A stretch of 64,000 bases of DNA from Muribaculaceae bacterium (GTDB lineage Bacteria; Bacteroidota; Bacteroidia; Bacteroidales; Muribaculaceae), in assembly GCA_022509105.1 (NCBI GenBank), contig JAFLTV010000008.1:1-64000 (forward strand). The letters run 5' to 3'. A model generated the notes under the pieces. It made no database searches. It had not been told where the DNA came from and saw only the letters and a list, made by a program, of their open reading frames with translations. Position numbers and translations under genes: made by a program. Within the stretch, counting starts at the first letter, position 1. The number at the start of each line of letters is the position of its first letter. This document shows, in pieces, positions 1 through 64,000 of the stretch.

Positions 1-2
1 TT

Positions 3-206
3 GGTGAGGCTTCCCTGTCCCGGAAGGGGCTGCTGGTGCGTGCAAGGCTCATTAATGACAGGGTCTCCGAAGCGGTAGGGCTTTTCCCGAAAGAAAAGCT
101 ATACACTAATTTTATGCGTTTGAAGAGGGAAACAAACTCAGCATATACCGAAGGTGTTCATGACAGATGCAAATTCTGTTATGGACACCTTTTTTTATTT
201 TTATAA
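3..206 (+). CDS. C-terminal fragment of an unidentified protein, truncated by the window start
   Basis: Frame 3 is open from the window edge to TAA near 206 (GEASLSRKGLLVRARLINDRVSEAVGLFPKEK...); no family recognised. Confidence 0.4.
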   Translation, partial: GEASLSRKGLLVRARLINDRVSEAVGLFPKEKLYTNFMRLKRETNSAYTEGVHDRCKFCYGHLFLFL

Positions 207-446
207 ACACTCTCGAGTTCCTGAGTTTTTATATCGAATTCAATTTATAAAGGCAACAAGTAGTTATATTCTGATATTTTAGATTCTATATGAAATCAGA
301 GTGTAAAACCGGGGAGGAACTATAAAAAATTTTTGAAAAATAATTGTGAGTTAGGAAAATTGGTACATTTTTTGAAATTTCATACATCCGAAAAGATGAT
401 TCATACAAAAGTATATCATTTTTGATTCCACTTTCTCTTATTTATT

Positions 447-454
447 TATCTTTG
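447..454 (+). promoter_or_regulatory. Bacteroidales-type -7 box (TATCTTTG), with TTTG at 421-424
   Basis: Matches TAnnTTTG just upstream of the 465 start; spacing 22 nt is slightly long. Confidence 0.4.
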
Positions 455-464
455 CAATAATTTC

Positions 465-833
465 ATGAGCAAAAAACTGATTTTCTCCTCTGCTTCCGAA
501 CTTGTCAGCGTTCCCGCTGATTCAGTGGTTTACATAGTTGCTGATGGTAACTATTCTTCAATTGTAATGGCAAACGGAAGCAAATATGTGCTCACCATAC
601 AGTTGGGACAAATGGAAAAACGTATATCTGAAAGGATTGAAGACAACCGTTTCGTCCGTATCGGCAAGAGCCTTATCATAAATCGGGATTTCATAACGCA
701 GATAGCCCCGTCCAGACAACGGCTTACCCTATCTGATTGCCGCGACTTCCACCATGAGCTCTCGGCATCTCGTGAAGCTTTGAAAGTTTTGAAAGAATTT
801 ATAGAAAAGGAGACTTGTCATGAGCCAGATTAA
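465..833 (+). CDS. Stand-alone LytTR-type DNA-binding domain protein
   Basis: 122-aa ORF with LytTR-like pattern (VYIVADGNYSSIVMANG...FVRIGKSLIINRDFI); no receiver domain. Confidence 0.75.
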   Translation: MSKKLIFSSASELVSVPADSVVYIVADGNYSSIVMANGSKYVLTIQLGQMEKRISERIEDNRFVRIGKSLIINRDFITQIAPSRQRLTLSDCRDFHHELSASREALKVLKEFIEKETCHEPD

Positions 834-1773
834 AAATAAACCCGACTTAAACGACGATGAAATCCGGATTATAAATCCGGAATCCAAATCCAATATAGAA
901 AAGCCTAAAATAAGGAAGGTTGCCCCTAATGCTTACATGACCGAATTGGCAACAAGTGGCCCCTATCACAAAGTATGGTGGAAACGGCCCTGGCTTTGGA
1001 TTTCTATAATATTGTTTTTAGGAGCGCTTGCGGTCTTTTTCTGGTGGGAAGTGAGCAAAGACGTTAGAAGTCTCACTCAATATGATATGGAGCCGGAAAT
1101 TTATGACTCCCAATATTATTATAAAGTGAACTCCAACTCTAACTTCCTTGCAAAAGGAGACGGCTATGTGGAGATAAAAGACACTGTAATAAATAATAAC
1201 CGTCTAACTTTATATTATCCTGAGAATCTCACTCCGGTGTTAAGGTTGGGGGCGGAAACTCTTAACGATACAATCAATGCTGCCTTTGTGGTTCAAGCCG
1301 CTGATGTGCGTGCTGACAACGGTGGAATTGTCGGAGCTTTTGTCTATGAGGGAAAGTTGCTGAGTCGCGGTCAGTCGAAAGCCGGCTTTTGTGCCATAAT
1401 TAATGGGAAGATAATCCTGGGAGTGGCCGATTCAACTCCTTATCTCGAACAGGCTATTGAATCAGATGGCTATTTCTTCAGGCAGTTCCCTCTCGTAGTG
1501 GGTGGCCAGATGGTTGAAAACCGGCTTCAGCTATCTTCATATAGGAAGGCTTTGGCTGAATTAAACGGGAAGATAGTGGTTGTGATGACCCATGACAAGA
1601 TGACTCTCAATGAATTTGCCCGGATTCTGACTGAAATGGGGGTACAGAATGCTATCTATCTTGTAGGCTCCACTACTTATGGATTTGCCAAAACTGAGAA
1701 CGGAGAAATAAAATACTTTGGGGAAAGAGTAGAGAATCCTGCTCTCAATGTGTCTTATTTAGTCTGGGAATAA
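820..1773 (+). CDS. Single-TM protein with phosphodiester glycosidase (NAGPA/DUF2233)-like extracytoplasmic domain
   Basis: TM segment WLWISIILFLGALAVFFWW; C-terminal GGIVGAFVYEGKLLSRG...GGQMVEN...NEFARILTEMGVQNAIYLVGSTTYGF; overlaps the LytTR gene by 14 bp. Confidence 0.6.
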   Translation: MSQIKNKPDLNDDEIRIINPESKSNIEKPKIRKVAPNAYMTELATSGPYHKVWWKRPWLWISIILFLGALAVFFWWEVSKDVRSLTQYDMEPEIYDSQYYYKVNSNSNFLAKGDGYVEIKDTVINNNRLTLYYPENLTPVLRLGAETLNDTINAAFVVQAADVRADNGGIVGAFVYEGKLLSRGQSKAGFCAIINGKIILGVADSTPYLEQAIESDGYFFRQFPLVVGGQMVENRLQLSSYRKALAELNGKIVVVMTHDKMTLNEFARILTEMGVQNAIYLVGSTTYGFAKTENGEIKYFGERVENPALNVSYLVWE

Positions 1774-1790
1774 TCCGAGAATAGACTTAG

Positions 1791-1812
1791 AGATTTTTCA
1801 AAAAATCTTTTC
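1791..1812 (+). terminator. Possible intrinsic terminator after 820..1773
   Basis: AGATTTT-TCAA-AAAATCT followed by TTTT. Confidence 0.4.
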
Positions 1813-2012
1813 GCCATACCTTTTTTTATAACGGAGATGGCAAACTTTGCTCGATGTCTTGTAACAAAACGATGACAAACCCATAGAATTTGAACATCCC
1901 GGGCGTTTTTTGTGTTAGATTAATAGCAACAACTTTAAAACCTGCGGTTTTTTAAATCGAAGAAAATAGATTTAAAGGGTTGTGAAAAACATTCAACACA
2001 AAAAACAAAATT

Positions 2013-2924
2013 ATGGAAGAAGAAATTAAAATATTACCTACAGAACATAAGGCCGGTTTTGTAAATATAGTAGGAAACCCGAATGTGGGTAAATCCACAT
2101 TGATGAATGATCTTGTGGGAGAGAGGATCTCAATCATCACCTCCAAGGCACAGACAACACGCCATCGTATAATGGGTATTGTCAACACTCCTGAATATCA
2201 GATTGTATATTCCGACACTCCCGGTGTGCTTAAGCCTAAATACAAGCTTCAGGAATCTATGCTGGGATTTTCCGAAGGGGCTTTGACAGATGCCGATATA
2301 ATTCTTTACGTAACCGACGTAGTCGAAGATCCCGAGAAGAACAAGGATTTCCTCGACAAGGTTGCAAAAGAGGATATTCCGCTATTGCTCGTGATAAATA
2401 AAATTGATTTGTTAAAGGGAGACACGGAGCTCCAGGAACTTGTGGCCAAATGGCACGAACGATTGCCAAAGGCGGAAATATTTCCAACAAGCGCAACGGA
2501 ACATTTCAATGTCGACAATCTGAAGAAACGCATTGTGGAACTTCTCCCCGTTAATCCTCCATTCTTTGGAAAAGACGCTTTGACCGACAAGCCGGCACGT
2601 TTCTTCGTGACAGAAATAATCCGCGAGAAGCTCCTTCTGCACTATGAAAAGGAGATACCTTATAGCGCGGAAGTAGTGGTTGAAAAATTCGATGAAAAGG
2701 AGAGTGCCATCCATATTATGACAGTGATCTATGTGGAACGCGACACCCAGAAAGGAATCATAATCGGTAAGGGTGGCGAGAAGATAAAGAAAGTGGGCAT
2801 TGAAGCACGTCAGGATATGGAGAGATTTTTCGGCAAGCGTGTCTATCTCGATATTTTTGTGAAAGTTGAAAAAGACTGGAGAAACCGTGAGAATAAACTT
2901 CGCGCCTTCGGGTATATTGAATGA
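2013..2924 (+). CDS. era: GTPase Era
   Basis: [45 protein letters not shown]-terminal KH domain (IIIGKGGEKIKKVGIEAR). Confidence 0.97.
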   Translation: MEEEIKILPTEHKAGFVNIVGNPNVGKSTLMNDLVGERISIITSKAQTTRHRIMGIVNTPEYQIVYSDTPGVLKPKYKLQESMLGFSEGALTDADIILYVTDVVEDPEKNKDFLDKVAKEDIPLLLVINKIDLLKGDTELQELVAKWHERLPKAEIFPTSATEHFNVDNLKKRIVELLPVNPPFFGKDALTDKPARFFVTEIIREKLLLHYEKEIPYSAEVVVEKFDEKESAIHIMTVIYVERDTQKGIIIGKGGEKIKKVGIEARQDMERFFGKRVYLDIFVKVEKDWRNRENKLRAFGYIE

Positions 2925-2978
2925 TGTTTAGATGACTTGAAGATAACAGTTATAAAAATTAAAAACTGAAAAAGGAAT

Positions 2979-4298
2979 ATGGGAAGGTTAGTAGCAATAG
3001 TTGGCCGACCGAATGTAGGGAAGTCAACCCTTTTCAATAGATTGACCCAAACTCGCCATGCCATTGTAGACGACACGGCCGGAACAACTCGCGACCGCCA
3101 GTATGGAAAAGTGGATTGGTGTGGTCAGGAATTTTCAATCGTAGATACAGGCGGTTGGGTCGTGAATTCAGATGATGTGTTTGAATCCGAAATCAATAAA
3201 CAGGTAGAAATTGCCATCGAGGAGGCTGATGTGATCCTCTTTGTGGTGGATGCCTCAAATGGTGTTACAGATCTTGACGACAAAGTTGCCCAGATTCTGC
3301 GCCGCTCGAAAAAGCCTGTGATTCTTGTGGCCAATAAGGAAGACAAGACAGAAGCCCGTTATAATATCCCGGAATTCTATTCCTTAGGACTCGGCGAACC
3401 CGTGGAAGTCTCCTCTGCCAATGGTAGCGGCACCGGAGATCTGCTCGACAAGATAATAGCTGATATGCCGGAACCGAAAGCCGACGACCAACCGGAAGAC
3501 AACGTAGCTAAATTTGCCATAGTAGGACGTCCTAATGCAGGCAAATCTTCTCTTATAAATGCATTCATAGGGGAGGAACGGCATATTGTTACGGATATAG
3601 CCGGCACTACACGCGATTCTATTTATCATCGCTACAATAAATTTGGATTTGACTTTTATCTGGTTGACACTGCCGGAATCCGAAAAAAACAGAAAGTTAA
3701 CGAGGATATTGAATATTATAGCGTAATCCGTTCTATACGTGCAATTGAAGCAAGCGATGTATGTATCCTGATGATTGACGCAACTCGAGGAATAGAAGCT
3801 CAGGATGCTAATATTTTCTCATTGATTCAGCGCAACAAGAAAGGATTGGTGGTATGCGTAAACAAATGGGATCTTATTGAAGACCGTTCAGCCGAAGTGC
3901 AGAAACGTTATGAGGAGGCAATCCGAGGCCGTTTCGCACCTTTCACTGATTTCCCGATCCTTTTTACATCTGCAATGACGAAACAAAGAATCTTCAGAGT
4001 GTTGGAAACTGCCATTCAGGTATTTGAAAACCGAAAGAGGATTATACCCACATCGCAGCTCAACACATATATGCTTGAACAGATAGCTCAGACTCCGCCA
4101 CCATCCAACAAAGGAAAATTTGTAAAGATCAAATATGTGACGATGCTTAAAGATTCTGTAATACCCACGTTTGTTTTCTTCTGCAATCTGCCACAATGGG
4201 TAAAGGAACCATATCGGCGCTTTCTTGAAAACAAAATCCGCGAGAAATGGGATTTCCACGGGACACCCATCCAGATCTTTATGCGCGACAAATCATAA
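2979..4298 (+). CDS. der: Ribosome biogenesis GTPase Der (EngA)
   Basis: Two tandem G domains ([28 protein letters not shown]) plus KH-like C-terminus. Confidence 0.97.
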
Positions 4299-4319
4299 AA
4301 AAATAAAACTAAAAAAGCA

Positions 4320-4357
4320 ACGGATTGGAAATCAGAAGATTTTCAATCCGTTTTTAA
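4320..4357. terminator. Bidirectional intrinsic terminator between der and tRNA-Pro
   Basis: ACGGATTG(g)AAATC...GATTTTCAATCCGT hairpin with A-tract 5' and T-tract 3'. Confidence 0.75.
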
Positions 4358-4358
4358 G

Positions 4359-4434
4359 TCGGGGTGACAAGATTCGAACTTGCGACCACACGCCCCCCAG
4401 ACGCGTACTCTAAACCGGGCTGAGCTACACCCCG
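4359..4434 (-). tRNA. tRNA-Pro (GGG)
   Basis: Cloverleaf on the minus strand: CGGGGTGTAGCTCAGCCCGG...CGCGT-CTGGGGG-GCGTG...GGTTCGAATC-like T-arm...CACCCCGA; T33 then GGG as positions 34-36. Confidence 0.88.
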
Positions 4435-4570
4435 CTCTTTTTGCTCTGCAAAGTTAAGAATTTATTTAACCTCTTCCAAATTTTTCTCCAAAAAACCTTC
4501 AAATATCCTATTGAAGAAGAATTCCTGAAGACTCATAACCCGTTTATCTATTATTGCTGCAAAACAAGTG

Positions 4571-7500
4571 TCAGAGGGATTTGAGCAATTCTTCCACAGC
4601 AGTTTTCAGTTGGGTGTCTTCCCCGTTTACCACGGCTTCCGGAGAATTAACTACATAGATATCCGGCTCCAGTTGAGAATTCTCCAGATATGAACCGTCA
4701 GGCAGGAGATAACCGGTTACCGGTATGCCGAACACCATCGAAGGATCTTGCATGCGTACCCAGTTGACGGAAGTCATAGTGCCCGGAACAGGAGCTCCTA
4801 CAAGTTTGCCGATACCTGAATGTTTATAGACCCAAGGAGTGCCGTGGGCATTACTGTAACAGGCTTCGCTCATCAGCATTATGGAAGGCTTGTTCCAGCG
4901 TCGTGAAGGCATGTCGCAGGCTTCTTCGCCACGGATTACTTGAGTGAAATATTTTGATCCGCTGAAAAGCACTTCAATATCCTCATGCAAGCGTCCGCCA
5001 CCGTTCCAACGGATATCAATCACGATACCCTCCTTGTCGTTGTATTTGCCCAAGACATCTGCATATACTTTGCGGAAGCTATCGTCGTCCATAGAGGCAA
5101 TATGCACGTAGCCTAAACGTCCGTTACTCCATTTCTCCACATCTGCAGCACGATTTTTCACCCAACGGTCATAAAGCAAAGACTGCTCTTTACCACGGGA
5201 TATCGGAATCACGACCTCTTCTTCAATCATGCCATTGGGTTTGCGATATTTCACCAAGGTTTTCTTCCCTGCTATATCATTGAAGAGCGCAGTGCGATTA
5301 TCAGTGGCCAAACTCTGGCCATTGATTTCCGTTACCACATCGCCTGCTGCAATCTTTGACCAGGATTTATCCATCGGGCCCCCGTCTATGATCTCTGTAA
5401 CAACGAGTCCGTCGGGGTTCACGGTAGCCATGTCATAAAGAAGTCCGAGAGAGCCGGTGGGAGTGGCGTTCGGATCCGTAGATCCGTAATAACGACCTCC
5501 GGTGTGGGAGACATTGAGTTCACCGAGAAGCTCGCTCAACATTTCGGCAAATTCATAATTGTCAGCAATGTGAGGAAGGAATTTGCGATAGTGTTCCGTG
5601 AGGTTTTCCCAATCTACACCATGCATATCTTTAGTGTAGAAACGTTCCCGTTCCTGAGTCTTGACATGATCAAACATATATTCGTGTTCCTTGGCCGCAT
5701 CGAGACTCTGTTTCCCCTCAAAGCTTACATTGGTGAGCTTACCGTTATCGTCTATTTTTTTGATAGAATTCCGGGATATGAGCAGGTTATTATCCGGGCT
5801 GCCACCGATGACAAACACAGCCTCTTCAGCATCTAAATTTCTGACCAATTCATTTTTATAATCACGTAAAGCGATTTTCCAAAGGCCGGTGTCTCCGTTG
5901 GAAGATGATATATAGAAGAGAGTCTCGCCATCCGAAGTCAGGTAACCGTCGTTAAGAGCTGAGGATGCCGGAGTGAGCCTGACGATTCTGTCTTGCAGGT
6001 TCTTACGGTCGATTTCAAGGCTTTTCTTTTTATCAGCTTCTTTTTCTTCGTCTTTTTTATTGTCTTTTTTCTTTTTCTTATTATCCTTTTCCTTTGCTTC
6101 CGGCTCCTCTTTCTTATTTGATTTTTCTGTCTCTTTGAGGAGTTTGTAATCTTCTTCAGAAAGCAAGAAGCGATCGTAGGCATCCTGAGTCAGAAACACC
6201 ATCATCATGTCTTCGAGCGATCCCCAGGAGGCATGATTTCTCATACCGTAACGGTCTGATTTAAACACCACGGCTTCACCATCAAGGGCAAAACGCGGAG
6301 ACTCATCGAAATATCCGGTTTCAGTGATGGGGATAAGTTCAGCGTTATCAGTGTTAACTATAAAGATGTCGGAATACGGGTCGTGGTTATGAAGTATACC
6401 TTCGGTTACAATCCAATTTCCGTCGGGGCTCCATTGGTAATCATATCCTCCCTCTCTTGAGAGATGGGTTTTGCCGTTTAGAAGTTGCCTGGTTTCTCCT
6501 GTCTTAAGATCCTTCACCATCAATTTGTTGCGGTCTTGGATATAAGCCAATTTGTTTCCGTCGGGACTATAATGAGGATATGTGCGCTCGATCTTCTCTG
6601 AGGCGTCAAAAACAGGAGTCTCGACTATAAGGGTGGCATTGGCGAAATTACTGTCATCGCCGCGTCCCATTTCAGCGTTGTAAATATTCCAGAATCCATC
6701 GCGTTCGGAAGTATAGATTAGCTTCTTTCCGTCAGGGCTCCAGTCGAGTTGTGATTCAGCTTGCGGAGTGTTGGTGATCTGCTTGGTAGTAGAATAGTCG
6801 GCTGAGGTTACAAACACATCGCCGCGGGAAATGAAAGCAATCATTTTACCATCGGGAGACGCTACTGCCTCTGAAATTGTTCTCACGGGTAGTTTCGTGA
6901 GGGGAGTATATTGGTCGGAAACAGCAAATACTGTCAGTTTCTGAGGTTCCTTACCGGGTTGTTGAGTATAGATCTCTCCGTCAAAGGTGTAAGCAAGCAT
7001 TCCGTTATTGGCAATTGAAAGGAATCTGACGGGATGCTCGTTAAATGAGGTGACATATTGCCCGGAGCCGCCATCGATGGGTTGTGCGAATACGTTCAGG
7101 GTCTTTCCCGGTTCCTCTTTAAGATAATAGAGGGTTTTGCTATCGGGAGAAACCACCGGGTTTCTATCTTCACCGGGTCGATCCGTAATGTTTTGGAAAC
7201 TTCCGTCAGCCATGTTCCATTTCCATATATCGCGGGTCACTGAGGAAGTGTGATGTTTACGCCATTCATCTTCAAAACCTCTCACATCCTGGAAATATAC
7301 AGTCTCAGGGTCAGAGGGAGAAAAGAAAGGATATTGCACGGGAATGCCTGCCACTTGCTTAGGATTTCCTCCTGCTGCAGGTATGGAATAGAGCTCAGTC
7401 ATGCGTGAAGTCGGGAAAAGCACGCTGGCATCCGAATCCTGAATGGCTGCCGAAAAGAGGATATTTTCTCCGTCGGGAGTGAAGGCCTCCGGTATTTCAT

Positions 7501-7867
7501 TGGCATAATTATAAGTCAGCCGTTTAGCCTCTCCGCCGTTCACGCTTACAGTGAAGACATCGAAATTTCCGTTACGGTCGCTGCTGAAGGCAATTGTTTG
7601 ACCGTCGGGACTCCATATAGGATGATCTTCGTAGGAGGGAGCGGAAGTGATTCTCGTGGCATTCCCGCCGGCTACGGGCACTGTCCATATATCGCCTTTA
7701 TAAGTGAAGGCTATTTTACTGCCGTCAGGACTTATTTTTGCATCTCGCAGCCATAGGGCAGCCTCCTGGGAAAATGCCGGCAAAGCAAGCATCAGCGACG
7801 CTCCTATGAGTATCTTTTTAAAATTTTTATTGGTCATTGAAAGTATTATTATATGGTTTGTATGCAA
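4571..7867 (-). CDS. Tricorn-like protease: beta-propeller (WD40/PD40), PDZ and S41 peptidase domains
   Basis: Repeated SPDGKxIAF motifs, PDZ (GSLGLLYDMATVNPDGLVVTEI...AAGDVVTEINGQ), S41 core (GIVIDIRWNGGGRLHED...MSEACYSNAHG); signal peptide. Confidence 0.9.
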   Translation of the reverse strand: MHTNHIIILSMTNKNFKKILIGASLMLALPAFSQEAALWLRDAKISPDGSKIAFTYKGDIWTVPVAGGNATRITSAPSYEDHPIWSPDGQTIAFSSDRNGNFDVFTVSVNGGEAKRLTYNYANEIPEAFTPDGENILFSAAIQDSDASVLFPTSRMTELYSIPAAGGNPKQVAGIPVQYPFFSPSDPETVYFQDVRGFEDEWRKHHTSSVTRDIWKWNMADGSFQNITDRPGEDRNPVVSPDSKTLYYLKEEPGKTLNVFAQPIDGGSGQYVTSFNEHPVRFLSIANNGMLAYTFDGEIYTQQPGKEPQKLTVFAVSDQYTPLTKLPVRTISEAVASPDGKMIAFISRGDVFVTSADYSTTKQITNTPQAESQLDWSPDGKKLIYTSERDGFWNIYNAEMGRGDDSNFANATLIVETPVFDASEKIERTYPHYSPDGNKLAYIQDRNKLMVKDLKTGETRQLLNGKTHLSREGGYDYQWSPDGNWIVTEGILHNHDPYSDIFIVNTDNAELIPITETGYFDESPRFALDGEAVVFKSDRYGMRNHASWGSLEDMMMVFLTQDAYDRFLLSEEDYKLLKETEKSNKKEEPEAKEKDNKKKKKDNKKDEEKEADKKKSLEIDRKNLQDRIVRLTPASSALNDGYLTSDGETLFYISSSNGDTGLWKIALRDYKNELVRNLDAEEAVFVIGGSPDNNLLISRNSIKKIDDNGKLTNVSFEGKQSLDAAKEHEYMFDHVKTQERERFYTKDMHGVDWENLTEHYRKFLPHIADNYEFAEMLSELLGELNVSHTGGRYYGSTDPNATPTGSLGLLYDMATVNPDGLVVTEIIDGGPMDKSWSKIAAGDVVTEINGQSLATDNRTALFNDIAGKKTLVKYRKPNGMIEEEVVIPISRGKEQSLLYDRWVKNRAADVEKWSNGRLGYVHIASMDDDSFRKVYADVLGKYNDKEGIVIDIRWNGGGRLHEDIEVLFSGSKYFTQVIRGEEACDMPSRRWNKPSIMLMSEACYSNAHGTPWVYKHSGIGKLVGAPVPGTMTSVNWVRMQDPSMVFGIPVTGYLLPDGSYLENSQLEPDIYVVNSPEAVVNGEDTQLKTAVEELLKSL

Positions 7868-7994
7868 AATTAAGAATAATTCGGTCTCTTATAAAATAAA
7901 CGTCAAAATCTCCTCTAATATTGGTTTCAGTTATTTTTTGAGAATAGGGGTTTATTTCCTAAAAGCCCTTCCTCAGATTAATTGGTATGGATTC

Positions 7995-9407
7995 TTACTC
8001 TGAAGGCCATGAATCTTTTAGGTCATCTTTGTATTCCGGAAGATTTTTCCAAGTAAACTGTGGGTCTTTACCCTCCCTTAATTGACGGTTATAGTCGTTG
8101 AGGCATTTCAGGGCTACTTTCCCAAGACAGAGAATAGCTATGATGTTGCAAAGTGTCATCAATCCCATTGAGATATCGGAAAAGACCCAAACAAAATCAA
8201 GAGAAGCCACAGAGCCCACCAGCAACAGCACTATCATTGAAATGCGAAACATAGTCAGCAGCGACTTGCTTTTATTTATGAATTCCAGATTGGTTTCGCT
8301 ATAATAATAGTTGGCGATGATGGTTGTGAAGGCAAACAGATAAACCGCGACAGCCACAAACCATTTTGCCACCGGACCTATCTGCGCTTCAAGCGAAGCC
8401 TGCGTCAATTCCACACCTGTGAGACCCGAATCAAACATCCCGGTGCATAGGATAATGAAAGCAGTGGCGCTACAGATCAAGATAGTGTCGGTGTAAACAC
8501 CCAAGGCTTGAATCAAACCTTGTTTCACGGGATGGCTCACTTCGGCCGTTGCCGCCACGTTTGGCGTCGATCCTTCGCCCGCTTCATTGCTGAAAAGACC
8601 ACGTTTCACACCAAGCAATATGGCGCTCCCAACACCTCCTCCAAGAGCCGGACCCCAGCCGAAAGCATTCTCGATGATCAGAGCTATAACATTTGGGAAA
8701 AGCCGGATGTTGGCGATGATGATATAAGTCGCAACTCCAATATACGCGAGGGCCATCACAGGCACAATAATCTCGCTGACACGTGAGATTCTTTTTATTC
8801 CTCCCCATATAATGAAAGAGACTATTATTGTGGTGACAATGCCGGTGATAAAGGGATCAAAACCGAAAGCATTACGCGTAGCCGCTGCAATTGTGTTTAT
8901 CTGCACAGTGTTGTTGGCGAGTCCGAAAGTGATTGTGATTAACACTGCAAAAATCATGGCCCACCATCTTTTTTTAAGACCTTTCAGGATATAATATGCC
9001 GGACCGCCACGGAAAGCGAAAGTTTCCCTGACCTTAAAAACCTGTGCGAGGGTTGATTCCACAAAAGCATTGGCGCCCCCGAGCAAAGCCACCATCCACA
9101 TCCAGAACACAGCTCCGGGCCCTCCGATAGTGATTGCTATCGCCACTCCGGCAATGTTGCCGGTACCCACACGTCCGGCTATAGAGACCGTGAATGCCTG
9201 AAACGAGCTGATTGTTTTCTTTTTAGGCGTAGGATCAAGTGGATTTTCATGAGATTTGCCCGAGTTGAAGAGCAGTTTCACCATCTGGGGAATCATTCTG
9301 AACTGCACTCCTCGAGTGTAGATAGTAAAGAAAAGAGCAGCCCCCAGCAATACCCCGACCATGAGGTAGGTCCAAAGCCAATCGTTTATCAGTTCAAAGA
9401 ATTGCAA
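7995..9407 (-). CDS. Alanine/glycine:cation symporter family (AGCS) protein
   Basis: VGTGNIAGVAIAI...GGPGAVFWMW, FSNEAGEGSTPNVAATAEVSHPVKQGL. Confidence 0.93.
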   Translation of the reverse strand: MQFFELINDWLWTYLMVGVLLGAALFFTIYTRGVQFRMIPQMVKLLFNSGKSHENPLDPTPKKKTISSFQAFTVSIAGRVGTGNIAGVAIAITIGGPGAVFWMWMVALLGGANAFVESTLAQVFKVRETFAFRGGPAYYILKGLKKRWWAMIFAVLITITFGLANNTVQINTIAAATRNAFGFDPFITGIVTTIIVSFIIWGGIKRISRVSEIIVPVMALAYIGVATYIIIANIRLFPNVIALIIENAFGWGPALGGGVGSAILLGVKRGLFSNEAGEGSTPNVAATAEVSHPVKQGLIQALGVYTDTILICSATAFIILCTGMFDSGLTGVELTQASLEAQIGPVAKWFVAVAVYLFAFTTIIANYYYSETNLEFINKSKSLLTMFRISMIVLLLVGSVASLDFVWVFSDISMGLMTLCNIIAILCLGKVALKCLNDYNRQLREGKDPQFTWKNLPEYKDDLKDSWPSE

Positions 9408-9504
9408 ATCCGGAGAGTTAAGGGACTATGATATCGCAAAGATAATCATTTTAAATTGAAATTTAAAGTATAGAAAAAATACGGAGTAAAGAAGAAACAG
9501 AAAG

Positions 9505-9537
9505 GAAAAAAAGAGCGATGCCGTTTCAGCATCGCTC
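9505..9537 (-). terminator. Intrinsic terminator of gap
   Basis: Perfect 9-bp stem GAGCGATGC/GCATCGCTC followed on the minus strand by a T-tract. Confidence 0.85.
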
Positions 9538-9572
9538 CAACGTATATGGAATTTTAGATTTCGGTCAGAAGA

Positions 9573-10583
<1,011 letters not shown>

Positions 10584-10805
10584 TTAAAATGTTTGTTAGA
10601 AATATAGTGTTAAAATTATGAAATCAGTCTGTTTAGGCCATAAGCCCCCGGAACTCTTTTTCGGAGACATTGCAAAATTACAGAAAAAACCGCTTAATTC
10701 AAGACAAATGACAAAATAATTTTAATAATTGCTCATTAGGCAATATTTATTAACGGCAATAATAATGTTTTTAACGCTTATTACGATTTTAAACAAAAAA
10801 TTTGT

Positions 10806-10813
10806 TAGTTTTG
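10806..10813 (+). promoter_or_regulatory. -7 box TAGTTTTG upstream of mscL
   Basis: Matches Bacteroidales TAnnTTTG consensus. Confidence 0.35.
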
Positions 10814-10887
10814 CATTGAATTTCAGTTTATTCGGAAAATAAGCCCTTTTGGGGAAAAGTAAGAAACCAGCTAACTAAATAAAACTA

Positions 10888-11352
10888 ATGGGAAAATTTC
10901 TTGAAGATTTTAAAGCTTTCGCGCTGAAAGGTAATGTGATAGATATGGCTGTCGGTGTAATCGTCGGCGGCGCTTTCGGTAAAATCGTGTCATCATTGGT
11001 TAATGATATAATCATGCCGATAATATCCTTATGTACGGGTGGCACGGGATATGAAGACATGAAATTGGTGATTAAGCATGGCCACGAAGCTGCCGCAGCC
11101 GGCGATGTGGCCGTTGAAGACCTCACGATCAATTACGGCACTTTCATTATGAATATCGTGGATTTCTTCATCATAGCTTTCTCGATATTTGTAGCGATAA
11201 GGGTCACAATCAAGTTTAAAGAGAAATGGGAGAAACCGGAACCGGCTCCGGAGCCCGAACCCGATCCGGAACCCACACCTGAAGAAAAGCTGCTTACAGA
11301 GATCAGAGACCTTCTGAAGCAGCAGAATACAGAAATCGAAGCTAAAAAATAA
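10888..11352 (+). CDS. mscL: Large-conductance mechanosensitive channel MscL
   Basis: FLEDFKAFALKGNVIDMAVGVIVGGAFGKIVSSLVNDIIMPI; Pro/Glu-rich PEPAPEPEPDPEPTPEEKLLTEIRDLL tail. Confidence 0.96.
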   Translation: MGKFLEDFKAFALKGNVIDMAVGVIVGGAFGKIVSSLVNDIIMPIISLCTGGTGYEDMKLVIKHGHEAAAAGDVAVEDLTINYGTFIMNIVDFFIIAFSIFVAIRVTIKFKEKWEKPEPAPEPEPDPEPTPEEKLLTEIRDLLKQQNTEIEAKK

Positions 11353-11374
11353 CTTATTTCCGGAATCAAGATTC

Positions 11375-13045
11375 TTAATAACGGAAAGAAGAGCCTCCTA
11401 AGAATTCCCTCAGCAGAGATGTTGAGGGAATTTGATTTGTTGGAATCGATTCAAAATAACTCAACAATTTCATAAGCCTGAAGGCCTGTGAATATGCCAC
11501 ATTGTCGCGTGGCACTTCCCTAAGCAACGGCAAGGCAAATTCCTTCATTACTCCTAATTCGAAAATAAGAGAAGAATTGAAAGTGGCATCGGCATTTTCA
11601 CTGAAGGGGAATATCCATTTCTCCTCACCTCTCCTTACGCTTGGCCATCTGCGGATCGATTCCAAGGCAGATGTGCCACGATATTTGTAATCTCTCACAA
11701 TCCTCCTTAGCAGACGGTTATCGCTCGTGGATATCCAGTTATGGTTGTCGATTTTAAGGGTGGTGAGAGCAGACACATACACTTTGAAAATATCGTCGGT
11801 ATGGATAGCATGGGTCAATTCCGGGTTTAGTCCATGGATCCCCTCCATTATCAAGACATCGTCTTTTTCAAGCCTCATTCTCTTATCTTTCTCCACTCGT
11901 CTGCCTAATTCAAAAGAATAAGTGGGGATATTGACCTCTTCCCCGGCTAAAAGTTTTTTAAGGTCGGAGTTGAGGCGTTCGAGATCGAGGGCATAAAGAG
12001 ACTCGAAGTCATAGTCGCCGGTTTCATCTTTGGGAGTGTTTTCTCGGTTCACGAAATAATCATCCAGAGAGATCATTTTCGGAGAAATGAGATTTGTGGC
12101 AAGCTGGATTGCAAGGCGTTTTGTGGATGTGGTTTTACCGGAGGAAGATGGCCCGGCAACGAGCACGATACCTGCTGCCCCCTCCTTTCTTCGGTCGGCT
12201 ATTTCATCACTGATTCTTCCGATAAGCTTTTCATGCATGGCCTCGGCCACGTTTATAAGTCCGGCCGTGCGTTTCTCCTGGACTGCTCTGTTAAGCTCAC
12301 CGACATTTCTTACCCTTATCATATAGTTGAAGCGGAGCTGGTCGGTGAAAGCCTTATACATCTTTTCCTGGGGAGGATTCTTTTGAAGCATTTCCGATGT
12401 CTTTTCGGCATTGTAAGGGAAAAGCATGAATCCATCCTTGTATAGCCGGAGATCAAATTCTTTTATAAATCCGGTTGACGGCGCCAGAGGCCCATAGAAA
12501 CCATCGGCAATATTTCCTAACTTATAGTATGTGGTGTAAAGTTCATGTAGAGTTTCCAGAAGGGTTACTTTTGCATGTAGCCCCTGGTCGCGATACATAT
12601 CGATCACATCTTTTGTGAGGCGTTCGTGACGCTTGAAAGGTATGTCCGAATCAATAAGGCCTTGCAAATGGTTTTTGAGGTCTACGATAGTATCTTTAGT
12701 CAATTCCAGGGTTTTGTCATCTTTTGTGATTCTGCAATAATGACCGCCGGCAATTGAATGATCGATTCGGAGAGTGGTTCCGGGCAAGACTTCTGTGACC
12801 GCCTTATAAAGCATCATGCAGAGCGAACGCACATAGACTCTTTTTCCGGTGGCTGATTCATCCGAAAGGAATTCCACTTGCTTGGGTGAAAACAGGGGGA
12901 AACAGAGGTCTTCGGTCTTATTGTTGACATAGGCACAAATTGGGCGGAAGGGAAGTTCTTCTTTAAGACGGGGAATAAGATCGATAACTTTTTCTCCACC
13001 AAGCATCGACAGATATTCGTCGGTATTCTTGCAGTATATTTTCAT
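11375..13045 (-). CDS. Nucleoside (uridine kinase-like) kinase with N-terminal TGS/ThrRS-like domain
   Basis: P-loop VLVAGPSSSGKTTSTKRLAIQL, SLDDYFVNRENTPKDETGDYDFESL; N-terminal H-x-x-x-H (DHSIAGGHYCRI) region. Confidence 0.88.
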   Translation of the reverse strand: MKIYCKNTDEYLSMLGGEKVIDLIPRLKEELPFRPICAYVNNKTEDLCFPLFSPKQVEFLSDESATGKRVYVRSLCMMLYKAVTEVLPGTTLRIDHSIAGGHYCRITKDDKTLELTKDTIVDLKNHLQGLIDSDIPFKRHERLTKDVIDMYRDQGLHAKVTLLETLHELYTTYYKLGNIADGFYGPLAPSTGFIKEFDLRLYKDGFMLFPYNAEKTSEMLQKNPPQEKMYKAFTDQLRFNYMIRVRNVGELNRAVQEKRTAGLINVAEAMHEKLIGRISDEIADRRKEGAAGIVLVAGPSSSGKTTSTKRLAIQLATNLISPKMISLDDYFVNRENTPKDETGDYDFESLYALDLERLNSDLKKLLAGEEVNIPTYSFELGRRVEKDKRMRLEKDDVLIMEGIHGLNPELTHAIHTDDIFKVYVSALTTLKIDNHNWISTSDNRLLRRIVRDYKYRGTSALESIRRWPSVRRGEEKWIFPFSENADATFNSSLIFELGVMKEFALPLLREVPRDNVAYSQAFRLMKLLSYFESIPTNQIPSTSLLREFLGGSSFRY

Positions 13046-13113
13046 GGAATCAATATTTTATAGATTCTGATTTAAAGGGATAGATTATTCTAAAACCCCG
13101 AAAGGCTAATGAT

Positions 13114-16100
13114 TCAGACAGGGTTTGATGATAGCATTTGGGTCAGTATGTCGAGCGCTTCGCTCACGGATGAAACATCGGAAATTCGAATTGAATTTTT
13201 GCCTTTCACTTCCTTGAGTTCGCAACGAAGCGGATTCTTGGTCAAATAGGATAGCACTTTTCCAAATGCCGGGCTGTTATAATAAGCTTTATTGTCGGCT
13301 CCGACAAAGAAAAGACGCATTTTCCCTTCTTTCAAGACAAGGCGTTCGATGCCGAGCCTGCGTGCAGCCATCCGCAATGGCACTACTTTGATCAGCTCCT
13401 CTGATATTTCCGGAATGGTGCCGAAACGGTCTTTCAGATGAGCCCGGAATTGTTCAGTCTGCTCCGGCTTCTCCATGTTGTCAAGCTGCTGATATAGGCT
13501 GATGCGTTCACTTTCCTGAGGCACATATTCGGGAGGGAGTCGGAGTTCCAGATCGCTGTCAATGGTGCAGTCGGCAACAAACTCTTCATCCCCTTTCACA
13601 GCCACATCTTCAAATTCTTCGGAGAATTCCTCCGTTTTCAACTCAAGCACTGATTCCTTCAGAATCTTCTGATAGGTTTCGTAGCCTAAGTCGGCTATGA
13701 AACCACTTTGTTCCGCTCCCAATAGATTTCCGGCCCCTCTGATGTCGAGATCCTGCATTGCGATATGAATACCGCTCCCCAGGTCGCTGAAATTTTCAAT
13801 AGCTTGCAGACGCCTGCGCGCCACCGGTGTCAAGGGATTGCCGGGAGGCACCAGCAGATAGCAGAAAGCTTTCCGGTTGCTTCTTCCTACGCGGCCTCTC
13901 AGCTGATGAAGCTCGCTGAGCCCGAATGTGTGGGCATTGTTTATAAGAATGGTGTTTACATTCGGCATGTCGATGCCGTTTTCCACTATTGTTGTAGAAA
14001 GAAGCACATCATAATCATGGGCCGCGAAGTCAAGGATGGCTTTCTCTATTTTTTCCGGAGGCATCTGGCCGTGGGCTGTCACAACCCTTACTCCCGGCAC
14101 AAGCCGACGCAGAGCGCTTTCTATTGTTGCGAGATTTTCAATCCTGTTGGATATAAAGAAAATCTGGCCGTTACGGCTAAGTTCGAATTCCACGGCCTCT
14201 TTGATAACATCATCATCGAAGGAGGAAACATTTGTATCTATAGGCCTGCGATTGGCCGGCGGAGTATTCAAAGAAGAAAGATCGCGGGCGCCCATCAAAG
14301 AGAACTGAAGAGTGCGCGGAATGGGCGTAGCGCTCATGGTGAGGGTGTCTACATTGGTCTTGAGCTGGCGTAGCTTCTCTTTTACGGCTACTCCGAATTT
14401 CTGCTCCTCATCCACAATCAGAAGGCCCAGATCCTTGAATTTCACATCTTTCCCTATCAGTTTGTGGGTGCCTACCAATATATCGATTTTCCCTTCAGCA
14501 AGGTCTGCAAGTATCTGCTTTATTTCTTTCGGCTTCTTTGCACGCGAGATGAATTCAACCCTGACCGGAAGATCTTTAAGACGTTCGGAGAAAGTATGGT
14601 AATGTTGCATTGCAAGCACTGTCGTAGGCACAAGCACAGCCGTCTGTTTGCTGTCGGCTGCTGCTTTGAAGGCCGCACGGATCGCTATTTCTGTTTTCCC
14701 GAAACCTACATCTCCGCAGATAAGGCGGTCCATAGGCCGGTCTGATTCCATATCCCCTTTTACGTCGGTCATCGCTTTTATCTGATCGGGAGTGTCTTCA
14801 TAAATGAAGCTTGCCTCCAATTCATGCTGAAGATATGAATCCGGAGAATAAGAGAATCCCTTTTGCTGTCTTCTCTCTGCATAAAGCTTGATGAGATCGC
14901 GGGCGATGTCTTTCACCTTGTTCTTGGTCTTCTCTTTCAATCTTTCCCATGCTCCCGATCCCAATTTGCTTATTTTGGGAGGCACTCCTTCCTTACCGCG
15001 ATATTTCGAAAGCTTATGGAGGGCATGAATGCTCACCAACACCAAGTCGTCGTTCTGGAAATATAACTTCAGCATCTCCTGCGGACGTCCGTTAACATCG
15101 GTTTTGATCAGACCTCCGAAGCGTGCGATGCCATGGTCAACATGCACGATATAATCGCCGGTCTCTATCTGGCTGAGTTCTTTGAGTGAAAGGGCTAATT
15201 TGCCACCTTTGGCCCGGTCGCTCTTTAGATTATATTTATGAAAGCGGTCGAAGATCTGATGGTCGGTGAAGAAACAAATTTTTGTGTCGTGGTCGGCAAA
15301 GCCTTCATGTATGGTTTTGTCTACAGGAGTGAACTGAATATTGTCGCCACGGTCTTCGAAAATAGCCTTCAATCGCTCGTTCTGGTAAGGCGTATCGCTT
15401 AGTATAAGTATCTTATATCCCTTTTCTAAGAAATCGCCGAATGATGAGGCGATAAGGTCAAAATTTTTATGATAGAGGGCCTGCAGTGAAGTAGAGAAGG
15501 TTATAGTTGCATCGGCGTTATAAGAATTTGCATCGCCGGCGCCGTTGCCGAATTCCACTTGTTTTAGAGATTCAAGAGCAGCAAAAAAATTGATCGGGTT
15601 CACCCTTTTTTCAAGAGCTTTTTCATCGCCTTCTCCCGTTATAGCCACAGCTTCCGACATAGTCTCGGAACAGATTGCGGCCACACGATCGCGTAGCCAG
15701 GAGAATGACTGAGCTACTACCACTGTCTCCTTTCCGGCAAATTCAAGCAGGCTCACTCCCTCGTTTTCACTGTCAACTATATTTGAGGGCACGATTGTGA
15801 ATGAATTCACTTTTTTCTCGGAAAGCTGGGTTTCGACATTGAAAATACGTATTGAATCTATTTCATCGTCGAAGAAGTCTACGCGATATGGAAGCTCGCC
15901 GCTGAAGGAATAGATGTCGAGAATGGAACCGCGAACGGCAAACTGACCCGGTTCGTAAACATAGTCAACTTCCTTAAAGCCGAGTTCGCGAAGCCTTATT
16001 TTCACGTTGTCCATCTCCATGATTTCCCCGGTTTTGATGGAAAGAGTGGATTTGGAAAGATCGTCACGTGCCGGCACTTTTTCCGCAAGAGCCTCCGGGG

Positions 16101-16470
16101 CCGTCACTACCCAGAGGGGATGATTTCCCGCATACCAGGCATCCAGGGTTTCAGTACGCAAAATCTGTGATGGAGGGTCGGGCTGCCCGTATTTTATATC
16201 TCGCCGGAAACCGCTGGGGAAAACCGCCACTTTATCCGGACCTGCAATCTGGCAAAGGTCATGATAAATATATCCTGCGGCGTCCATATCGTCTGCCACT
16301 ATGATATAGGGGGTCTTTCGTTCCGGTAGAGAGGCAAACAACATCGCTGCCGCGCTCCCGTGGAGCCCATGAAGGGATATGCGGCGTATCTTCTTGTCGT
16401 TTATCACCGAGCTTACGGCGCCTACACGGTTATCCGTGGCAAAAAGTTGTTGTGCCTCTATGAGTTTCAC
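13114..16470 (-). CDS. mfd: Transcription-repair coupling factor Mfd
   Basis: 1118 aa; VHVDHGIARFGGL, CGDVGFGKTEIAIRAAFKA, VDEEQKFGV, TMSATPIPRTLQFSLMGARDLS, QLRGRVGRSN. Confidence 0.97.
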   Translation of the reverse strand: MKLIEAQQLFATDNRVGAVSSVINDKKIRRISLHGLHGSAAAMLFASLPERKTPYIIVADDMDAAGYIYHDLCQIAGPDKVAVFPSGFRRDIKYGQPDPPSQILRTETLDAWYAGNHPLWVVTAPEALAEKVPARDDLSKSTLSIKTGEIMEMDNVKIRLRELGFKEVDYVYEPGQFAVRGSILDIYSFSGELPYRVDFFDDEIDSIRIFNVETQLSEKKVNSFTIVPSNIVDSENEGVSLLEFAGKETVVVAQSFSWLRDRVAAICSETMSEAVAITGEGDEKALEKRVNPINFFAALESLKQVEFGNGAGDANSYNADATITFSTSLQALYHKNFDLIASSFGDFLEKGYKILILSDTPYQNERLKAIFEDRGDNIQFTPVDKTIHEGFADHDTKICFFTDHQIFDRFHKYNLKSDRAKGGKLALSLKELSQIETGDYIVHVDHGIARFGGLIKTDVNGRPQEMLKLYFQNDDLVLVSIHALHKLSKYRGKEGVPPKISKLGSGAWERLKEKTKNKVKDIARDLIKLYAERRQQKGFSYSPDSYLQHELEASFIYEDTPDQIKAMTDVKGDMESDRPMDRLICGDVGFGKTEIAIRAAFKAAADSKQTAVLVPTTVLAMQHYHTFSERLKDLPVRVEFISRAKKPKEIKQILADLAEGKIDILVGTHKLIGKDVKFKDLGLLIVDEEQKFGVAVKEKLRQLKTNVDTLTMSATPIPRTLQFSLMGARDLSSLNTPPANRRPIDTNVSSFDDDVIKEAVEFELSRNGQIFFISNRIENLATIESALRRLVPGVRVVTAHGQMPPEKIEKAILDFAAHDYDVLLSTTIVENGIDMPNVNTILINNAHTFGLSELHQLRGRVGRSNRKAFCYLLVPPGNPLTPVARRRLQAIENFSDLGSGIHIAMQDLDIRGAGNLLGAEQSGFIADLGYETYQKILKESVLELKTEEFSEEFEDVAVKGDEEFVADCTIDSDLELRLPPEYVPQESERISLYQQLDNMEKPEQTEQFRAHLKDRFGTIPEISEELIKVVPLRMAARRLGIERLVLKEGKMRLFFVGADNKAYYNSPAFGKVLSYLTKNPLRCELKEVKGKNSIRISDVSSVSEALDILTQMLSSNPV

Positions 16471-18146
16471 TTCCCTTTCTTGTTTTTGCCAAGCATATCG
16501 TTCAGTGCCTGTTGATCTGAAAGTATCTTGATAGCTTCTTGCAAAGCCTTGTCTGTTTTGAGAGACTGAATCAGCCGCCCGTTGTCATAGTAGTATCTTG
16601 AGGCTATCTCTTCTCCAAGATACTGAGCAATCTCCGACCGTTTATTATCTAGATCCTGGTATACATTATTCGAAAGCAATGGTGACAGGGAGTCTATTGC
16701 CGATTGAGCTTCCTCTGTGAGATATCCTTCAGCTTCCGCAGTTTCCTGCAATTGTTTGAGAAGCTGGTCGAGTATCTTGTCATATTTGAGAGAAGCCGGA
16801 TCTATGTTGTTTTTGAAATCCTCATATATTTCATCTGTAATATCAAAATTCCAGGCATTTTCAATCGAGTCGTGGGTGTTGGCATATTTTGTGGCGTAGT
16901 CGAAAATCTTATTGTCAGTGACAAGATTATATAACAGTGGGCTCACTTTTCCCCAATCGATTGTGATGTCAGGAATCAGGCCTCCGCCATCTCTCACTTC
17001 GCGCCCGTTTAAAGTGTGGTAAACATTTGTGAGAGAATCGGGAGTGCGGGCAACAGATCCGTCAGGATTTCTGTGAGAGTAATCCAAGGCCTGGATAAGT
17101 CGCCCCGAAGGTATATAATATTTGGCTACGGTCACTTTCAGAAGTCCGTCGAAGGGAAGTGGCCGGGTAGACTGTACAAGGCCTTTGCCGAAACTTCTTG
17201 ATCCGATAAGCACAGCCCGGTCAAGATCCTGAAGAGCTCCGGCCGTAATTTCCGAAGCTGATGCCGAACCTCCGTCAATCAGTATGGCCAAAGGTATGTC
17301 AGGAAACAAAGGAGTCTTTGTGGTCTTGTATATTTTTTCAGTTGACTTGTCTTTTCCGCGTGTTCGCAACACTTCAGTGCCTTTCGGCAGGAAATTGCCC
17401 AGGATATCCACGGCTTGTTCGAGCAATCCGCCTCCATTTCCGCGAAGGTCGATAACAATCTGCTTCACATCGGGATTTGCCTTGAATTCTTTAAGGGCTG
17501 CCGCCACATCCTGACCGCTATCGGCCAAGAACTTAGTGAGCTGTATATAACCGGTGTTGCCATCCACCACTCCCCAATATGGCACGGATGGGTCAGTTAG
17601 TTTACCTCTGATGATATCGAAGGTGAGAATAGAATCGGCTACAAAGGGTCGTTTCACCGTGATCTGCACCGGGGTGCCGGCGAGTCCGCGCAGAAGTTTC
17701 GTAACTTCCGAAGAACCCATATTGGAAGTGTCGACGGAATCCACTCTGATAATCTTGTCGCCCGAACGAAGACCGGCCATAGCTGCCGGAGCCCCCTCCA
17801 TAGGTCCGGAGATATAAGAGGATCCGTCTCTTTGCATTATATAGCTGCCTATGCCGCCATAATCATATTGCCCTGTGGTTATCTTCGTTAATTCTGTGCG
17901 GTCGTCGGCGCTATAGTATTCTGTATATGGATCAACAGTGGATAGATAAGCTTCTATGGCTGCTTCAAAAGCCTCATCCGGGCGTACGGAATCAACGTAG
18001 TTCAGCTCCAATTCTTTCACTATTGCATTGAATGTGGAAAGATTTCTGCTCACGCTTACATCATGTCCGGGCGATGTGGATTGGGCCACAACTGCCGCTG
18101 TCGCCAAAAGAAGGCCCGAAAATATGCATATTATAGTTTTTTTCAT
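16467..18146 (-). CDS. Carboxy-terminal processing (S41) protease with PDZ domain
   Basis: GGIGSYI, VIDLRGNGGGLLEQAVDI, GGSASASEITAGALQD, GSRSFGKGLVQ; overlaps mfd start by 4 bp. Confidence 0.94.
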   Translation of the reverse strand: MKKTIICIFSGLLLATAAVVAQSTSPGHDVSVSRNLSTFNAIVKELELNYVDSVRPDEAFEAAIEAYLSTVDPYTEYYSADDRTELTKITTGQYDYGGIGSYIMQRDGSSYISGPMEGAPAAMAGLRSGDKIIRVDSVDTSNMGSSEVTKLLRGLAGTPVQITVKRPFVADSILTFDIIRGKLTDPSVPYWGVVDGNTGYIQLTKFLADSGQDVAAALKEFKANPDVKQIVIDLRGNGGGLLEQAVDILGNFLPKGTEVLRTRGKDKSTEKIYKTTKTPLFPDIPLAILIDGGSASASEITAGALQDLDRAVLIGSRSFGKGLVQSTRPLPFDGLLKVTVAKYYIPSGRLIQALDYSHRNPDGSVARTPDSLTNVYHTLNGREVRDGGGLIPDITIDWGKVSPLLYNLVTDNKIFDYATKYANTHDSIENAWNFDITDEIYEDFKNNIDPASLKYDKILDQLLKQLQETAEAEGYLTEEAQSAIDSLSPLLSNNVYQDLDNKRSEIAQYLGEEIASRYYYDNGRLIQSLKTDKALQEAIKILSDQQALNDMLGKNKKGK

Positions 18147-18163
18147 TTTGAGTCTTTTGAGGT

Positions 18164-19741
18164 TTACTGGCCGTGATGCTCCGTCGGAGGATAATCGGCT
18201 GAATAATGAAGGCCCCGGCTCTCTTTTCGTTCCCGCGCCTGACGCATGATTAGATAAGCCACATTTATTATATTGCGCAGTTCACAGAGTTCTCGGCTCG
18301 GTTTGCTTTGCCGGTATAATTTCTCCGTCTCTTCGTATAGTATGTCAAGACGGTTCCATGCCCGGTCAAGCCGAAGGTCGCTTCTGACAATTCCCACGTA
18401 ATAGCCCATAATCTGATTCACTTCCTTTTCCGATTGCGTTATGAGCACCATCTCCTCGGGATGCACGGTTCCCTCATCGTTCCAATCAGGCACATCGTTT
18501 CGGAATTCATAACCGTCGATCACACTCAGGGCATGTTTGGCAGCAGAATCGGCATACACCACTGCTTCTATCAGTGAATTGCTTGCAAGGCGATTGCCTC
18601 CGTGAAGCCCCGTACAGCTGCATTCTCCGATTGCATAAAGCCTCTTGATGGAGGATTCTCCATTAAGGTCTACCTTTATTCCGCCGCAGAGATAATGGGC
18701 AGCCGGAGCCACAGGTATCATTTCTTTAGTTATGTCGATTCCTAATGAGAGGCATTTCTCATAGATATTAGGGAAATGGCGTTTGGTTTCCTCGGGATCT
18801 TTATGAGACACGTCAAGATAGACATGGTCTGTGCCGGCCTGTTTCATTTCGGAGTCGATGGCACGGGCCACTATGTCGCGCGGGGCCAGGGAGAGTCTCG
18901 GATCATACTTATGCATGAATTCCTTTCCCTCATGGTCTTTCAAAACGGCACCGTATCCCCTCATAGCTTCCGTTATCAGGAAAGAGGGACGGTCGCCCGG
19001 GTGATAAAGGGCAGTGGGATGAAATTGGATGAATTCCATATCTTTCACAGTGCCTTTGGCTCTATACACCATCGCAATTCCGTCGCCTGTTGCAATCAGC
19101 GGATTGGTTGTGGTGGTATAGACAGCTCCTACTCCTCCTGTGGCCATGACTGTCACCTTTGCAAGGAATTTCTCAACCTTACCTGTCTCTTCATTAAGCA
19201 CATAGGCCCCGTAGCACGTGATATCCGGAGTGCGTCGGGTCACTATTTTCCCCAAATGGTGTTGAGTGATTATTTCGAGAGCAAAGTGATTTTCGTAAAT
19301 ATCGACGTTAGGGTTTTCACGGAGTTTCCTTACCAGACTTTCCTGAATTTCGGCTCCCGTATTGTCTGCATGGTGAAGGATTCGGAATTCCGAATGACCT
19401 CCCTCACGATGAAGATCGAAAGAGCCATCCTCATTTTTATCGAAATCCACTCCCCATTTTATTAATTCCTTTATCTGTCCGGGAGCGTTTTTCACCACTT
19501 TTTCGACAGCGTCCGGATCGGAAAGCCAGTCTCCCGCCACCATCGTGTCGTGAATATGTTTGTCGAAATCGTCTACTTCGAGATTCGTAACGCTTGCCAC
19601 TCCTCCTTGTGCATAAAAGGTGTTGGCCTCAGCAAGCGTGGTTTTGCATATCAAAGCCACCGTGCATTTCCCGGCTGCCTTGAGTGCAAAACTCATACCG
19701 GCGATTCCTCCGCCGATTACAAGAAAATCATATTTGTGCAT
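18164..19741 (-). CDS. nadB: L-aspartate oxidase
   Basis: FLVIGGGIAGMSFALKAA, GGVASV, EFIQFHPTALYHPGDRPSFLITEAMRGYGAVL, GLHGGNRLASNSLIEAVVY. Confidence 0.95.
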   Translation of the reverse strand: MHKYDFLVIGGGIAGMSFALKAAGKCTVALICKTTLAEANTFYAQGGVASVTNLEVDDFDKHIHDTMVAGDWLSDPDAVEKVVKNAPGQIKELIKWGVDFDKNEDGSFDLHREGGHSEFRILHHADNTGAEIQESLVRKLRENPNVDIYENHFALEIITQHHLGKIVTRRTPDITCYGAYVLNEETGKVEKFLAKVTVMATGGVGAVYTTTTNPLIATGDGIAMVYRAKGTVKDMEFIQFHPTALYHPGDRPSFLITEAMRGYGAVLKDHEGKEFMHKYDPRLSLAPRDIVARAIDSEMKQAGTDHVYLDVSHKDPEETKRHFPNIYEKCLSLGIDITKEMIPVAPAAHYLCGGIKVDLNGESSIKRLYAIGECSCTGLHGGNRLASNSLIEAVVYADSAAKHALSVIDGYEFRNDVPDWNDEGTVHPEEMVLITQSEKEVNQIMGYYVGIVRSDLRLDRAWNRLDILYEETEKLYRQSKPSRELCELRNIINVAYLIMRQARERKESRGLHYSADYPPTEHHGQ

Positions 19742-20053
19742 TTAGTCCTGGTCAAAGGGAGCGTTTAGGTTTTGCTCGTTGGTGCGGCTCAATACTTCAG
19801 CCTGACGTTTTGCTGAGTCAAGGAGTGTCCGGAAATTGTCTGCCGTAAGCGGCTCATATTCCCCGGCTCCTTCTTCTACTTTGATTACATCAACTGCCGA
19901 AAATCCTCCTGCTGGAAATTCTTTTTGAAGATAGTCTTCTATCTTTTCTTTAATTTCTTTATAAACGTCGGAATCCATGAATTCTTTTTTATTTCCGGCA
20001 TAGTCTACTGCATATTTATCGGAATCCCCGACACTTACTATATATTTGCTCAT
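19742..20053 (-). CDS. Conserved hypothetical protein (103 aa)
   Basis: ORF abutting nadB on the same strand; no family recognised. Confidence 0.6.
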   Translation of the reverse strand: MSKYIVSVGDSDKYAVDYAGNKKEFMDSDVYKEIKEKIEDYLQKEFPAGGFSAVDVIKVEEGAGEYEPLTADNFRTLLDSAKRQAEVLSRTNEQNLNAPFDQD

Positions 20054-20159
20054 AATTTCTTTGTTTTTAAGTTTTTAAATGAATCTTTATTCATATAACG
20101 TTTTGCCACTCTTTTTGTCTACGCAAATTTAAAAATTTTTTTCTCATGCAACAATACAT

Positions 20160-20167
20160 TAATTTTG
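20160..20167 (+). promoter_or_regulatory. -7 box TAATTTTG upstream of the MBOAT gene
   Basis: Matches TAnnTTTG 40 bp before the start codon. Confidence 0.35.
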
Positions 20168-20206
20168 CAGTTAGAATTATAGAAATAAACCCACAGGTGG
20201 TAGATA

Positions 20207-21673
20207 ATGGTTTTTTCAGATTTATTGTTTTTATTTGTTTTCATTCCCTTTTTCATACTCACCTATATTTTAGGAGGAATTATTGACAAACTAAGGGTCC
20301 GCAGTTTTGAAAGGAAAAAGGAATCCGTAAAAAGAAGAATGTTGTGGAGAAACGTTTCTCTCATAATTTTCTCTTTGCTGTTTTATTCATGGGGTGAGCC
20401 GGTCTATATCTTATTGATGCTCTTCTCAGTGATTGTCAATTATATTTTCGGGCTGCTCATCAATAAATTCGAATCCGGAAAAGGGAGCAAGATAAGTCTT
20501 ATCATTGGCGTTGCGATAAATCTGGGGATTTTAGGAAGTTTCAAATATCTGGGATTTTTTGCCGGAATTCTTCAAAACATAGGGTTGCCTGTAGATTCTC
20601 CCGAGATTGCACTTCCGATTGGAATAAGTTTCTATATTTTCCAGTCAATTTCCTATCTCGTGGATGTCTACCGGCGCGAATCTCCTGTGCAAAAGAATAT
20701 TTTTGATCTCCTTCTCTACATCGCCATGTTCCCGCAGCTTATAGCCGGCCCAATTGTGAGATACGGCACAGTGGCTGATGAAATCAACAATAGATCAGTG
20801 AGCATGCAGGATGTTTCTGACGGTGTCTATCGCTTTATAATCGGCCTTGGAAAGAAGGTTATACTCGCCAATATACTTGGAGAGATTGCGACGCAGCTTA
20901 TTGGCGGCAACCTCGAGAATATCGATGCTTTCTCGGCCTGGGTTGGTATTATCGCTTTCAGCCTTCAGATCTATTTCGATTTCTCCGGATACTCCGATAT
21001 GGCAATAGGGCTTGGCAGAAGCGTAGGATTCCATTTTCCGGAAAATTTCAACCATCCCTATGTATGCACGTCGATGACAGATTTCTGGCGCAGATGGCAC
21101 ATGAGCCTCGGGAGCTTTTTCAGAGATTACCTATATATTCCGATGGGAGGCAATAAAAAACGTCAGATTCTAAATATCATGACTGTATGGTTTCTCACAG
21201 GCATGTGGCATGGTGCAAGCTGGAATTTTATCCTCTGGGGACTTTATTTCGGACTAATAGTCCTCATTGAGAAATACACTATTCTCAAATGGAGAGTGCC
21301 TCGTTTGCTTTCTCATATTTATAGCATTTTCATAATAATAGTAGGATGGTCGATTTTCTATTTTGATGATATCGGACGTTTAGGCCAATTCTATCGTGGT
21401 TTTTTCGGATTGAATGAAACTTCCGGAATCCCATTCGAAGTGGAGAGTGCTGTTCTTGATAATTTCTGGATATGGGTAGCAGCCCTTGTCCTTTGCCTCC
21501 CGGTTCGTTCCTTCTTCAGAAAAAAGATGGAACAATATCCTGCCGGCAATCTCTTTTATTGCGGCTATGGATTCGGTTTTACAAAAACACTGATCTCAAT
21601 TTTGATTTTGGGCATGTCGGTGGTTTTGCTCATAGGCGCCACTAATAATGCTTTTCTTTACACAAGGTTCTGA
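20207..21673 (+). CDS. MBOAT-family O-acyltransferase (AlgI-like)
   Basis: ALPIGISFYIFQSISYLVDVYR, FPQLIAGPIVRY, DFWRRWHMSLGSFFRDYLYIPMGGNK, TGMWHGASWNFILWG. Confidence 0.94.
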   Translation: MVFSDLLFLFVFIPFFILTYILGGIIDKLRVRSFERKKESVKRRMLWRNVSLIIFSLLFYSWGEPVYILLMLFSVIVNYIFGLLINKFESGKGSKISLIIGVAINLGILGSFKYLGFFAGILQNIGLPVDSPEIALPIGISFYIFQSISYLVDVYRRESPVQKNIFDLLLYIAMFPQLIAGPIVRYGTVADEINNRSVSMQDVSDGVYRFIIGLGKKVILANILGEIATQLIGGNLENIDAFSAWVGIIAFSLQIYFDFSGYSDMAIGLGRSVGFHFPENFNHPYVCTSMTDFWRRWHMSLGSFFRDYLYIPMGGNKKRQILNIMTVWFLTGMWHGASWNFILWGLYFGLIVLIEKYTILKWRVPRLLSHIYSIFIIIVGWSIFYFDDIGRLGQFYRGFFGLNETSGIPFEVESAVLDNFWIWVAALVLCLPVRSFFRKKMEQYPAGNLFYCGYGFGFTKTLISILILGMSVVLLIGATNNAFLYTRF

Positions 21674-21715
21674 CAAAAAGGCGAAAGAGGTTTACAGACA
21701 AAAAAGACAAAGTTA

Positions 21716-23398
21716 ATGATGGACACACAGGCTTCTGTTAATCCCGCTTCTGAGATAGGAATAAATGAGAAATCATCTTCGGAAATCGCAGCCAATCAAA
21801 AGGGTGCGAATCTGATGTATCTTTCCTTTACGGGAGGTTTTTTCATAGCCCTTTTTGTGATTTTCATATTTTTCCCGCGGCCCACTTTTTCAGAGCTTGA
21901 AAAAAGAGATCTTGAATCATTTCCCGACTTTGAAGAATACAGGGATAATCCGGCCGGTTACACAGAAGGCATTTCCAATTGGTTTAGCAATACACAGCCA
22001 TTCAGAGACGATTTCCTGACTTTAAGCATGAATCTCAGGAATGTCATGAAATATAGCTTCCGCGACGATGAAGACGTAATCAGCTTTGTAGCCACTGCCG
22101 ATGAAATCATCGACGCAGCTCCTGAAGAGGTTTACGATGATTTCGCCGAAACTGAGGAGCATGACGCGGATAATCTGATAGCTGAGAATGCTAAAATCGG
22201 AAATTCAGGAGTTGTCGTGGCGGGTACTGCTCCCAATGCCCGGGCTATGATGGCTTATGGTGGGGGGGCGGAATCCGGAAATGTATATATTTCCACAGTA
22301 AATAATTATGCAGCTGCTTTCCCTAACGCCAATATTTTTGTTGTGATTGCCAACACGTCGGGTGAATTCTATATGCCTTCGAAGGTGACTCGCAACAAGC
22401 CTCAAACCCCTACGCTGCAACATGTGAAAGAGGGCATAGCGCCACGTGTGAAATATGTAGATGTCCATGCGGCTTTGGATGCTCATAAGGCAGAGGATAT
22501 CTTTTCACGCACCGACCATCATTGGGCGCCTCTGGGAGCTTATTATGCCGCAAAAGCATTTGCACAGACCGCAAATCTGCCTTTCAAGAATCTTGATTCT
22601 TACGACAAGCATGTGATTCATGGATATGTAGGTTCTATGTATGGTTATTCCAAGGATATTAATGTCAAGAATTCGCCTGAAGATTTCATTTATTACACTC
22701 CCAATAACATTGACTATAAGGCTTCCTTCATCACTTATAAGGCAAACGAAAAATTTCAGATCACAAGCACACATGGCCCCTATGAAAGTGAATTTTTCAA
22801 AACCTTCAAAGACGGCAACGGAAATGCTTATTGCACTTTCATGGGCACTGACCAATGCACAGTGCATGTGAAAACCGCTACTGAGAACGGTCGACGCCTC
22901 CTCATTATTAAAGATTCCTACGGGAATGCCGTACCCGGTTATCTTTTCTATTCTTTCTCAGATATACATATCGTGGATTTCAGATATTTCAACCGCAATA
23001 TCAAGAAATATGTGACAGAAAACGGCATCACAGACATAGCCTTTATATTCGGGATTTTCAATGTCTGCAATTCCAATACATTCAACCGGGTCAATCGTTT
23101 CCTGAATCTTGAAGACGGGCAGACAGTGGCGCCACTCACAGCTCCGGCAAGCGCTACAAACGAGAAGAAAGTATCCTCCAATGAAAAGGATAAGGAGAAG
23201 GAAAATGATGTACAAAAAATTTCAGAAAAGAAAGTGACGACAGAAGAAGAGAAGGTTGTCCCGACAGAAACTAAAGAAACGCAAGAACAACCGGAAGCCA
23301 AACCGGAGACACCGGTTCAGGATGCTCCAAAAAAAGAGCCGGCCAAAACCGAGCCGGCCAAAACCGAGCCGACTCCTCAAACTTCCCCTGAAGAATAA
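21716..23398 (+). CDS. AlgJ/AlgX-like (DHHW) SGNH-type protein, partner of the MBOAT acyltransferase; low-complexity K/E/P tail
   Basis: FSRTDHHWAPLGAYYAA, single TM near N-terminus, tail ...KKEPAKTEPAKTEPTPQ. Confidence 0.85.
   Translation: MMDTQASVNPASEIGINEKSSSEIAANQKGANLMYLSFTGGFFIALFVIFIFFPRPTFSELEKRDLESFPDFEEYRDNPAGYTEGISNWFSNTQPFRDDFLTLSMNLRNVMKYSFRDDEDVISFVATADEIIDAAPEEVYDDFAETEEHDADNLIAENAKIGNSGVVVAGTAPNARAMMAYGGGAESGNVYISTVNNYAAAFPNANIFVVIANTSGEFYMPSKVTRNKPQTPTLQHVKEGIAPRVKYVDVHAALDAHKAEDIFSRTDHHWAPLGAYYAAKAFAQTANLPFKNLDSYDKHVIHGYVGSMYGYSKDINVKNSPEDFIYYTPNNIDYKASFITYKANEKFQITSTHGPYESEFFKTFKDGNGNAYCTFMGTDQCTVHVKTATENGRRLLIIKDSYGNAVPGYLFYSFSDIHIVDFRYFNRNIKKYVTENGITDIAFIFGIFNVCNSNTFNRVNRFLNLEDGQTVAPLTAPASATNEKKVSSNEKDKEKENDVQKISEKKVTTEEEKVVPTETKETQEQPEAKPETPVQDAPKKEPAKTEPAKTEPTPQTSPEE
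23336..23371 (+). repeat. 15-bp tandem repeat (gagccggccaaaacc) inside the DHHW gene tail
   Basis: gagccggccaaaacc gagccggccaaaacc gagccg, encodes EPAKT EPAKT EP. Confidence 0.8.
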
Positions 23399-23598
23399 CC
23401 CCACTGATTCCCGCTATCCATCTTCTCTCACTTATAATATTAAAGTTAATTAGCTGGGATTAATGGGAAGGAGAACACTTATTTGATTTGCTGATACTCC
23501 ATAATTATTCAGACAATGCTTTAAAAATTCACTTTTTTCATTTCCTCCTTATAAAGTTTATATACAAAAGGGGGATTTTCTATGAAAAAGCCGGATTA

Positions 23599-24429
23599 TC
23601 AGGCGATGAAATCAGGATATTGAGAGGAGGGGGAGGGGAGAGATTTTTTTCTTTCTGTGGCGGATACTATGAAAATGCTTGCTTCATAGAGCAGATACAT
23701 CGGGAAAGATACGGCTAAAAGCGTGAAAACATCGCTTGTGGGCGTTATGACGGCTGCTATTATAAGTATCACAACAATCGAATGTTTGCGATATCTTTTC
23801 ATGAATGACGCATTCAACATTCCCAGTTTGGCAAACAACCAGCTTATAACCGGAAGCTCAAACACTACTCCCATTGCCATGCATATCAACACCAGAGTTG
23901 ACATATAGGAATCAAGGGATATCATATTTGTCACTTCCGAGGCAACCTGATATGAGCCCAGAAAGCGGAAGGTCAAAGGGAAAATAAGGAAGTATCCTAA
24001 AAGAACTCCCAGCAGAAACATAAAATAACCGCTACCCACCACCTGAACGGCATATCTCCTTTCGTCTTCATAAAGGGCCGGAGAAACAAACCGGAATAAT
24101 TGATATAGAATATAAGGAGAAGCACATAAAATTCCGAAGCAGAATGCCGTTTTCATGTGGATGACAAACTGTTGGGCAAGCTCCGTGTTTATGAGGCTGA
24201 TATCAAATCTGTCTGTGATCCCTTCCGAGAATATTCCCCCTATTTTATCAAGAAATCTATAGGTGATGAAATCTTCTTTCTTGGGAGCGAAGACTATTTG
24301 AAAAAGCAGGTCTTTAAAAACAAAAGCCACAATGCCGAATAAGATCGCCACAAGTGCAATCTTTATCAGTATGTTTCTCAATTCATCAAGATGATCCCAG
24401 AAAGTTCCGGTTTCATTCTTATTGCTCAT
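23599..24429 (-). CDS. tatC: Sec-independent protein translocase TatC
   Basis: [40 protein letters not shown], multiple TMs. Confidence 0.95.
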
Positions 24430-24623
24430 TCTTTATTTTCCTCGTTAGCTTCTATCTTAACGTCGTTTTCAACTTCTTTCATTCCGTCTTTAAAAGCTTT
24501 CACTCCTTTTCCCAAACCCTTCATCATCTCAGGAATCTTTTTACCACCGAAAAATAAGAGGACCACAAGAGCTATAAGAAGGATTTCCTGAAATCCGAGT
24601 CCACCGATAAAGTCAAGTATCAT
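24426..24623 (-). CDS. tatA: Twin-arginine translocase TatA/TatE
   Basis: [48 protein letters not shown]; overlaps tatC by 4 bp. Confidence 0.95.
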
Positions 24624-24634
24624 ATTTTCTACTG

Positions 24635-26083
24635 TTATGTTAAGTTGTTTATTTTATTCTGTTTAATTTTCTCTACAAAGGCGTCGATAGCGTGAAGTTT
24701 TTCCGGTATCTTTATATTCTGCGGGCAATGAGGCTCACATTGCCGGCACCCTATGCAATGGCTTGCCTGGCGAAGTTTGGGCACGCTCCTGTCATAACCC
24801 ACAAGGAAGGCCTGTCGCGCTTCGCGATAGTTTGATGCCTGAGCGTCTTGGGGTATATTGCCCTGATTTACACATTTATTATAGTGCAAAAGAATCGCCG
24901 GGATATCTATTCCGTAGGGACACGGCATGCAATATTTACAATCATTGCATGCGATTGTGGGATATTCCACCATCAGGTCGGCCGTGTCATAAAGATAGCG
25001 GATCTCGTCGTCGTTCAAAGGTTTCAACGGACAATAAGACAAAAGATTGTCTTCAAGATGCTCCATGTAGGTCATGCCGCTTAAGACTGTCAGAATGCCG
25101 GGGAAGGTGCCGGCATAACGGAAGGCCCAGGAAGCCACGCTTCTTTCCGGCTCCTTTTCCTTTAGCCTGGCAACAATATGATCCGGCACATTGGAAAGCC
25201 TTCCTCCAAGAAGAGGCTCCATTATCACGGCCGGAATGTTTCGTTTTTCCAATTCACCATAGAGATATTCGGAATCAGTGTTACGCGGATTTATCTCCCG
25301 GGCGTGGTGCCAGTCAAGATAATTATGCTGGATCTGAACAAAATCCCATTTGTATTTGTCGTGGTTTGCAAGCAGATAATCAAAAACTTTGATGTCTCCA
25401 TGATAAGAGAATCCAAGATTCCTAATTCTGCCTGCTTCTCTTTCCTTCAACAGAAAATCGAGAATTCCGTTGTCGACATATCTCTGTTCATATTCCTTCA
25501 TTGCGTCTTCGCCCATTCCAACTCCATGAAGCAGAAGATAATCGATATAGTCTACCTTTAGATTCTTGAAAGAGTCATGATACAGTTTCAAAGATTCTTC
25601 ACGGCTCCAGGTCTGGGGTGAAAAATTTGACAGTTTTGTTGCGATGAAATATTTGTCGCGCGGATGCCTGCTCAGCGCAATGCCTGTCGCCGCTTCCGAC
25701 ATTCCCCTGCAATAGGCAGGCGATGTGTCGAAATAATTCACTCCATGCTCTATTGCATAATCCACAAGACGGTTTACGGCTTCCTGATCTATCTCTTCAG
25801 GTTCTCCTTCCTTGGTTTCCTTGAAGGGCCATCTCATGCAGCCGTAGCCTAACAGTGACACCTTATCCCCGTTATTGGGATTGACCCGATAAGTCATTTC
25901 GCCGATTTCGAGGTTTCCCTCAGTTGCAGAGCCGCCTTTATTGTTTTCTTTTGGCGCGCATCCCGCCAAAGAGAGACCCGTGGCTGTCATTCCCAATCCC
26001 AAGCTTTTGAGAAATCCTCTTCTATCTATGATTTTTTTCTTCATTTTCTTTTGAATTTTTGAATCTGTGGAAGAACCGGACAT
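24635..26083 (-). CDS. Tat-exported aldo/keto reductase with C-terminal 4Fe-4S domain (likely start at 26044)
   Basis: [30 protein letters not shown] Tat/lipobox signal; AKR fold motifs (YFDTSPAY); C-terminal [17 protein letters not shown] and [18 protein letters not shown]. Confidence 0.9.
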
Positions 26084-26089
26084 AAAGGT

Positions 26090-27589
26090 TTACACAATCC
26101 TATGCCTTTCGTTTCCTTCCACATAAATTGCACTGAAAGGTCGTGAAGGGCAAAGATTTTCACAGGCTCCGCAACCAATGCATTTTTCTGTATCCACAGC
26201 CGGAATCTTCAAAGATTCTTCGTTTCCCGGCACAGTGGCAATCATCTGAATGGCTCCCACCGGACAATGCCTTTCACAGTTGCCGCAGGAGACGCCATCT
26301 GTCAGCGGGACACAATTCTCTTTAACCCATTGGGCCCTTCCAATCTGAATGGAGGATTTCTCTGCCAGATCTATCTTCTGTATGGCTCCCGTGGGGCATA
26401 CTTCAGAACATCTGGTGCATTCCGGACGGCAATAACCTCTTTCAAACGAAGCCACGGGATGCATGAAATTCTCAAGATTTCCCGAGGGTCTCAAAACATG
26501 ATTGGGACAGACTGACACGCAAAGCTGACAGCCTGTGCATCTTGATGCTATGTTAATATGACTTTTTGATCCGGGAGGCGAAATATGGGTCTTACGGTCG
26601 GGTATTTTCTTATCTTCAATTACAGCCAAACCTCCGTCGACAGTCTTTTCGGCCGCTTCAATCAAAGCTGATCCTCCTATAAAGGCCATCAACCCGAGGA
26701 AATTCCTTCTTGAGGAATCGTTAACCTCATTTTTTATCGGCTCTACTGCCGGAATGGTTTCCAAGGCCTTCTCTCTCTTATAAGTGAATTTTATAGCCTC
26801 CTTATGACATTTACCGATACAATCCATGCAGCTTACACAACGGGAATAGTCTATTTTATGGGCTTTGCTGTCGATACATGCCGACTTACAGTTTCTGGCA
26901 CACAGTCCGCAACTGTTGCATTTCGACAGTTCAATAGTGGGTCTGAATAAAGAAAATCTTGAAAGGAATCCCAGAGTAGTGCCCACGGGACAAATGGAAT
27001 TGCAATAAGTCCTTCCGTTTCTCCATGCCAAAATTGCAAGCACAATCAAAGTGATGACGGCTGTAGCGAAGACTGCAATGCTCCTCATCCATATTTCAGT
27101 GGAATAAAAAGCATAACTTTCTCTCTTTTCAGCATAATCTGCGAGAATATTGTTGCCCCATTGCCATAAAGGCGCTCCCAGACTGTGGACTATCCTTCCG
27201 AAAGAGCTGTAGGGCGCCAGGACACCTACAACCGAACCGATGCCCAGGATTATGGCCACTATCATCACGCCCAGAAGCGTATAACGCCAGATATTCAATG
27301 CCGGAGAATAGGAATACCGGTTTTTCTTGCTCCATTTCCCGAATTTGGCGAAAATATCCTGCATAACTCCCAAGGGGCATATCACAGAACAATAGACTCG
27401 GCCAAATAAAAGGGTTAATCCGACAAGCAGAGCCACCACCCCTATATTGACAGCTAAAACTGCAGGCAGAAACTGAACCTTTGCTATCCAGCCGAGATAG
27501 GCGTGGACCGTTCCCGTGAAATCAAGAAACAGCAAAGCGGCTCCTATAAAAAATATTAATGCTAAAATTATTCTGACTTTCCTTAACAT
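26090..27589 (-). CDS. NapH-like membrane 4Fe-4S protein fused to a polyferredoxin domain
   Basis: GRVYCSVICPLGVMQD; multiple CxxCxxCxxxC clusters; internal SSRRNFLGLMAFIGGSALIEAA segment. Confidence 0.88.
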   Translation of the reverse strand: MLRKVRIILALIFFIGAALLFLDFTGTVHAYLGWIAKVQFLPAVLAVNIGVVALLVGLTLLFGRVYCSVICPLGVMQDIFAKFGKWSKKNRYSYSPALNIWRYTLLGVMIVAIILGIGSVVGVLAPYSSFGRIVHSLGAPLWQWGNNILADYAEKRESYAFYSTEIWMRSIAVFATAVITLIVLAILAWRNGRTYCNSICPVGTTLGFLSRFSLFRPTIELSKCNSCGLCARNCKSACIDSKAHKIDYSRCVSCMDCIGKCHKEAIKFTYKREKALETIPAVEPIKNEVNDSSRRNFLGLMAFIGGSALIEAAEKTVDGGLAVIEDKKIPDRKTHISPPGSKSHINIASRCTGCQLCVSVCPNHVLRPSGNLENFMHPVASFERGYCRPECTRCSEVCPTGAIQKIDLAEKSSIQIGRAQWVKENCVPLTDGVSCGNCERHCPVGAIQMIATVPGNEESLKIPAVDTEKCIGCGACENLCPSRPFSAIYVEGNERHRIV

Positions 27590-27683
27590 GGTTTCATGTC
27601 TTGTATGGTTAGCGAAACTTTATCTCTATTATTAACGGATTAAGACTTAATTTCTTATAAGCTTCTGCAGATCCGGAAACGGT

Positions 27684-28469
27684 TCATCGGAGCTTGTTTT
27701 CTATTTCCGGGAATCTTTTTAAGATTCTTTGCAAGGCGAGAAGATTGTTGTCTGTCTTTCCTTTAAAATTGGATGTCTTAAGAGAAAGAGATTTGGGTTT
27801 TGGAAGGCCTTTGGGTTTGTTTTTCCCAAAGGGCACAGGAATTATAGCCCTGTCGTTTGCAACAGCCGCGGCCCAAAACCAGATATCATCTGTGGTGGGA
27901 GCCAGTTCCCTGAATAATGAGGTCTCAATCATCTCTTTTTTCAATGACCCGGGAGGATACAAGACTCCGGCAACTCCGGTCTGAAGGTTTATGAAATCGC
28001 GGTGAATTCTCTTTCCCAAGAAATGATACCACCTATATTTCTTCCATTTTTTATAAGGGGCATCCAATATGATTTTTTTAGCCCTATGGGCTATGATATC
28101 TTCGGGAAAACGACCGTGGAGTTCGATTAATTGCGACAACATATCGGGATGATAAACCACATCGTCGTCCACAGTGACTATCACAGCTTCCGGGAAGTCT
28201 CCCAAAGCCGGAATAAGTTTACGGTAACTCCGGATATCCTCGGGATAATCCCTTATCTCAAAAATAGGATTTTCTTCAGCGAGTTTTAACAAATCAGAAG
28301 GCAAACCATCCTCTCCAAACTGAGAAAAGGTGAGATAAAGAACAATCTTGTCGGGCTGAAGCCGGCTATCAAGCAATGACTTTACGGCCTCGACGGCATA
28401 ACTTATGGCTGCCGGAAAGGATGTCATAGACACTATAAGCTCCTCTTTCTTTTCTTTTCCTTTTCCCAT
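27684..28469 (-). CDS. Predicted glycosyltransferase
   Basis: ELIVSMTSFPAAI..., VIVTVDDDVVYHPDML (DxD-like), TDDIWFWAAAVAN. Confidence 0.7.
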   Translation of the reverse strand: MGKGKEKKEELIVSMTSFPAAISYAVEAVKSLLDSRLQPDKIVLYLTFSQFGEDGLPSDLLKLAEENPIFEIRDYPEDIRSYRKLIPALGDFPEAVIVTVDDDVVYHPDMLSQLIELHGRFPEDIIAHRAKKIILDAPYKKWKKYRWYHFLGKRIHRDFINLQTGVAGVLYPPGSLKKEMIETSLFRELAPTTDDIWFWAAAVANDRAIIPVPFGKNKPKGLPKPKSLSLKTSNFKGKTDNNLLALQRILKRFPEIENKLR

Positions 28470-28474
28470 ATTTC

Positions 28475-30310
28475 TCAGTTTTCTTTATTCAAAAGGTCAA
28501 AACGCAGGATCAGATCGCTTATTTTCCTTGCATTTTTTAAATCATCCATTCTTTGAGGAGAAATTTCCTTTGTCGGCCCCTCGATATTGCCTTCACTTCC
28601 AATTGCCACTCCCGGAAATCCCGATGAAAAAATTGATTGTCCCATTCCTTTCCATGAATATGAATCAAGCCCCATGAGTTCAAGCAAAGACGGATAAATA
28701 TCAATTTCACCCATTTCGCCGTCATATCTTCCGGCAATCGGGGAATTAAGGATTATCAGGGGGGTATGTTGAACGGCATCCACAAATTTCCTGCTTTCCG
28801 GGTTTTCAACCGCCACTTTCCGGTCGGATGCCAGTCCCTCGTGATCTCCGGTTATGACCACCATCGTGTCTTCCCAGTCGCTTCTGCTCTTAAGGTAGTC
28901 TATAAGCGTAATCAAGGAGCTATCGGTGTAATGAGCTGTCATCATATAGTTTTTCACAATTTCCGGATAATCGCCGTCAAATTTTATTTGTTTCAGCTTC
29001 TCAGGCAATTTGAAAGGATAATGGCCCGAGAACGTAACCCATAAAGCAAATACTTTCTCCCCCTCTTTCCATATTTCTCCTTTTTTCAGTTTCTCCACGC
29101 TCTGCCTCATGAAACTTCCGTCGCTCAAACGGTGGGCACCTCCCACAGTTTCATTCTTAACAAAATCAGCGGCATGGATAAGCGAATCAATTCCGAAAGC
29201 TTTTGAAACCTGATATTGATTCCATACGTATGGTTTGTCGCATGTGAGCAGATAAGTGGCAGCTCCTTCCTCCTTCATAGCCTTGGGCAGAGTGAAGAAT
29301 TTATTGCCAACGGCTTCATAGGCATAGACCGTGTTCAGCATAGGCAACATTCCGCTCAAAATCAGCAACTGGGCATCTATGGAACGTCCGTGGCCCACTT
29401 GCGAAACAACATGAGGAGCATAAAATGTGGTGGAATCTTTTAACAAAGCATTCAGATTCGGGGTTAGTTCCTTACCTTCAACAATAGTTTCTATGGGCCA
29501 ACTTTCCAAGGATTCGCAAAAAATCATGATCAGGTTTTCAGGCCTCTTTCTCATAGTCATAGAGTCGACAGGGGCGTTTCCGGTCAGCCTTTGATGTTGA
29601 GCGAGCCAATCGGATACTTCCTTTTCCTCTTCCGGAGATAATTTCTCTGTAGACTTAAAATAGTCATAAACTAAAAAACCGGGAATTGAATAAACGGGAG
29701 CAATACTTGTGACTTCATAGGCTGTTGCCCGCATTTTGTCTATCTGATTTGAAGCTCCCCCGCGCCATGCGTCGGCAATCCAGGATAAAAATGCCAATCC
29801 GCACACGGTGGCAATATAGGGAAGAATCTTTTGAACTTTACTCTTACCATCAATCCGGATAAGATAGATCCCATAAGCCATAATAGTGAGGAAAGGGAGG
29901 GAGAGATAATACCATTTGAAAGAGTCTGTGACACTTGCCGTGAAATCTGCAAGATTGCTCGCCAGCCCATAACTGTGTATTGGAATGGCGTTGAAATATG
30001 TGCGGCAATACATGAGATTGGCAATAAAGATGACGTCGACCACTAACAACACCAAGGCATTTACAAGTCCGTTTTTGGAAAATAAAGTAGGAAAGGCCAA
30101 TAATGTGGCGTTAAGCAACAGAATAGGCCAAAACACAATATAGGAGAAAGGTCGGAAAGTGGTCTGTGACATCCATAAGATATCAAACAGCAACACCGTG
30201 GCAAGTGAAACCACCCACCAGAAAGTGAAACTTTTAGTCCAAAGCTCTTTTGGGAATATTTTTCTGTGAAACTTCTTATCCATTATGATATTATGAATTC
30301 TCCGCGTCAT
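28475..30310 (-). CDS. LTA synthase-family membrane sulfatase/phosphotransferase
   Basis: N-terminal TMs; NLIMIFCESLESWPIE...TPNLNALLKDSTTFYAPHVVSQVGHGRSIDAQ, VVITGDHEGL. Confidence 0.88.
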   Translation of the reverse strand: MTRRIHNIIMDKKFHRKIFPKELWTKSFTFWWVVSLATVLLFDILWMSQTTFRPFSYIVFWPILLLNATLLAFPTLFSKNGLVNALVLLVVDVIFIANLMYCRTYFNAIPIHSYGLASNLADFTASVTDSFKWYYLSLPFLTIMAYGIYLIRIDGKSKVQKILPYIATVCGLAFLSWIADAWRGGASNQIDKMRATAYEVTSIAPVYSIPGFLVYDYFKSTEKLSPEEEKEVSDWLAQHQRLTGNAPVDSMTMRKRPENLIMIFCESLESWPIETIVEGKELTPNLNALLKDSTTFYAPHVVSQVGHGRSIDAQLLILSGMLPMLNTVYAYEAVGNKFFTLPKAMKEEGAATYLLTCDKPYVWNQYQVSKAFGIDSLIHAADFVKNETVGGAHRLSDGSFMRQSVEKLKKGEIWKEGEKVFALWVTFSGHYPFKLPEKLKQIKFDGDYPEIVKNYMMTAHYTDSSLITLIDYLKSRSDWEDTMVVITGDHEGLASDRKVAVENPESRKFVDAVQHTPLIILNSPIAGRYDGEMGEIDIYPSLLELMGLDSYSWKGMGQSIFSSGFPGVAIGSEGNIEGPTKEISPQRMDDLKNARKISDLILRFDLLNKEN

Positions 30311-31181
30311 CTTTGATATCGTTCAAATCATATCGCCTGAAATATTCATCAGCTACGTTTCGTGCTCTTCCGCTTGCCCTTCCGCGGTTTTGTTTCTCGA
30401 GAAATTCTTCATAAGACCTGACGGCATAATGATTGATTCTGATCACGTCGTGTTGCGGTTTCCGGTCTTTCCATGAAATTTTTATTCTGTTGCCATGAGT
30501 GTCTACGGCCTTTCCGTTGATACGGGCGGCTTCATGGCAACCGATCATGCCGTAAACCCGGAGCGGGTCGAGGATGCTCTTGACATGCCTGTTCAGGGGA
30601 TGATCGCTAAGGGAATGATGACGGAATCTTTCCATCATGGTGCCGGGTTCCTTCTTCACGGCGCCTCCGCTGCCATAAACCAACCAATTAATCTCGACAA
30701 CAGGAGCCCCTTCTTTATCTTTCAGAAACTCAGGGATGCTTTTATGCTTAAGCGGCACTATAAATTCATCCATATCTATATAAGCGAGCCATCGAGTGTC
30801 AAAACGATGACGGGCAATGCAATCGTCATAAGCAGCTATCTGCCTCCGATAGCCTGGAAAATAGGTATAGTCAACTATCCCTTTCTCAATATAAGGTTTA
30901 AGCAACTCTTTAGTATTGTCGGTGCTTTCATTGTCATAAACGTAAAACTTATCGACACCTAGGGAGATATGCCAGTCGAGCCATTCTTTGAAATAAGGGC
31001 CTTCGTCTTTGGCTATGACACAGACACTCAAGTAATGTTCCGGCTTCTTTGCGGAGTGTCTGATTTCTTTTTTAAGTTCCCGGGCATTCCTCAGACCGTA
31101 GCGCAAGATGCCACGCCATCGGTTGCGTGTCATCTTATGGGGAATCATGCCAGCTATTATCTCAGCCAATGCTTTGTTCAT
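30291..31181 (-). CDS. Glycosyltransferase family 92-like protein
   Basis: YLSVCVIAKDEGPYFKEWLDWHISLGVDKFYVYDNESTDNT, WLAYIDMDEFIVP. Confidence 0.85.
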   Translation of the reverse strand: MNKALAEIIAGMIPHKMTRNRWRGILRYGLRNARELKKEIRHSAKKPEHYLSVCVIAKDEGPYFKEWLDWHISLGVDKFYVYDNESTDNTKELLKPYIEKGIVDYTYFPGYRRQIAAYDDCIARHRFDTRWLAYIDMDEFIVPLKHKSIPEFLKDKEGAPVVEINWLVYGSGGAVKKEPGTMMERFRHHSLSDHPLNRHVKSILDPLRVYGMIGCHEAARINGKAVDTHGNRIKISWKDRKPQHDVIRINHYAVRSYEEFLEKQNRGRASGRARNVADEYFRRYDLNDIKDDAENS

Positions 31182-31185
31182 GATT

Positions 31186-32673
31186 TCAGAATTTAAATAA
31201 TTGTGAAAGTTCTATCTGTTTTTGAGCCAGATCAACATAAGGATTATTTTTAATTCCATTAGCTGTAATGAATGTAACAATAGGATTTTTACGTGTTTTT
31301 GTCGCCTCGAGAAATATATTTAGTTTGTGATTGAATTCCTGATAATATTTTTTTGTGATTATAAATTCCTCGGCAGAATATTTCATTTCGCAAATATTTA
31401 CCACATTATCTTTCCGGTCAATCAACAGATCTATCTGAGCTTTTTCTCCATCAAAAGCCCCGATCCATGAACAAAGACGTGCATCTACTCCTGATATTCC
31501 TAACGCCTCCTTTATCTGGGGTATATGCCACAGACATAATTTCTCAAAGGAAATACCTCTCCATGTATTTAAAGCCGGGGTTCTTAAATTCATCGTCCAG
31601 AAGTTTTCATTATAATATTTATTTTCTTTGATAAACCTCAAATAAAATAATGAAAACAGATCTATCAACTGGTAGAGTGTGTAAGGACTATTTTTATCAG
31701 TCTTTTTTCTGTGGCTGATTTCAAATGGCAAATATGACCTTATGAAGCCACATTCCTCCAATTCCCTTAAAACATTGGTAAAGCCTCCGTTTCCGGTGAT
31801 ATTAAGCTTCTTGATTAATTGCTGACGCGTCATCCCTTTTCCTATCGCTGCCAGATGTTTCACAACGTTTAGATATAAGTCCGGTTTTTTATATATAGAG
31901 GAATAAAGATAATTGAATTCTTTTACCAAAGGCGCATCAGGTGAGAAAAAGAGCCGGTCGATGTTTTTAATCGGGGTCAAATCTTTTTTCATCAACGAAA
32001 AATAGTAAGGAATTCCTCCCATTATCATATAAATTTCTGCAATATCTTTCTTTGAATAATTGAATCCCTTCTCTTTGAAATATAACGATGATTCGTAAAG
32101 ATTGAACGGCTCTATTTTGAACCTGTGAGTTATGCGGCCGTATAGTCCACCTCTATTGCCAATAATTTTATTAAGTATCCAAGAAGTGGCTGAACCACAT
32201 ACAATCAATTTAATATCCGGATGGAAAGCACATCTCACATTCCAGAAATTTTCTAACGCCTGAAGGAAGTAAGATTTCGGAGTGTCCGCCCAAGGCACTT
32301 CATCCAAAAAAATTATTTTATTTTGCTTCTTTGGCAACCCTTCAATAAAATCACCTAATTTTGAAAAGGCTTCAAACCAGGAGGTAAAAGATAAAGGAGA
32401 GGTTTGATTAAATTGTCTGGCGAGCTCGTCAGCAAAATTGGACAGCTGTCTTGATTTGGGAATATTGTCTGAGGCAGTGAAATAGAATGTAAAATCATTG
32501 CAGGCAGCTTCTCTTATCAAAAGCGTTTTGCCAACTCTCCTCCTTCCATATACAACCACAAATTCGGGATTGTTTGAACTAAGCACATCTCTTAATTCTT
32601 TAAGCTGAGTTTGCCTGCCTACAAAAAAGTTTTTATTTGCCTCCATACTCTGAGCTCTGATATGAATAATCAC
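31186..32673 (-). CDS. P-loop ATPase (archaeal ATPase/DUF234-like); likely start at 32646
   Basis: FFVGRQTQLKELRDVL, VVYGRRRVGKTLLIREA, KIIFLDEVPWAD; C-terminal nuclease-like IDLLIDRKDNVVNICEMKYS. Confidence 0.82.
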   Translation of the reverse strand: MIIHIRAQSMEANKNFFVGRQTQLKELRDVLSSNNPEFVVVYGRRRVGKTLLIREAACNDFTFYFTASDNIPKSRQLSNFADELARQFNQTSPLSFTSWFEAFSKLGDFIEGLPKKQNKIIFLDEVPWADTPKSYFLQALENFWNVRCAFHPDIKLIVCGSATSWILNKIIGNRGGLYGRITHRFKIEPFNLYESSLYFKEKGFNYSKKDIAEIYMIMGGIPYYFSLMKKDLTPIKNIDRLFFSPDAPLVKEFNYLYSSIYKKPDLYLNVVKHLAAIGKGMTRQQLIKKLNITGNGGFTNVLRELEECGFIRSYLPFEISHRKKTDKNSPYTLYQLIDLFSLFYLRFIKENKYYNENFWTMNLRTPALNTWRGISFEKLCLWHIPQIKEALGISGVDARLCSWIGAFDGEKAQIDLLIDRKDNVVNICEMKYSAEEFIITKKYYQEFNHKLNIFLEATKTRKNPIVTFITANGIKNNPYVDLAQKQIELSQLFKF

Positions 32674-32707
32674 GTCAAAGATACCAAAAATATTGTTATT
32701 CTACTAA

Positions 32708-33018
32708 TTATTCCGCGATATTCAGCCCAAGTGTATATTTTTACATACGTTTGGGCTAATTATTCCGCGATATTCGGCCCAAGTGTATATTTTTACATAC
32801 GTTTGGGCTAATTGTTCCGCGATATTCGGCCCAAATGTATATTTTTACATGCATCTGGGCTAATTATTCCGCGATATTCGGCCCAAGTGTGTATTTTTAC
32901 ATACGTTTGGGCTGATTATTCTGCCATATTCGGCCCAAGCGTATATTTTTTACATACGTTTGGGCTAATTATTCTGCGATATTCAGCCCAAGTGTGTGTT
33001 TTTTACTATGGTTAGGAT
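32708..33018. repeat. Six-copy ~52-bp tandem repeat, each copy containing a ~12-bp-stem hairpin
   Basis: Unit AATTATTCCGCGATATTCGGCCCAAGTGTATATTTTTACATACGTTTGGGCT; hairpin starts at 32725, 32777, 32829, 32881, 32933, 32986 (spacing 52,52,52,52,53). Confidence 0.95.
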
Positions 33019-33020
33019 GA

Positions 33021-34091
33021 TTATTCTGCTTCAAAACTTGATTTTTCAGGAAGAACGGATTCAAAGGCAGCCCGGATCTCTTCCATCAGTTGTTCATAGT
33101 TTTTTATATTGACATTGTCATTAAGGCAGATAAGAGAGTATTCTTGGGTGCGTATAGCTTTTATAGCCTGTTTGGGCCTCACCATCAGAGGAAACATCTT
33201 GGTGTCGTTGTAGGTGTTATAGGGAGTGAAATTCCCTTCGCATATCTGCCATGTGCGGAACAGTTCCGGAGAATAATCTTTGGAATCCCTGAATCTAAAG
33301 TTTGAAGTGCGTGTCAGTTCTTCGCCTTCGGCCTTCCATACTTCATCAAAGGTTGATTTCAAATATGGCTGTGCGTTATGAGGCACTCTTAAGGTGATGA
33401 ATTTGCCATAAGGCCTTAGAACACGGTTCATCCTGACTTTGCTGCCATAAAGAGGAGAAAACCATTTATCTCTCCATTTATCCATCACTTCTTTTTTATC
33501 AAAATTCCGATTTATGAGCCGGATATTATTTTTGAGTTTCTTATACCATTGCGACCATCCCGGATTATATTGGAAGACAGCTATATCGCAAGGCAGCCCG
33601 TTTTGAAAAAAGCGTTGGGGAGGAGTGGGACGGATGATATAGAAATCATCATTGAAATAGACAAATCTGTCGGACAGCCCCGGGATTCGATACATGTATC
33701 TTTCAATTACAGTTGAATTGAAAGTGGGTAGGAATTTTTCAGGAATAAAATCTTTGTGGGCCACAAGGTTAAGCTTCGGATTGGCGGTGTCGAGCCACTC
33801 GGGCACTTGCCCTGTTGTTATAAAATGGATTTTCCTGACCCAGGGGGCAAATTTCTCAACGCCGCGAAACCAATATCTAAGGAACCCGGAATCCCTGAAG
33901 CGGGCATCTGAAACTCCGTTTCTTTCTATATCCGGTTTTCCGGAATATTTTGCGAATGTTTTTTGCCACTCCGGGTCATCCATATTAACCCAGGTTACAA
34001 CAAAATCTATTTCATCCCTTTTTTCCATTTGTTTAATATGGCTGTCAGGTTGAGCGGGTCTCAAACTGACGGATTGAGAATCTGTATGCAA
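33021..34091 (-). CDS. Stealth-family capsular polysaccharide (sugar-1-phosphate) phosphotransferase
   Basis: Stealth CR1 IDFVVTWVNMDDPEWQ; CR2 RDSGFLRYWFRGVEKFAPWVRKIHFITTGQVPEWL; YFNDDFYIIRP. Confidence 0.9.
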   Translation of the reverse strand: MHTDSQSVSLRPAQPDSHIKQMEKRDEIDFVVTWVNMDDPEWQKTFAKYSGKPDIERNGVSDARFRDSGFLRYWFRGVEKFAPWVRKIHFITTGQVPEWLDTANPKLNLVAHKDFIPEKFLPTFNSTVIERYMYRIPGLSDRFVYFNDDFYIIRPTPPQRFFQNGLPCDIAVFQYNPGWSQWYKKLKNNIRLINRNFDKKEVMDKWRDKWFSPLYGSKVRMNRVLRPYGKFITLRVPHNAQPYLKSTFDEVWKAEGEELTRTSNFRFRDSKDYSPELFRTWQICEGNFTPYNTYNDTKMFPLMVRPKQAIKAIRTQEYSLICLNDNVNIKNYEQLMEEIRAAFESVLPEKSSFEAE

Positions 34092-34109
34092 ATTTAATTA
34101 ATTTTTATC

Positions 34110-34330
34110 CCGGATAAGCCTCTTAAGAAAAATAAAAAAGATAGAAGGAGAATTTTACCGTTTCGTAAGCGACCGGATCGAAGAGACCCACAAGCTTCTT
34201 CAAATATCAGACAAAGAAACCAAGAGAAGAATGATAGTGGTTAATTATGAAGGAATCAACAATTCTATAGAGAATGGGAGGTGGGCTGTGATTTTTATGG
34301 GCAATTACAACAATTGGGAATAAGAGAAGG
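34110..34330 (+). pseudogene. Remnant of an LpxL/HtrB-like acyltransferase gene
   Basis: Frameshifted; one frame reads ETHKLLQISDKETKRRMIVVNYEGINNSIENGRWAVIFMGNYNNWE*, matching ETLKLLHISDKEMKKRVEVVNYEEINNSIEKGKSAVILMGHYGNWEW of 38373..39221. Confidence 0.9.
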
Positions 34331-34433
34331 ACCTCAGTCGGTAGAGTTTAATGATATATAAAAGTTTTATGCCGTCAGAAAACAGAATTTATCATTTTTG
34401 TTCAGTGATATAAAACAAATTTTGGTTAAAATG

Positions 34434-34464
34434 TTTGCTGATACTTAACTTTATATTATCTTTG
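34434..34464 (+). promoter_or_regulatory. Bacteroidales-type promoter: TTTG (-33) / TATCTTTG (-7), 19-nt spacer
   Basis: Directly upstream of the 34479 ATG. Confidence 0.6.
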
Positions 34465-34478
34465 AGAAAAAATTAAAG

Positions 34479-35735
34479 ATGGATAAAGGTATATTGAGGG
34501 AAATATTACTTGAAAATCAACGAATGATTCCCCAAATAAAATTAGTCAGGCGAGATTTTACATTTGAAAGAAACGGAAATTATGTGCTGACGGGCGTAAG
34601 GCAAGCGGGAAAATCATTTCTGCTTTATCAAAGAATTTTGCAGATTCTGGAAGAAGGTCATTCTATAGAGGAGATTGCTTTTATAAATTTTGATGATGAA
34701 CGACTGTTCAAAATGGAAGTTTCCGAACTAAATTCCATCATAGAAGCATATAGAAGTCTTTTTAGCCATACTCCAATATTATTTTTTGATGAAATTCAGA
34801 ATATAGAGGGCTGGGAACACTTTGCCAGAAGATTAGCTAATGAAAAATATAGAGTTTATATAACCGGCAGTAATGCCAAAATGTTAAGTCGGGAGGTTGC
34901 AACTGTGTTAGGTGGCCGATACTTTACTAATATGGTTTTTCCATATTCGTTTGAAGAATATCTAAGAGCCTCCGACATTGAATTAAAGAAACATTGGCAA
35001 TATGGAAAAACCGCAGATGAGATTAATAGAATTTTCGCTGAATATTTTATATATGGAGGTTTCCCGGAAATCTTGAAATATCAAGATAAGCGTGGCTGGC
35101 TTAATACTCTTTTTGACCGTATTTATTTCAGTGATATGGTGGTGAGAAATAATGTCAGAAATGAAGAAGGGTTAAGAATGACTGTTAAACGATTGGCAGA
35201 AAATGTCAAACAACCGGTATCTTATGGTAGAATTTCAAATCTTATCAAAGCCACCGGCCTCTCTTCTTCACCGGCTTCTGTTTTAGACTATGTGAAATTC
35301 ATGAGAGAGTCTTGTATGATTTTTTCCATAGAAAACTATAGGTCTAAATTTGTGGAGAAAGAAACTGTAAAGAAACATTATTTCGTGGATAACGGTTTGT
35401 TGAATATTTTCTTGTTGAATGCCGAAACCTCTTTACTTGAAAACATTTGCGCCATACATCTTTATAGAAAATTTGAAAAAGATCTTTATTATTTCAAGAT
35501 GAATGAAGAGGTAGATTTCTATATACCTTCACAAGGATTGGGTATTCAGGTGGCTTATTCTTTGCGAGAATCAAGTGTTATTGAGAGGGAAGTGAAGGGA
35601 TTAAAACTACTCCATGAAAAGTATCCTTTAAATAAAATGTTGATAATTACCAGAGATGAAAAGGATGAAATAGTCTTAAACGATGAAATAAAGATTGAGG
35701 TTATTCCGGTGTGGCAATGGTTATTGGAAGAATAA
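34479..35735 (+). CDS. P-loop ATPase with AAA_14 and DUF4143 domains
   Basis: YVLTGVRQAGKSFLLYQRI, ILFFDEIQNIEGWEHFARRLAN, ITGSNAKMLSREVATVLGGRY, FPYSFEEYLR. Confidence 0.88.
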   Translation: MDKGILREILLENQRMIPQIKLVRRDFTFERNGNYVLTGVRQAGKSFLLYQRILQILEEGHSIEEIAFINFDDERLFKMEVSELNSIIEAYRSLFSHTPILFFDEIQNIEGWEHFARRLANEKYRVYITGSNAKMLSREVATVLGGRYFTNMVFPYSFEEYLRASDIELKKHWQYGKTADEINRIFAEYFIYGGFPEILKYQDKRGWLNTLFDRIYFSDMVVRNNVRNEEGLRMTVKRLAENVKQPVSYGRISNLIKATGLSSSPASVLDYVKFMRESCMIFSIENYRSKFVEKETVKKHYFVDNGLLNIFLLNAETSLLENICAIHLYRKFEKDLYYFKMNEEVDFYIPSQGLGIQVAYSLRESSVIEREVKGLKLLHEKYPLNKMLIITRDEKDEIVLNDEIKIEVIPVWQWLLEE

Positions 35736-35794
35736 AAATTTATTGCTGTCAGCTAAAACTAAAGAGAATAAATTTTATTGAGCACAATCGCTGA

Positions 35795-35950
35795 ATTAAA
35801 GGGGCTGATTCAGGAAGTTTAGAGGTTGAGTTAATACATGAAGGTAATTCCCACTATTGGAGCCAGACCGGAGAAACTCCATTAACGTTTTATGGAGTTT
35901 TGCAGGATAGAAAGCAGAAGATTGGTTATGAGTGTGTTCCTTATTTATGA
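35795..35950 (+). pseudogene. Possible 3' remnant of an unidentified gene
   Basis: Open frame without start: IKGADSGSLEVELIHEGNSHYWSQTGETPLTFYGVLQDRKQKIGYECVPYL*; protein-like composition, family not recognised. Confidence 0.35.
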
Positions 35951-37081
35951 AAATAAGCTTAAGACTTTTGAAATCAGAGGCGCCATATCATAATACTTAT
36001 ATTCGGCAAGCCTTCCTCCAAAAATCACTTTTTCTTCCTGATCCGCCAATAATTTATATTTCTGATAAAGCATCTCATTTTTTTCATCATTAATTGGATA
36101 AAAAGGCTCCAATCCTTCTTTATATTCGGAGGGATATTCCCGGGATATCACAGTCTTGGAAATATCATATATCTCATTGCCAAAAAATTCGAAATGCTTA
36201 TGTTCTATAATTCTGGTGAAAGGTTTTTTTAATGAAGAGTAATTCACCACTGCATTTCCCTGATAATTAGGGTGATTTAGAATTTCAGTTTCAAATCTTA
36301 AAGTCCGGTATTCAAGTTTTCCGAATTTATATTCATAAAATTCGTCAATCTTGCCCGTAAAGACTATATTTTTTGCAATTTTTTCCCAATAATTCCTATT
36401 ATCAAAGAAATTACAATCCACTTTTACATCACTACCATCCAATAATCCGGAAATCAATCTGTTGTATCCCCCTATCGGTATCCCTTGGTATTTATCATTA
36501 AAATAATTGTTATCAAATGTAAATCTCACCGGCAATCTTTTTATGATAAAAGGAGGAAGCTTCACACAAGAACGACCCCATTGTTTTTCAGTATATTCCT
36601 TTATAAGCGTTTCATAAATATCCTTCCCTACCAACAATAAAGCCTGTTCCTCCAGATTTCTTGGCTCATCTATCCCACTCTTTAAAAGTAGATTTTTAGC
36701 ATCTTTTCTTTGTTCTTCAATTATAGATAATGCTTCTTCAGGACGAGCAACTCCCCACAACTGATAAAAGGTATTCATATTGAAAGGAAGGTTATATATT
36801 TTCCCATCATCTGTTATAGCTATAGGTCTATTGGTAAATCTGTTGAATGGTACTATATTATTGACAAAATCCCAAACCTTCTTTTCTGATGTATGAAATA
36901 TATGGGCACCATATTTATGAACATTAATACCATCAATATTTTCACAATATAAATTTCCTCCCGGATGAGGACGTTTATCAATCACCAAACATTTCTTACC
37001 GGCTTTTTTTGTTGCAAGGTATGCGTAAGCGGATCCAAAAAGTCCGGATCCTACTATCAGGTAATCATAATAAATAGCCAT
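35945..37081 (-). CDS. glf: UDP-galactopyranose mutase
   Basis: YDYLIVGSGLFGSAYAYLATKKAGKKCLVIDKRPHPGGN, YGAHIFHTSEKKVWDFVN, FTRIIEHKHFEF. Confidence 0.96.
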   Translation of the reverse strand: MAIYYDYLIVGSGLFGSAYAYLATKKAGKKCLVIDKRPHPGGNLYCENIDGINVHKYGAHIFHTSEKKVWDFVNNIVPFNRFTNRPIAITDDGKIYNLPFNMNTFYQLWGVARPEEALSIIEEQRKDAKNLLLKSGIDEPRNLEEQALLLVGKDIYETLIKEYTEKQWGRSCVKLPPFIIKRLPVRFTFDNNYFNDKYQGIPIGGYNRLISGLLDGSDVKVDCNFFDNRNYWEKIAKNIVFTGKIDEFYEYKFGKLEYRTLRFETEILNHPNYQGNAVVNYSSLKKPFTRIIEHKHFEFFGNEIYDISKTVISREYPSEYKEGLEPFYPINDEKNEMLYQKYKLLADQEEKVIFGGRLAEYKYYDMAPLISKVLSLFS

Positions 37082-37089
37082 AACACAGA

Positions 37090-38115
37090 TTAATCTTCCG
37101 AAATTTTAGTTGACATTTCTTTCAGGGCTTTCTTTAAAAAATAACCTTCGAGCACCTTCTTTCGAATTGGCGAGACATTGTTTTTAATATGATGATAGTC
37201 TTCTTCCGATAAGGACAATAGTTTTGATTCTATTTCCTGCAAGGAATTGATTGTTATACCAATTTTGTGGTCTTTAACAAAATCAGCCACAGCAGATTCT
37301 TCTGAAACTATGACAGGCAATCCTGCAGAAAGATACATAGACAATTTGTGTGGCGAGATATATCGAAGATATTCACCCAATATACCATCATTATTTTCAG
37401 TGGAATCACCATCCCATATCAATCCGAAATTAGAATCCAGATGTTTGTGTAAATCTTCAGGATGATAACAACCTGAATATTCAACTCCCTTCCCAAAATT
37501 TAGATTATCTCCTTTAATTCCGAACAGCTTTAATTTAATAAAGTCAAAATGACATTGATTTAAGAAAGCACTTTTTGCTAAGTTCCCCACGAAAGCTATT
37601 CTTATATTTTTTTTATCAAACTCGGGTATGGGTATTTCAGAAACCGTAGGTTTGGCTATATAATCGAATAATTCAAGACATGATATCCGGCCCTCCTTGT
37701 TTATTCCCTCCTTGACAAGCCATTCTTTCATCTTGTTGTTATGGCAAATCAAATAATCTGCATGTTTGAGATATTTTAAATCATTTTTCCTCTTGAATCG
37801 TAAATAATTAATGTCATGGATCAATATTACAGTTTTATTCCTTTTTAACTTAGCAAGTTTAAATTTCCATCCGAGATTGTGTTGAGGAAATTGGAACAAT
37901 ACAATTTTTCCTACAGGCATTCTTATAATTCCTATAAGATTGGATACAAATGTCCTGAATGTTCCTAAATAGTTATTAATAGTGGAAGGGGATAAACCCA
38001 AGTTTAGATATCCATATTCTTTAAGGATTACTTCCGCGTCAAGTTTAGCCTTAGAGGAAGCCGTGAATGGATTATTATAATTCTTGGAGATATAGTATCC
38101 TGAAGCTGGCTTCAT
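37090..38115 (-). CDS. Glycosyltransferase, probable galactofuranosyltransferase
   Basis: GT-B style (VILIHDINYLRF, RIAFVGNLAKSAFL, MYLSAGLPVIVSEESAVADFV); immediately upstream of glf on the same strand. Confidence 0.75.
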   Translation of the reverse strand: MKPASGYYISKNYNNPFTASSKAKLDAEVILKEYGYLNLGLSPSTINNYLGTFRTFVSNLIGIIRMPVGKIVLFQFPQHNLGWKFKLAKLKRNKTVILIHDINYLRFKRKNDLKYLKHADYLICHNNKMKEWLVKEGINKEGRISCLELFDYIAKPTVSEIPIPEFDKKNIRIAFVGNLAKSAFLNQCHFDFIKLKLFGIKGDNLNFGKGVEYSGCYHPEDLHKHLDSNFGLIWDGDSTENNDGILGEYLRYISPHKLSMYLSAGLPVIVSEESAVADFVKDHKIGITINSLQEIESKLLSLSEEDYHHIKNNVSPIRKKVLEGYFLKKALKEMSTKISED

Positions 38116-38164
38116 TAAAAAATTTCTTTAAATATTATTTTTCTAAATTGATAAATCTCAGATG

Positions 38165-38300
38165 AAGATTTTTTCCGGAATATTTTGCGTAAGTTTTTGC
38201 CATTCCGTGTCGTCTATGAGCACCTTGGTTGTAACAAAATCTATCTACACTTTTTTATTGGTTTCATATGGCTGTCAGATTGAACGGCTCTCAAGCTGAC
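38165..38300 (-). pseudogene. Remnant of the 5' end of a Stealth-family gene
   Basis: Minus strand reads IDFVTTKVLIDDTEWQKLTQNIPE, matching IDFVVTWVNMDDPEWQKTFAKYSG of 33021..34091, with homologous upstream DNA (ggctgtcag..tga.cgg.tctcaa.ctgac.gattgagaa). Confidence 0.88.
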
Positions 38301-38372
38301 AGATTGAGAAATTGTCTGCAAATTTAATTAATTTTGTAACTACTTTCACATTTCCGACCTTTTATACAGATT

Positions 38373-39221
38373 ATGAAAAAAGGGTTTTTGCTTTTTGTTC
38401 TGAAGTCTATAGCCATCCTTCCTTTAGGCTTTTTATATCTCATTGCAGATTTTATTGCTGTAATTCTGCAATATGTAGCCGGCTACAGAAAGAAGGTGGT
38501 GAGGAACAATCTGACCACTTCTTTTCCGGATAAATCTCTTAAGGAAATAAAAAAGATAGAAAGAGAGTTTTATCGTTTTCTCAGCGATCAAATTATAGAG
38601 ACACTCAAGCTCCTTCACATCTCAGACAAAGAGATGAAGAAAAGGGTGGAGGTGGTGAATTATGAGGAAATCAACAATTCTATAGAGAAAGGGAAGTCGG
38701 CCGTGATTCTCATGGGCCATTACGGCAACTGGGAATGGGTGCAGGAAATCGGCCGTTATTTTTCACTATTGGCTTATCAGGCATCAATATATCATCCCCT
38801 GAGCAATCCGGTCTGGAATGATATATTCGTGAAATTGAGAAGCAGATGGGGTGCGCATATCCTCCCCATGAAAAAGACCGCTCGCACTCTCCTCGACAAA
38901 AGAAATCAACCCTGGGTTTGCGGTTTCATTGCGGATGCTTTCACAGGATATAAACATGACGACAATTGGATCGAATTCCTCAATCATAAGACATGGTTTA
39001 TCTATGGCCCTGAAGAGATAGGAGCGAAAACAGGTGCTGATTTCTTTTATCTTGACATGCATATCGAGGGGAGAGGCAAATACAAAATAGAATTCCGCAA
39101 GCTCATTCCCCAAGACGAATCGCAACCTTACCCCCTTTGCAGACAATTCTGGAGAGAATTCCAAAAAACAATCGAACGGCAGCCTGCATATTGGCTTTGG
39201 AGCCATAAACGCTGGAAATAG
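38373..39221 (+). CDS. Lysophospholipid/lipid A acyltransferase (LpxL/HtrB-like)
   Basis: VILMGHYGNWEW (HxxxxE-type motif), FYRFLSDQIIETLKLLHI. Confidence 0.9.
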   Translation: MKKGFLLFVLKSIAILPLGFLYLIADFIAVILQYVAGYRKKVVRNNLTTSFPDKSLKEIKKIEREFYRFLSDQIIETLKLLHISDKEMKKRVEVVNYEEINNSIEKGKSAVILMGHYGNWEWVQEIGRYFSLLAYQASIYHPLSNPVWNDIFVKLRSRWGAHILPMKKTARTLLDKRNQPWVCGFIADAFTGYKHDDNWIEFLNHKTWFIYGPEEIGAKTGADFFYLDMHIEGRGKYKIEFRKLIPQDESQPYPLCRQFWREFQKTIERQPAYWLWSHKRWK

Positions 39222-39330
39222 AAGATTTGACTGATATTTAAAAGAAAAAGATGCACATTTTTTAAAGTGATTTTATTTATAATCACTATATTTGTAGCCT
39301 TAACCTATTAATACCCAAAACTCAAACAAA

Positions 39331-40773
39331 ATGAAAAGACTGATTCCGTCATTTGGCCTTATCGGCCTGCTGCTCTTGGGAGCTTGTGGTGGTAAAAAAC
39401 AAGCCACTGAAGACTCGGCAATGGAAATGCGCGACTCCACCTACACTCAGGTGATTCATCCGGGATGGAGCCGTAACGCCGTGATTTACGAAGTGAACCT
39501 TCGACAGTTCACACCTGAAGGCACTGTAAATGCTTTTGCCCAACACCTTCCCCGTCTAAAGGAACTTGGCGTTGATATCCTCTGGATGATGCCTATAAAC
39601 CCTATCAGTGAGAAAGACCGTAAAGGAAAATTGGGCAGCTATTATGCTGTGAAAAATTACAAGGAATTCAATCCGGAATTCGGGACATTAGACGATTTCA
39701 AGTCGATGGTGAAGAAAGCTCAGGATATGGGATTGAAAGTGATTATCGACTGGGTGCCCAACCATACAGGCCGCGACAATGCATGGGTGACAGAACATCC
39801 TGATTATTATAAGAAGGACTCTCTGGGAAATATGGTGGGAATGTATGACTGGACAGATGTTTACGTTCTTGACTACAGCAATCCCGAGACCCGTAAGGCA
39901 ATGATTGACGCTATGAAGTTCTGGCTTACAGATGTCGGGGTCGACGGTTTCCGTTGCGACGTGGCTGAACATGTCCCCACTGATTTCTGGAACGAAGCCC
40001 GTCCGCAGCTGCAGGCTGTGAGACCCGAACTCTTCATGCTTGCCGAGGCTACCGTGCCGGCACTACAGGAGATTGCATTCGATATGGGTTACAACTGGCC
40101 GATGAAAGACCTCTTTAATGAAATAGCAGCTACTTCCGGACAATATTCATTCAAAGGAGAGAATGGAGAAGTAAGGAAATTTGATGAAAAGCATGCTTGC
40201 GATATCACCACTTTTCTCGACAAACAGGCGGCTGAATTCCCGAAAGACACCTATCTTATGAACATGATCACAAATCATGACCTCAATTCATGGGAAGGAA
40301 CAGAGTTTGAACGTCTTGGCAATCTCACTGATGCCTTTGCAGTTTTATCTTACACTTTGCCGGGAATGCCACTTCTGTACACGGGCCAGGAAACAGGCAT
40401 GAACCGTGCTTTCAAATTCTTTGAAAAAGATGAGGCTCCGAATTGGGAACCACGCAACGAATTCTTCACATTCTATCAGAAGCTCAACAACCTGAAACAT
40501 ACTCAGGCCGCTCTGACAGCCGGCATCGAAGGCGGACCGGTAGTGGTTTATCCGGTTTCAAGCCCGGATCTTTACGTATTCAGCCGTCAGAGTCCCGACA
40601 ACGCTTCTTGCGTGATCACAATGGTGAATTTAGGCAAAGACCAGATCAATCTTGAATTCTCTTCCGACAAGAAGCCGGAGCTCAACGAAATGAAAGATTA
40701 TTTCACCGACAAGGATGCTGAAATGCCGGCAGCCTTGAAAGCCGGTGAATACTACGTATTTGTAAAGAAATAA
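39331..40773 (+). CDS. Lipoprotein alpha-amylase family (GH13) enzyme
   Basis: Lipobox LLLGACGG; YEVNLRQFTPEGT, VIIDWVPNHTG, VDGFRCDVAEHV, TNHDLNSW. Confidence 0.93.
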   Translation: MKRLIPSFGLIGLLLLGACGGKKQATEDSAMEMRDSTYTQVIHPGWSRNAVIYEVNLRQFTPEGTVNAFAQHLPRLKELGVDILWMMPINPISEKDRKGKLGSYYAVKNYKEFNPEFGTLDDFKSMVKKAQDMGLKVIIDWVPNHTGRDNAWVTEHPDYYKKDSLGNMVGMYDWTDVYVLDYSNPETRKAMIDAMKFWLTDVGVDGFRCDVAEHVPTDFWNEARPQLQAVRPELFMLAEATVPALQEIAFDMGYNWPMKDLFNEIAATSGQYSFKGENGEVRKFDEKHACDITTFLDKQAAEFPKDTYLMNMITNHDLNSWEGTEFERLGNLTDAFAVLSYTLPGMPLLYTGQETGMNRAFKFFEKDEAPNWEPRNEFFTFYQKLNNLKHTQAALTAGIEGGPVVVYPVSSPDLYVFSRQSPDNASCVITMVNLGKDQINLEFSSDKKPELNEMKDYFTDKDAEMPAALKAGEYYVFVKK

Positions 40774-40797
40774 AAGCACCTTAATTATCATAGAGAA

Positions 40798-40832
40798 GAG
40801 GCGAAAAACGATTCCGTTTTTCACCTCTTTTT
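40798..40832 (+). terminator. Intrinsic terminator after the GH13 gene
   Basis: GAGG-c-GAAAAACG attc CGTTTTTC-a-CCTC then TTTTTA. Confidence 0.8.
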
Positions 40833-40966
40833 ATATGTCGGTATATCAAATTTTGTTAAAAACGGGAAAAGCAGTTAAAAAATCATTTCAACGACATTTT
40901 TCAATGAACTTTTTGAGATTTCAAACATTATAATATCAAAATAACAACCATAAAAAAATTACAGCT

Positions 40967-41194
40967 ATGAAACAGATTATTAAAAACAGCCCGTTAGCCT
41001 TGGCAATATTTATTATTGGTGCAGCAATCTTAGTAGGAGGAATCCTCACAATGGCATTACACCATGACATGTCTTGGCAAAGTTATGTTATTATAGGTGT
41101 CTTAATGTTATCGGCAATTTGGGCTATGATTAATATGCCGGTGTCAGTATCAGTAAGACCTAAAGAGGTTCCTGTTAGACACCACGAACGGTAA
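40967..41194 (+). CDS. Small two-TM hypothetical protein (75 aa)
   Basis: Two hydrophobic segments (LALAIFIIGAAILVGGILTMAL; YVIIGVLMLSAIWAMI); followed by a terminator. Confidence 0.55.
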   Translation: MKQIIKNSPLALAIFIIGAAILVGGILTMALHHDMSWQSYVIIGVLMLSAIWAMINMPVSVSVRPKEVPVRHHER

Positions 41195-41220
41195 ACAATC
41201 TTTATTAATGCAACAAATAG

Positions 41221-41250
41221 AGGCTCCTTTGTCGGAGCCTTTTTAATTTT
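41221..41250 (+). terminator. Intrinsic terminator
   Basis: AGGCTCC-TTTGTC-GGAGCCT then TTTTAATTTT. Confidence 0.8.
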
Positions 41251-41301
41251 CTAATATTAGTGTAAGGGCGGTTGTCTCCAAGAAAAATGAGAAACGAGCT
41301 C

Positions 41302-43950
41302 TTACTTTCCGGTGAGGAGCCCTTGAAGGTCATTAAGGATATTGAGGGCCTGCAGAGGGGTGAGCCTTTCAACATTGATATCGAGAAGCCGGTCGCGTAT
41401 TTGTGAAAGGAGAGGGTCGTCAAGCTGAAAGAAACTCATTTGCACAGCATCTGCGGCTCCTTTTATATCTGCTGCGTTCCCTTTCACGGCTCCCACAGTT
41501 TCCTTGTTAATCTCTTTGTTTCCCTTTTCCAGCTGGGAGAGCACCTGATTAGCTCTCTTCACTATGGAACGTGGCATTCCGGCGAGTTGAGCCACATGGA
41601 TTCCGAAACTATGTTCCGAGCCTCCCTTTTCCAGTTTGCGAAGAAACACCACTTTCCCGTCAATCTCTTTTACCGAGACATTATAATTGACGATTCTGGG
41701 AAAACGCCCTTCCATCTCGTTCAATTCATGGTAATGGGTAGCGAAGAGAGTTTTCGGGTAGCAGCGTCCGTTTTCATGAATATGTTCAACGATCGACCAG
41801 GCAATCGAGATGCCGTCGTAGGTTGATGTTCCGCGCCCCAATTCATCAAAGAGGATGAGCGACCTTGTGCTCATGTTGTTGAGTATGGATGCCGCTTCGT
41901 TCATTTCAACCATAAATGTGGATTCTCCGGATGAGATATTGTCTGATGCTCCCACGCGTGTGAAAATCTTATCTACGATTCCAATGTGTGCAGACTTGGC
42001 CGGCACAAAACTCCCCGCTTGCGCCAGAAGCACTATGAGGGCGGTCTGGCGTAACAAGGCGGATTTACCACTCATGTTGGGCCCGGTTATCATCATTATC
42101 TGACAGCCTTGCCGATCTTTTGATTCCAATGATGAATCAAGGGTTACAGAATTGGAAATATAGGATTCTCCCGGAGGAAGCGTGCGTTCAATCACCGGAT
42201 GGCGCCCCTCCACAATTTCTATCATTGTGGAATCGTCAACAACGGGCCTGACATAGCCATAATCGGCCGCCACGTCAGCAAATCCTAAGAGACAATCGGC
42301 TATGCCGACAGTTATAGAGTTGGCATTCATGTCAACGAATCGTGTCTCTATCTTTTGAAGAAGTTCTCGAAAAATCCTTCCTTCAATCTGTGTGATCTTA
42401 TCATCGGCGCTAAGTATCCTTTCTTCAAGCTGCTTGAGTTCCGGAGTGACATATCTCTCGGCGTTAACAAGAGTCTGCTTCCTTATCCAATGTTCAGGCA
42501 CTTTGTCTTTATGAGTGTTTCTCACTTCCAAATAATAGCCGAAAACATTGTTGAAGCTTATCTTGAGTGAAGTGATGCCGGTTGATTCCACCTCCCGTGT
42601 CTGGATTTCATAGAGCATTTCGTTGCTATGGTCGCGAAGCTGCCTTAAAGAGTCGAGTTCTTCATCCACTCCCTCTTTGATCACTCTCGTTTTTCCGAAG
42701 CTATTGGTGGTGTCCGGGTCTATCACGGAATCTATCCAGAGAGCCACGTCTGAAATGTCGGCCATCTGTGATGCAATTTCTGCTACGGATTCTGTCGGAT
42801 CTTCATTCAGAATCTGTTTTAATTGCATTGTGCCTTTCACACTTTCCGACAGTTGCAGCAATTCCCTCGGCAATATCTTGCCGGAGGATACTCTACCCGT
42901 GAGCCGTGCAAGATCTCCCACACGTTTCACTTCTTTTCGTGCCCTTTCTCTGGCCTCGTCATTCTTTACAAAATATCCGGTGAAGTCAAGTCGCCTGTTG
43001 ATCTCCTTGGGGTCAAGCAGAGGAAAGAGCAGCCAGGTTTTAAGAGTGCGGCCACCCATAGGAGAGAGGGTCCTGTCGATTATATTCAGAAGGCTTTTCC
43101 CCTCGCCGCTCGTGGTTGAGATGATCTCAAGATTTCTTATCGTGAAATTGTCAAGATGCATGTATTTCCACCCGTCGATCCGGCTCAATCCCGTGATATG
43201 GGATGTGCGGGTGTGGCCTGTGATGTCAAGATAATGGAGGATGCTTCCGGCAGCTATTATGGCTAAAGGCATTTCAGTTATGCCGAAGCCTTTCAAAGAG
43301 GAAGTTGAAAATTGTTTCAGCAGCCGTTCCTCTCCGGCCTGACGGGTATAAACCCAGTCGTCAAGCTCAAAAACGCTGCCCTTGTATGAGAAATTTTCGG
43401 AAAAGAAATTCCTGCTTCCTCTCATTCTCAACATCTCTTTAGGAGAAATCTTAGAAATCAGCCTGTCTACAGCCTCAATAGAACCCTCTGCTGCCAGAAA
43501 TTCACCGGTGGATATATCCAGGAAGGCAGCTCCGGCTTTGTTCTTTTCGTGATATAGGGCTCCCAAGAAATTGTTTTCCTTGCTGTCTAAAGCTCCCGGC
43601 GAGGTGTTGACCCCGGGAGTGACAAGTTCTGTGATGCCTCTTTTCACCAATTTCTTGGTGAGTTTCGGGTCTTCCAGCTGCTCGCAAATGGCAACTCTTC
43701 TTCCGGCTCTCACAAGCTTGGGAAGATAAGAATCCAAAGCATGATGGGGGAAGCCGGCAAGCTCCACGCTTTGTGCTTTTCCGTTGGCCCTCCTGGTGAG
43801 TGTAATTCCTAAAATCTCACTTGCCGCGATGGCATCTTCCGAGAAAGTTTCATAGAAATCGCCCACCCGAAACAACAGTATGGCATCAGGATGTTTTTTC
43901 TTCATCTCCAGATACTGGAGCATAAGCGGGGTCTCGGCTATTTTTGCCAT
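41302..43950 (-). CDS. mutS: DNA mismatch repair protein MutS
   Basis: TPLMLQYLEMKKKHPDAILLFRVGDFYETF, MMITGPNMSGKSALLRQTALIVLLAQAGSFVPA, ILFDELGRGTSTYDGISIAW. Confidence 0.98.
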   Translation of the reverse strand: MAKIAETPLMLQYLEMKKKHPDAILLFRVGDFYETFSEDAIAASEILGITLTRRANGKAQSVELAGFPHHALDSYLPKLVRAGRRVAICEQLEDPKLTKKLVKRGITELVTPGVNTSPGALDSKENNFLGALYHEKNKAGAAFLDISTGEFLAAEGSIEAVDRLISKISPKEMLRMRGSRNFFSENFSYKGSVFELDDWVYTRQAGEERLLKQFSTSSLKGFGITEMPLAIIAAGSILHYLDITGHTRTSHITGLSRIDGWKYMHLDNFTIRNLEIISTTSGEGKSLLNIIDRTLSPMGGRTLKTWLLFPLLDPKEINRRLDFTGYFVKNDEARERARKEVKRVGDLARLTGRVSSGKILPRELLQLSESVKGTMQLKQILNEDPTESVAEIASQMADISDVALWIDSVIDPDTTNSFGKTRVIKEGVDEELDSLRQLRDHSNEMLYEIQTREVESTGITSLKISFNNVFGYYLEVRNTHKDKVPEHWIRKQTLVNAERYVTPELKQLEERILSADDKITQIEGRIFRELLQKIETRFVDMNANSITVGIADCLLGFADVAADYGYVRPVVDDSTMIEIVEGRHPVIERTLPPGESYISNSVTLDSSLESKDRQGCQIMMITGPNMSGKSALLRQTALIVLLAQAGSFVPAKSAHIGIVDKIFTRVGASDNISSGESTFMVEMNEAASILNNMSTRSLILFDELGRGTSTYDGISIAWSIVEHIHENGRCYPKTLFATHYHELNEMEGRFPRIVNYNVSVKEIDGKVVFLRKLEKGGSEHSFGIHVAQLAGMPRSIVKRANQVLSQLEKGNKEINKETVGAVKGNAADIKGAADAVQMSFFQLDDPLLSQIRDRLLDINVERLTPLQALNILNDLQGLLTGK

Positions 43951-44029
43951 ATCGGATGTATAAGTTAAGAGTCTTTTTTATTAATTATTATGAAAAATAT
44001 CCTTTTCCGGTTGAAAACTGACGAAGGGA

Positions 44030-45400
44030 TCAAATGCCGAAAATAGACATCGTCCATGTGGAAGTGCCGACATATATCAGAAGGCCTACCACATCGTTTG
44101 TAATCTGGATAAAGGGGCCTGTGGCCAGGGCCGGATTTATATGGAGCCTTTCCAGTGTGAGAGGCACCAATGTGCCAAATACCGTAGCGAAGATCACAAC
44201 AGCAAAAAGAGATATGGCTACTGCCAGGGAAACTGTGTATTTCACTCCGGGAGGCTGTGTAAAGAAAATATAAAGGAACACCACACCGGAAATCACCACT
44301 GCATTCATGAGAGCCACAAGCACCTCCCGGCCTATCTGTGTGGCCGAATTTTTCAAGTCGAGTCGACCGTTGGCAAGACCTTGCACCACTATGGCGGAAG
44401 CCTGCACTCCAACGTTTCCACCGGTGCCTCCGATCAAGGGTATAAAAATGGCAAGAGCCGTTATCGCCGCAATCTGCGCCTCGAAGCCTCCGAGTATCAG
44501 AGAGTTTATAATACCTCCCACAATTCCGATAAGCAGCCATGGTATGCGGGCCTTTGTCTGCGCAAACACCGAGTCTGACACGTCTACATCCGAGGAGATA
44601 CCGGAGGCAAGCTGGAAGTCGCGTTCGCTTTGTTCGCGCACTTCATCCATAACGTCGTCTACGGTTATCTGCCCGACAAGGCGTCCGATACTGTCTACCA
44701 CCGGCATGGCCACAAGGTCGTATTTCTCAAATTCGAGGGCCACTTCATCTATCGGCATGTCGGTCTTTACGGAATGGGGGTCAGTGTCCATCACATGCTT
44801 GATTTTTGACACTGAAGGATGCGTGATCATCTTCTGAAGAGGCAAGACCCCTTCCAGGCGGTTGTCGTCGTCTACGACATAGACATTATAGATATCGTCG
44901 AGCTCCTCAGCCTGGCGCCGCATTTCCTTAAGGCAGTCGGGCATCGAGAGATTTTCGTTGACCACAATCATCTCCGTGCCCATCAAACCGCCGGCCGTGT
45001 CTTCGTCATATTGAAGCAGGTCTACGATATCGCCGGCCTGTTCCACGTCGTCAATATGCTGGATCACCTCCTCCCGGTCTTCTTCGTCAAGCTCCTGGAT
45101 AAGGTCTACGGCATCGTCGGTGTCGAGAAGGTCGATGAAATGGCCGATCTGTTCGGGTTCCATCCCTTCGAGGAGCTTCTTGCGGTCGTCTTCGTCGAGC
45201 TCCATAAGCACGTCGGCCTGCTTCTCATTGTCGCCAATGAGATTGAAAAGCCATTCCGCCTCCCGGAGGTTGAGTTTCTGAAAGAGTTCAGCGATATCGG
45301 CCGCGTGAAGTTCGCTTACTTCTCGCGCAGCCGCCTCGCTGTTGCCCTCTTCCACCATTTGCTCGATGGCTTCTATGTCGGCTTCTGTGAAATCCTTCAT
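44030..45400 (-). CDS. mgtE: Magnesium transporter MgtE
   Basis: MgtE_N repeats, tandem CBS domains, IFIPLIGGTGGNVGVQASAIVVQGLA. Confidence 0.95.
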   Translation of the reverse strand: MKDFTEADIEAIEQMVEEGNSEAAAREVSELHAADIAELFQKLNLREAEWLFNLIGDNEKQADVLMELDEDDRKKLLEGMEPEQIGHFIDLLDTDDAVDLIQELDEEDREEVIQHIDDVEQAGDIVDLLQYDEDTAGGLMGTEMIVVNENLSMPDCLKEMRRQAEELDDIYNVYVVDDDNRLEGVLPLQKMITHPSVSKIKHVMDTDPHSVKTDMPIDEVALEFEKYDLVAMPVVDSIGRLVGQITVDDVMDEVREQSERDFQLASGISSDVDVSDSVFAQTKARIPWLLIGIVGGIINSLILGGFEAQIAAITALAIFIPLIGGTGGNVGVQASAIVVQGLANGRLDLKNSATQIGREVLVALMNAVVISGVVFLYIFFTQPPGVKYTVSLAVAISLFAVVIFATVFGTLVPLTLERLHINPALATGPFIQITNDVVGLLIYVGTSTWTMSIFGI

Positions 45401-45456
45401 ATTGCAAAGTTAACCAAAAATTAGCAATAACAGTCTTTTTCCTTCGTTATTTAGCT

Positions 45457-48400
45457 GTGAGAAGAGCCTTTGCTGCAAATGGTTTTAAATGGAATACCAC
45501 CAATGTTTTTCATCTGGTGGCAATCTCTTTTTTGCTTCTTATTTTCGGCAGCTCCTGTTCGACTAAGAAAAATACTGCCGCATCCCGCAACTGGCATGCG
45601 TTTAACACCCGATATAACGTATATTTCAACGGTTCGGAGCATTTTAAGGAGCAATTGCAGCTCATGGAGGAGAAATATGAAGATGATTACACAAGGCGCC
45701 TTCTCACTCACCCGGCCGAAGCATACGCCGATTCAAAGATGCCGCAGCCAACAGGAGATTTCAAACGCTCTATTGAAAAAATGCAGAAGGCCATACAGCT
45801 TCATTCAATCACCCGCAAGCCGGCTAAAAGAAATTCAAGCAAAAAAGAGAAGGAATTCAGGGCCCGTGAGGAGTTCAACCCTTTCCTTCACAATGCGTGG
45901 CTCACGATGGCTAAATCTCAGTTTTACAGCGGCGACTTCCCCGGGGCGGCTTCAACTTTTCTTTATATCTCAAAACATTTCACCTGGCTTCCGAATGTAG
46001 TGACGGAAGCCCGGCTCTGGCAGGCAAGGTCTTATTGCGCGCTTGACTGGGATTATGAGGCAGAAAATGTGTTGCGTCTCATATCTGAAAAGGATATCAC
46101 AAATAAATCCTTGCGCCTTCTTTATAATATCGTTGAGGCCGATTATCTGATACGCACGGATAATTTCAAAGAATCAACATCCTACCTTAGAGCGGCAGCT
46201 TCGGCTTCCTCCGGATCACAGAAAAACAGGCTCTGGTTTCTTCTCGGACAGGTCTATGCCCAGATCGGCGACCGCCAAAATGCATACGAAGCTTTCAAAA
46301 AGGCCGGGAGCGGCCCATCCACTCCTTATCGCACAAAATTTAATGCGCGCATCAAACAGAGCGAGGTCTATACCGGTTCCGACATAAAAAAGGAGGTGAA
46401 TTCTCTTAAAGCCATGACCCGATATGAACGCAACCGAGAATTTCTCGACCAGATTTATTATGCAATCGGGAATCTGTATCTTTCCAGAAAAGACACTGTT
46501 AATGCCGTAAAGAATTATCAGCAGGCTGTGAAGAGTTCCACTCGAAACGGCATTGACAAGGCTATGGCGCAACTTGCTTTAGGAAATATCTATTTTGCGG
46601 AACGGAAATATGTGGAGGCTCAGCCCTGTTATTCGGAGTCTGTGCCGCAGCTGCCGGAGAGCTATCCCGACTATGCTGTCTTGAAGCGCCGCAGCGATGT
46701 GCTCGACGAGCTCGCGGTTTATGCCGAGAATGTGCAGTTGCAAGATTCTTTAATCAAACTGTCAAAACTTTCGCCTGAAGAACAGAAGGCTGTGGCTCAG
46801 AAGCTCGTGGACGAGCTTAAAAAACAGGAAAAGGAGGCAGAAGAGGAAGCAAAAAGGGCTGAATTCCAAGCCAAACAACCCGACAGAGGTTTAAACAATT
46901 CTCAGAGCAGCCCGGCAGGTATGCAGTTTAACTCCGACAAATCCTGGTATTTCTATAACACCATGACAAAAAACGCCGGCAAATCGGAATTCCAGCGCAA
47001 ATGGGGTTCACGTAGACTTGAAGACGACTGGCGAAGAAAAAACAAAACCACATTCTCTTTCGATGAACCGGAGGAAAACGAAGAGGATGATGAATCTCTC
47101 GGAGGTCTTCCCAATGATTCTATTTCTGCTGAAGAACTTGAACTCAAAAACCATGAAAACGATCCACATTTCGTGGAATATTATCTAAAACAGATTCCTA
47201 AGACAGAAGAGGAAATCGATATCGCAAACGATGTGATTCAGGAAGGCTTGTTTAATATGGGTGTAATCCTGAAAGACAAGCTTATGGATTATTCCGCGGC
47301 AAGATATGAATTCAATGAGCTCAACACACGTTATCCCGAAAACGGTTATCGTCTGGATACGTATTATAATTTATATCTGATGGCAGTCAGAGACGACGAC
47401 CGTGCAGCAGCCGAACAATGGAGAGCCAAAATTATAAACGAATTCCCGGATTCTCCCTATGGACAGGCTATGCGTGACCCCGAATATTTCAATAAATTGA
47501 GGAAAATGCATGAAATTCAGGAATCAATTTATGAAAGGGCTTATGCAGCATATCTGGCCGATGATAATGCAACAGTGCATGAACTTACAGCTGAAATGGA
47601 AAAGGATTATCCCTTATCTCCCATATTGCCGAAATTTGTGTTTATCAATGCGCTGTCATATCTCACGGAAGGTGACAACGAGCAATTCAAGGAGCAGCTG
47701 ACCGATCTATTGAAACGTTGGCCTAACACAGATATGACTGATATGGCTTCTTCGATTCTCAAGGGACTTAAGGAGGGCAGACAGCTTCATGCCGGAACTT
47801 CCAATTCGAGGGGCTTGCTTTGGGAAATACGCCTTTCTGATTCCGGAGGCGAGGAAACAGCTTCCGACGGGCAGCCAGCTAATTTTGAAAGAGATCCCAA
47901 TTCTCCGCAATATCTCGTGCTCGCTTTCCCTAAAGATGAGATTAACCCGAATCAGGTGCTTTATGAAATTGCGAGATTCAATTTCTCCTCATTCCTGGTG
48001 AAAGACTTCGACCTGGAGCCAATGAGTTTCTCTAATATCGGGCTGCTTATAATCAAAGGTTTCTCAAATGTGAAGGAGGTGGAAAGTTATCGTTCCGTGA
48101 TGGAGAAGGCAGATCTCAATCTTCCGGAAGATGTGACCCCCATTATAATCAGCAAACCCAATTTCGAACTCCTCCTCAAAGAGGGCAGATCTTTTGAGGA
48201 ATACTTCCGATTCAAAGAGAATATGGATATCGAGGAAGTGGAAAAAGCAATCGAGGAGGCTGAAGGAGATCCTGAAGAGGCAGAAGAGATTCTTCAGAAT
48301 GAGGAAGAGGATGATGAGGATTTGCTCTCCTCTGAAGAAGATGATATTTCCGATGATGATTCGGATGCACAGATAGAAGAAGAGGAATCCCAAACAGAGG

Positions 48401-48483
48401 ATGAACCTGAAGCCGAATCCGAAGAGCTTTCAGAAGATAATGAGGACTATGAAACAGAGGAGGATTCGGAAAACTCACAATAG
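45457..48483 (+). CDS. TPR lipoprotein, PorW/SprE-like, with a long acidic C-terminal tail
   Basis: Lipobox FGSSCSTKKNTAASRNWHAFNTRYNVYFNGSEHFKE; TPRs; C-terminal Glu/Asp-rich low-complexity region. Confidence 0.82.
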   Translation: MRRAFAANGFKWNTTNVFHLVAISFLLLIFGSSCSTKKNTAASRNWHAFNTRYNVYFNGSEHFKEQLQLMEEKYEDDYTRRLLTHPAEAYADSKMPQPTGDFKRSIEKMQKAIQLHSITRKPAKRNSSKKEKEFRAREEFNPFLHNAWLTMAKSQFYSGDFPGAASTFLYISKHFTWLPNVVTEARLWQARSYCALDWDYEAENVLRLISEKDITNKSLRLLYNIVEADYLIRTDNFKESTSYLRAAASASSGSQKNRLWFLLGQVYAQIGDRQNAYEAFKKAGSGPSTPYRTKFNARIKQSEVYTGSDIKKEVNSLKAMTRYERNREFLDQIYYAIGNLYLSRKDTVNAVKNYQQAVKSSTRNGIDKAMAQLALGNIYFAERKYVEAQPCYSESVPQLPESYPDYAVLKRRSDVLDELAVYAENVQLQDSLIKLSKLSPEEQKAVAQKLVDELKKQEKEAEEEAKRAEFQAKQPDRGLNNSQSSPAGMQFNSDKSWYFYNTMTKNAGKSEFQRKWGSRRLEDDWRRKNKTTFSFDEPEENEEDDESLGGLPNDSISAEELELKNHENDPHFVEYYLKQIPKTEEEIDIANDVIQEGLFNMGVILKDKLMDYSAARYEFNELNTRYPENGYRLDTYYNLYLMAVRDDDRAAAEQWRAKIINEFPDSPYGQAMRDPEYFNKLRKMHEIQESIYERAYAAYLADDNATVHELTAEMEKDYPLSPILPKFVFINALSYLTEGDNEQFKEQLTDLLKRWPNTDMTDMASSILKGLKEGRQLHAGTSNSRGLLWEIRLSDSGGEETASDGQPANFERDPNSPQYLVLAFPKDEINPNQVLYEIARFNFSSFLVKDFDLEPMSFSNIGLLIIKGFSNVKEVESYRSVMEKADLNLPEDVTPIIISKPNFELLLKEGRSFEEYFRFKENMDIEEVEKAIEEAEGDPEEAEEILQNEEEDDEDLLSSEEDDISDDDSDAQIEEEESQTEDEPEAESEELSEDNEDYETEEDSENSQ

Positions 48484-48497
48484 TAAAATTATAGATT

Positions 48498-50030
48498 ATG
48501 CATAAAATCTTATGGGCCGACGATGAGATCGACCTCTTGAAACCACATATTTTGTTTCTTAAAAACAAAGGATACGACGTAACAACCGTTTCCAACGGAG
48601 TCGATGCCCTTGAGGCGCTCGATAATGAGGCCTTCAGTCTTGTTTTGCTCGATGAGAATATGCCGGGTCTTTCCGGATTGGAAACTCTCGACCGCATCAA
48701 TCGTGCCCATCCCGATGTGCCTGTAATCATGATTACAAAATCTGAGGAGGAAAACATTATGAACCAGGCAATCGGTAACAGTATAGCCGACTATCTCATA
48801 AAGCCTGTGAATCCTAATCAGATTCTCCTTTCGCTTAAAAAGAATCTTGGAGGCCGGGAGCTTGTGGCTGCCCAGACCACATCGGGCTATCAGCAGGAAT
48901 TCACTCATATATCTTCGCTTATTAACAGCGCAGCCTCAATTCAGGAATGGATGGATGTCTATAAGCAGATCGTTTATTGGGAGCTCAAGCTTGCCGATAC
49001 GCCCATGGCTGAAATGGTTTTGATGCAAAAGAAAGATGCCAACAGCAATTTCTGTAAATTCGTAAGAAAGAATTATGAAAAATGGGTCACTACAGACGAG
49101 CGTCCTCTGATGAGTCCTGAGATTTTCAAAAAGAAAGTGTTTCCTCTGCTTGATTCAGGCGAAAAGGTCTGCTTTATCCTTATAGACAATTTCCGGCTCG
49201 ACCAGTGGAGAGTCTTGCAACCCTTGCTTTCCGAATGGTTTGATTCTTCTGAAGAATTATATTCGGCCATTCTGCCCACATCTACACAATATGCCAGAAA
49301 TGCCATTTTTGCCGGACTGATGCCTCTTCAGATTTCCAAGTTATACCCGAAGCTTTGGGTGGAAGAAGATGAAGACGAGGGTCTGAATGTGCATGAAGAG
49401 GAGCTTATCCGCACTCAGTTAGAGCGTTTCAGGCGTAAGGAAAATTTCACCTACAACAAGCTAAACGATTCGTCAGCCGGCGAGAAATTCCTGAGCCAGA
49501 TGAAAAAGTTGAATGATGTGCCTCTCAATGTCGTGGTGTTGAATTTCATCGATATGCTTAGCCATGCCCGTACAGAATCCAAGATGATTAGGGAACTCGC
49601 TAATTCCGATGCTGCCTACCGCTCTCTGACTGAATCATGGTTCAGACATTCTTCCTCCCTCGATATATTCCGAAGACTTTCAGAATTAGGATTTAAGGTT
49701 ATCGTAACCACCGACCATGGCACAATACGGGTAGACAACCCTGTCAAGGTTATTGGCGACAGAAACACAAATACCAACCTCAGATATAAGGTGGGTAAAA
49801 ATCTGAACTACAATCCTAAGCAGGTGTATGAAATGGCCGATCCGAAGAGATTCAGATTGCCCTCTCCGAATATTTCAAGTAAGTTTATTTATGCATGTAA
49901 TGAGGATTTCTTCTCTTATCCGAACAATTATAACTACTACGTGCAGTATTACACGGGCACTTTCCAGCATGGCGGCATATCCATGGAGGAAATGCTCGTT
50001 CCCCTTGTAACCCTCACTCCGAAGAGATGA
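48498..50030 (+). CDS. porX: PorX-like response regulator with C-terminal PglZ (alkaline phosphatase-superfamily) domain
   Basis: ILWADDEIDLLKPHILFLKNKGYDVTTVSNGVDAL, VLLDENMPGLSG; PglZ region FILIDNFRLDQWRVLQPLL...NFIDMLSHART...VIVTTDHGTIRV. Confidence 0.92.
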   Translation: MHKILWADDEIDLLKPHILFLKNKGYDVTTVSNGVDALEALDNEAFSLVLLDENMPGLSGLETLDRINRAHPDVPVIMITKSEEENIMNQAIGNSIADYLIKPVNPNQILLSLKKNLGGRELVAAQTTSGYQQEFTHISSLINSAASIQEWMDVYKQIVYWELKLADTPMAEMVLMQKKDANSNFCKFVRKNYEKWVTTDERPLMSPEIFKKKVFPLLDSGEKVCFILIDNFRLDQWRVLQPLLSEWFDSSEELYSAILPTSTQYARNAIFAGLMPLQISKLYPKLWVEEDEDEGLNVHEEELIRTQLERFRRKENFTYNKLNDSSAGEKFLSQMKKLNDVPLNVVVLNFIDMLSHARTESKMIRELANSDAAYRSLTESWFRHSSSLDIFRRLSELGFKVIVTTDHGTIRVDNPVKVIGDRNTNTNLRYKVGKNLNYNPKQVYEMADPKRFRLPSPNISSKFIYACNEDFFSYPNNYNYYVQYYTGTFQHGGISMEEMLVPLVTLTPKR

Positions 50031-50998
50031 AAAAATTCTTTCTCTGTCTGATTTCTTTGCTGTCTTTGGCTGCCTTGGCTCAATCTGAAGATTCGGGCCG
50101 GGAGCTCTATGAAACGGCGATGAAATATGAAACAGGGAATGATAGCGTGGCGGCTGACATAAAGCAGAGTCTTTTCTATTATCGTCAGGCTGCAGAAAAG
50201 GGCTTTCTGCCGGCTCAAAATTATTTGGGCTTTCTCTACTACAATGGAGAGGTGACAAAACAAGACGTGGATTCAGCCCTTTACTGGATTACGAGGGCCG
50301 CTGAACAGGGTGATCTTAAAGCGGCGGGAAATCTGGGTTACCTATATTCAAAAGCTCCTGAAATTCCCAGGGATTATTCTAAGGCCTTCCAATGGCTCTC
50401 AAAAGCTGCCGAGGGGGGAGTCCCCACTTCTTTAACACAGCTTGCCGACCTTTATAAAGAAGGGTTAGGCGTGGAGCCTGACACTTTGAAAGCTATTGAA
50501 CTCTATGAAAAAGCCATCCATGACAGAGTATCAGATGCTGAATACCGATTGTTGGCAATGATGGGCTATCAATGGAAAAAACTCTCAGCTGATTCGGCCT
50601 TGAACCTGGGACTGCATTACTACAATACCGGCGCGCCGGTGGTGGCTGTAGATCTCTTTCAAAACGCTGCCGAAGTCGGCAATGCAAAAGCTATGACCCT
50701 CTTGGGCGATGCTTATTCAAGAAGCTACGGGGTGGCATACAACCACGATAAATCTTTGGAATATTTTATTAGAGGTGCTATGGGCGGTGATCCCTCGGCA
50801 CAATATGTTTTGGCAGAAACATTAGAGATTTTCCCTGATCTTATTACTCCCGAATTGATTGAGGACCTTTATCCTGAAGGTCTTCCATTGTCTATTGACG
50901 AAGAGAAACTTTCTTCCCCGGCCTATTGGTATTCCCGAGCCTCACTTGCCGGGATTGCTGATGCAGACACTGCCTTCTCCCGGCTTCTCTCCCCTTGA
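50027..50998 (+). CDS. SEL1/TPR-repeat secreted protein
   Basis: Signal peptide; multiple SEL1 repeats (AAEKGFLPAQNYLGFLYYNGE; AAEQGDLKAAGNLGYLYSKA); overlaps porX by 4 bp. Confidence 0.85.
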   Translation: MKKFFLCLISLLSLAALAQSEDSGRELYETAMKYETGNDSVAADIKQSLFYYRQAAEKGFLPAQNYLGFLYYNGEVTKQDVDSALYWITRAAEQGDLKAAGNLGYLYSKAPEIPRDYSKAFQWLSKAAEGGVPTSLTQLADLYKEGLGVEPDTLKAIELYEKAIHDRVSDAEYRLLAMMGYQWKKLSADSALNLGLHYYNTGAPVVAVDLFQNAAEVGNAKAMTLLGDAYSRSYGVAYNHDKSLEYFIRGAMGGDPSAQYVLAETLEIFPDLITPELIEDLYPEGLPLSIDEEKLSSPAYWYSRASLAGIADADTAFSRLLSP

Positions 50999-51087
50999 TT
51001 TCATTCCAAACTTCCCGACTGAAAACACACGTCTCGTATTTTTTAATCAAAATTGCCTATTCAATAACTATTATAAGGAATCTAATC

Positions 51088-51519
51088 TTATATCAGATTT
51101 CGTTCTTTTAAAATCTCCACTATCTGTGTTGGAGTCACTACAAATGGCTTTATTGGAAAATGTTTTAAATTCCCTGTCACAAGATATGAATCATCAACAC
51201 TCATTCTTACTTCATAAAAAACTATATCATCCGGATCCGGAAATATTTCATCGGCAACTTTTGTTCTATTAACCTTAATACCAAATTTTCTTATTGTAGA
51301 GATAAAAGTATTTATTTGTTCTTGAGATATTCTTAATTTGGGATAATGTAAGACCCTTACATATTCTGATTCTATTTCATCATTATAGATGGGCGTTATA
51401 TGGCCTATATTAATGGCATGAATAACTTGATTTGGATTGGAGTTTTTATTAGAATTCATCAATGCAGACACAATAACATTTGTATCTATTACAGCATAAA
51501 TTTTATTTGCGTCCTTCAT
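51088..51519 (-). CDS. PIN-domain toxin (putative type II TA toxin)
   Basis: YAVIDTNVIVSALMNSN...FLYEVRMSVDDSYLVTGNLKHFP-type PIN motifs. Confidence 0.88.
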   Translation of the reverse strand: MKDANKIYAVIDTNVIVSALMNSNKNSNPNQVIHAINIGHITPIYNDEIESEYVRVLHYPKLRISQEQINTFISTIRKFGIKVNRTKVADEIFPDPDDIVFYEVRMSVDDSYLVTGNLKHFPIKPFVVTPTQIVEILKERNLI

Positions 51520-51802
51520 TACGCACCTCTTTTATGATTTTATTGATTTCATCAAGGCTTAAATCCTGCATTCCTGCATTTGCGACTGATTGTCTCATAG
51601 ATTCAAAATTTTCTATCGCTTTATCGCTCCATTCCTGGTTTTCATCCACGGCAATCTCGAAAGGTATTTTCCTTTCCCGGAGGGAAGCCCTAATGAATAG
51701 TGTAATAGCACTTGTTGTGGAAAGACCTAATGCTCCACATAAATTGCAGAATCTTTCTTTTAGTGTCTTGTCTAATCTTATTGAAATATTCGCCTCCTGC
51801 AT
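51503..51802 (-). CDS. RelB/DinJ-family antitoxin
   Basis: NISIRLDKTLKERFCNLCGALGLSTTSAITLFIRASLRERKIPFEI; overlaps the PIN gene. Confidence 0.9.
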   Translation of the reverse strand: MQEANISIRLDKTLKERFCNLCGALGLSTTSAITLFIRASLRERKIPFEIAVDENQEWSDKAIENFESMRQSVANAGMQDLSLDEINKIIKEVRNEGRK

Positions 51803-51863
51803 ATTCTATTTTATTATTTTGTATTGCAAAGATATTGCATTTTTCATCACATTACAAAATTTT

Positions 51864-52130
51864 TTATCTTGCAATTAGGATTATTGGTTCACCCAAAGCA
51901 TAAGAAATTCCGGCTATTGTGTTGGTGGTAAAGTTATGTCTGCCTGTTAGCCATTTGGATATTTCTGACTCTCGTTTACCCATTTTAGCAGCCAATTCTT
52001 TTTGTGTCATTCCTTTTCTTTTAAGAATATCGTCAATACGGGTTGCTATCTCAAATGAGAGGTTGAATTCAGCCCTTGATTTGTCTGATACCTTTGACAG
52101 ACATTCTCTAAACAGTGGATTAGTCTTCAT
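51864..52130 (-). CDS. XRE-family HTH regulator (antitoxin-like)
   Basis: IDDILKRKGMTQKELAAKMGKRESEISKWLTGRHNFTTNTI. Confidence 0.88.
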   Translation of the reverse strand: MKTNPLFRECLSKVSDKSRAEFNLSFEIATRIDDILKRKGMTQKELAAKMGKRESEISKWLTGRHNFTTNTIAGISYALGEPIILIAR

Positions 52131-52195
52131 AATTCAAATGTCTTGTTTTCGATTCCTACTATCATATTTTTCTCTATCGTAATAGTTCCATTTTG

Positions 52196-52449
52196 TTAAG
52201 CCTGTTTTAGAAGCTCATCAAACCTTTGTAGATCCATAACATACCCGCTTAATTCTTCATCTTCTTGATATGTTCTGGTAGTTTTGACCCCTCCATTACC
52301 TAATATCATTATCTGATCTGAAATCCTTAGACAATATAGCCTTAGTTTTCGAGAATCTATTGATAATGCTGCAACATTCCATTGAAGCAAATAGAATAGA
52401 GACATACATTATCGTTTTGTTCGATTGTTTTTAATTGGGCTTTCTTCAT
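52196..52449 (-). pseudogene. Internally deleted, frameshifted partner gene (putative toxin) of the HTH regulator
   Basis: N-terminal piece MKKAQLKTIEQNDNVCLYSICFNG (ATG at 52449) and, in another frame, C-terminal NVAALSIDSRKLRLYCLRISDQIMILGNGGVKTTRTYQEDEELSGYVMDLQRFDELLKQA; middle missing. Confidence 0.75.
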
Positions 52450-52598
52450 TGATCCGGATTTATATCACAAAGATGTAAATTCTTTTCGATAATTCACTCA
52501 AAAGTGAATATTAATTTCTTATGGATTCACTATTCTTATTCAAAATTTAACTTTAAGGATATTTTGTTTGTTTAGGTGAGCTGACTTATTAATTGTAT

Positions 52599-52629
52599 TT
52601 TGTATTATTCTTTTCATTAGTTATCTTTG
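52599..52629 (+). promoter_or_regulatory. Bacteroidales-type promoter: TTTG (-33) / TATCTTTG (-7), 19-nt spacer
   Basis: Upstream of 52676 ATG. Confidence 0.55.
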
Positions 52630-52675
52630 TATCTGCATAACCTTGACTGATTGCCACTTTTATTAACCATAAATC

Positions 52676-54025
52676 ATGAAGAGCCTCTTTTTAATTACTG
52701 TTGCAACTTTCGCAATGATTTCAACAAACGCTCAGGTTCTTCCTAAACTTTCCCGCGATAATGTAGAAACACCCGGGGTAAACAATCTTTCAAGTAAACT
52801 GACAGAAGTTGGCGAAGGTTATGCCCGAACTTCTGTCAATACCGCTGTGTTTAGAGGTAGTTCGGTAGTAACTCATGGCAACAATCAATTTACTTCTTTC
52901 TATGATAAAGATGGAAATATAGTTGTGGCTAAAAGAGAGACCGGAGATTCGGTGTGGGAAGTAAAGACCACACAATATATGGGGAATGTAAAAGATGCTC
53001 ACAATGTAATCAGCCTGGGAATTGACGGCGAAGGGTTTCTTCATCTTTCATTCGACCATCATGGAGACCCTTTGAAATATACCAAATCGGTTGAGGCCGG
53101 CTCTCTTGAGTTTGGAGAACTTGAACCTATGACAGGTAGAAATGAACAGGATGTTACATATCCGGAATTTTATACCTTGCCGGAGGGAGATCTTCTTTTC
53201 GCTTATAGGAGCGGGGAGTCGGGCAGAGGCAATCTGATATTGAACAGATATGATGTCAAAGCAAAAAAATGGGAAAGACTCCAGGATGTCTTGATTGACG
53301 GAGAGGATGCAAGAAATGCCTACTGGCAAATATTTGTGGATGCTAAGGGCACAATCCATCTCTCCTGGGTGTGGAGAGAGAGCTGGCTCGTAGAAACTAA
53401 TCATGATCTTTGCTACGCTAAATCGATAGATGGAGGCAAAACATGGCAAAAGAGTGACGGCACTCCCTACAACTTGCCCATCACGCTTGAAACTGCAGAA
53501 ATAGCCTGGAATATTCATCAAAACTCAGAGCTGATAAATCAAACAGGGATGTCTGCCGATATAGACGGAAATCCTCTGATTGCCACTTATTGGCGGGATG
53601 AAAATAGCGAAGTGCCACAGTATAGGCTGGTGCGCCATAATGGCGAAGAGTGGATGATGACCACTATCGGGAAACGTAAAACCCCGTTCACGCTCTCGGG
53701 AGGCGGAACTAAAATGATTCCCATAAGCCGACCGAAAATAATAAGCGACGGCAGATCTGCCTTCTATCTTTTCAGAGACGAAGAAAGAGGCTCAAAAGTC
53801 AGTATGGCCTTTACCACCGACCTTCAGGATGGCAACTGGGAAATTGTTGATCTCACTGATTTTTCTGTCGATGCCTGGGAACCGACTTATGATATCAATT
53901 TATGGAATGACCGAAATATTCTTAATATTTTCGTTCAAACCACTCATCAGGGAGATGGAGAAAAGATCTCTGACTCATCTGAAACTTCTTCCTTCGTCTA
54001 TATTTTAGAACCATATTTTGAATGA
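52676..54025 (+). CDS. Secreted BNR-repeat (BNR-4) family protein, probable polysaccharide-active enzyme
   Basis: Signal peptide; HLSFDHHGDPLKYTKS, IHLSWVWRES...NHDLCYAKSIDGGKTWQKSDG, PQYRLVRHNGEEW. Confidence 0.8.
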   Translation: MKSLFLITVATFAMISTNAQVLPKLSRDNVETPGVNNLSSKLTEVGEGYARTSVNTAVFRGSSVVTHGNNQFTSFYDKDGNIVVAKRETGDSVWEVKTTQYMGNVKDAHNVISLGIDGEGFLHLSFDHHGDPLKYTKSVEAGSLEFGELEPMTGRNEQDVTYPEFYTLPEGDLLFAYRSGESGRGNLILNRYDVKAKKWERLQDVLIDGEDARNAYWQIFVDAKGTIHLSWVWRESWLVETNHDLCYAKSIDGGKTWQKSDGTPYNLPITLETAEIAWNIHQNSELINQTGMSADIDGNPLIATYWRDENSEVPQYRLVRHNGEEWMMTTIGKRKTPFTLSGGGTKMIPISRPKIISDGRSAFYLFRDEERGSKVSMAFTTDLQDGNWEIVDLTDFSVDAWEPTYDINLWNDRNILNIFVQTTHQGDGEKISDSSETSSFVYILEPYFE

Positions 54026-56367
54026 ATAAACTTAACATACACCACATGAAATTTTTTAATCAGATTCTCCTTGTTGTTTCAGTCTGGCTGTTGGCCTGCA
54101 ATGGAAATGCCCTCGCAAAAGATAATGCTCAAAAAGCAACGGAAGTTAGGGAAATTATCAAAAAAGTCAACAACAAGTGGCAGTCAACTCATAATCCTGA
54201 CACAACCGCCTTTTGGCACGCCGCCGCTTACCACACAGGCAATATGGAGGCTTACAAACTTATTGGTCTTCCTGAATGGCTTGAATATTCCGAAAAATGG
54301 GCGAACCATAATCAATGGAAGGGAGCAAAAAGCAATGATAAATCCACATGGAAATATGATTACGGAGAAACCGACGATCATGTGTTGTTCGGCGACTGGC
54401 AGATATGTTTCCAAACGTATGCCGACCTTTACAATATATTACCTGAGGATAAACGGATTGCCAGAGCTAAAGAAGTGATGGAGTATGAGATGTCTACACC
54501 GCAGAATGACTATTGGTGGTGGGCCGACGGGCTTTATATGGTTATGCCGGTGATGACGAAGCTATATAAAATCACCGGCAATCAGAAATATCTCGACAAA
54601 CTCTACGAATATATTCAGTTCAGTGACAGTATAATGTATGATCCTGAAGCTAACCTTTATTATCGGGACGCCAAATATACCTTTCCAAAACATAAGACAG
54701 AGAAAGGGTTGAAAGACTTCTGGGCCCGAGGTGACGGCTGGGTGCTTGCAGGGCTTGCCAAAGTGCTTCAGGATTATCCTGAGGATTATTCGCAAAGAGA
54801 TTTCTTTGAAAACAGATTTAAAGAAATGGCTGAAGCAGTTGTGGCTGCACAGCAACCCAAGGGATATTGGAGCAGAAGCATGCTTGATCAACAACAGGCT
54901 CCCGGATATGAAACAAGCGGGACGGCTTTTTTCACATACGGACTGCTTTGGGGGCTCAACAATGGATTATTGGAAGGCGAGAAATATGAGAAAGCGGCTC
55001 AAAAAGGTTGGGATTATCTGCAAGATATAGCCTTACAACCTGACTTTACCATCGGTTATGTGCAGCCTATTGGAGAGAAAGCAATCCCGGGGCAGGTCGT
55101 AAATGCTAACTCAACATCTGATTTCGGAACAGGGGCTTTTCTTCTTGCCGCTTCCGAATATGTAAAAAAACTTGAAAAAGAGATAAACCCAGATAGAAAG
55201 TATTGGACCGATCTGGCTTATCAGATGGCTTATCCGGTCTTGAGCAACATGGCCGAAGGCAAACTCCAGAAGAACATGAAACTGGAGTTCAGCCCGGTCT
55301 GGGATAATAGGGACTGCAAAGTGGCATACATGGAAACCTTCGGGAGATTGATGGCCGGTATTGCTCCCTGGTTATCCTTGCCGGATGACAACACTCCTGA
55401 AGGGAAACAGCGCAAGCAGCTGCGTCAGCTTGCTTTAAAAAGCTATGCAAATGCAGTAGACCCGGAGAGTCCTGATTTTCTTTTATGGGAAGGGCAGGGG
55501 CAGGCCCTTGTCGATGCGGCATATATTGCAGAAAGTTTCCTGAGAGGATATGACTCTCTTTGGATGCCTCTTGATGATGCCACTAAAGAAAGATATATTC
55601 AAAGATTTCAAGGGATGAGGAAAATAGACCCTCCTTACACCAACTGGCTTCTCTTTTCCTCTATTATAGAATCTTTTTTGGCTAAGGCGGGTGCGGAATA
55701 TGATGAATACCGTGTCAATTCGGCAATCAGGAAAACCGATGAATGGTATGTAGGCGACGGATGGTATGCAGATGGTCCGGACTTTGCATTCGATTATTAC
55801 AGCAGCTATGTTTTTCATCCGATGTATCTTGAGACCTTAAAAGCCATGGCAGACGCGGGAGCACAAAACCGGATAGATTATCCGGCTTATTATAAAAAAG
55901 GGCTGAAGAGGGCCCAGAAACATAGCATTGTTCTTGAACGCTTCATTTCCCCTGAAGGCACTTTCCCCGTTTTCGGAAGATCAATCCCTTACCGTATGGC
56001 CGCTCTCCAGCCACTTGCCCTTATGGCCTGGTATGATAAGCTGCCTGCCGGTATCACTCCCGGACAAGCCAGAAATGGATTGACATCAGTGATGCACAAT
56101 ATGTTTGACGGGAAAAAGAACTTTAATGATGAGGGTTTCCTGACTATCGGGTTTGCCGGAGAACAACCCAATATTTCAGATTGGTATACCAACAACGGCA
56201 GCCTCTATATGACCTCCTTGGCATTCCTTCCTTTGGGCCTTCCTTCCACTCATCCATTCTGGACAGAAGCTCCCCTTCCAACAACCAATCAAAAGGCCTG
56301 GAACGGCAAGCCGTTTCCAAAAGACCACCGATGGGAAGACGGATCTAAAATCCGGGATAAATATTAA
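54022..56367 (+). CDS. Two-domain enzyme: GH105-like unsaturated uronyl hydrolase plus DUF2264 (GH154-like); alternative start 54046
   Basis: N-terminal (alpha/alpha)6 motifs DDHVLFGDWQICFQTYADLY, WWWADGLYMVMPVM, DFWARGDGWVLAGLAKVL; C-terminal DUF2264 motifs EGQGQALVDAAYIAES, NWLLFSSIIESFL, WYVGDGWYADGPDFAFDYYSSYVFHPM; overlaps BNR gene (ATGA). Confidence 0.85.
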   Translation: MNKLNIHHMKFFNQILLVVSVWLLACNGNALAKDNAQKATEVREIIKKVNNKWQSTHNPDTTAFWHAAAYHTGNMEAYKLIGLPEWLEYSEKWANHNQWKGAKSNDKSTWKYDYGETDDHVLFGDWQICFQTYADLYNILPEDKRIARAKEVMEYEMSTPQNDYWWWADGLYMVMPVMTKLYKITGNQKYLDKLYEYIQFSDSIMYDPEANLYYRDAKYTFPKHKTEKGLKDFWARGDGWVLAGLAKVLQDYPEDYSQRDFFENRFKEMAEAVVAAQQPKGYWSRSMLDQQQAPGYETSGTAFFTYGLLWGLNNGLLEGEKYEKAAQKGWDYLQDIALQPDFTIGYVQPIGEKAIPGQVVNANSTSDFGTGAFLLAASEYVKKLEKEINPDRKYWTDLAYQMAYPVLSNMAEGKLQKNMKLEFSPVWDNRDCKVAYMETFGRLMAGIAPWLSLPDDNTPEGKQRKQLRQLALKSYANAVDPESPDFLLWEGQGQALVDAAYIAESFLRGYDSLWMPLDDATKERYIQRFQGMRKIDPPYTNWLLFSSIIESFLAKAGAEYDEYRVNSAIRKTDEWYVGDGWYADGPDFAFDYYSSYVFHPMYLETLKAMADAGAQNRIDYPAYYKKGLKRAQKHSIVLERFISPEGTFPVFGRSIPYRMAALQPLALMAWYDKLPAGITPGQARNGLTSVMHNMFDGKKNFNDEGFLTIGFAGEQPNISDWYTNNGSLYMTSLAFLPLGLPSTHPFWTEAPLPTTNQKAWNGKPFPKDHRWEDGSKIRDKY

Positions 56368-56799
56368 TCATTTAATTTTTCTTTTTATTTCAATGGGAAG
56401 TGAAGACAAGGCTTTCAACACTTCCTCAGCACGTTCATAGGATTTTTTCAAATCTATGTCACGCTCGCCTGCCACCTGAGCAACAGCCTCGGCATATCTG
56501 TTCTTATGCTGTTTGTTCAATTGAGTCCAGTTGATATTTTTCCATAACCTCGCCTCCTCCTCATCATAGGGCAATCTTCCTTGAATCATCAGTAGTGCAA
56601 TCACTGGATATCCGGCATAACCTTGCCAGAAGGTTGCGTTATCATCGGATGAATACTGCTCGCCGGCAAATTTTACGCTATAGCTTTTCTCTCCATCAGA
56701 AGAAGAAACACGGGCTTCATTCCCCTCTAATTTTATTCTGTGGTCGGCAAGGGCAGTCCAAGCTTCAAACACTTTCTCGATCGGTGGCAATTTCTTCAT
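56368..56799 (-). CDS. Conserved hypothetical protein (143 aa)
   Basis: Intact ORF with good coding composition, no family recognised. Confidence 0.55.
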   Translation of the reverse strand: MKKLPPIEKVFEAWTALADHRIKLEGNEARVSSSDGEKSYSVKFAGEQYSSDDNATFWQGYAGYPVIALLMIQGRLPYDEEEARLWKNINWTQLNKQHKNRYAEAVAQVAGERDIDLKKSYERAEEVLKALSSLPIEIKRKIK

Positions 56800-56919
56800 A
56801 TCATTCTCTCCTTTATTATGGTTAATAAAATTTTGACCGGCAAATCCGGCCCATAGGTATATAATCTTTTGTCGGCTCCATGTTCACTTATTTTGTCTTC
56901 GTATAAGGAGTCTGCCAAA

Positions 56920-56960
56920 AAGACTACGAGGCAGATGCCCGTTGAAGGGCATTTACCTCG
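56920..56960 (-). terminator. Probable terminator of the arginine locus
   Basis: Two-tier hairpin CGAGG-cag-ATGCCC gttgaa GGGCAT-tta-CCTCG; minus-strand read continues into TAGTCTTTTT. Confidence 0.65.
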
Positions 56961-56986
56961 AAGGCTTTTATCAGGATACAATTCTG

Positions 56987-58285
56987 TTAGAAATTGAATT
57001 GAAGCATTGACTGGATTCGGTTGTCATGCTTTGAGAGCCCGTTCATGTCGGCGCGGCGACCCCAGTCCCATTCTATACCCCAGGTCAACATGGCGTTTAT
57101 GTTGTAGAAGGTGTTGAGTGCCATGTATTGGGCATAACGGTATTGACTGCTCCAATCCACAGTGGGACTGTCGGCCGAAGAATATTTCTTGGCATAGTTG
57201 CGCAAATGACTGTAGCACACGGATGAATACCAGTTGCTGTTCCAGTTGTATTGCAGCCCGAAATATCCGCCCCAGCTTGGCACGGCATTGAGCTTGCCAT
57301 CAATCGTGGGATTGGGAGTCAGGTCGAGATTCATACCGTTAAGGTCTTCAAAATAGCCGGTTATGCCTTTTCCGTAGCCTAACTGGAAATAGGTTTGCCA
57401 TTTCTGACCGATAGGCACAGTGCCGCTCGCCTTGATGCCCCATCCTCCAACGGTCTTGTTTTTGTCAACTTCCAGATTGCGATATTGCAGGAATCTTGCC
57501 AAAGCTGAGAATCTCACGTAGGAATTCGGATTGTTGTTGAAGTTATATTGGATATATGCGGGGATATCGGGCAAACGTTGCGACACCTGTTGAGTGTATT
57601 TGTTGGTGGTGTAGCTATACGTGCCTATTTCCGCTCCGATAGCAAGCGTGATGCCGTTTTTGAATGCATGGGTGTAATCCACTACTGAATTGAGCGCCCA
57701 GGTCAAAGAGTTCGGTCCCTCCTTGTCGATGCCGGGTCCGCAGGCGTTACCGTCGTAGAATAACGACGTGTTATATCCCACAAGAAAGCCGCGGTAGGTG
57801 AGATAGGCATATTGAATCACAGGGCTGTAATTGTTGCCGCAAAGGTCGAAGTTGAAATAGAATCCGAGTTGGTTGTCGGTTCCCGGAAGCGCCACAGCAT
57901 TCAGATATACATTGGTTTGCTGTCCGTTGATCCAGAAATGACCCCCGTTGCCGGCAGCCTGGCTCATAGGGATGCTGGAGGTGGTGAAATACACCTCATT
58001 GCTTATAGGGTTGGGAAAGTCAAACCCTACCACTCCTTTAGCCGTTCCTCCGATTCCGAGATAGAACTTCTCGTCTTTGCCGATGATTGCAAAACGTGGA
58101 GCTCCGGCTATCTGAAACCGCTTGGGAGCATTCTCGACAAAAGCCTTGTAGACTGCAGCCGAGTCAGCCGGTGTGAAGCCTATGGTGTGAATCTCTTGAG
58201 ATTCATTCGACTTTGCCGGATGGTTTTGGGCAAAACCGATATTGGCGACACCGGCCAAAATGGTTAGAAATATTGCTTTGTTCAT
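56987..58285 (-). CDS. Outer-membrane DcaP-like porin, positional analogue of AaxA
   Basis: Signal peptide; beta-barrel-like alternating pattern, terminal aromatic residue (SMLQFNF). Confidence 0.75.
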   Translation of the reverse strand: MNKAIFLTILAGVANIGFAQNHPAKSNESQEIHTIGFTPADSAAVYKAFVENAPKRFQIAGAPRFAIIGKDEKFYLGIGGTAKGVVGFDFPNPISNEVYFTTSSIPMSQAAGNGGHFWINGQQTNVYLNAVALPGTDNQLGFYFNFDLCGNNYSPVIQYAYLTYRGFLVGYNTSLFYDGNACGPGIDKEGPNSLTWALNSVVDYTHAFKNGITLAIGAEIGTYSYTTNKYTQQVSQRLPDIPAYIQYNFNNNPNSYVRFSALARFLQYRNLEVDKNKTVGGWGIKASGTVPIGQKWQTYFQLGYGKGITGYFEDLNGMNLDLTPNPTIDGKLNAVPSWGGYFGLQYNWNSNWYSSVCYSHLRNYAKKYSSADSPTVDWSSQYRYAQYMALNTFYNINAMLTWGIEWDWGRRADMNGLSKHDNRIQSMLQFNF

Positions 58286-58308
58286 AATGACGCCTAATTT
58301 AAGAAATG

Positions 58309-58358
58309 AATAAGAAGCGGCTCCGTTTTTGTCGGAAACCGGGCCGCGCTCTTCTTAA
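58309..58358 (-). promoter_or_regulatory. Intercistronic hairpin between antiporter and porin genes
   Basis: AAGAAG...GCGGC / GCCGC...CTTCTT inverted repeat. Confidence 0.5.
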
Positions 58359-58362
58359 AGTT

Positions 58363-59958
58363 TTAACTGCTGAGATCAACCTTATGCAGGATCAGCAGGA
58401 TAATGGAAGCCACCGTGCAGCAGATCAATCCGATAAATATCCACCATTCATAGGGCTTGAAAAGCTGTTTTGAAGTAAGCTTGTGGGTAGGCGATAGCTG
58501 CCTGCGTGTCTGGAAATAGAAGTAGGTGCCTGGCAGATAGAAGATTGATGTCACAAGAAGCAACAGCAGATTGCCGGCATAGAGACACCATGCGCAATAG
58601 AATGTGGCTATAATGCCGATGCATAGATATTTCCGCAATTCGCCCTTCTTGATATTCGGGCCCAAGGCATCTTTAACCACGCTCACTTTCCATAGATAGA
58701 GCCCGCTGAAGAAATAAGCAGGTAGTACCATCACCGTCGTGAGGTTGAGAGCCGCCATATACACATTCGGAGCTGTGCAAACCAGCACCATGAAAATGCT
58801 CATGAAGATACTTGAAGCCACAAGTCCGTAGGCCGGCATCTCTTTCTTGTTAAGGCGCAGGAACTGTTTGGGAAGAATCTGCACCGAAGCCGCTCCGTAA
58901 GGAGTCTGAGCACAAACCAGAGTCCAGGCCACCCATGATGAAAGAAGCGAAAGGATTACTGTTACCACAACGAAATAGTATGCCCAGTCGCCACACACTT
59001 TGCGGAGCACGTAAGCCACCGAGGGGTCGTCGAGGTTTGCCATTTCAGGTTGGGTCATTACGCCGAAGCAAAGGATGGAGACCATTGCATAGAGAATAAG
59101 CGCAAGATAGAATCCCAAGATAGAAGCTTTGCCCACATCCGAGGAGCGCTTTGCTCTCGACGACATCATTACGGCGCCCTCAATACCTATGAAACACCAC
59201 ATGGTCACCAACATCGTACTCTCAATCTGAGTTCCTATCCCGCCCAGATTCTTGAAGCCGTCTATATTCATGTGGCCCCAGAAGTCTTTTGTAAATACTC
59301 CGGCCTTGAAATAGATGCAGAGCAAGATGATGATAAGAATCAATGCACCGAATTTAATGAATGTCATGATATTGTTGACTCCCGATGCTGTCTGCAAGCC
59401 ACGCACCACCAGGAAGAACATGCCCCATATAAGCACAAGTCCGAAGATGATCGTTGGCCATCCATGCTTGAGAAACACCGGCCAGAAGGCTCCGAAGGAG
59501 TCGTTGAGCATCACGGCATAGGCCACGTTTCCGAGGGCCACGCAGAGCCAATAACCCCAGGCAATGTTGAACCCGACATAGTTTCCGAATCCTTGTTGAG
59601 CATACTGATAGATACCGGCGTTGAGTTCAGGTTTGCGGTCGGCAAGCGCCTTGAAGGTAAGCACCAGGAAAAGGATGCCGAAGCCGGTGATGATCCATGA
59701 AATGATCACAGCTCCGAGTCCGGCGGCTTCAGCCATGTTTTGCGCGATATTGAATATACCGCCACCGATCATAGAGCTGAAAACGATAGCCGTAAGCCCC
59801 ATCAAACCCAACTTATGGGTGATGGAAGTAGACCCGGAAGAAGATGAGGACCCGGAATCTGTTGAGGTGCCGGAGGCCGGAGCAGAGGATGCCGCTGCCG
59901 GTGCTGCCGGTGCCGTGGAAGGGGCTGAGGAGGTTGAGTTAGTTGAATTATCAGCCAT
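58363..59958 (-). CDS. APC-family antiporter (arginine/agmatine or arginine/ornithine type) with Ser/Ala/Pro-rich N-terminal extension; AaxC-like
   Basis: GLTAIVFSSMIGGGIFNIAQNMAEAAGLGAVIISWIITGFGILFL, YQYAQQGFGNYVGFNIAWGYWLCVALGNVAY, TMLVTMWCFIGIEGAV. Confidence 0.9.
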   Translation of the reverse strand: MADNSTNSTSSAPSTAPAAPAAASSAPASGTSTDSGSSSSSGSTSITHKLGLMGLTAIVFSSMIGGGIFNIAQNMAEAAGLGAVIISWIITGFGILFLVLTFKALADRKPELNAGIYQYAQQGFGNYVGFNIAWGYWLCVALGNVAYAVMLNDSFGAFWPVFLKHGWPTIIFGLVLIWGMFFLVVRGLQTASGVNNIMTFIKFGALILIIILLCIYFKAGVFTKDFWGHMNIDGFKNLGGIGTQIESTMLVTMWCFIGIEGAVMMSSRAKRSSDVGKASILGFYLALILYAMVSILCFGVMTQPEMANLDDPSVAYVLRKVCGDWAYYFVVVTVILSLLSSWVAWTLVCAQTPYGAASVQILPKQFLRLNKKEMPAYGLVASSIFMSIFMVLVCTAPNVYMAALNLTTVMVLPAYFFSGLYLWKVSVVKDALGPNIKKGELRKYLCIGIIATFYCAWCLYAGNLLLLLVTSIFYLPGTYFYFQTRRQLSPTHKLTSKQLFKPYEWWIFIGLICCTVASIILLILHKVDLSS

Positions 59959-60030
59959 ATTGAATAAGTTTAGTTAAACAAGCCCGGACCCAACATATTT
60001 TTCGGAATGGGACAAAGGCTAAAAATGTCG

Positions 60031-60074
60031 GCACCCCGACCCGGATTGGAATCTACCAGTCGGGACCGGGGCGC
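60031..60074 (-). promoter_or_regulatory. GC-rich intercistronic hairpin between decarboxylase and antiporter
   Basis: GCACCCCG/CGGGGCGC outer stem with inner CCCGG/CCGGG-type pairing, in an otherwise AT-rich intergenic region. Confidence 0.6.
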
Positions 60075-60101
60075 TCTGTAGGGTTGCAAATATTACTTTA
60101 T

Positions 60102-60731
60102 TTATTTAGCAAGAGGAGCGTATCCGAAGTTCAGGAAGCCGATAGCTGTGAAGCAATATCCGAACGGGTTGTCAGCCGGGATGTTCAGATAGTTGTGATA
60201 CATCTCTTTTTCTCCGTCTTGTTCCATGCCGCGGATTGCGAGCTCATGGTTGAGAGATTTTGTGAGCCACATTTCAGCAGAAGCTTTTGCGATCTCATCA
60301 TCAATCTTAGCATCGAAGTACTGAACATATTCAGCAGCATAACCGCCTACGAATTTGCCATCTTTCTTTGCCCAAACGATACCGACACCTGTAGCGATAG
60401 CTTTGTGTTCGCCATAGTTAGCACCTGCTCCGGCTTTGATAGTTTCGAGCACTGCGCCATGTTTGAACTGAGTGGGGAGGTCCGGACGATAGGGAACATC
60501 GGGGAATTTCTGGTTCATTTCCGGAGTAACTGTAACGAGGTTTCCTCTACATTCCGGGGGAAGAACTGAAGTGTATTCGATTACGTTGAAGTCTTCGATA
60601 CGGCCCATCTGGAGAGCGAGGTCATAGGCGAAAGTTTCGTAAGGCTGCGGTGGAATACCATCATTGAATGCGCCTGTGCCACCGGTGATGAATCCGAATG
60701 TCGGATAACGGGTTCCTTTTTCTTCGATCAT
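60102..60731 (-). CDS. aaxB: Pyruvoyl-dependent arginine decarboxylase, AaxB-like
   Basis: GTRYPTFGFITGGTGAFNDGIPPQPYETFAYDLAL, self-cleavage site context EYTSVLPPECRGN, FKHGAVLETI, AIATGVGIVWAKKDGKFVGGYAAEYVQYF, HNYLNI, GFLNF. Confidence 0.93.
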   Translation of the reverse strand: MIEEKGTRYPTFGFITGGTGAFNDGIPPQPYETFAYDLALQMGRIEDFNVIEYTSVLPPECRGNLVTVTPEMNQKFPDVPYRPDLPTQFKHGAVLETIKAGAGANYGEHKAIATGVGIVWAKKDGKFVGGYAAEYVQYFDAKIDDEIAKASAEMWLTKSLNHELAIRGMEQDGEKEMYHNYLNIPADNPFGYCFTAIGFLNFGYAPLAK

Positions 60732-60788
60732 AATTTTCTCAATTTAAAGGTTAATATTCGATTGTCTACTGTTTTACAGTTTTTTTCT

Positions 60789-60920
60789 AAATGTTTGTTG
60801 TTAATGATTAATACTTTTAAACCTAATTACAGCCTTAATACTCAAAACTTTAAACTTAATGTTTGCTGTTAAATATTTAATACCTTAAACTTAATGTTTG
60901 TCGTAAGTATTTACAAATAT
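60789..60920 (-). repeat. ~34-bp degenerate tandem repeats upstream of the arginine decarboxylase
   Basis: Units ending in TTTTAAAC/CTTTAAAC/CTTAAAC at 60822, 60855, 60890; three contain AATGTTTGyyGT (TGTTTG at 60792, 60860, 60895). Confidence 0.6.
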
Positions 60921-61046
60921 ATTAATAAATATTTAAAAACAAACTATTTTATTGATAAAAAATTTTCCGTTGATTCTTTATTTTGTTTGAAATTATTGAA
61001 TTTCACATAATTATTGAGGACTCAAAAATTTTAAAAAGAAAAGGAG

Positions 61047-62540
61047 TTAAGAGCTGAGGTCAATCTTGCCCAGAATCAGCAAAACGATTGAGGCCGCAGA
61101 CGCCAATATTATAAGGATGAAAAGAATTTTTTCCGGAGTTGTGAGGAGTGTGAGCTTCTTTCCTTCTCTTTGAGAATTCTGCCGGTTGGTGTGATAATAG
61201 AAAAAGAAGCCTATAAGATAAAGAATGGAAGATGTCATGAAAAGCAACACCCCTCCGGCATATATACACCAAAGACAATAAATGGTGCAGATTATTCCGA
61301 TAATCCTGTATTTAATAATCTCGGTTCGAGAGAGCATGCCTTGCATTGAAGAGGGGTTATAGCTCACCTTCCAAAGATATGCTCCGCTTAAGGCATAAGC
61401 CGGAAGCACCATGATTGTGGTGAGATTCAAGGCCGCCATATATACATTCGGAGCCGTGCAAACCAGCACTATGAACAGGCTCATGAATATTGTGGCCGCT
61501 CCCAGGCCGTAAACCGGCACATCATGTTTGTTGGTCTTCTGAAAGAACTCGGGGAGGATATGCACTCTCGACGCTCCAAATGGTGTCTGCGCACAAAGGA
61601 GGGTCCAGGCGATGAAGGCCGAGAGCAGAGAAAGGATAACCGTGCATATAACAAAATAATATGCCCAGTCGCCGCAAATGGCTTTCATAACATAAGCCAC
61701 GGAGGGATCTTTCATTTGTGCCAGTTCAGGCTGGGTCCTTACTCCGAAGCATAGAATGGATATCAAAGCATAAATGATAAGGGCCAGATAGAATCCGATC
61801 ACTGATGCTCGCCCCACATCCTTATGATTGCGGGCATAACTTGAGAGCATAACTGCGCCCTCCACTCCCACAAAGCAAAACATCGTGACGAGCATGGTGC
61901 CCATAATCTGGTTGCCGATGCTTCCTAAAGGCTTGAATCCTTTAGAATATTGTTCACCCCAGAAATCAAGCGTAAACATTTCTGCTCTCAGATAGAAGAA
62001 AAGCAGCGCCACTATAATAATGATGGCTGAAAGCTTGAGTATGGTCATCACAGTGTTGATGAATGTCGCTGTCATGACTCCATGAATCACGATATAGAAC
62101 ATGATCCACACCAGAGAAATGCAAAAAATAAGGGTAGGCCAGCTATGTTTCAAAAAAATAGGGAAGAATGCCCCGAATGCATCGTTGAGCATCACGGCAA
62201 AAGCCACGTTTCCGAGGGCGACGCAGAGCCAGTAGCCCCATGCTATGTTGAAACCGACATAGTTTCCGAAACCTTTCTGGGCATATTGATATATTCCTTC
62301 ATTAAGGTCGGGACAGCGGTCGGAAAGAATCTTGAAGGTCAAAACTAAAAACACCATGCCGAATCCGGTGATCAGCCATGCGATGATTACGGCTCCAAGC
62401 CCGGCGGCCGATGCCATGTTTTGTGCGATATTAAAAATGCCGCCTCCCACCATTGATCCGAAAACAATGGCAATAAGGCCCATCAGGCCCATTCCTTTTT
62501 TTCGAGATGCAATCTGAGTGTTTCCGTTGTCGTTGCTCAT
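61047..62540 (-). CDS. Second APC-family AaxC-like antiporter
   Basis: GLMGLIAIVFGSMVGGGIFNIAQNMASAAGLGAVIIAWLITGFGMVFLVLTFK; strong similarity to 58363..59958 throughout, including the C-terminal KIDLSS. Confidence 0.9.
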   Translation of the reverse strand: MSNDNGNTQIASRKKGMGLMGLIAIVFGSMVGGGIFNIAQNMASAAGLGAVIIAWLITGFGMVFLVLTFKILSDRCPDLNEGIYQYAQKGFGNYVGFNIAWGYWLCVALGNVAFAVMLNDAFGAFFPIFLKHSWPTLIFCISLVWIMFYIVIHGVMTATFINTVMTILKLSAIIIIVALLFFYLRAEMFTLDFWGEQYSKGFKPLGSIGNQIMGTMLVTMFCFVGVEGAVMLSSYARNHKDVGRASVIGFYLALIIYALISILCFGVRTQPELAQMKDPSVAYVMKAICGDWAYYFVICTVILSLLSAFIAWTLLCAQTPFGASRVHILPEFFQKTNKHDVPVYGLGAATIFMSLFIVLVCTAPNVYMAALNLTTIMVLPAYALSGAYLWKVSYNPSSMQGMLSRTEIIKYRIIGIICTIYCLWCIYAGGVLLFMTSSILYLIGFFFYYHTNRQNSQREGKKLTLLTTPEKILFILIILASAASIVLLILGKIDLSS

Positions 62541-62785
62541 AAGCAGGGCTTTAAGAGAAATCCTGCAACCTCTCCTTTATAAAAGCAGGGTTGAGGATAA
62601 TCATGATTATTGCAAAGATACAATTATTATCATAAAAAGCGGGATAAAAACGAAAAGAATGGTCAAATAAAAAGGAATAAACAAAAAGCAGAGATTTTTT
62701 TTAAGGAAATTTTGCATATTTAATTTATTAATTATAACTTTGCAACGCAATTCAAGGCGATTTTGAGAAAATGCCGTTGTAAAAA

Positions 62786-62857
62786 GGCCCATTCGTCTAT
62801 CGGTTAGGACGAGAGATTTTCATTCTCTAAAGAGCAGTTCGACTCTGCTATGGGCTA
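62786..62857 (+). tRNA. tRNA-Glu (TTC)
   Basis: GGCCCATTCGTCTATCGGTTAGGACGAGAGATTTTCATTCTCTAAAGAGCAGTTCGACTCTGCTATGGGCTA; anticodon TTC. Confidence 0.95.
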
Positions 62858-62884
62858 CAAAATCAAAAAGAAGAAAATTAGAAA

Positions 62885-63139
62885 ATGGCAAATCATAAAT
62901 CATCTCTTAAAAGAATCCGTCAAGCGGAAAAGAGAAGACTTGAAAACCGCTATTGGGCAAAAACAGCCCGTAACGCTGTTAGAAAAATTCGTAAGATGAC
63001 AAATAAAGAGGAAGCTCAGGAAGCCTACAACAAGGTGAGCGCGCTTCTTCAAAGATTGGGCAGAAAAAATATCATCTCCAAGAATAAAGCTGCAAACTTG
63101 TGCAGCGGTCTTGAGCATTATATCAACAAACTGGCTTAA
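62885..63139 (+). CDS. rpsT: 30S ribosomal protein S20
   Basis: MANHKSSLKRIRQAEKRRLENRYWAKTARNAVRKIRK. Confidence 0.97.
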   Translation: MANHKSSLKRIRQAEKRRLENRYWAKTARNAVRKIRKMTNKEEAQEAYNKVSALLQRLGRKNIISKNKAANLCSGLEHYINKLA

Positions 63140-63188
63140 TCAAAACAGAGGATATCTGAGATCTACTTAGATTTCCGATATCAAAAAC

Positions 63189-63260
63189 GGTCCATTCGTC
63201 TATCGGTTAGGACGAGAGATTTTCATTCTCTAAAGAGCAGTTCGACTCTGCTATGGACTA
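63189..63260 (+). tRNA. tRNA-Glu (TTC), second copy
   Basis: Identical to the first copy except for the third acceptor-stem pair (C-G to T-A). Confidence 0.95.
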
Positions 63261-63343
63261 CTTATTTTAACTAACCAAACAAGGAGGTCGGAGGCTGGCT
63301 GTCAGTCCCGACCTATATTTTATTTTTAGAATATCCTTGATTT

Positions 63344-63877
63344 ATGAGCAAGCACACCCTTTCACTTGAATATCTCAATGAAGATGACAGAGCCTACGGT
63401 TTGGCCGGAATGATGATTGCCATGGCAAATCTCAGGGCTATCGACAGGATTGCTATGGTGAACCTCGATGCCAACGGGCCTATGGTGGAATTTTCACATG
63501 CTTATTATTTCGCCGGCTCTCCCTCAATCTCACCTAAATCTACATGGGATAATCTCATCGAAAATTTTCATCTCACCACCTCTATGGTGATTTCAAATAT
63601 ATTGGCCCGCTCTCTTGTGAGACTTAAAGAAGAGGCACCCGAAGATATTTTAAATGAAATTTATTCCCAGGTGGAGATGGAGGGTAAAGACACTTGTGAG
63701 CTGGAAGACGATGAGATTAAACAGCTTTACAATCATGCTTTGAACAGAGCCATGAGGATTTTCCGCAATCCGCGTCTTCATCCCGTGATTGATGAATTCG
63801 CTCATATCATCTCTCGAAAACGCAATCTTTCAGGACGCGAAATCATGGATGAACTCCATTTCCTGCAAATTATCTGA
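63344..63877 (+). CDS. Conserved hypothetical protein (177 aa)
   Basis: Intact ORF, no family recognised. Confidence 0.6.
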   Translation: MSKHTLSLEYLNEDDRAYGLAGMMIAMANLRAIDRIAMVNLDANGPMVEFSHAYYFAGSPSISPKSTWDNLIENFHLTTSMVISNILARSLVRLKEEAPEDILNEIYSQVEMEGKDTCELEDDEIKQLYNHALNRAMRIFRNPRLHPVIDEFAHIISRKRNLSGREIMDELHFLQII

Positions 63878-63929
63878 GACGATTACATTTTTCATGCTAT
63901 AAGATATCCAACACAAAATATAATTTCGG

Positions 63930-64000
63930 ATGTATTCCAAGGAACTTGAAGAATTGATAGATGCTGTCTTGGCCGACGGAGTGATCACTGATAAGGAATG
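63930..64000 (+). CDS. Start of a gene truncated by the window end, possibly TerB-like
   Basis: ATG at 63930: MYSKELEELIDAVLADGVITDKE, resembling TerB-type ADGxITxxE. Confidence 0.45.
   Translation, partial: MYSKELEELIDAVLADGVITDKE

Follow-up and report, generated by a model that had tools for sequence, protein, structure and literature searches.

Several described ATPases offer points of comparison for the locus analysed here. MalT is a STAND ATPase that acts at promoters with several sites, where it binds cooperatively after oligomerisation (PMC10427625). In the inactive form of MalT, the winged helix packs with the nucleotide-binding domain (PMC10427625). The Orc1/Cdc6 proteins carry an ATPase and then a winged helix, and some of their structures contain origin DNA (2qby). 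PDC-S27 is a candidate phage-defence family, and the source passages on it count 3503 archaeal and 4562 bacterial systems and describe an ATPase fused to a domain of the PD-(D/E)XK superfamily (PMC12988326). PDC-S27 proteins are also annotated as archaeal ATPases with DUF234. The literature passages on this family make no mention of upstream dyads, a DNA-binding winged helix, a code or regulation. A search of open-licence literature for DUF234, COG1672, STAND proteins with inverted repeats and DUF4143 with palindromes found no description of the operators proposed below, although earlier work may be missed by such a search.

Inverted or tandem repeats beside a single protein gene are also found in REP/RAYT and in type III toxin-antitoxin systems. 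In the window, the whole 64,000-nucleotide stretch of DNA that was analysed, a tandem array of 52-bp units lies beside a PDC-S27 ATPase gene, and both of these systems were tried as candidates and rejected. The module contains no Y1 transposase, no ToxN-type endoribonuclease domain and no dispersed genomic copies, and the promoter lies between the repeats and the gene, leaving the repeats outside the transcript of the ATPase promoter. We propose that the array serves the ATPase gene as a tandem operator, which would be read by the winged helix of the encoded ATPase and would control that gene's own promoter. To this reading, drawn from sequence comparison, we give a probability of roughly 0.78.

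The ATPase and its 52-bp array

The features discussed are as follows.

30291..31181, minus strand: GT92 glycosyltransferase gene, downstream border of the inserted module
31186..32646, minus strand: PDC-S27 ATPase, 486 aa from the ATG at 32646 (PADLOC PDLC04984, Pfam ATPase_2, AlphaFold2 model)
31381..31431, minus strand: predicted PD-(D/E)XK core, D406...E420-x-K422, from the alignment of homologues
31666..31827, minus strand: predicted winged helix, residues 274-327, with recognition helix 287-298 and wing strands 302-305 and 324-327
32676..32683, minus strand: -7 promoter box TATCTTTG, 29 bp before the ATG, consensus TAnnTTTG
32704..33018, no strand: putative tandem operator array, 52-bp period, five good dyad units and a degraded distal unit
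32725..32756, no strand: dyad 1, gene-proximal, GCCCAA...TTGGGC, centre 57 bp upstream of the -7 box
32777..32808, no strand: dyad 2, centre 109 bp from the -7 box
32829..32860, no strand: dyad 3, variant GCCCAAATGTAT/ATGCATCTGGGC, centre 161 bp from the -7 box
32881..32912, no strand: dyad 4, centre 213 bp from the -7 box
32933..32965, no strand: dyad 5, GCCCAAGCGTAT, loop with one extra T, centre about 266 bp from the -7 box
about 32964/32986..33018, no strand: degraded sixth unit from the unit-by-unit comparison, adjoining the Stealth stop codon
33021..34091, minus strand: Stealth phosphotransferase gene, upstream border of the inserted module

The minus-strand open reading frame matches Pfam ATPase_2, and its match to PDLC04984 is full-length (E 8.4e-177, residues 17-493, profile positions 4-473 of 474; PADLOC), which places it in PDC-S27. 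Its Walker motifs are intact (GRRRVGKT and FLDEVPW). The AlphaFold2 model, with a pLDDT of 92.8, contains an ATPase core, a winged helix and a C-terminal domain with D406, E420 and K422, and these three residues are unchanged across 63 homologues. The closest solved structures in a fold search are the archaeal ATPases 2qen (E 1e-11) and 2fna (2e-9), followed by MalT (8bob, third), Orc1/Cdc6, CED-4 and the plant NLR Roq1. On the model, the protein is a STAND/ORC-like and NLR-like ATPase with a winged helix and a predicted PD-(D/E)XK nuclease domain. Neither its Pfam matches nor the model contain sensor repeats.

These likenesses have limits. The protein shares the STAND core with MalT, but MalT has a separate C-terminal DNA-binding domain and a sensor domain, whereas here DNA is predicted to be read by the winged helix that follows the ATPase domain, the protein ends in a nuclease-like domain, and the sites found stand at its own gene. 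Orc1/Cdc6 has the same order of ATPase and winged helix and ranks high in the fold search; unlike origin sites, the sites in the window are promoter-phased and locus-specific, a nuclease-like domain follows, and an origin function is not indicated. PABY2304 (2qen) and SSO1545 (2fna) are distant relatives only, because they are about 17-18% identical and shorter (350 residues).

The array is by far the strongest tandem array of the 64-kb window, with a period of 52, 5.8 copies, 89% matches and a score of 486 at 32704-33003 (TRF). A unit-by-unit comparison finds five good copies and one degraded distal copy, which ends at 33018 by the Stealth stop, in agreement with the six-copy array with a degraded terminal copy described in the initial annotation. 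The base changes that it listed are present in the sequence as well: a T.G pair becomes C-G in copy 5, and two wobbles become A-T and T-A in copy 3, alongside one A.C mismatch. Its further statement that this variation preserves pairing holds for the base changes themselves; two copies of one protein half-site standing in inverted orientation would produce the same apparent covariation. A CRISPR array had been discounted from the start, and rightly so: there are no unique spacers, the segments between hairpins are repeated too, and the repeat is the whole 52-bp unit.

Tracing the unit through the host genome and its relatives had also been suggested. The unit occupies a single locus in the 2.39-Mb assembly (79 contigs, 88.85% complete), where a pattern search returned the array, two unrelated chance sites and nothing else. 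Among 60 relatives no comparable match was found (best E 0.018), and plasmids likewise gave no comparable match.

Promoter position and helical register

Promoters of Bacteroidota carry TAnnTTTG at -7 (PMC7366714). Such a box, TATCTTTG (32683-32676, minus strand), sits between the array and the ATPase ATG at 32646, and the array is therefore upstream of the ATPase promoter. The alternative start, GTG at 32673, is only 3 bp past the box, and the ATG is likely the start codon. The array had been placed in the 5' leader of the ATPase, a placement that the intervening box, which is in register, contradicts. In 117 of 139 loci the -7 box lies on the downstream side of the inverted repeat; the two overlap in 21 loci, and in 1 the box precedes the repeat. 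The repeats are therefore generally not transcribed from the ATPase promoter.

The dyads are a property of the family. An ungapped inverted repeat with a score of at least 10 stands within 200 bp upstream of 86% of 195 non-redundant homologues. The same test is positive in 14% of the upstream regions of 84 other genes (Fisher p 3e-31), in 6% of shuffles and in 39% of the regions downstream of the homologues. Inspection of the upstream regions of homologues 37-47% identical found that a different inverted repeat precedes nearly every one; the dyad sequence varies per locus and the geometry stays constant. Clear dyads are present at the copies on Segatella, Butyrivibrio and Emticicia plasmids, a weaker one is present at the copy on a Phocaeicola plasmid, and none is clear upstream of the Malaciobacter copy. 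In the record of Wolbachia phage WO (L293, MN180249.1), a PDC-S27 homologue is located next to head-tail genes and has two inverted-repeat units, spaced by 56 bp. Two loci, L143 and L145, have an unusually long inverted repeat upstream of the ATPase, with arms of about 57 bp.

The constant geometry follows the turns of the double helix. Convergent half-sites are spaced by 26-27 bp in 170 of about 220 cases, and same-strand spacings peak at 52-54 bp, with further peaks near 63, 73, 84, 95 and 106-108 bp. From the dyad centre to the -7 box, the distances across loci are about 4, 26, 37, 47, 58 bp and so on. When 54 loci thinned to less than 55% identity were tested, these distances had a best period of 10.65 bp (R 0.71 at 10.5 bp, p about 1e-12), and the distances from dyad to ATG in the same loci had no period (p 0.69). 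The dyad centres of the window lie 57, 109, 161, 213 and 266 bp from the box (57+52n). In L041, a 77%-identical relative from the Muribaculaceae isolate HAN056, they lie at 5, 57, 109 and 161 bp. The positions 57, 109 and 161 are thus common to both, even though the array of L041 runs the other way round with respect to its gene (score 92 against 41 for the two orientations). Register between dyad and box, and between unit and unit, is a property of the double helix, and it therefore points to DNA and not RNA as the form in which the dyads act.

A neighbouring candidate gene of the window, at 34479-35735 on the plus strand with AAA_14 and DUF4143, belongs to PDC-S01. Upstream of PDC-S01 genes, palindromes with a score of at least 10 occur in 15 of 24 loci (L265-L289), many of them centred 31-35 bp before the -7 box, and the window's own PDC-S01 gene has no upstream palindrome of that kind. 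This second family may share the same operator design.

The residue-base code and the proposed operator

A motif search gave a half-site consensus near TnGC(C/T)(A/G)(A/T)A(A/T). Half-sites were called by an automatic dyad search, and the homologues that entered the code tables had first been filtered for dyad-like sites, with no reference to the protein. Close relatives are 94% identical in their half-sites, compared with 78% between the half-sites, 74% on their outer side and 86% on the promoter side. The bases of the half-site were then scanned by mutual information against 469 protein columns in 125 loci, with no positional prior. Residue 285 came out on top for bases 7 and 8, and residue 288 did so for base 4; bases 9 and 11 both had residue 321 as their leading column (z 12.8 for position 7 with residue 285, 11.6 and 10.1 for positions 9 and 11 with residue 321, and 6.8 for position 4 with residue 288). 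In the AlphaFold2 model, 285 and 288 mark the start of the recognition helix and 321 lies in the wing. The code can be read directly from the tables. At residue 285, Ser goes with C in 38 of 38 cases, Asp with G in 35 of 48 and Asn with T in 24 of 30. With Lys321, base 9 is mostly A (68/72) and base 11 mostly T (56/72); with Arg321, base 9 is mostly T (50/67) and base 11 mostly A (57/67).

The association holds when relatedness is reduced. The same columns led for bases 4, 7, 8, 9 and 11 in a rescan of 70 sequences that were all less than 55% identical. Each of the five pairs ranked first of 470 columns in a held-out test on 63 loci less than 60% identical to the training half. Four of the five were significant in 86 disjoint sister pairs (p 6e-6 to 3e-4), the exception being residue 285 with base 8 (p 0.06). 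Paralogues sharing a genome showed no significant excess of half-site differences (p 0.40). The window by itself offers no check of the code, because its ATPase has rare residue types (G285, G288, P321) and a longer wing, in which the alignment of position 321 is uncertain. The window half-site GCCCAA agrees with the family motif, and the window dyads agree with the family register. L041 has the same GNGGF motif at the recognition helix and keeps the GCCCAA half-site. The winged helix of the encoded ATPase very likely recognises the half-sites, as judged from the covariation. Homology, the family-wide dyads, their geometry, the promoter register, the covariation and the joint insertion described below are well supported by computation.

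The fixed geometry, the promoter register and the residue-base covariation make it very likely that the ATPase binds to the array and controls the promoter of its own gene; from covariation and geometry we infer physical binding, cooperativity and autoregulation. In each 52-bp unit, two half-sites, GCCCAA(A/G).., spaced by about 27 bp, would form one dyad bound by the winged-helix domain. Successive units are separated by about five turns of the helix and keep register with the -7 box, an arrangement that would place several protein copies on one face of the DNA. There, an oligomer of the ATPase, probably bound cooperatively, would control the ATPase promoter, much as the STAND activator MalT works at its multi-site promoters (PMC10427625). 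Because the genes for the ATPase, GT92 and the sulfatase follow one another on the minus strand almost without gaps (28475-32646), this promoter may drive the surface-glycan genes too, and the downstream GT92 and sulfatase would possibly be controlled as well. For the sign of control, our guess is autorepression. It gains a slight edge from the 100 loci, of 141 with a recognisable box, in which a half-site is close to the core promoter or covers it. Most loci have their dyads centred upstream of the -7 box, a position that would suit an activator too. We further guess that repression would be lifted once the ATPase is engaged elsewhere.

The initial annotation thus stands in what it observed (array, units and base changes), the leader placement excepted. 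It had offered three functions for the array. The protein-binding array is favoured by promoter position, helical register, array inversion and winged-helix covariation, the copy-number-variable regulatory element is counted as supported alongside it, and the multi-hairpin RNA is disfavoured on grounds given below.

Other readings of the dyads and their meaning

Dyads with the locus-specific half-sites also follow the ATPase stop codon in 41 of 167 loci and in none after shuffling, usually 1-60 bp from the stop (for example L056, L132 and L149), so that the gene is bracketed on both sides there. These dyads, present at roughly one locus in four, are not needed for plain promoter control, and they show that the downstream excess of inverted repeats is in part specific to the locus. 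Away from the immediate flanks of the gene, the fetched DNA has dyads at only 2 loci, and inside gene bodies there are 0. The ATPase could accordingly sit inactive or primed on its private array as on a parking or licensing site, with loss of DNA contact activating the nuclease. The NLR/ORC-like fold with conserved PD-(D/E)XK residues, the confinement of dyads to the immediate flanks of the gene, the locus-specific code and the bracketing all suit such a role. Transcription control, however, explains the promoter phasing more simply, and we regard the parking site as rather unlikely; it is compatible with the operator reading and does not exclude it. A broader and more doubtful version, to which we give still less weight, makes PDC-S27, and perhaps PDC-S01, NLR-like immune nucleases parked on a private coded array that is both off-switch and operator. 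Each cassette would be its own lock and key, and infection would displace the protein, leading to derepression and nuclease activation.

The surroundings of the gene bear on mobility. In six loci of the same genus, Stealth is directly followed by GT92, and the array and the ATPase are both absent; in the window and in L041, both lie between the two genes. Array and gene appear to be one module, inserted jointly at one site. Near-identical cassettes in different surroundings have in common the DNA from about the outer dyad edge to the stop codon: L070 and L097 (90% identical) share a flank of 89 bp upstream and 0 downstream, and L025 and L026 (96% identical) share 188 upstream and -1 downstream. 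This, together with the joint insertion, supports a compact cassette that would travel together with its operators. Separately, further GTTTCCATCATATTGGAAAC-type hairpins lie directly 3' of the Stealth stop in L041 (2166-2260), and a similar sequence is found near position 1443 of an empty site (L255); these are probably a terminator.

Such borders raise the question of whether the dyads are the ends of a small mobile cassette, used by the ATPase-nuclease for its own movement, with regulation secondary. Joint insertion between Stealth and GT92, the shared DNA ends and the dyads 3' of the stop fit this idea, as does an apparent direct repeat of about 20 bp, ACTCAAAyTCCTTCGGCACC, at both ends of the L252 cassette, which could be an insertion scar. 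In L034, only GGCACC recurs at both ends. Across loci, however, element borders and target-site duplications followed no consistent pattern, and the right-end dyad is absent in three quarters of loci and in the window itself. No transposase-like domain was identified at the module, and phasing locked to a promoter would be superfluous for mobility. We consider the mobile reading quite unlikely. In its strict form, a self-mobile element with terminal repeats and target duplication, it was rejected, with right-end dyads in 41 of 167 loci only and one apparent case of a direct repeat.

A structured RNA, acting in the ATPase leader or as a small RNA such as a type III-like repeat antitoxin, is very improbable. 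Every good unit does fold on the plus strand (GCCCAAGTGTAT / ATACGTTTGGGC, with two G.U wobbles), and copy 3 gains an additional wobble at T10. On the minus strand, which is the sense strand of the gene, the same two wobble positions become A.C mismatches in each good unit. Mismatches within dyads across loci (44 G.U, 33 A.C and 87 other) bear little sense-strand wobble signature, and all Rfam matches fall below the curated cut-off. Further points against an RNA are the -7 box, which follows or overlaps the dyad in 138 of 139 loci, the helical phasing, the inversion of the array between relatives and the covariation of bases with winged-helix residues. A non-functional or generic repeat (terminator, REP-like repeat or slippage product) has practically no claim: tandem repeats can expand by slippage and the upstream Stealth gene ends just before the array, but position, geometry, promoter register and residue-base code are conserved over about 170 loci, and the genome has the unit at one place only.

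Operators, STAND regulators and the PDC-S27 gene family are already known kinds. What appears to be new under the operator reading is a defence-candidate ATPase-nuclease with a private, coded operator array and a predicted winged-helix reader. Among candidate defence genes, PDC-S27 is one of the abundant ones in both bacteria and archaea, with more than 8000 systems counted in the source passages on it (PMC12988326). In the open-licence literature passages on the family, no mechanism was found described. The array would make PDC-S27 accessible to experiment: it supplies a candidate DNA ligand and a promoter, and it points to a binding domain in which three residues would set the specificity through a readable code. 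Because hundreds of variants exist, that code is testable at scale. A STAND/NLR-type ATPase would thereby be tied to sequence-specific DNA binding through its winged helix.
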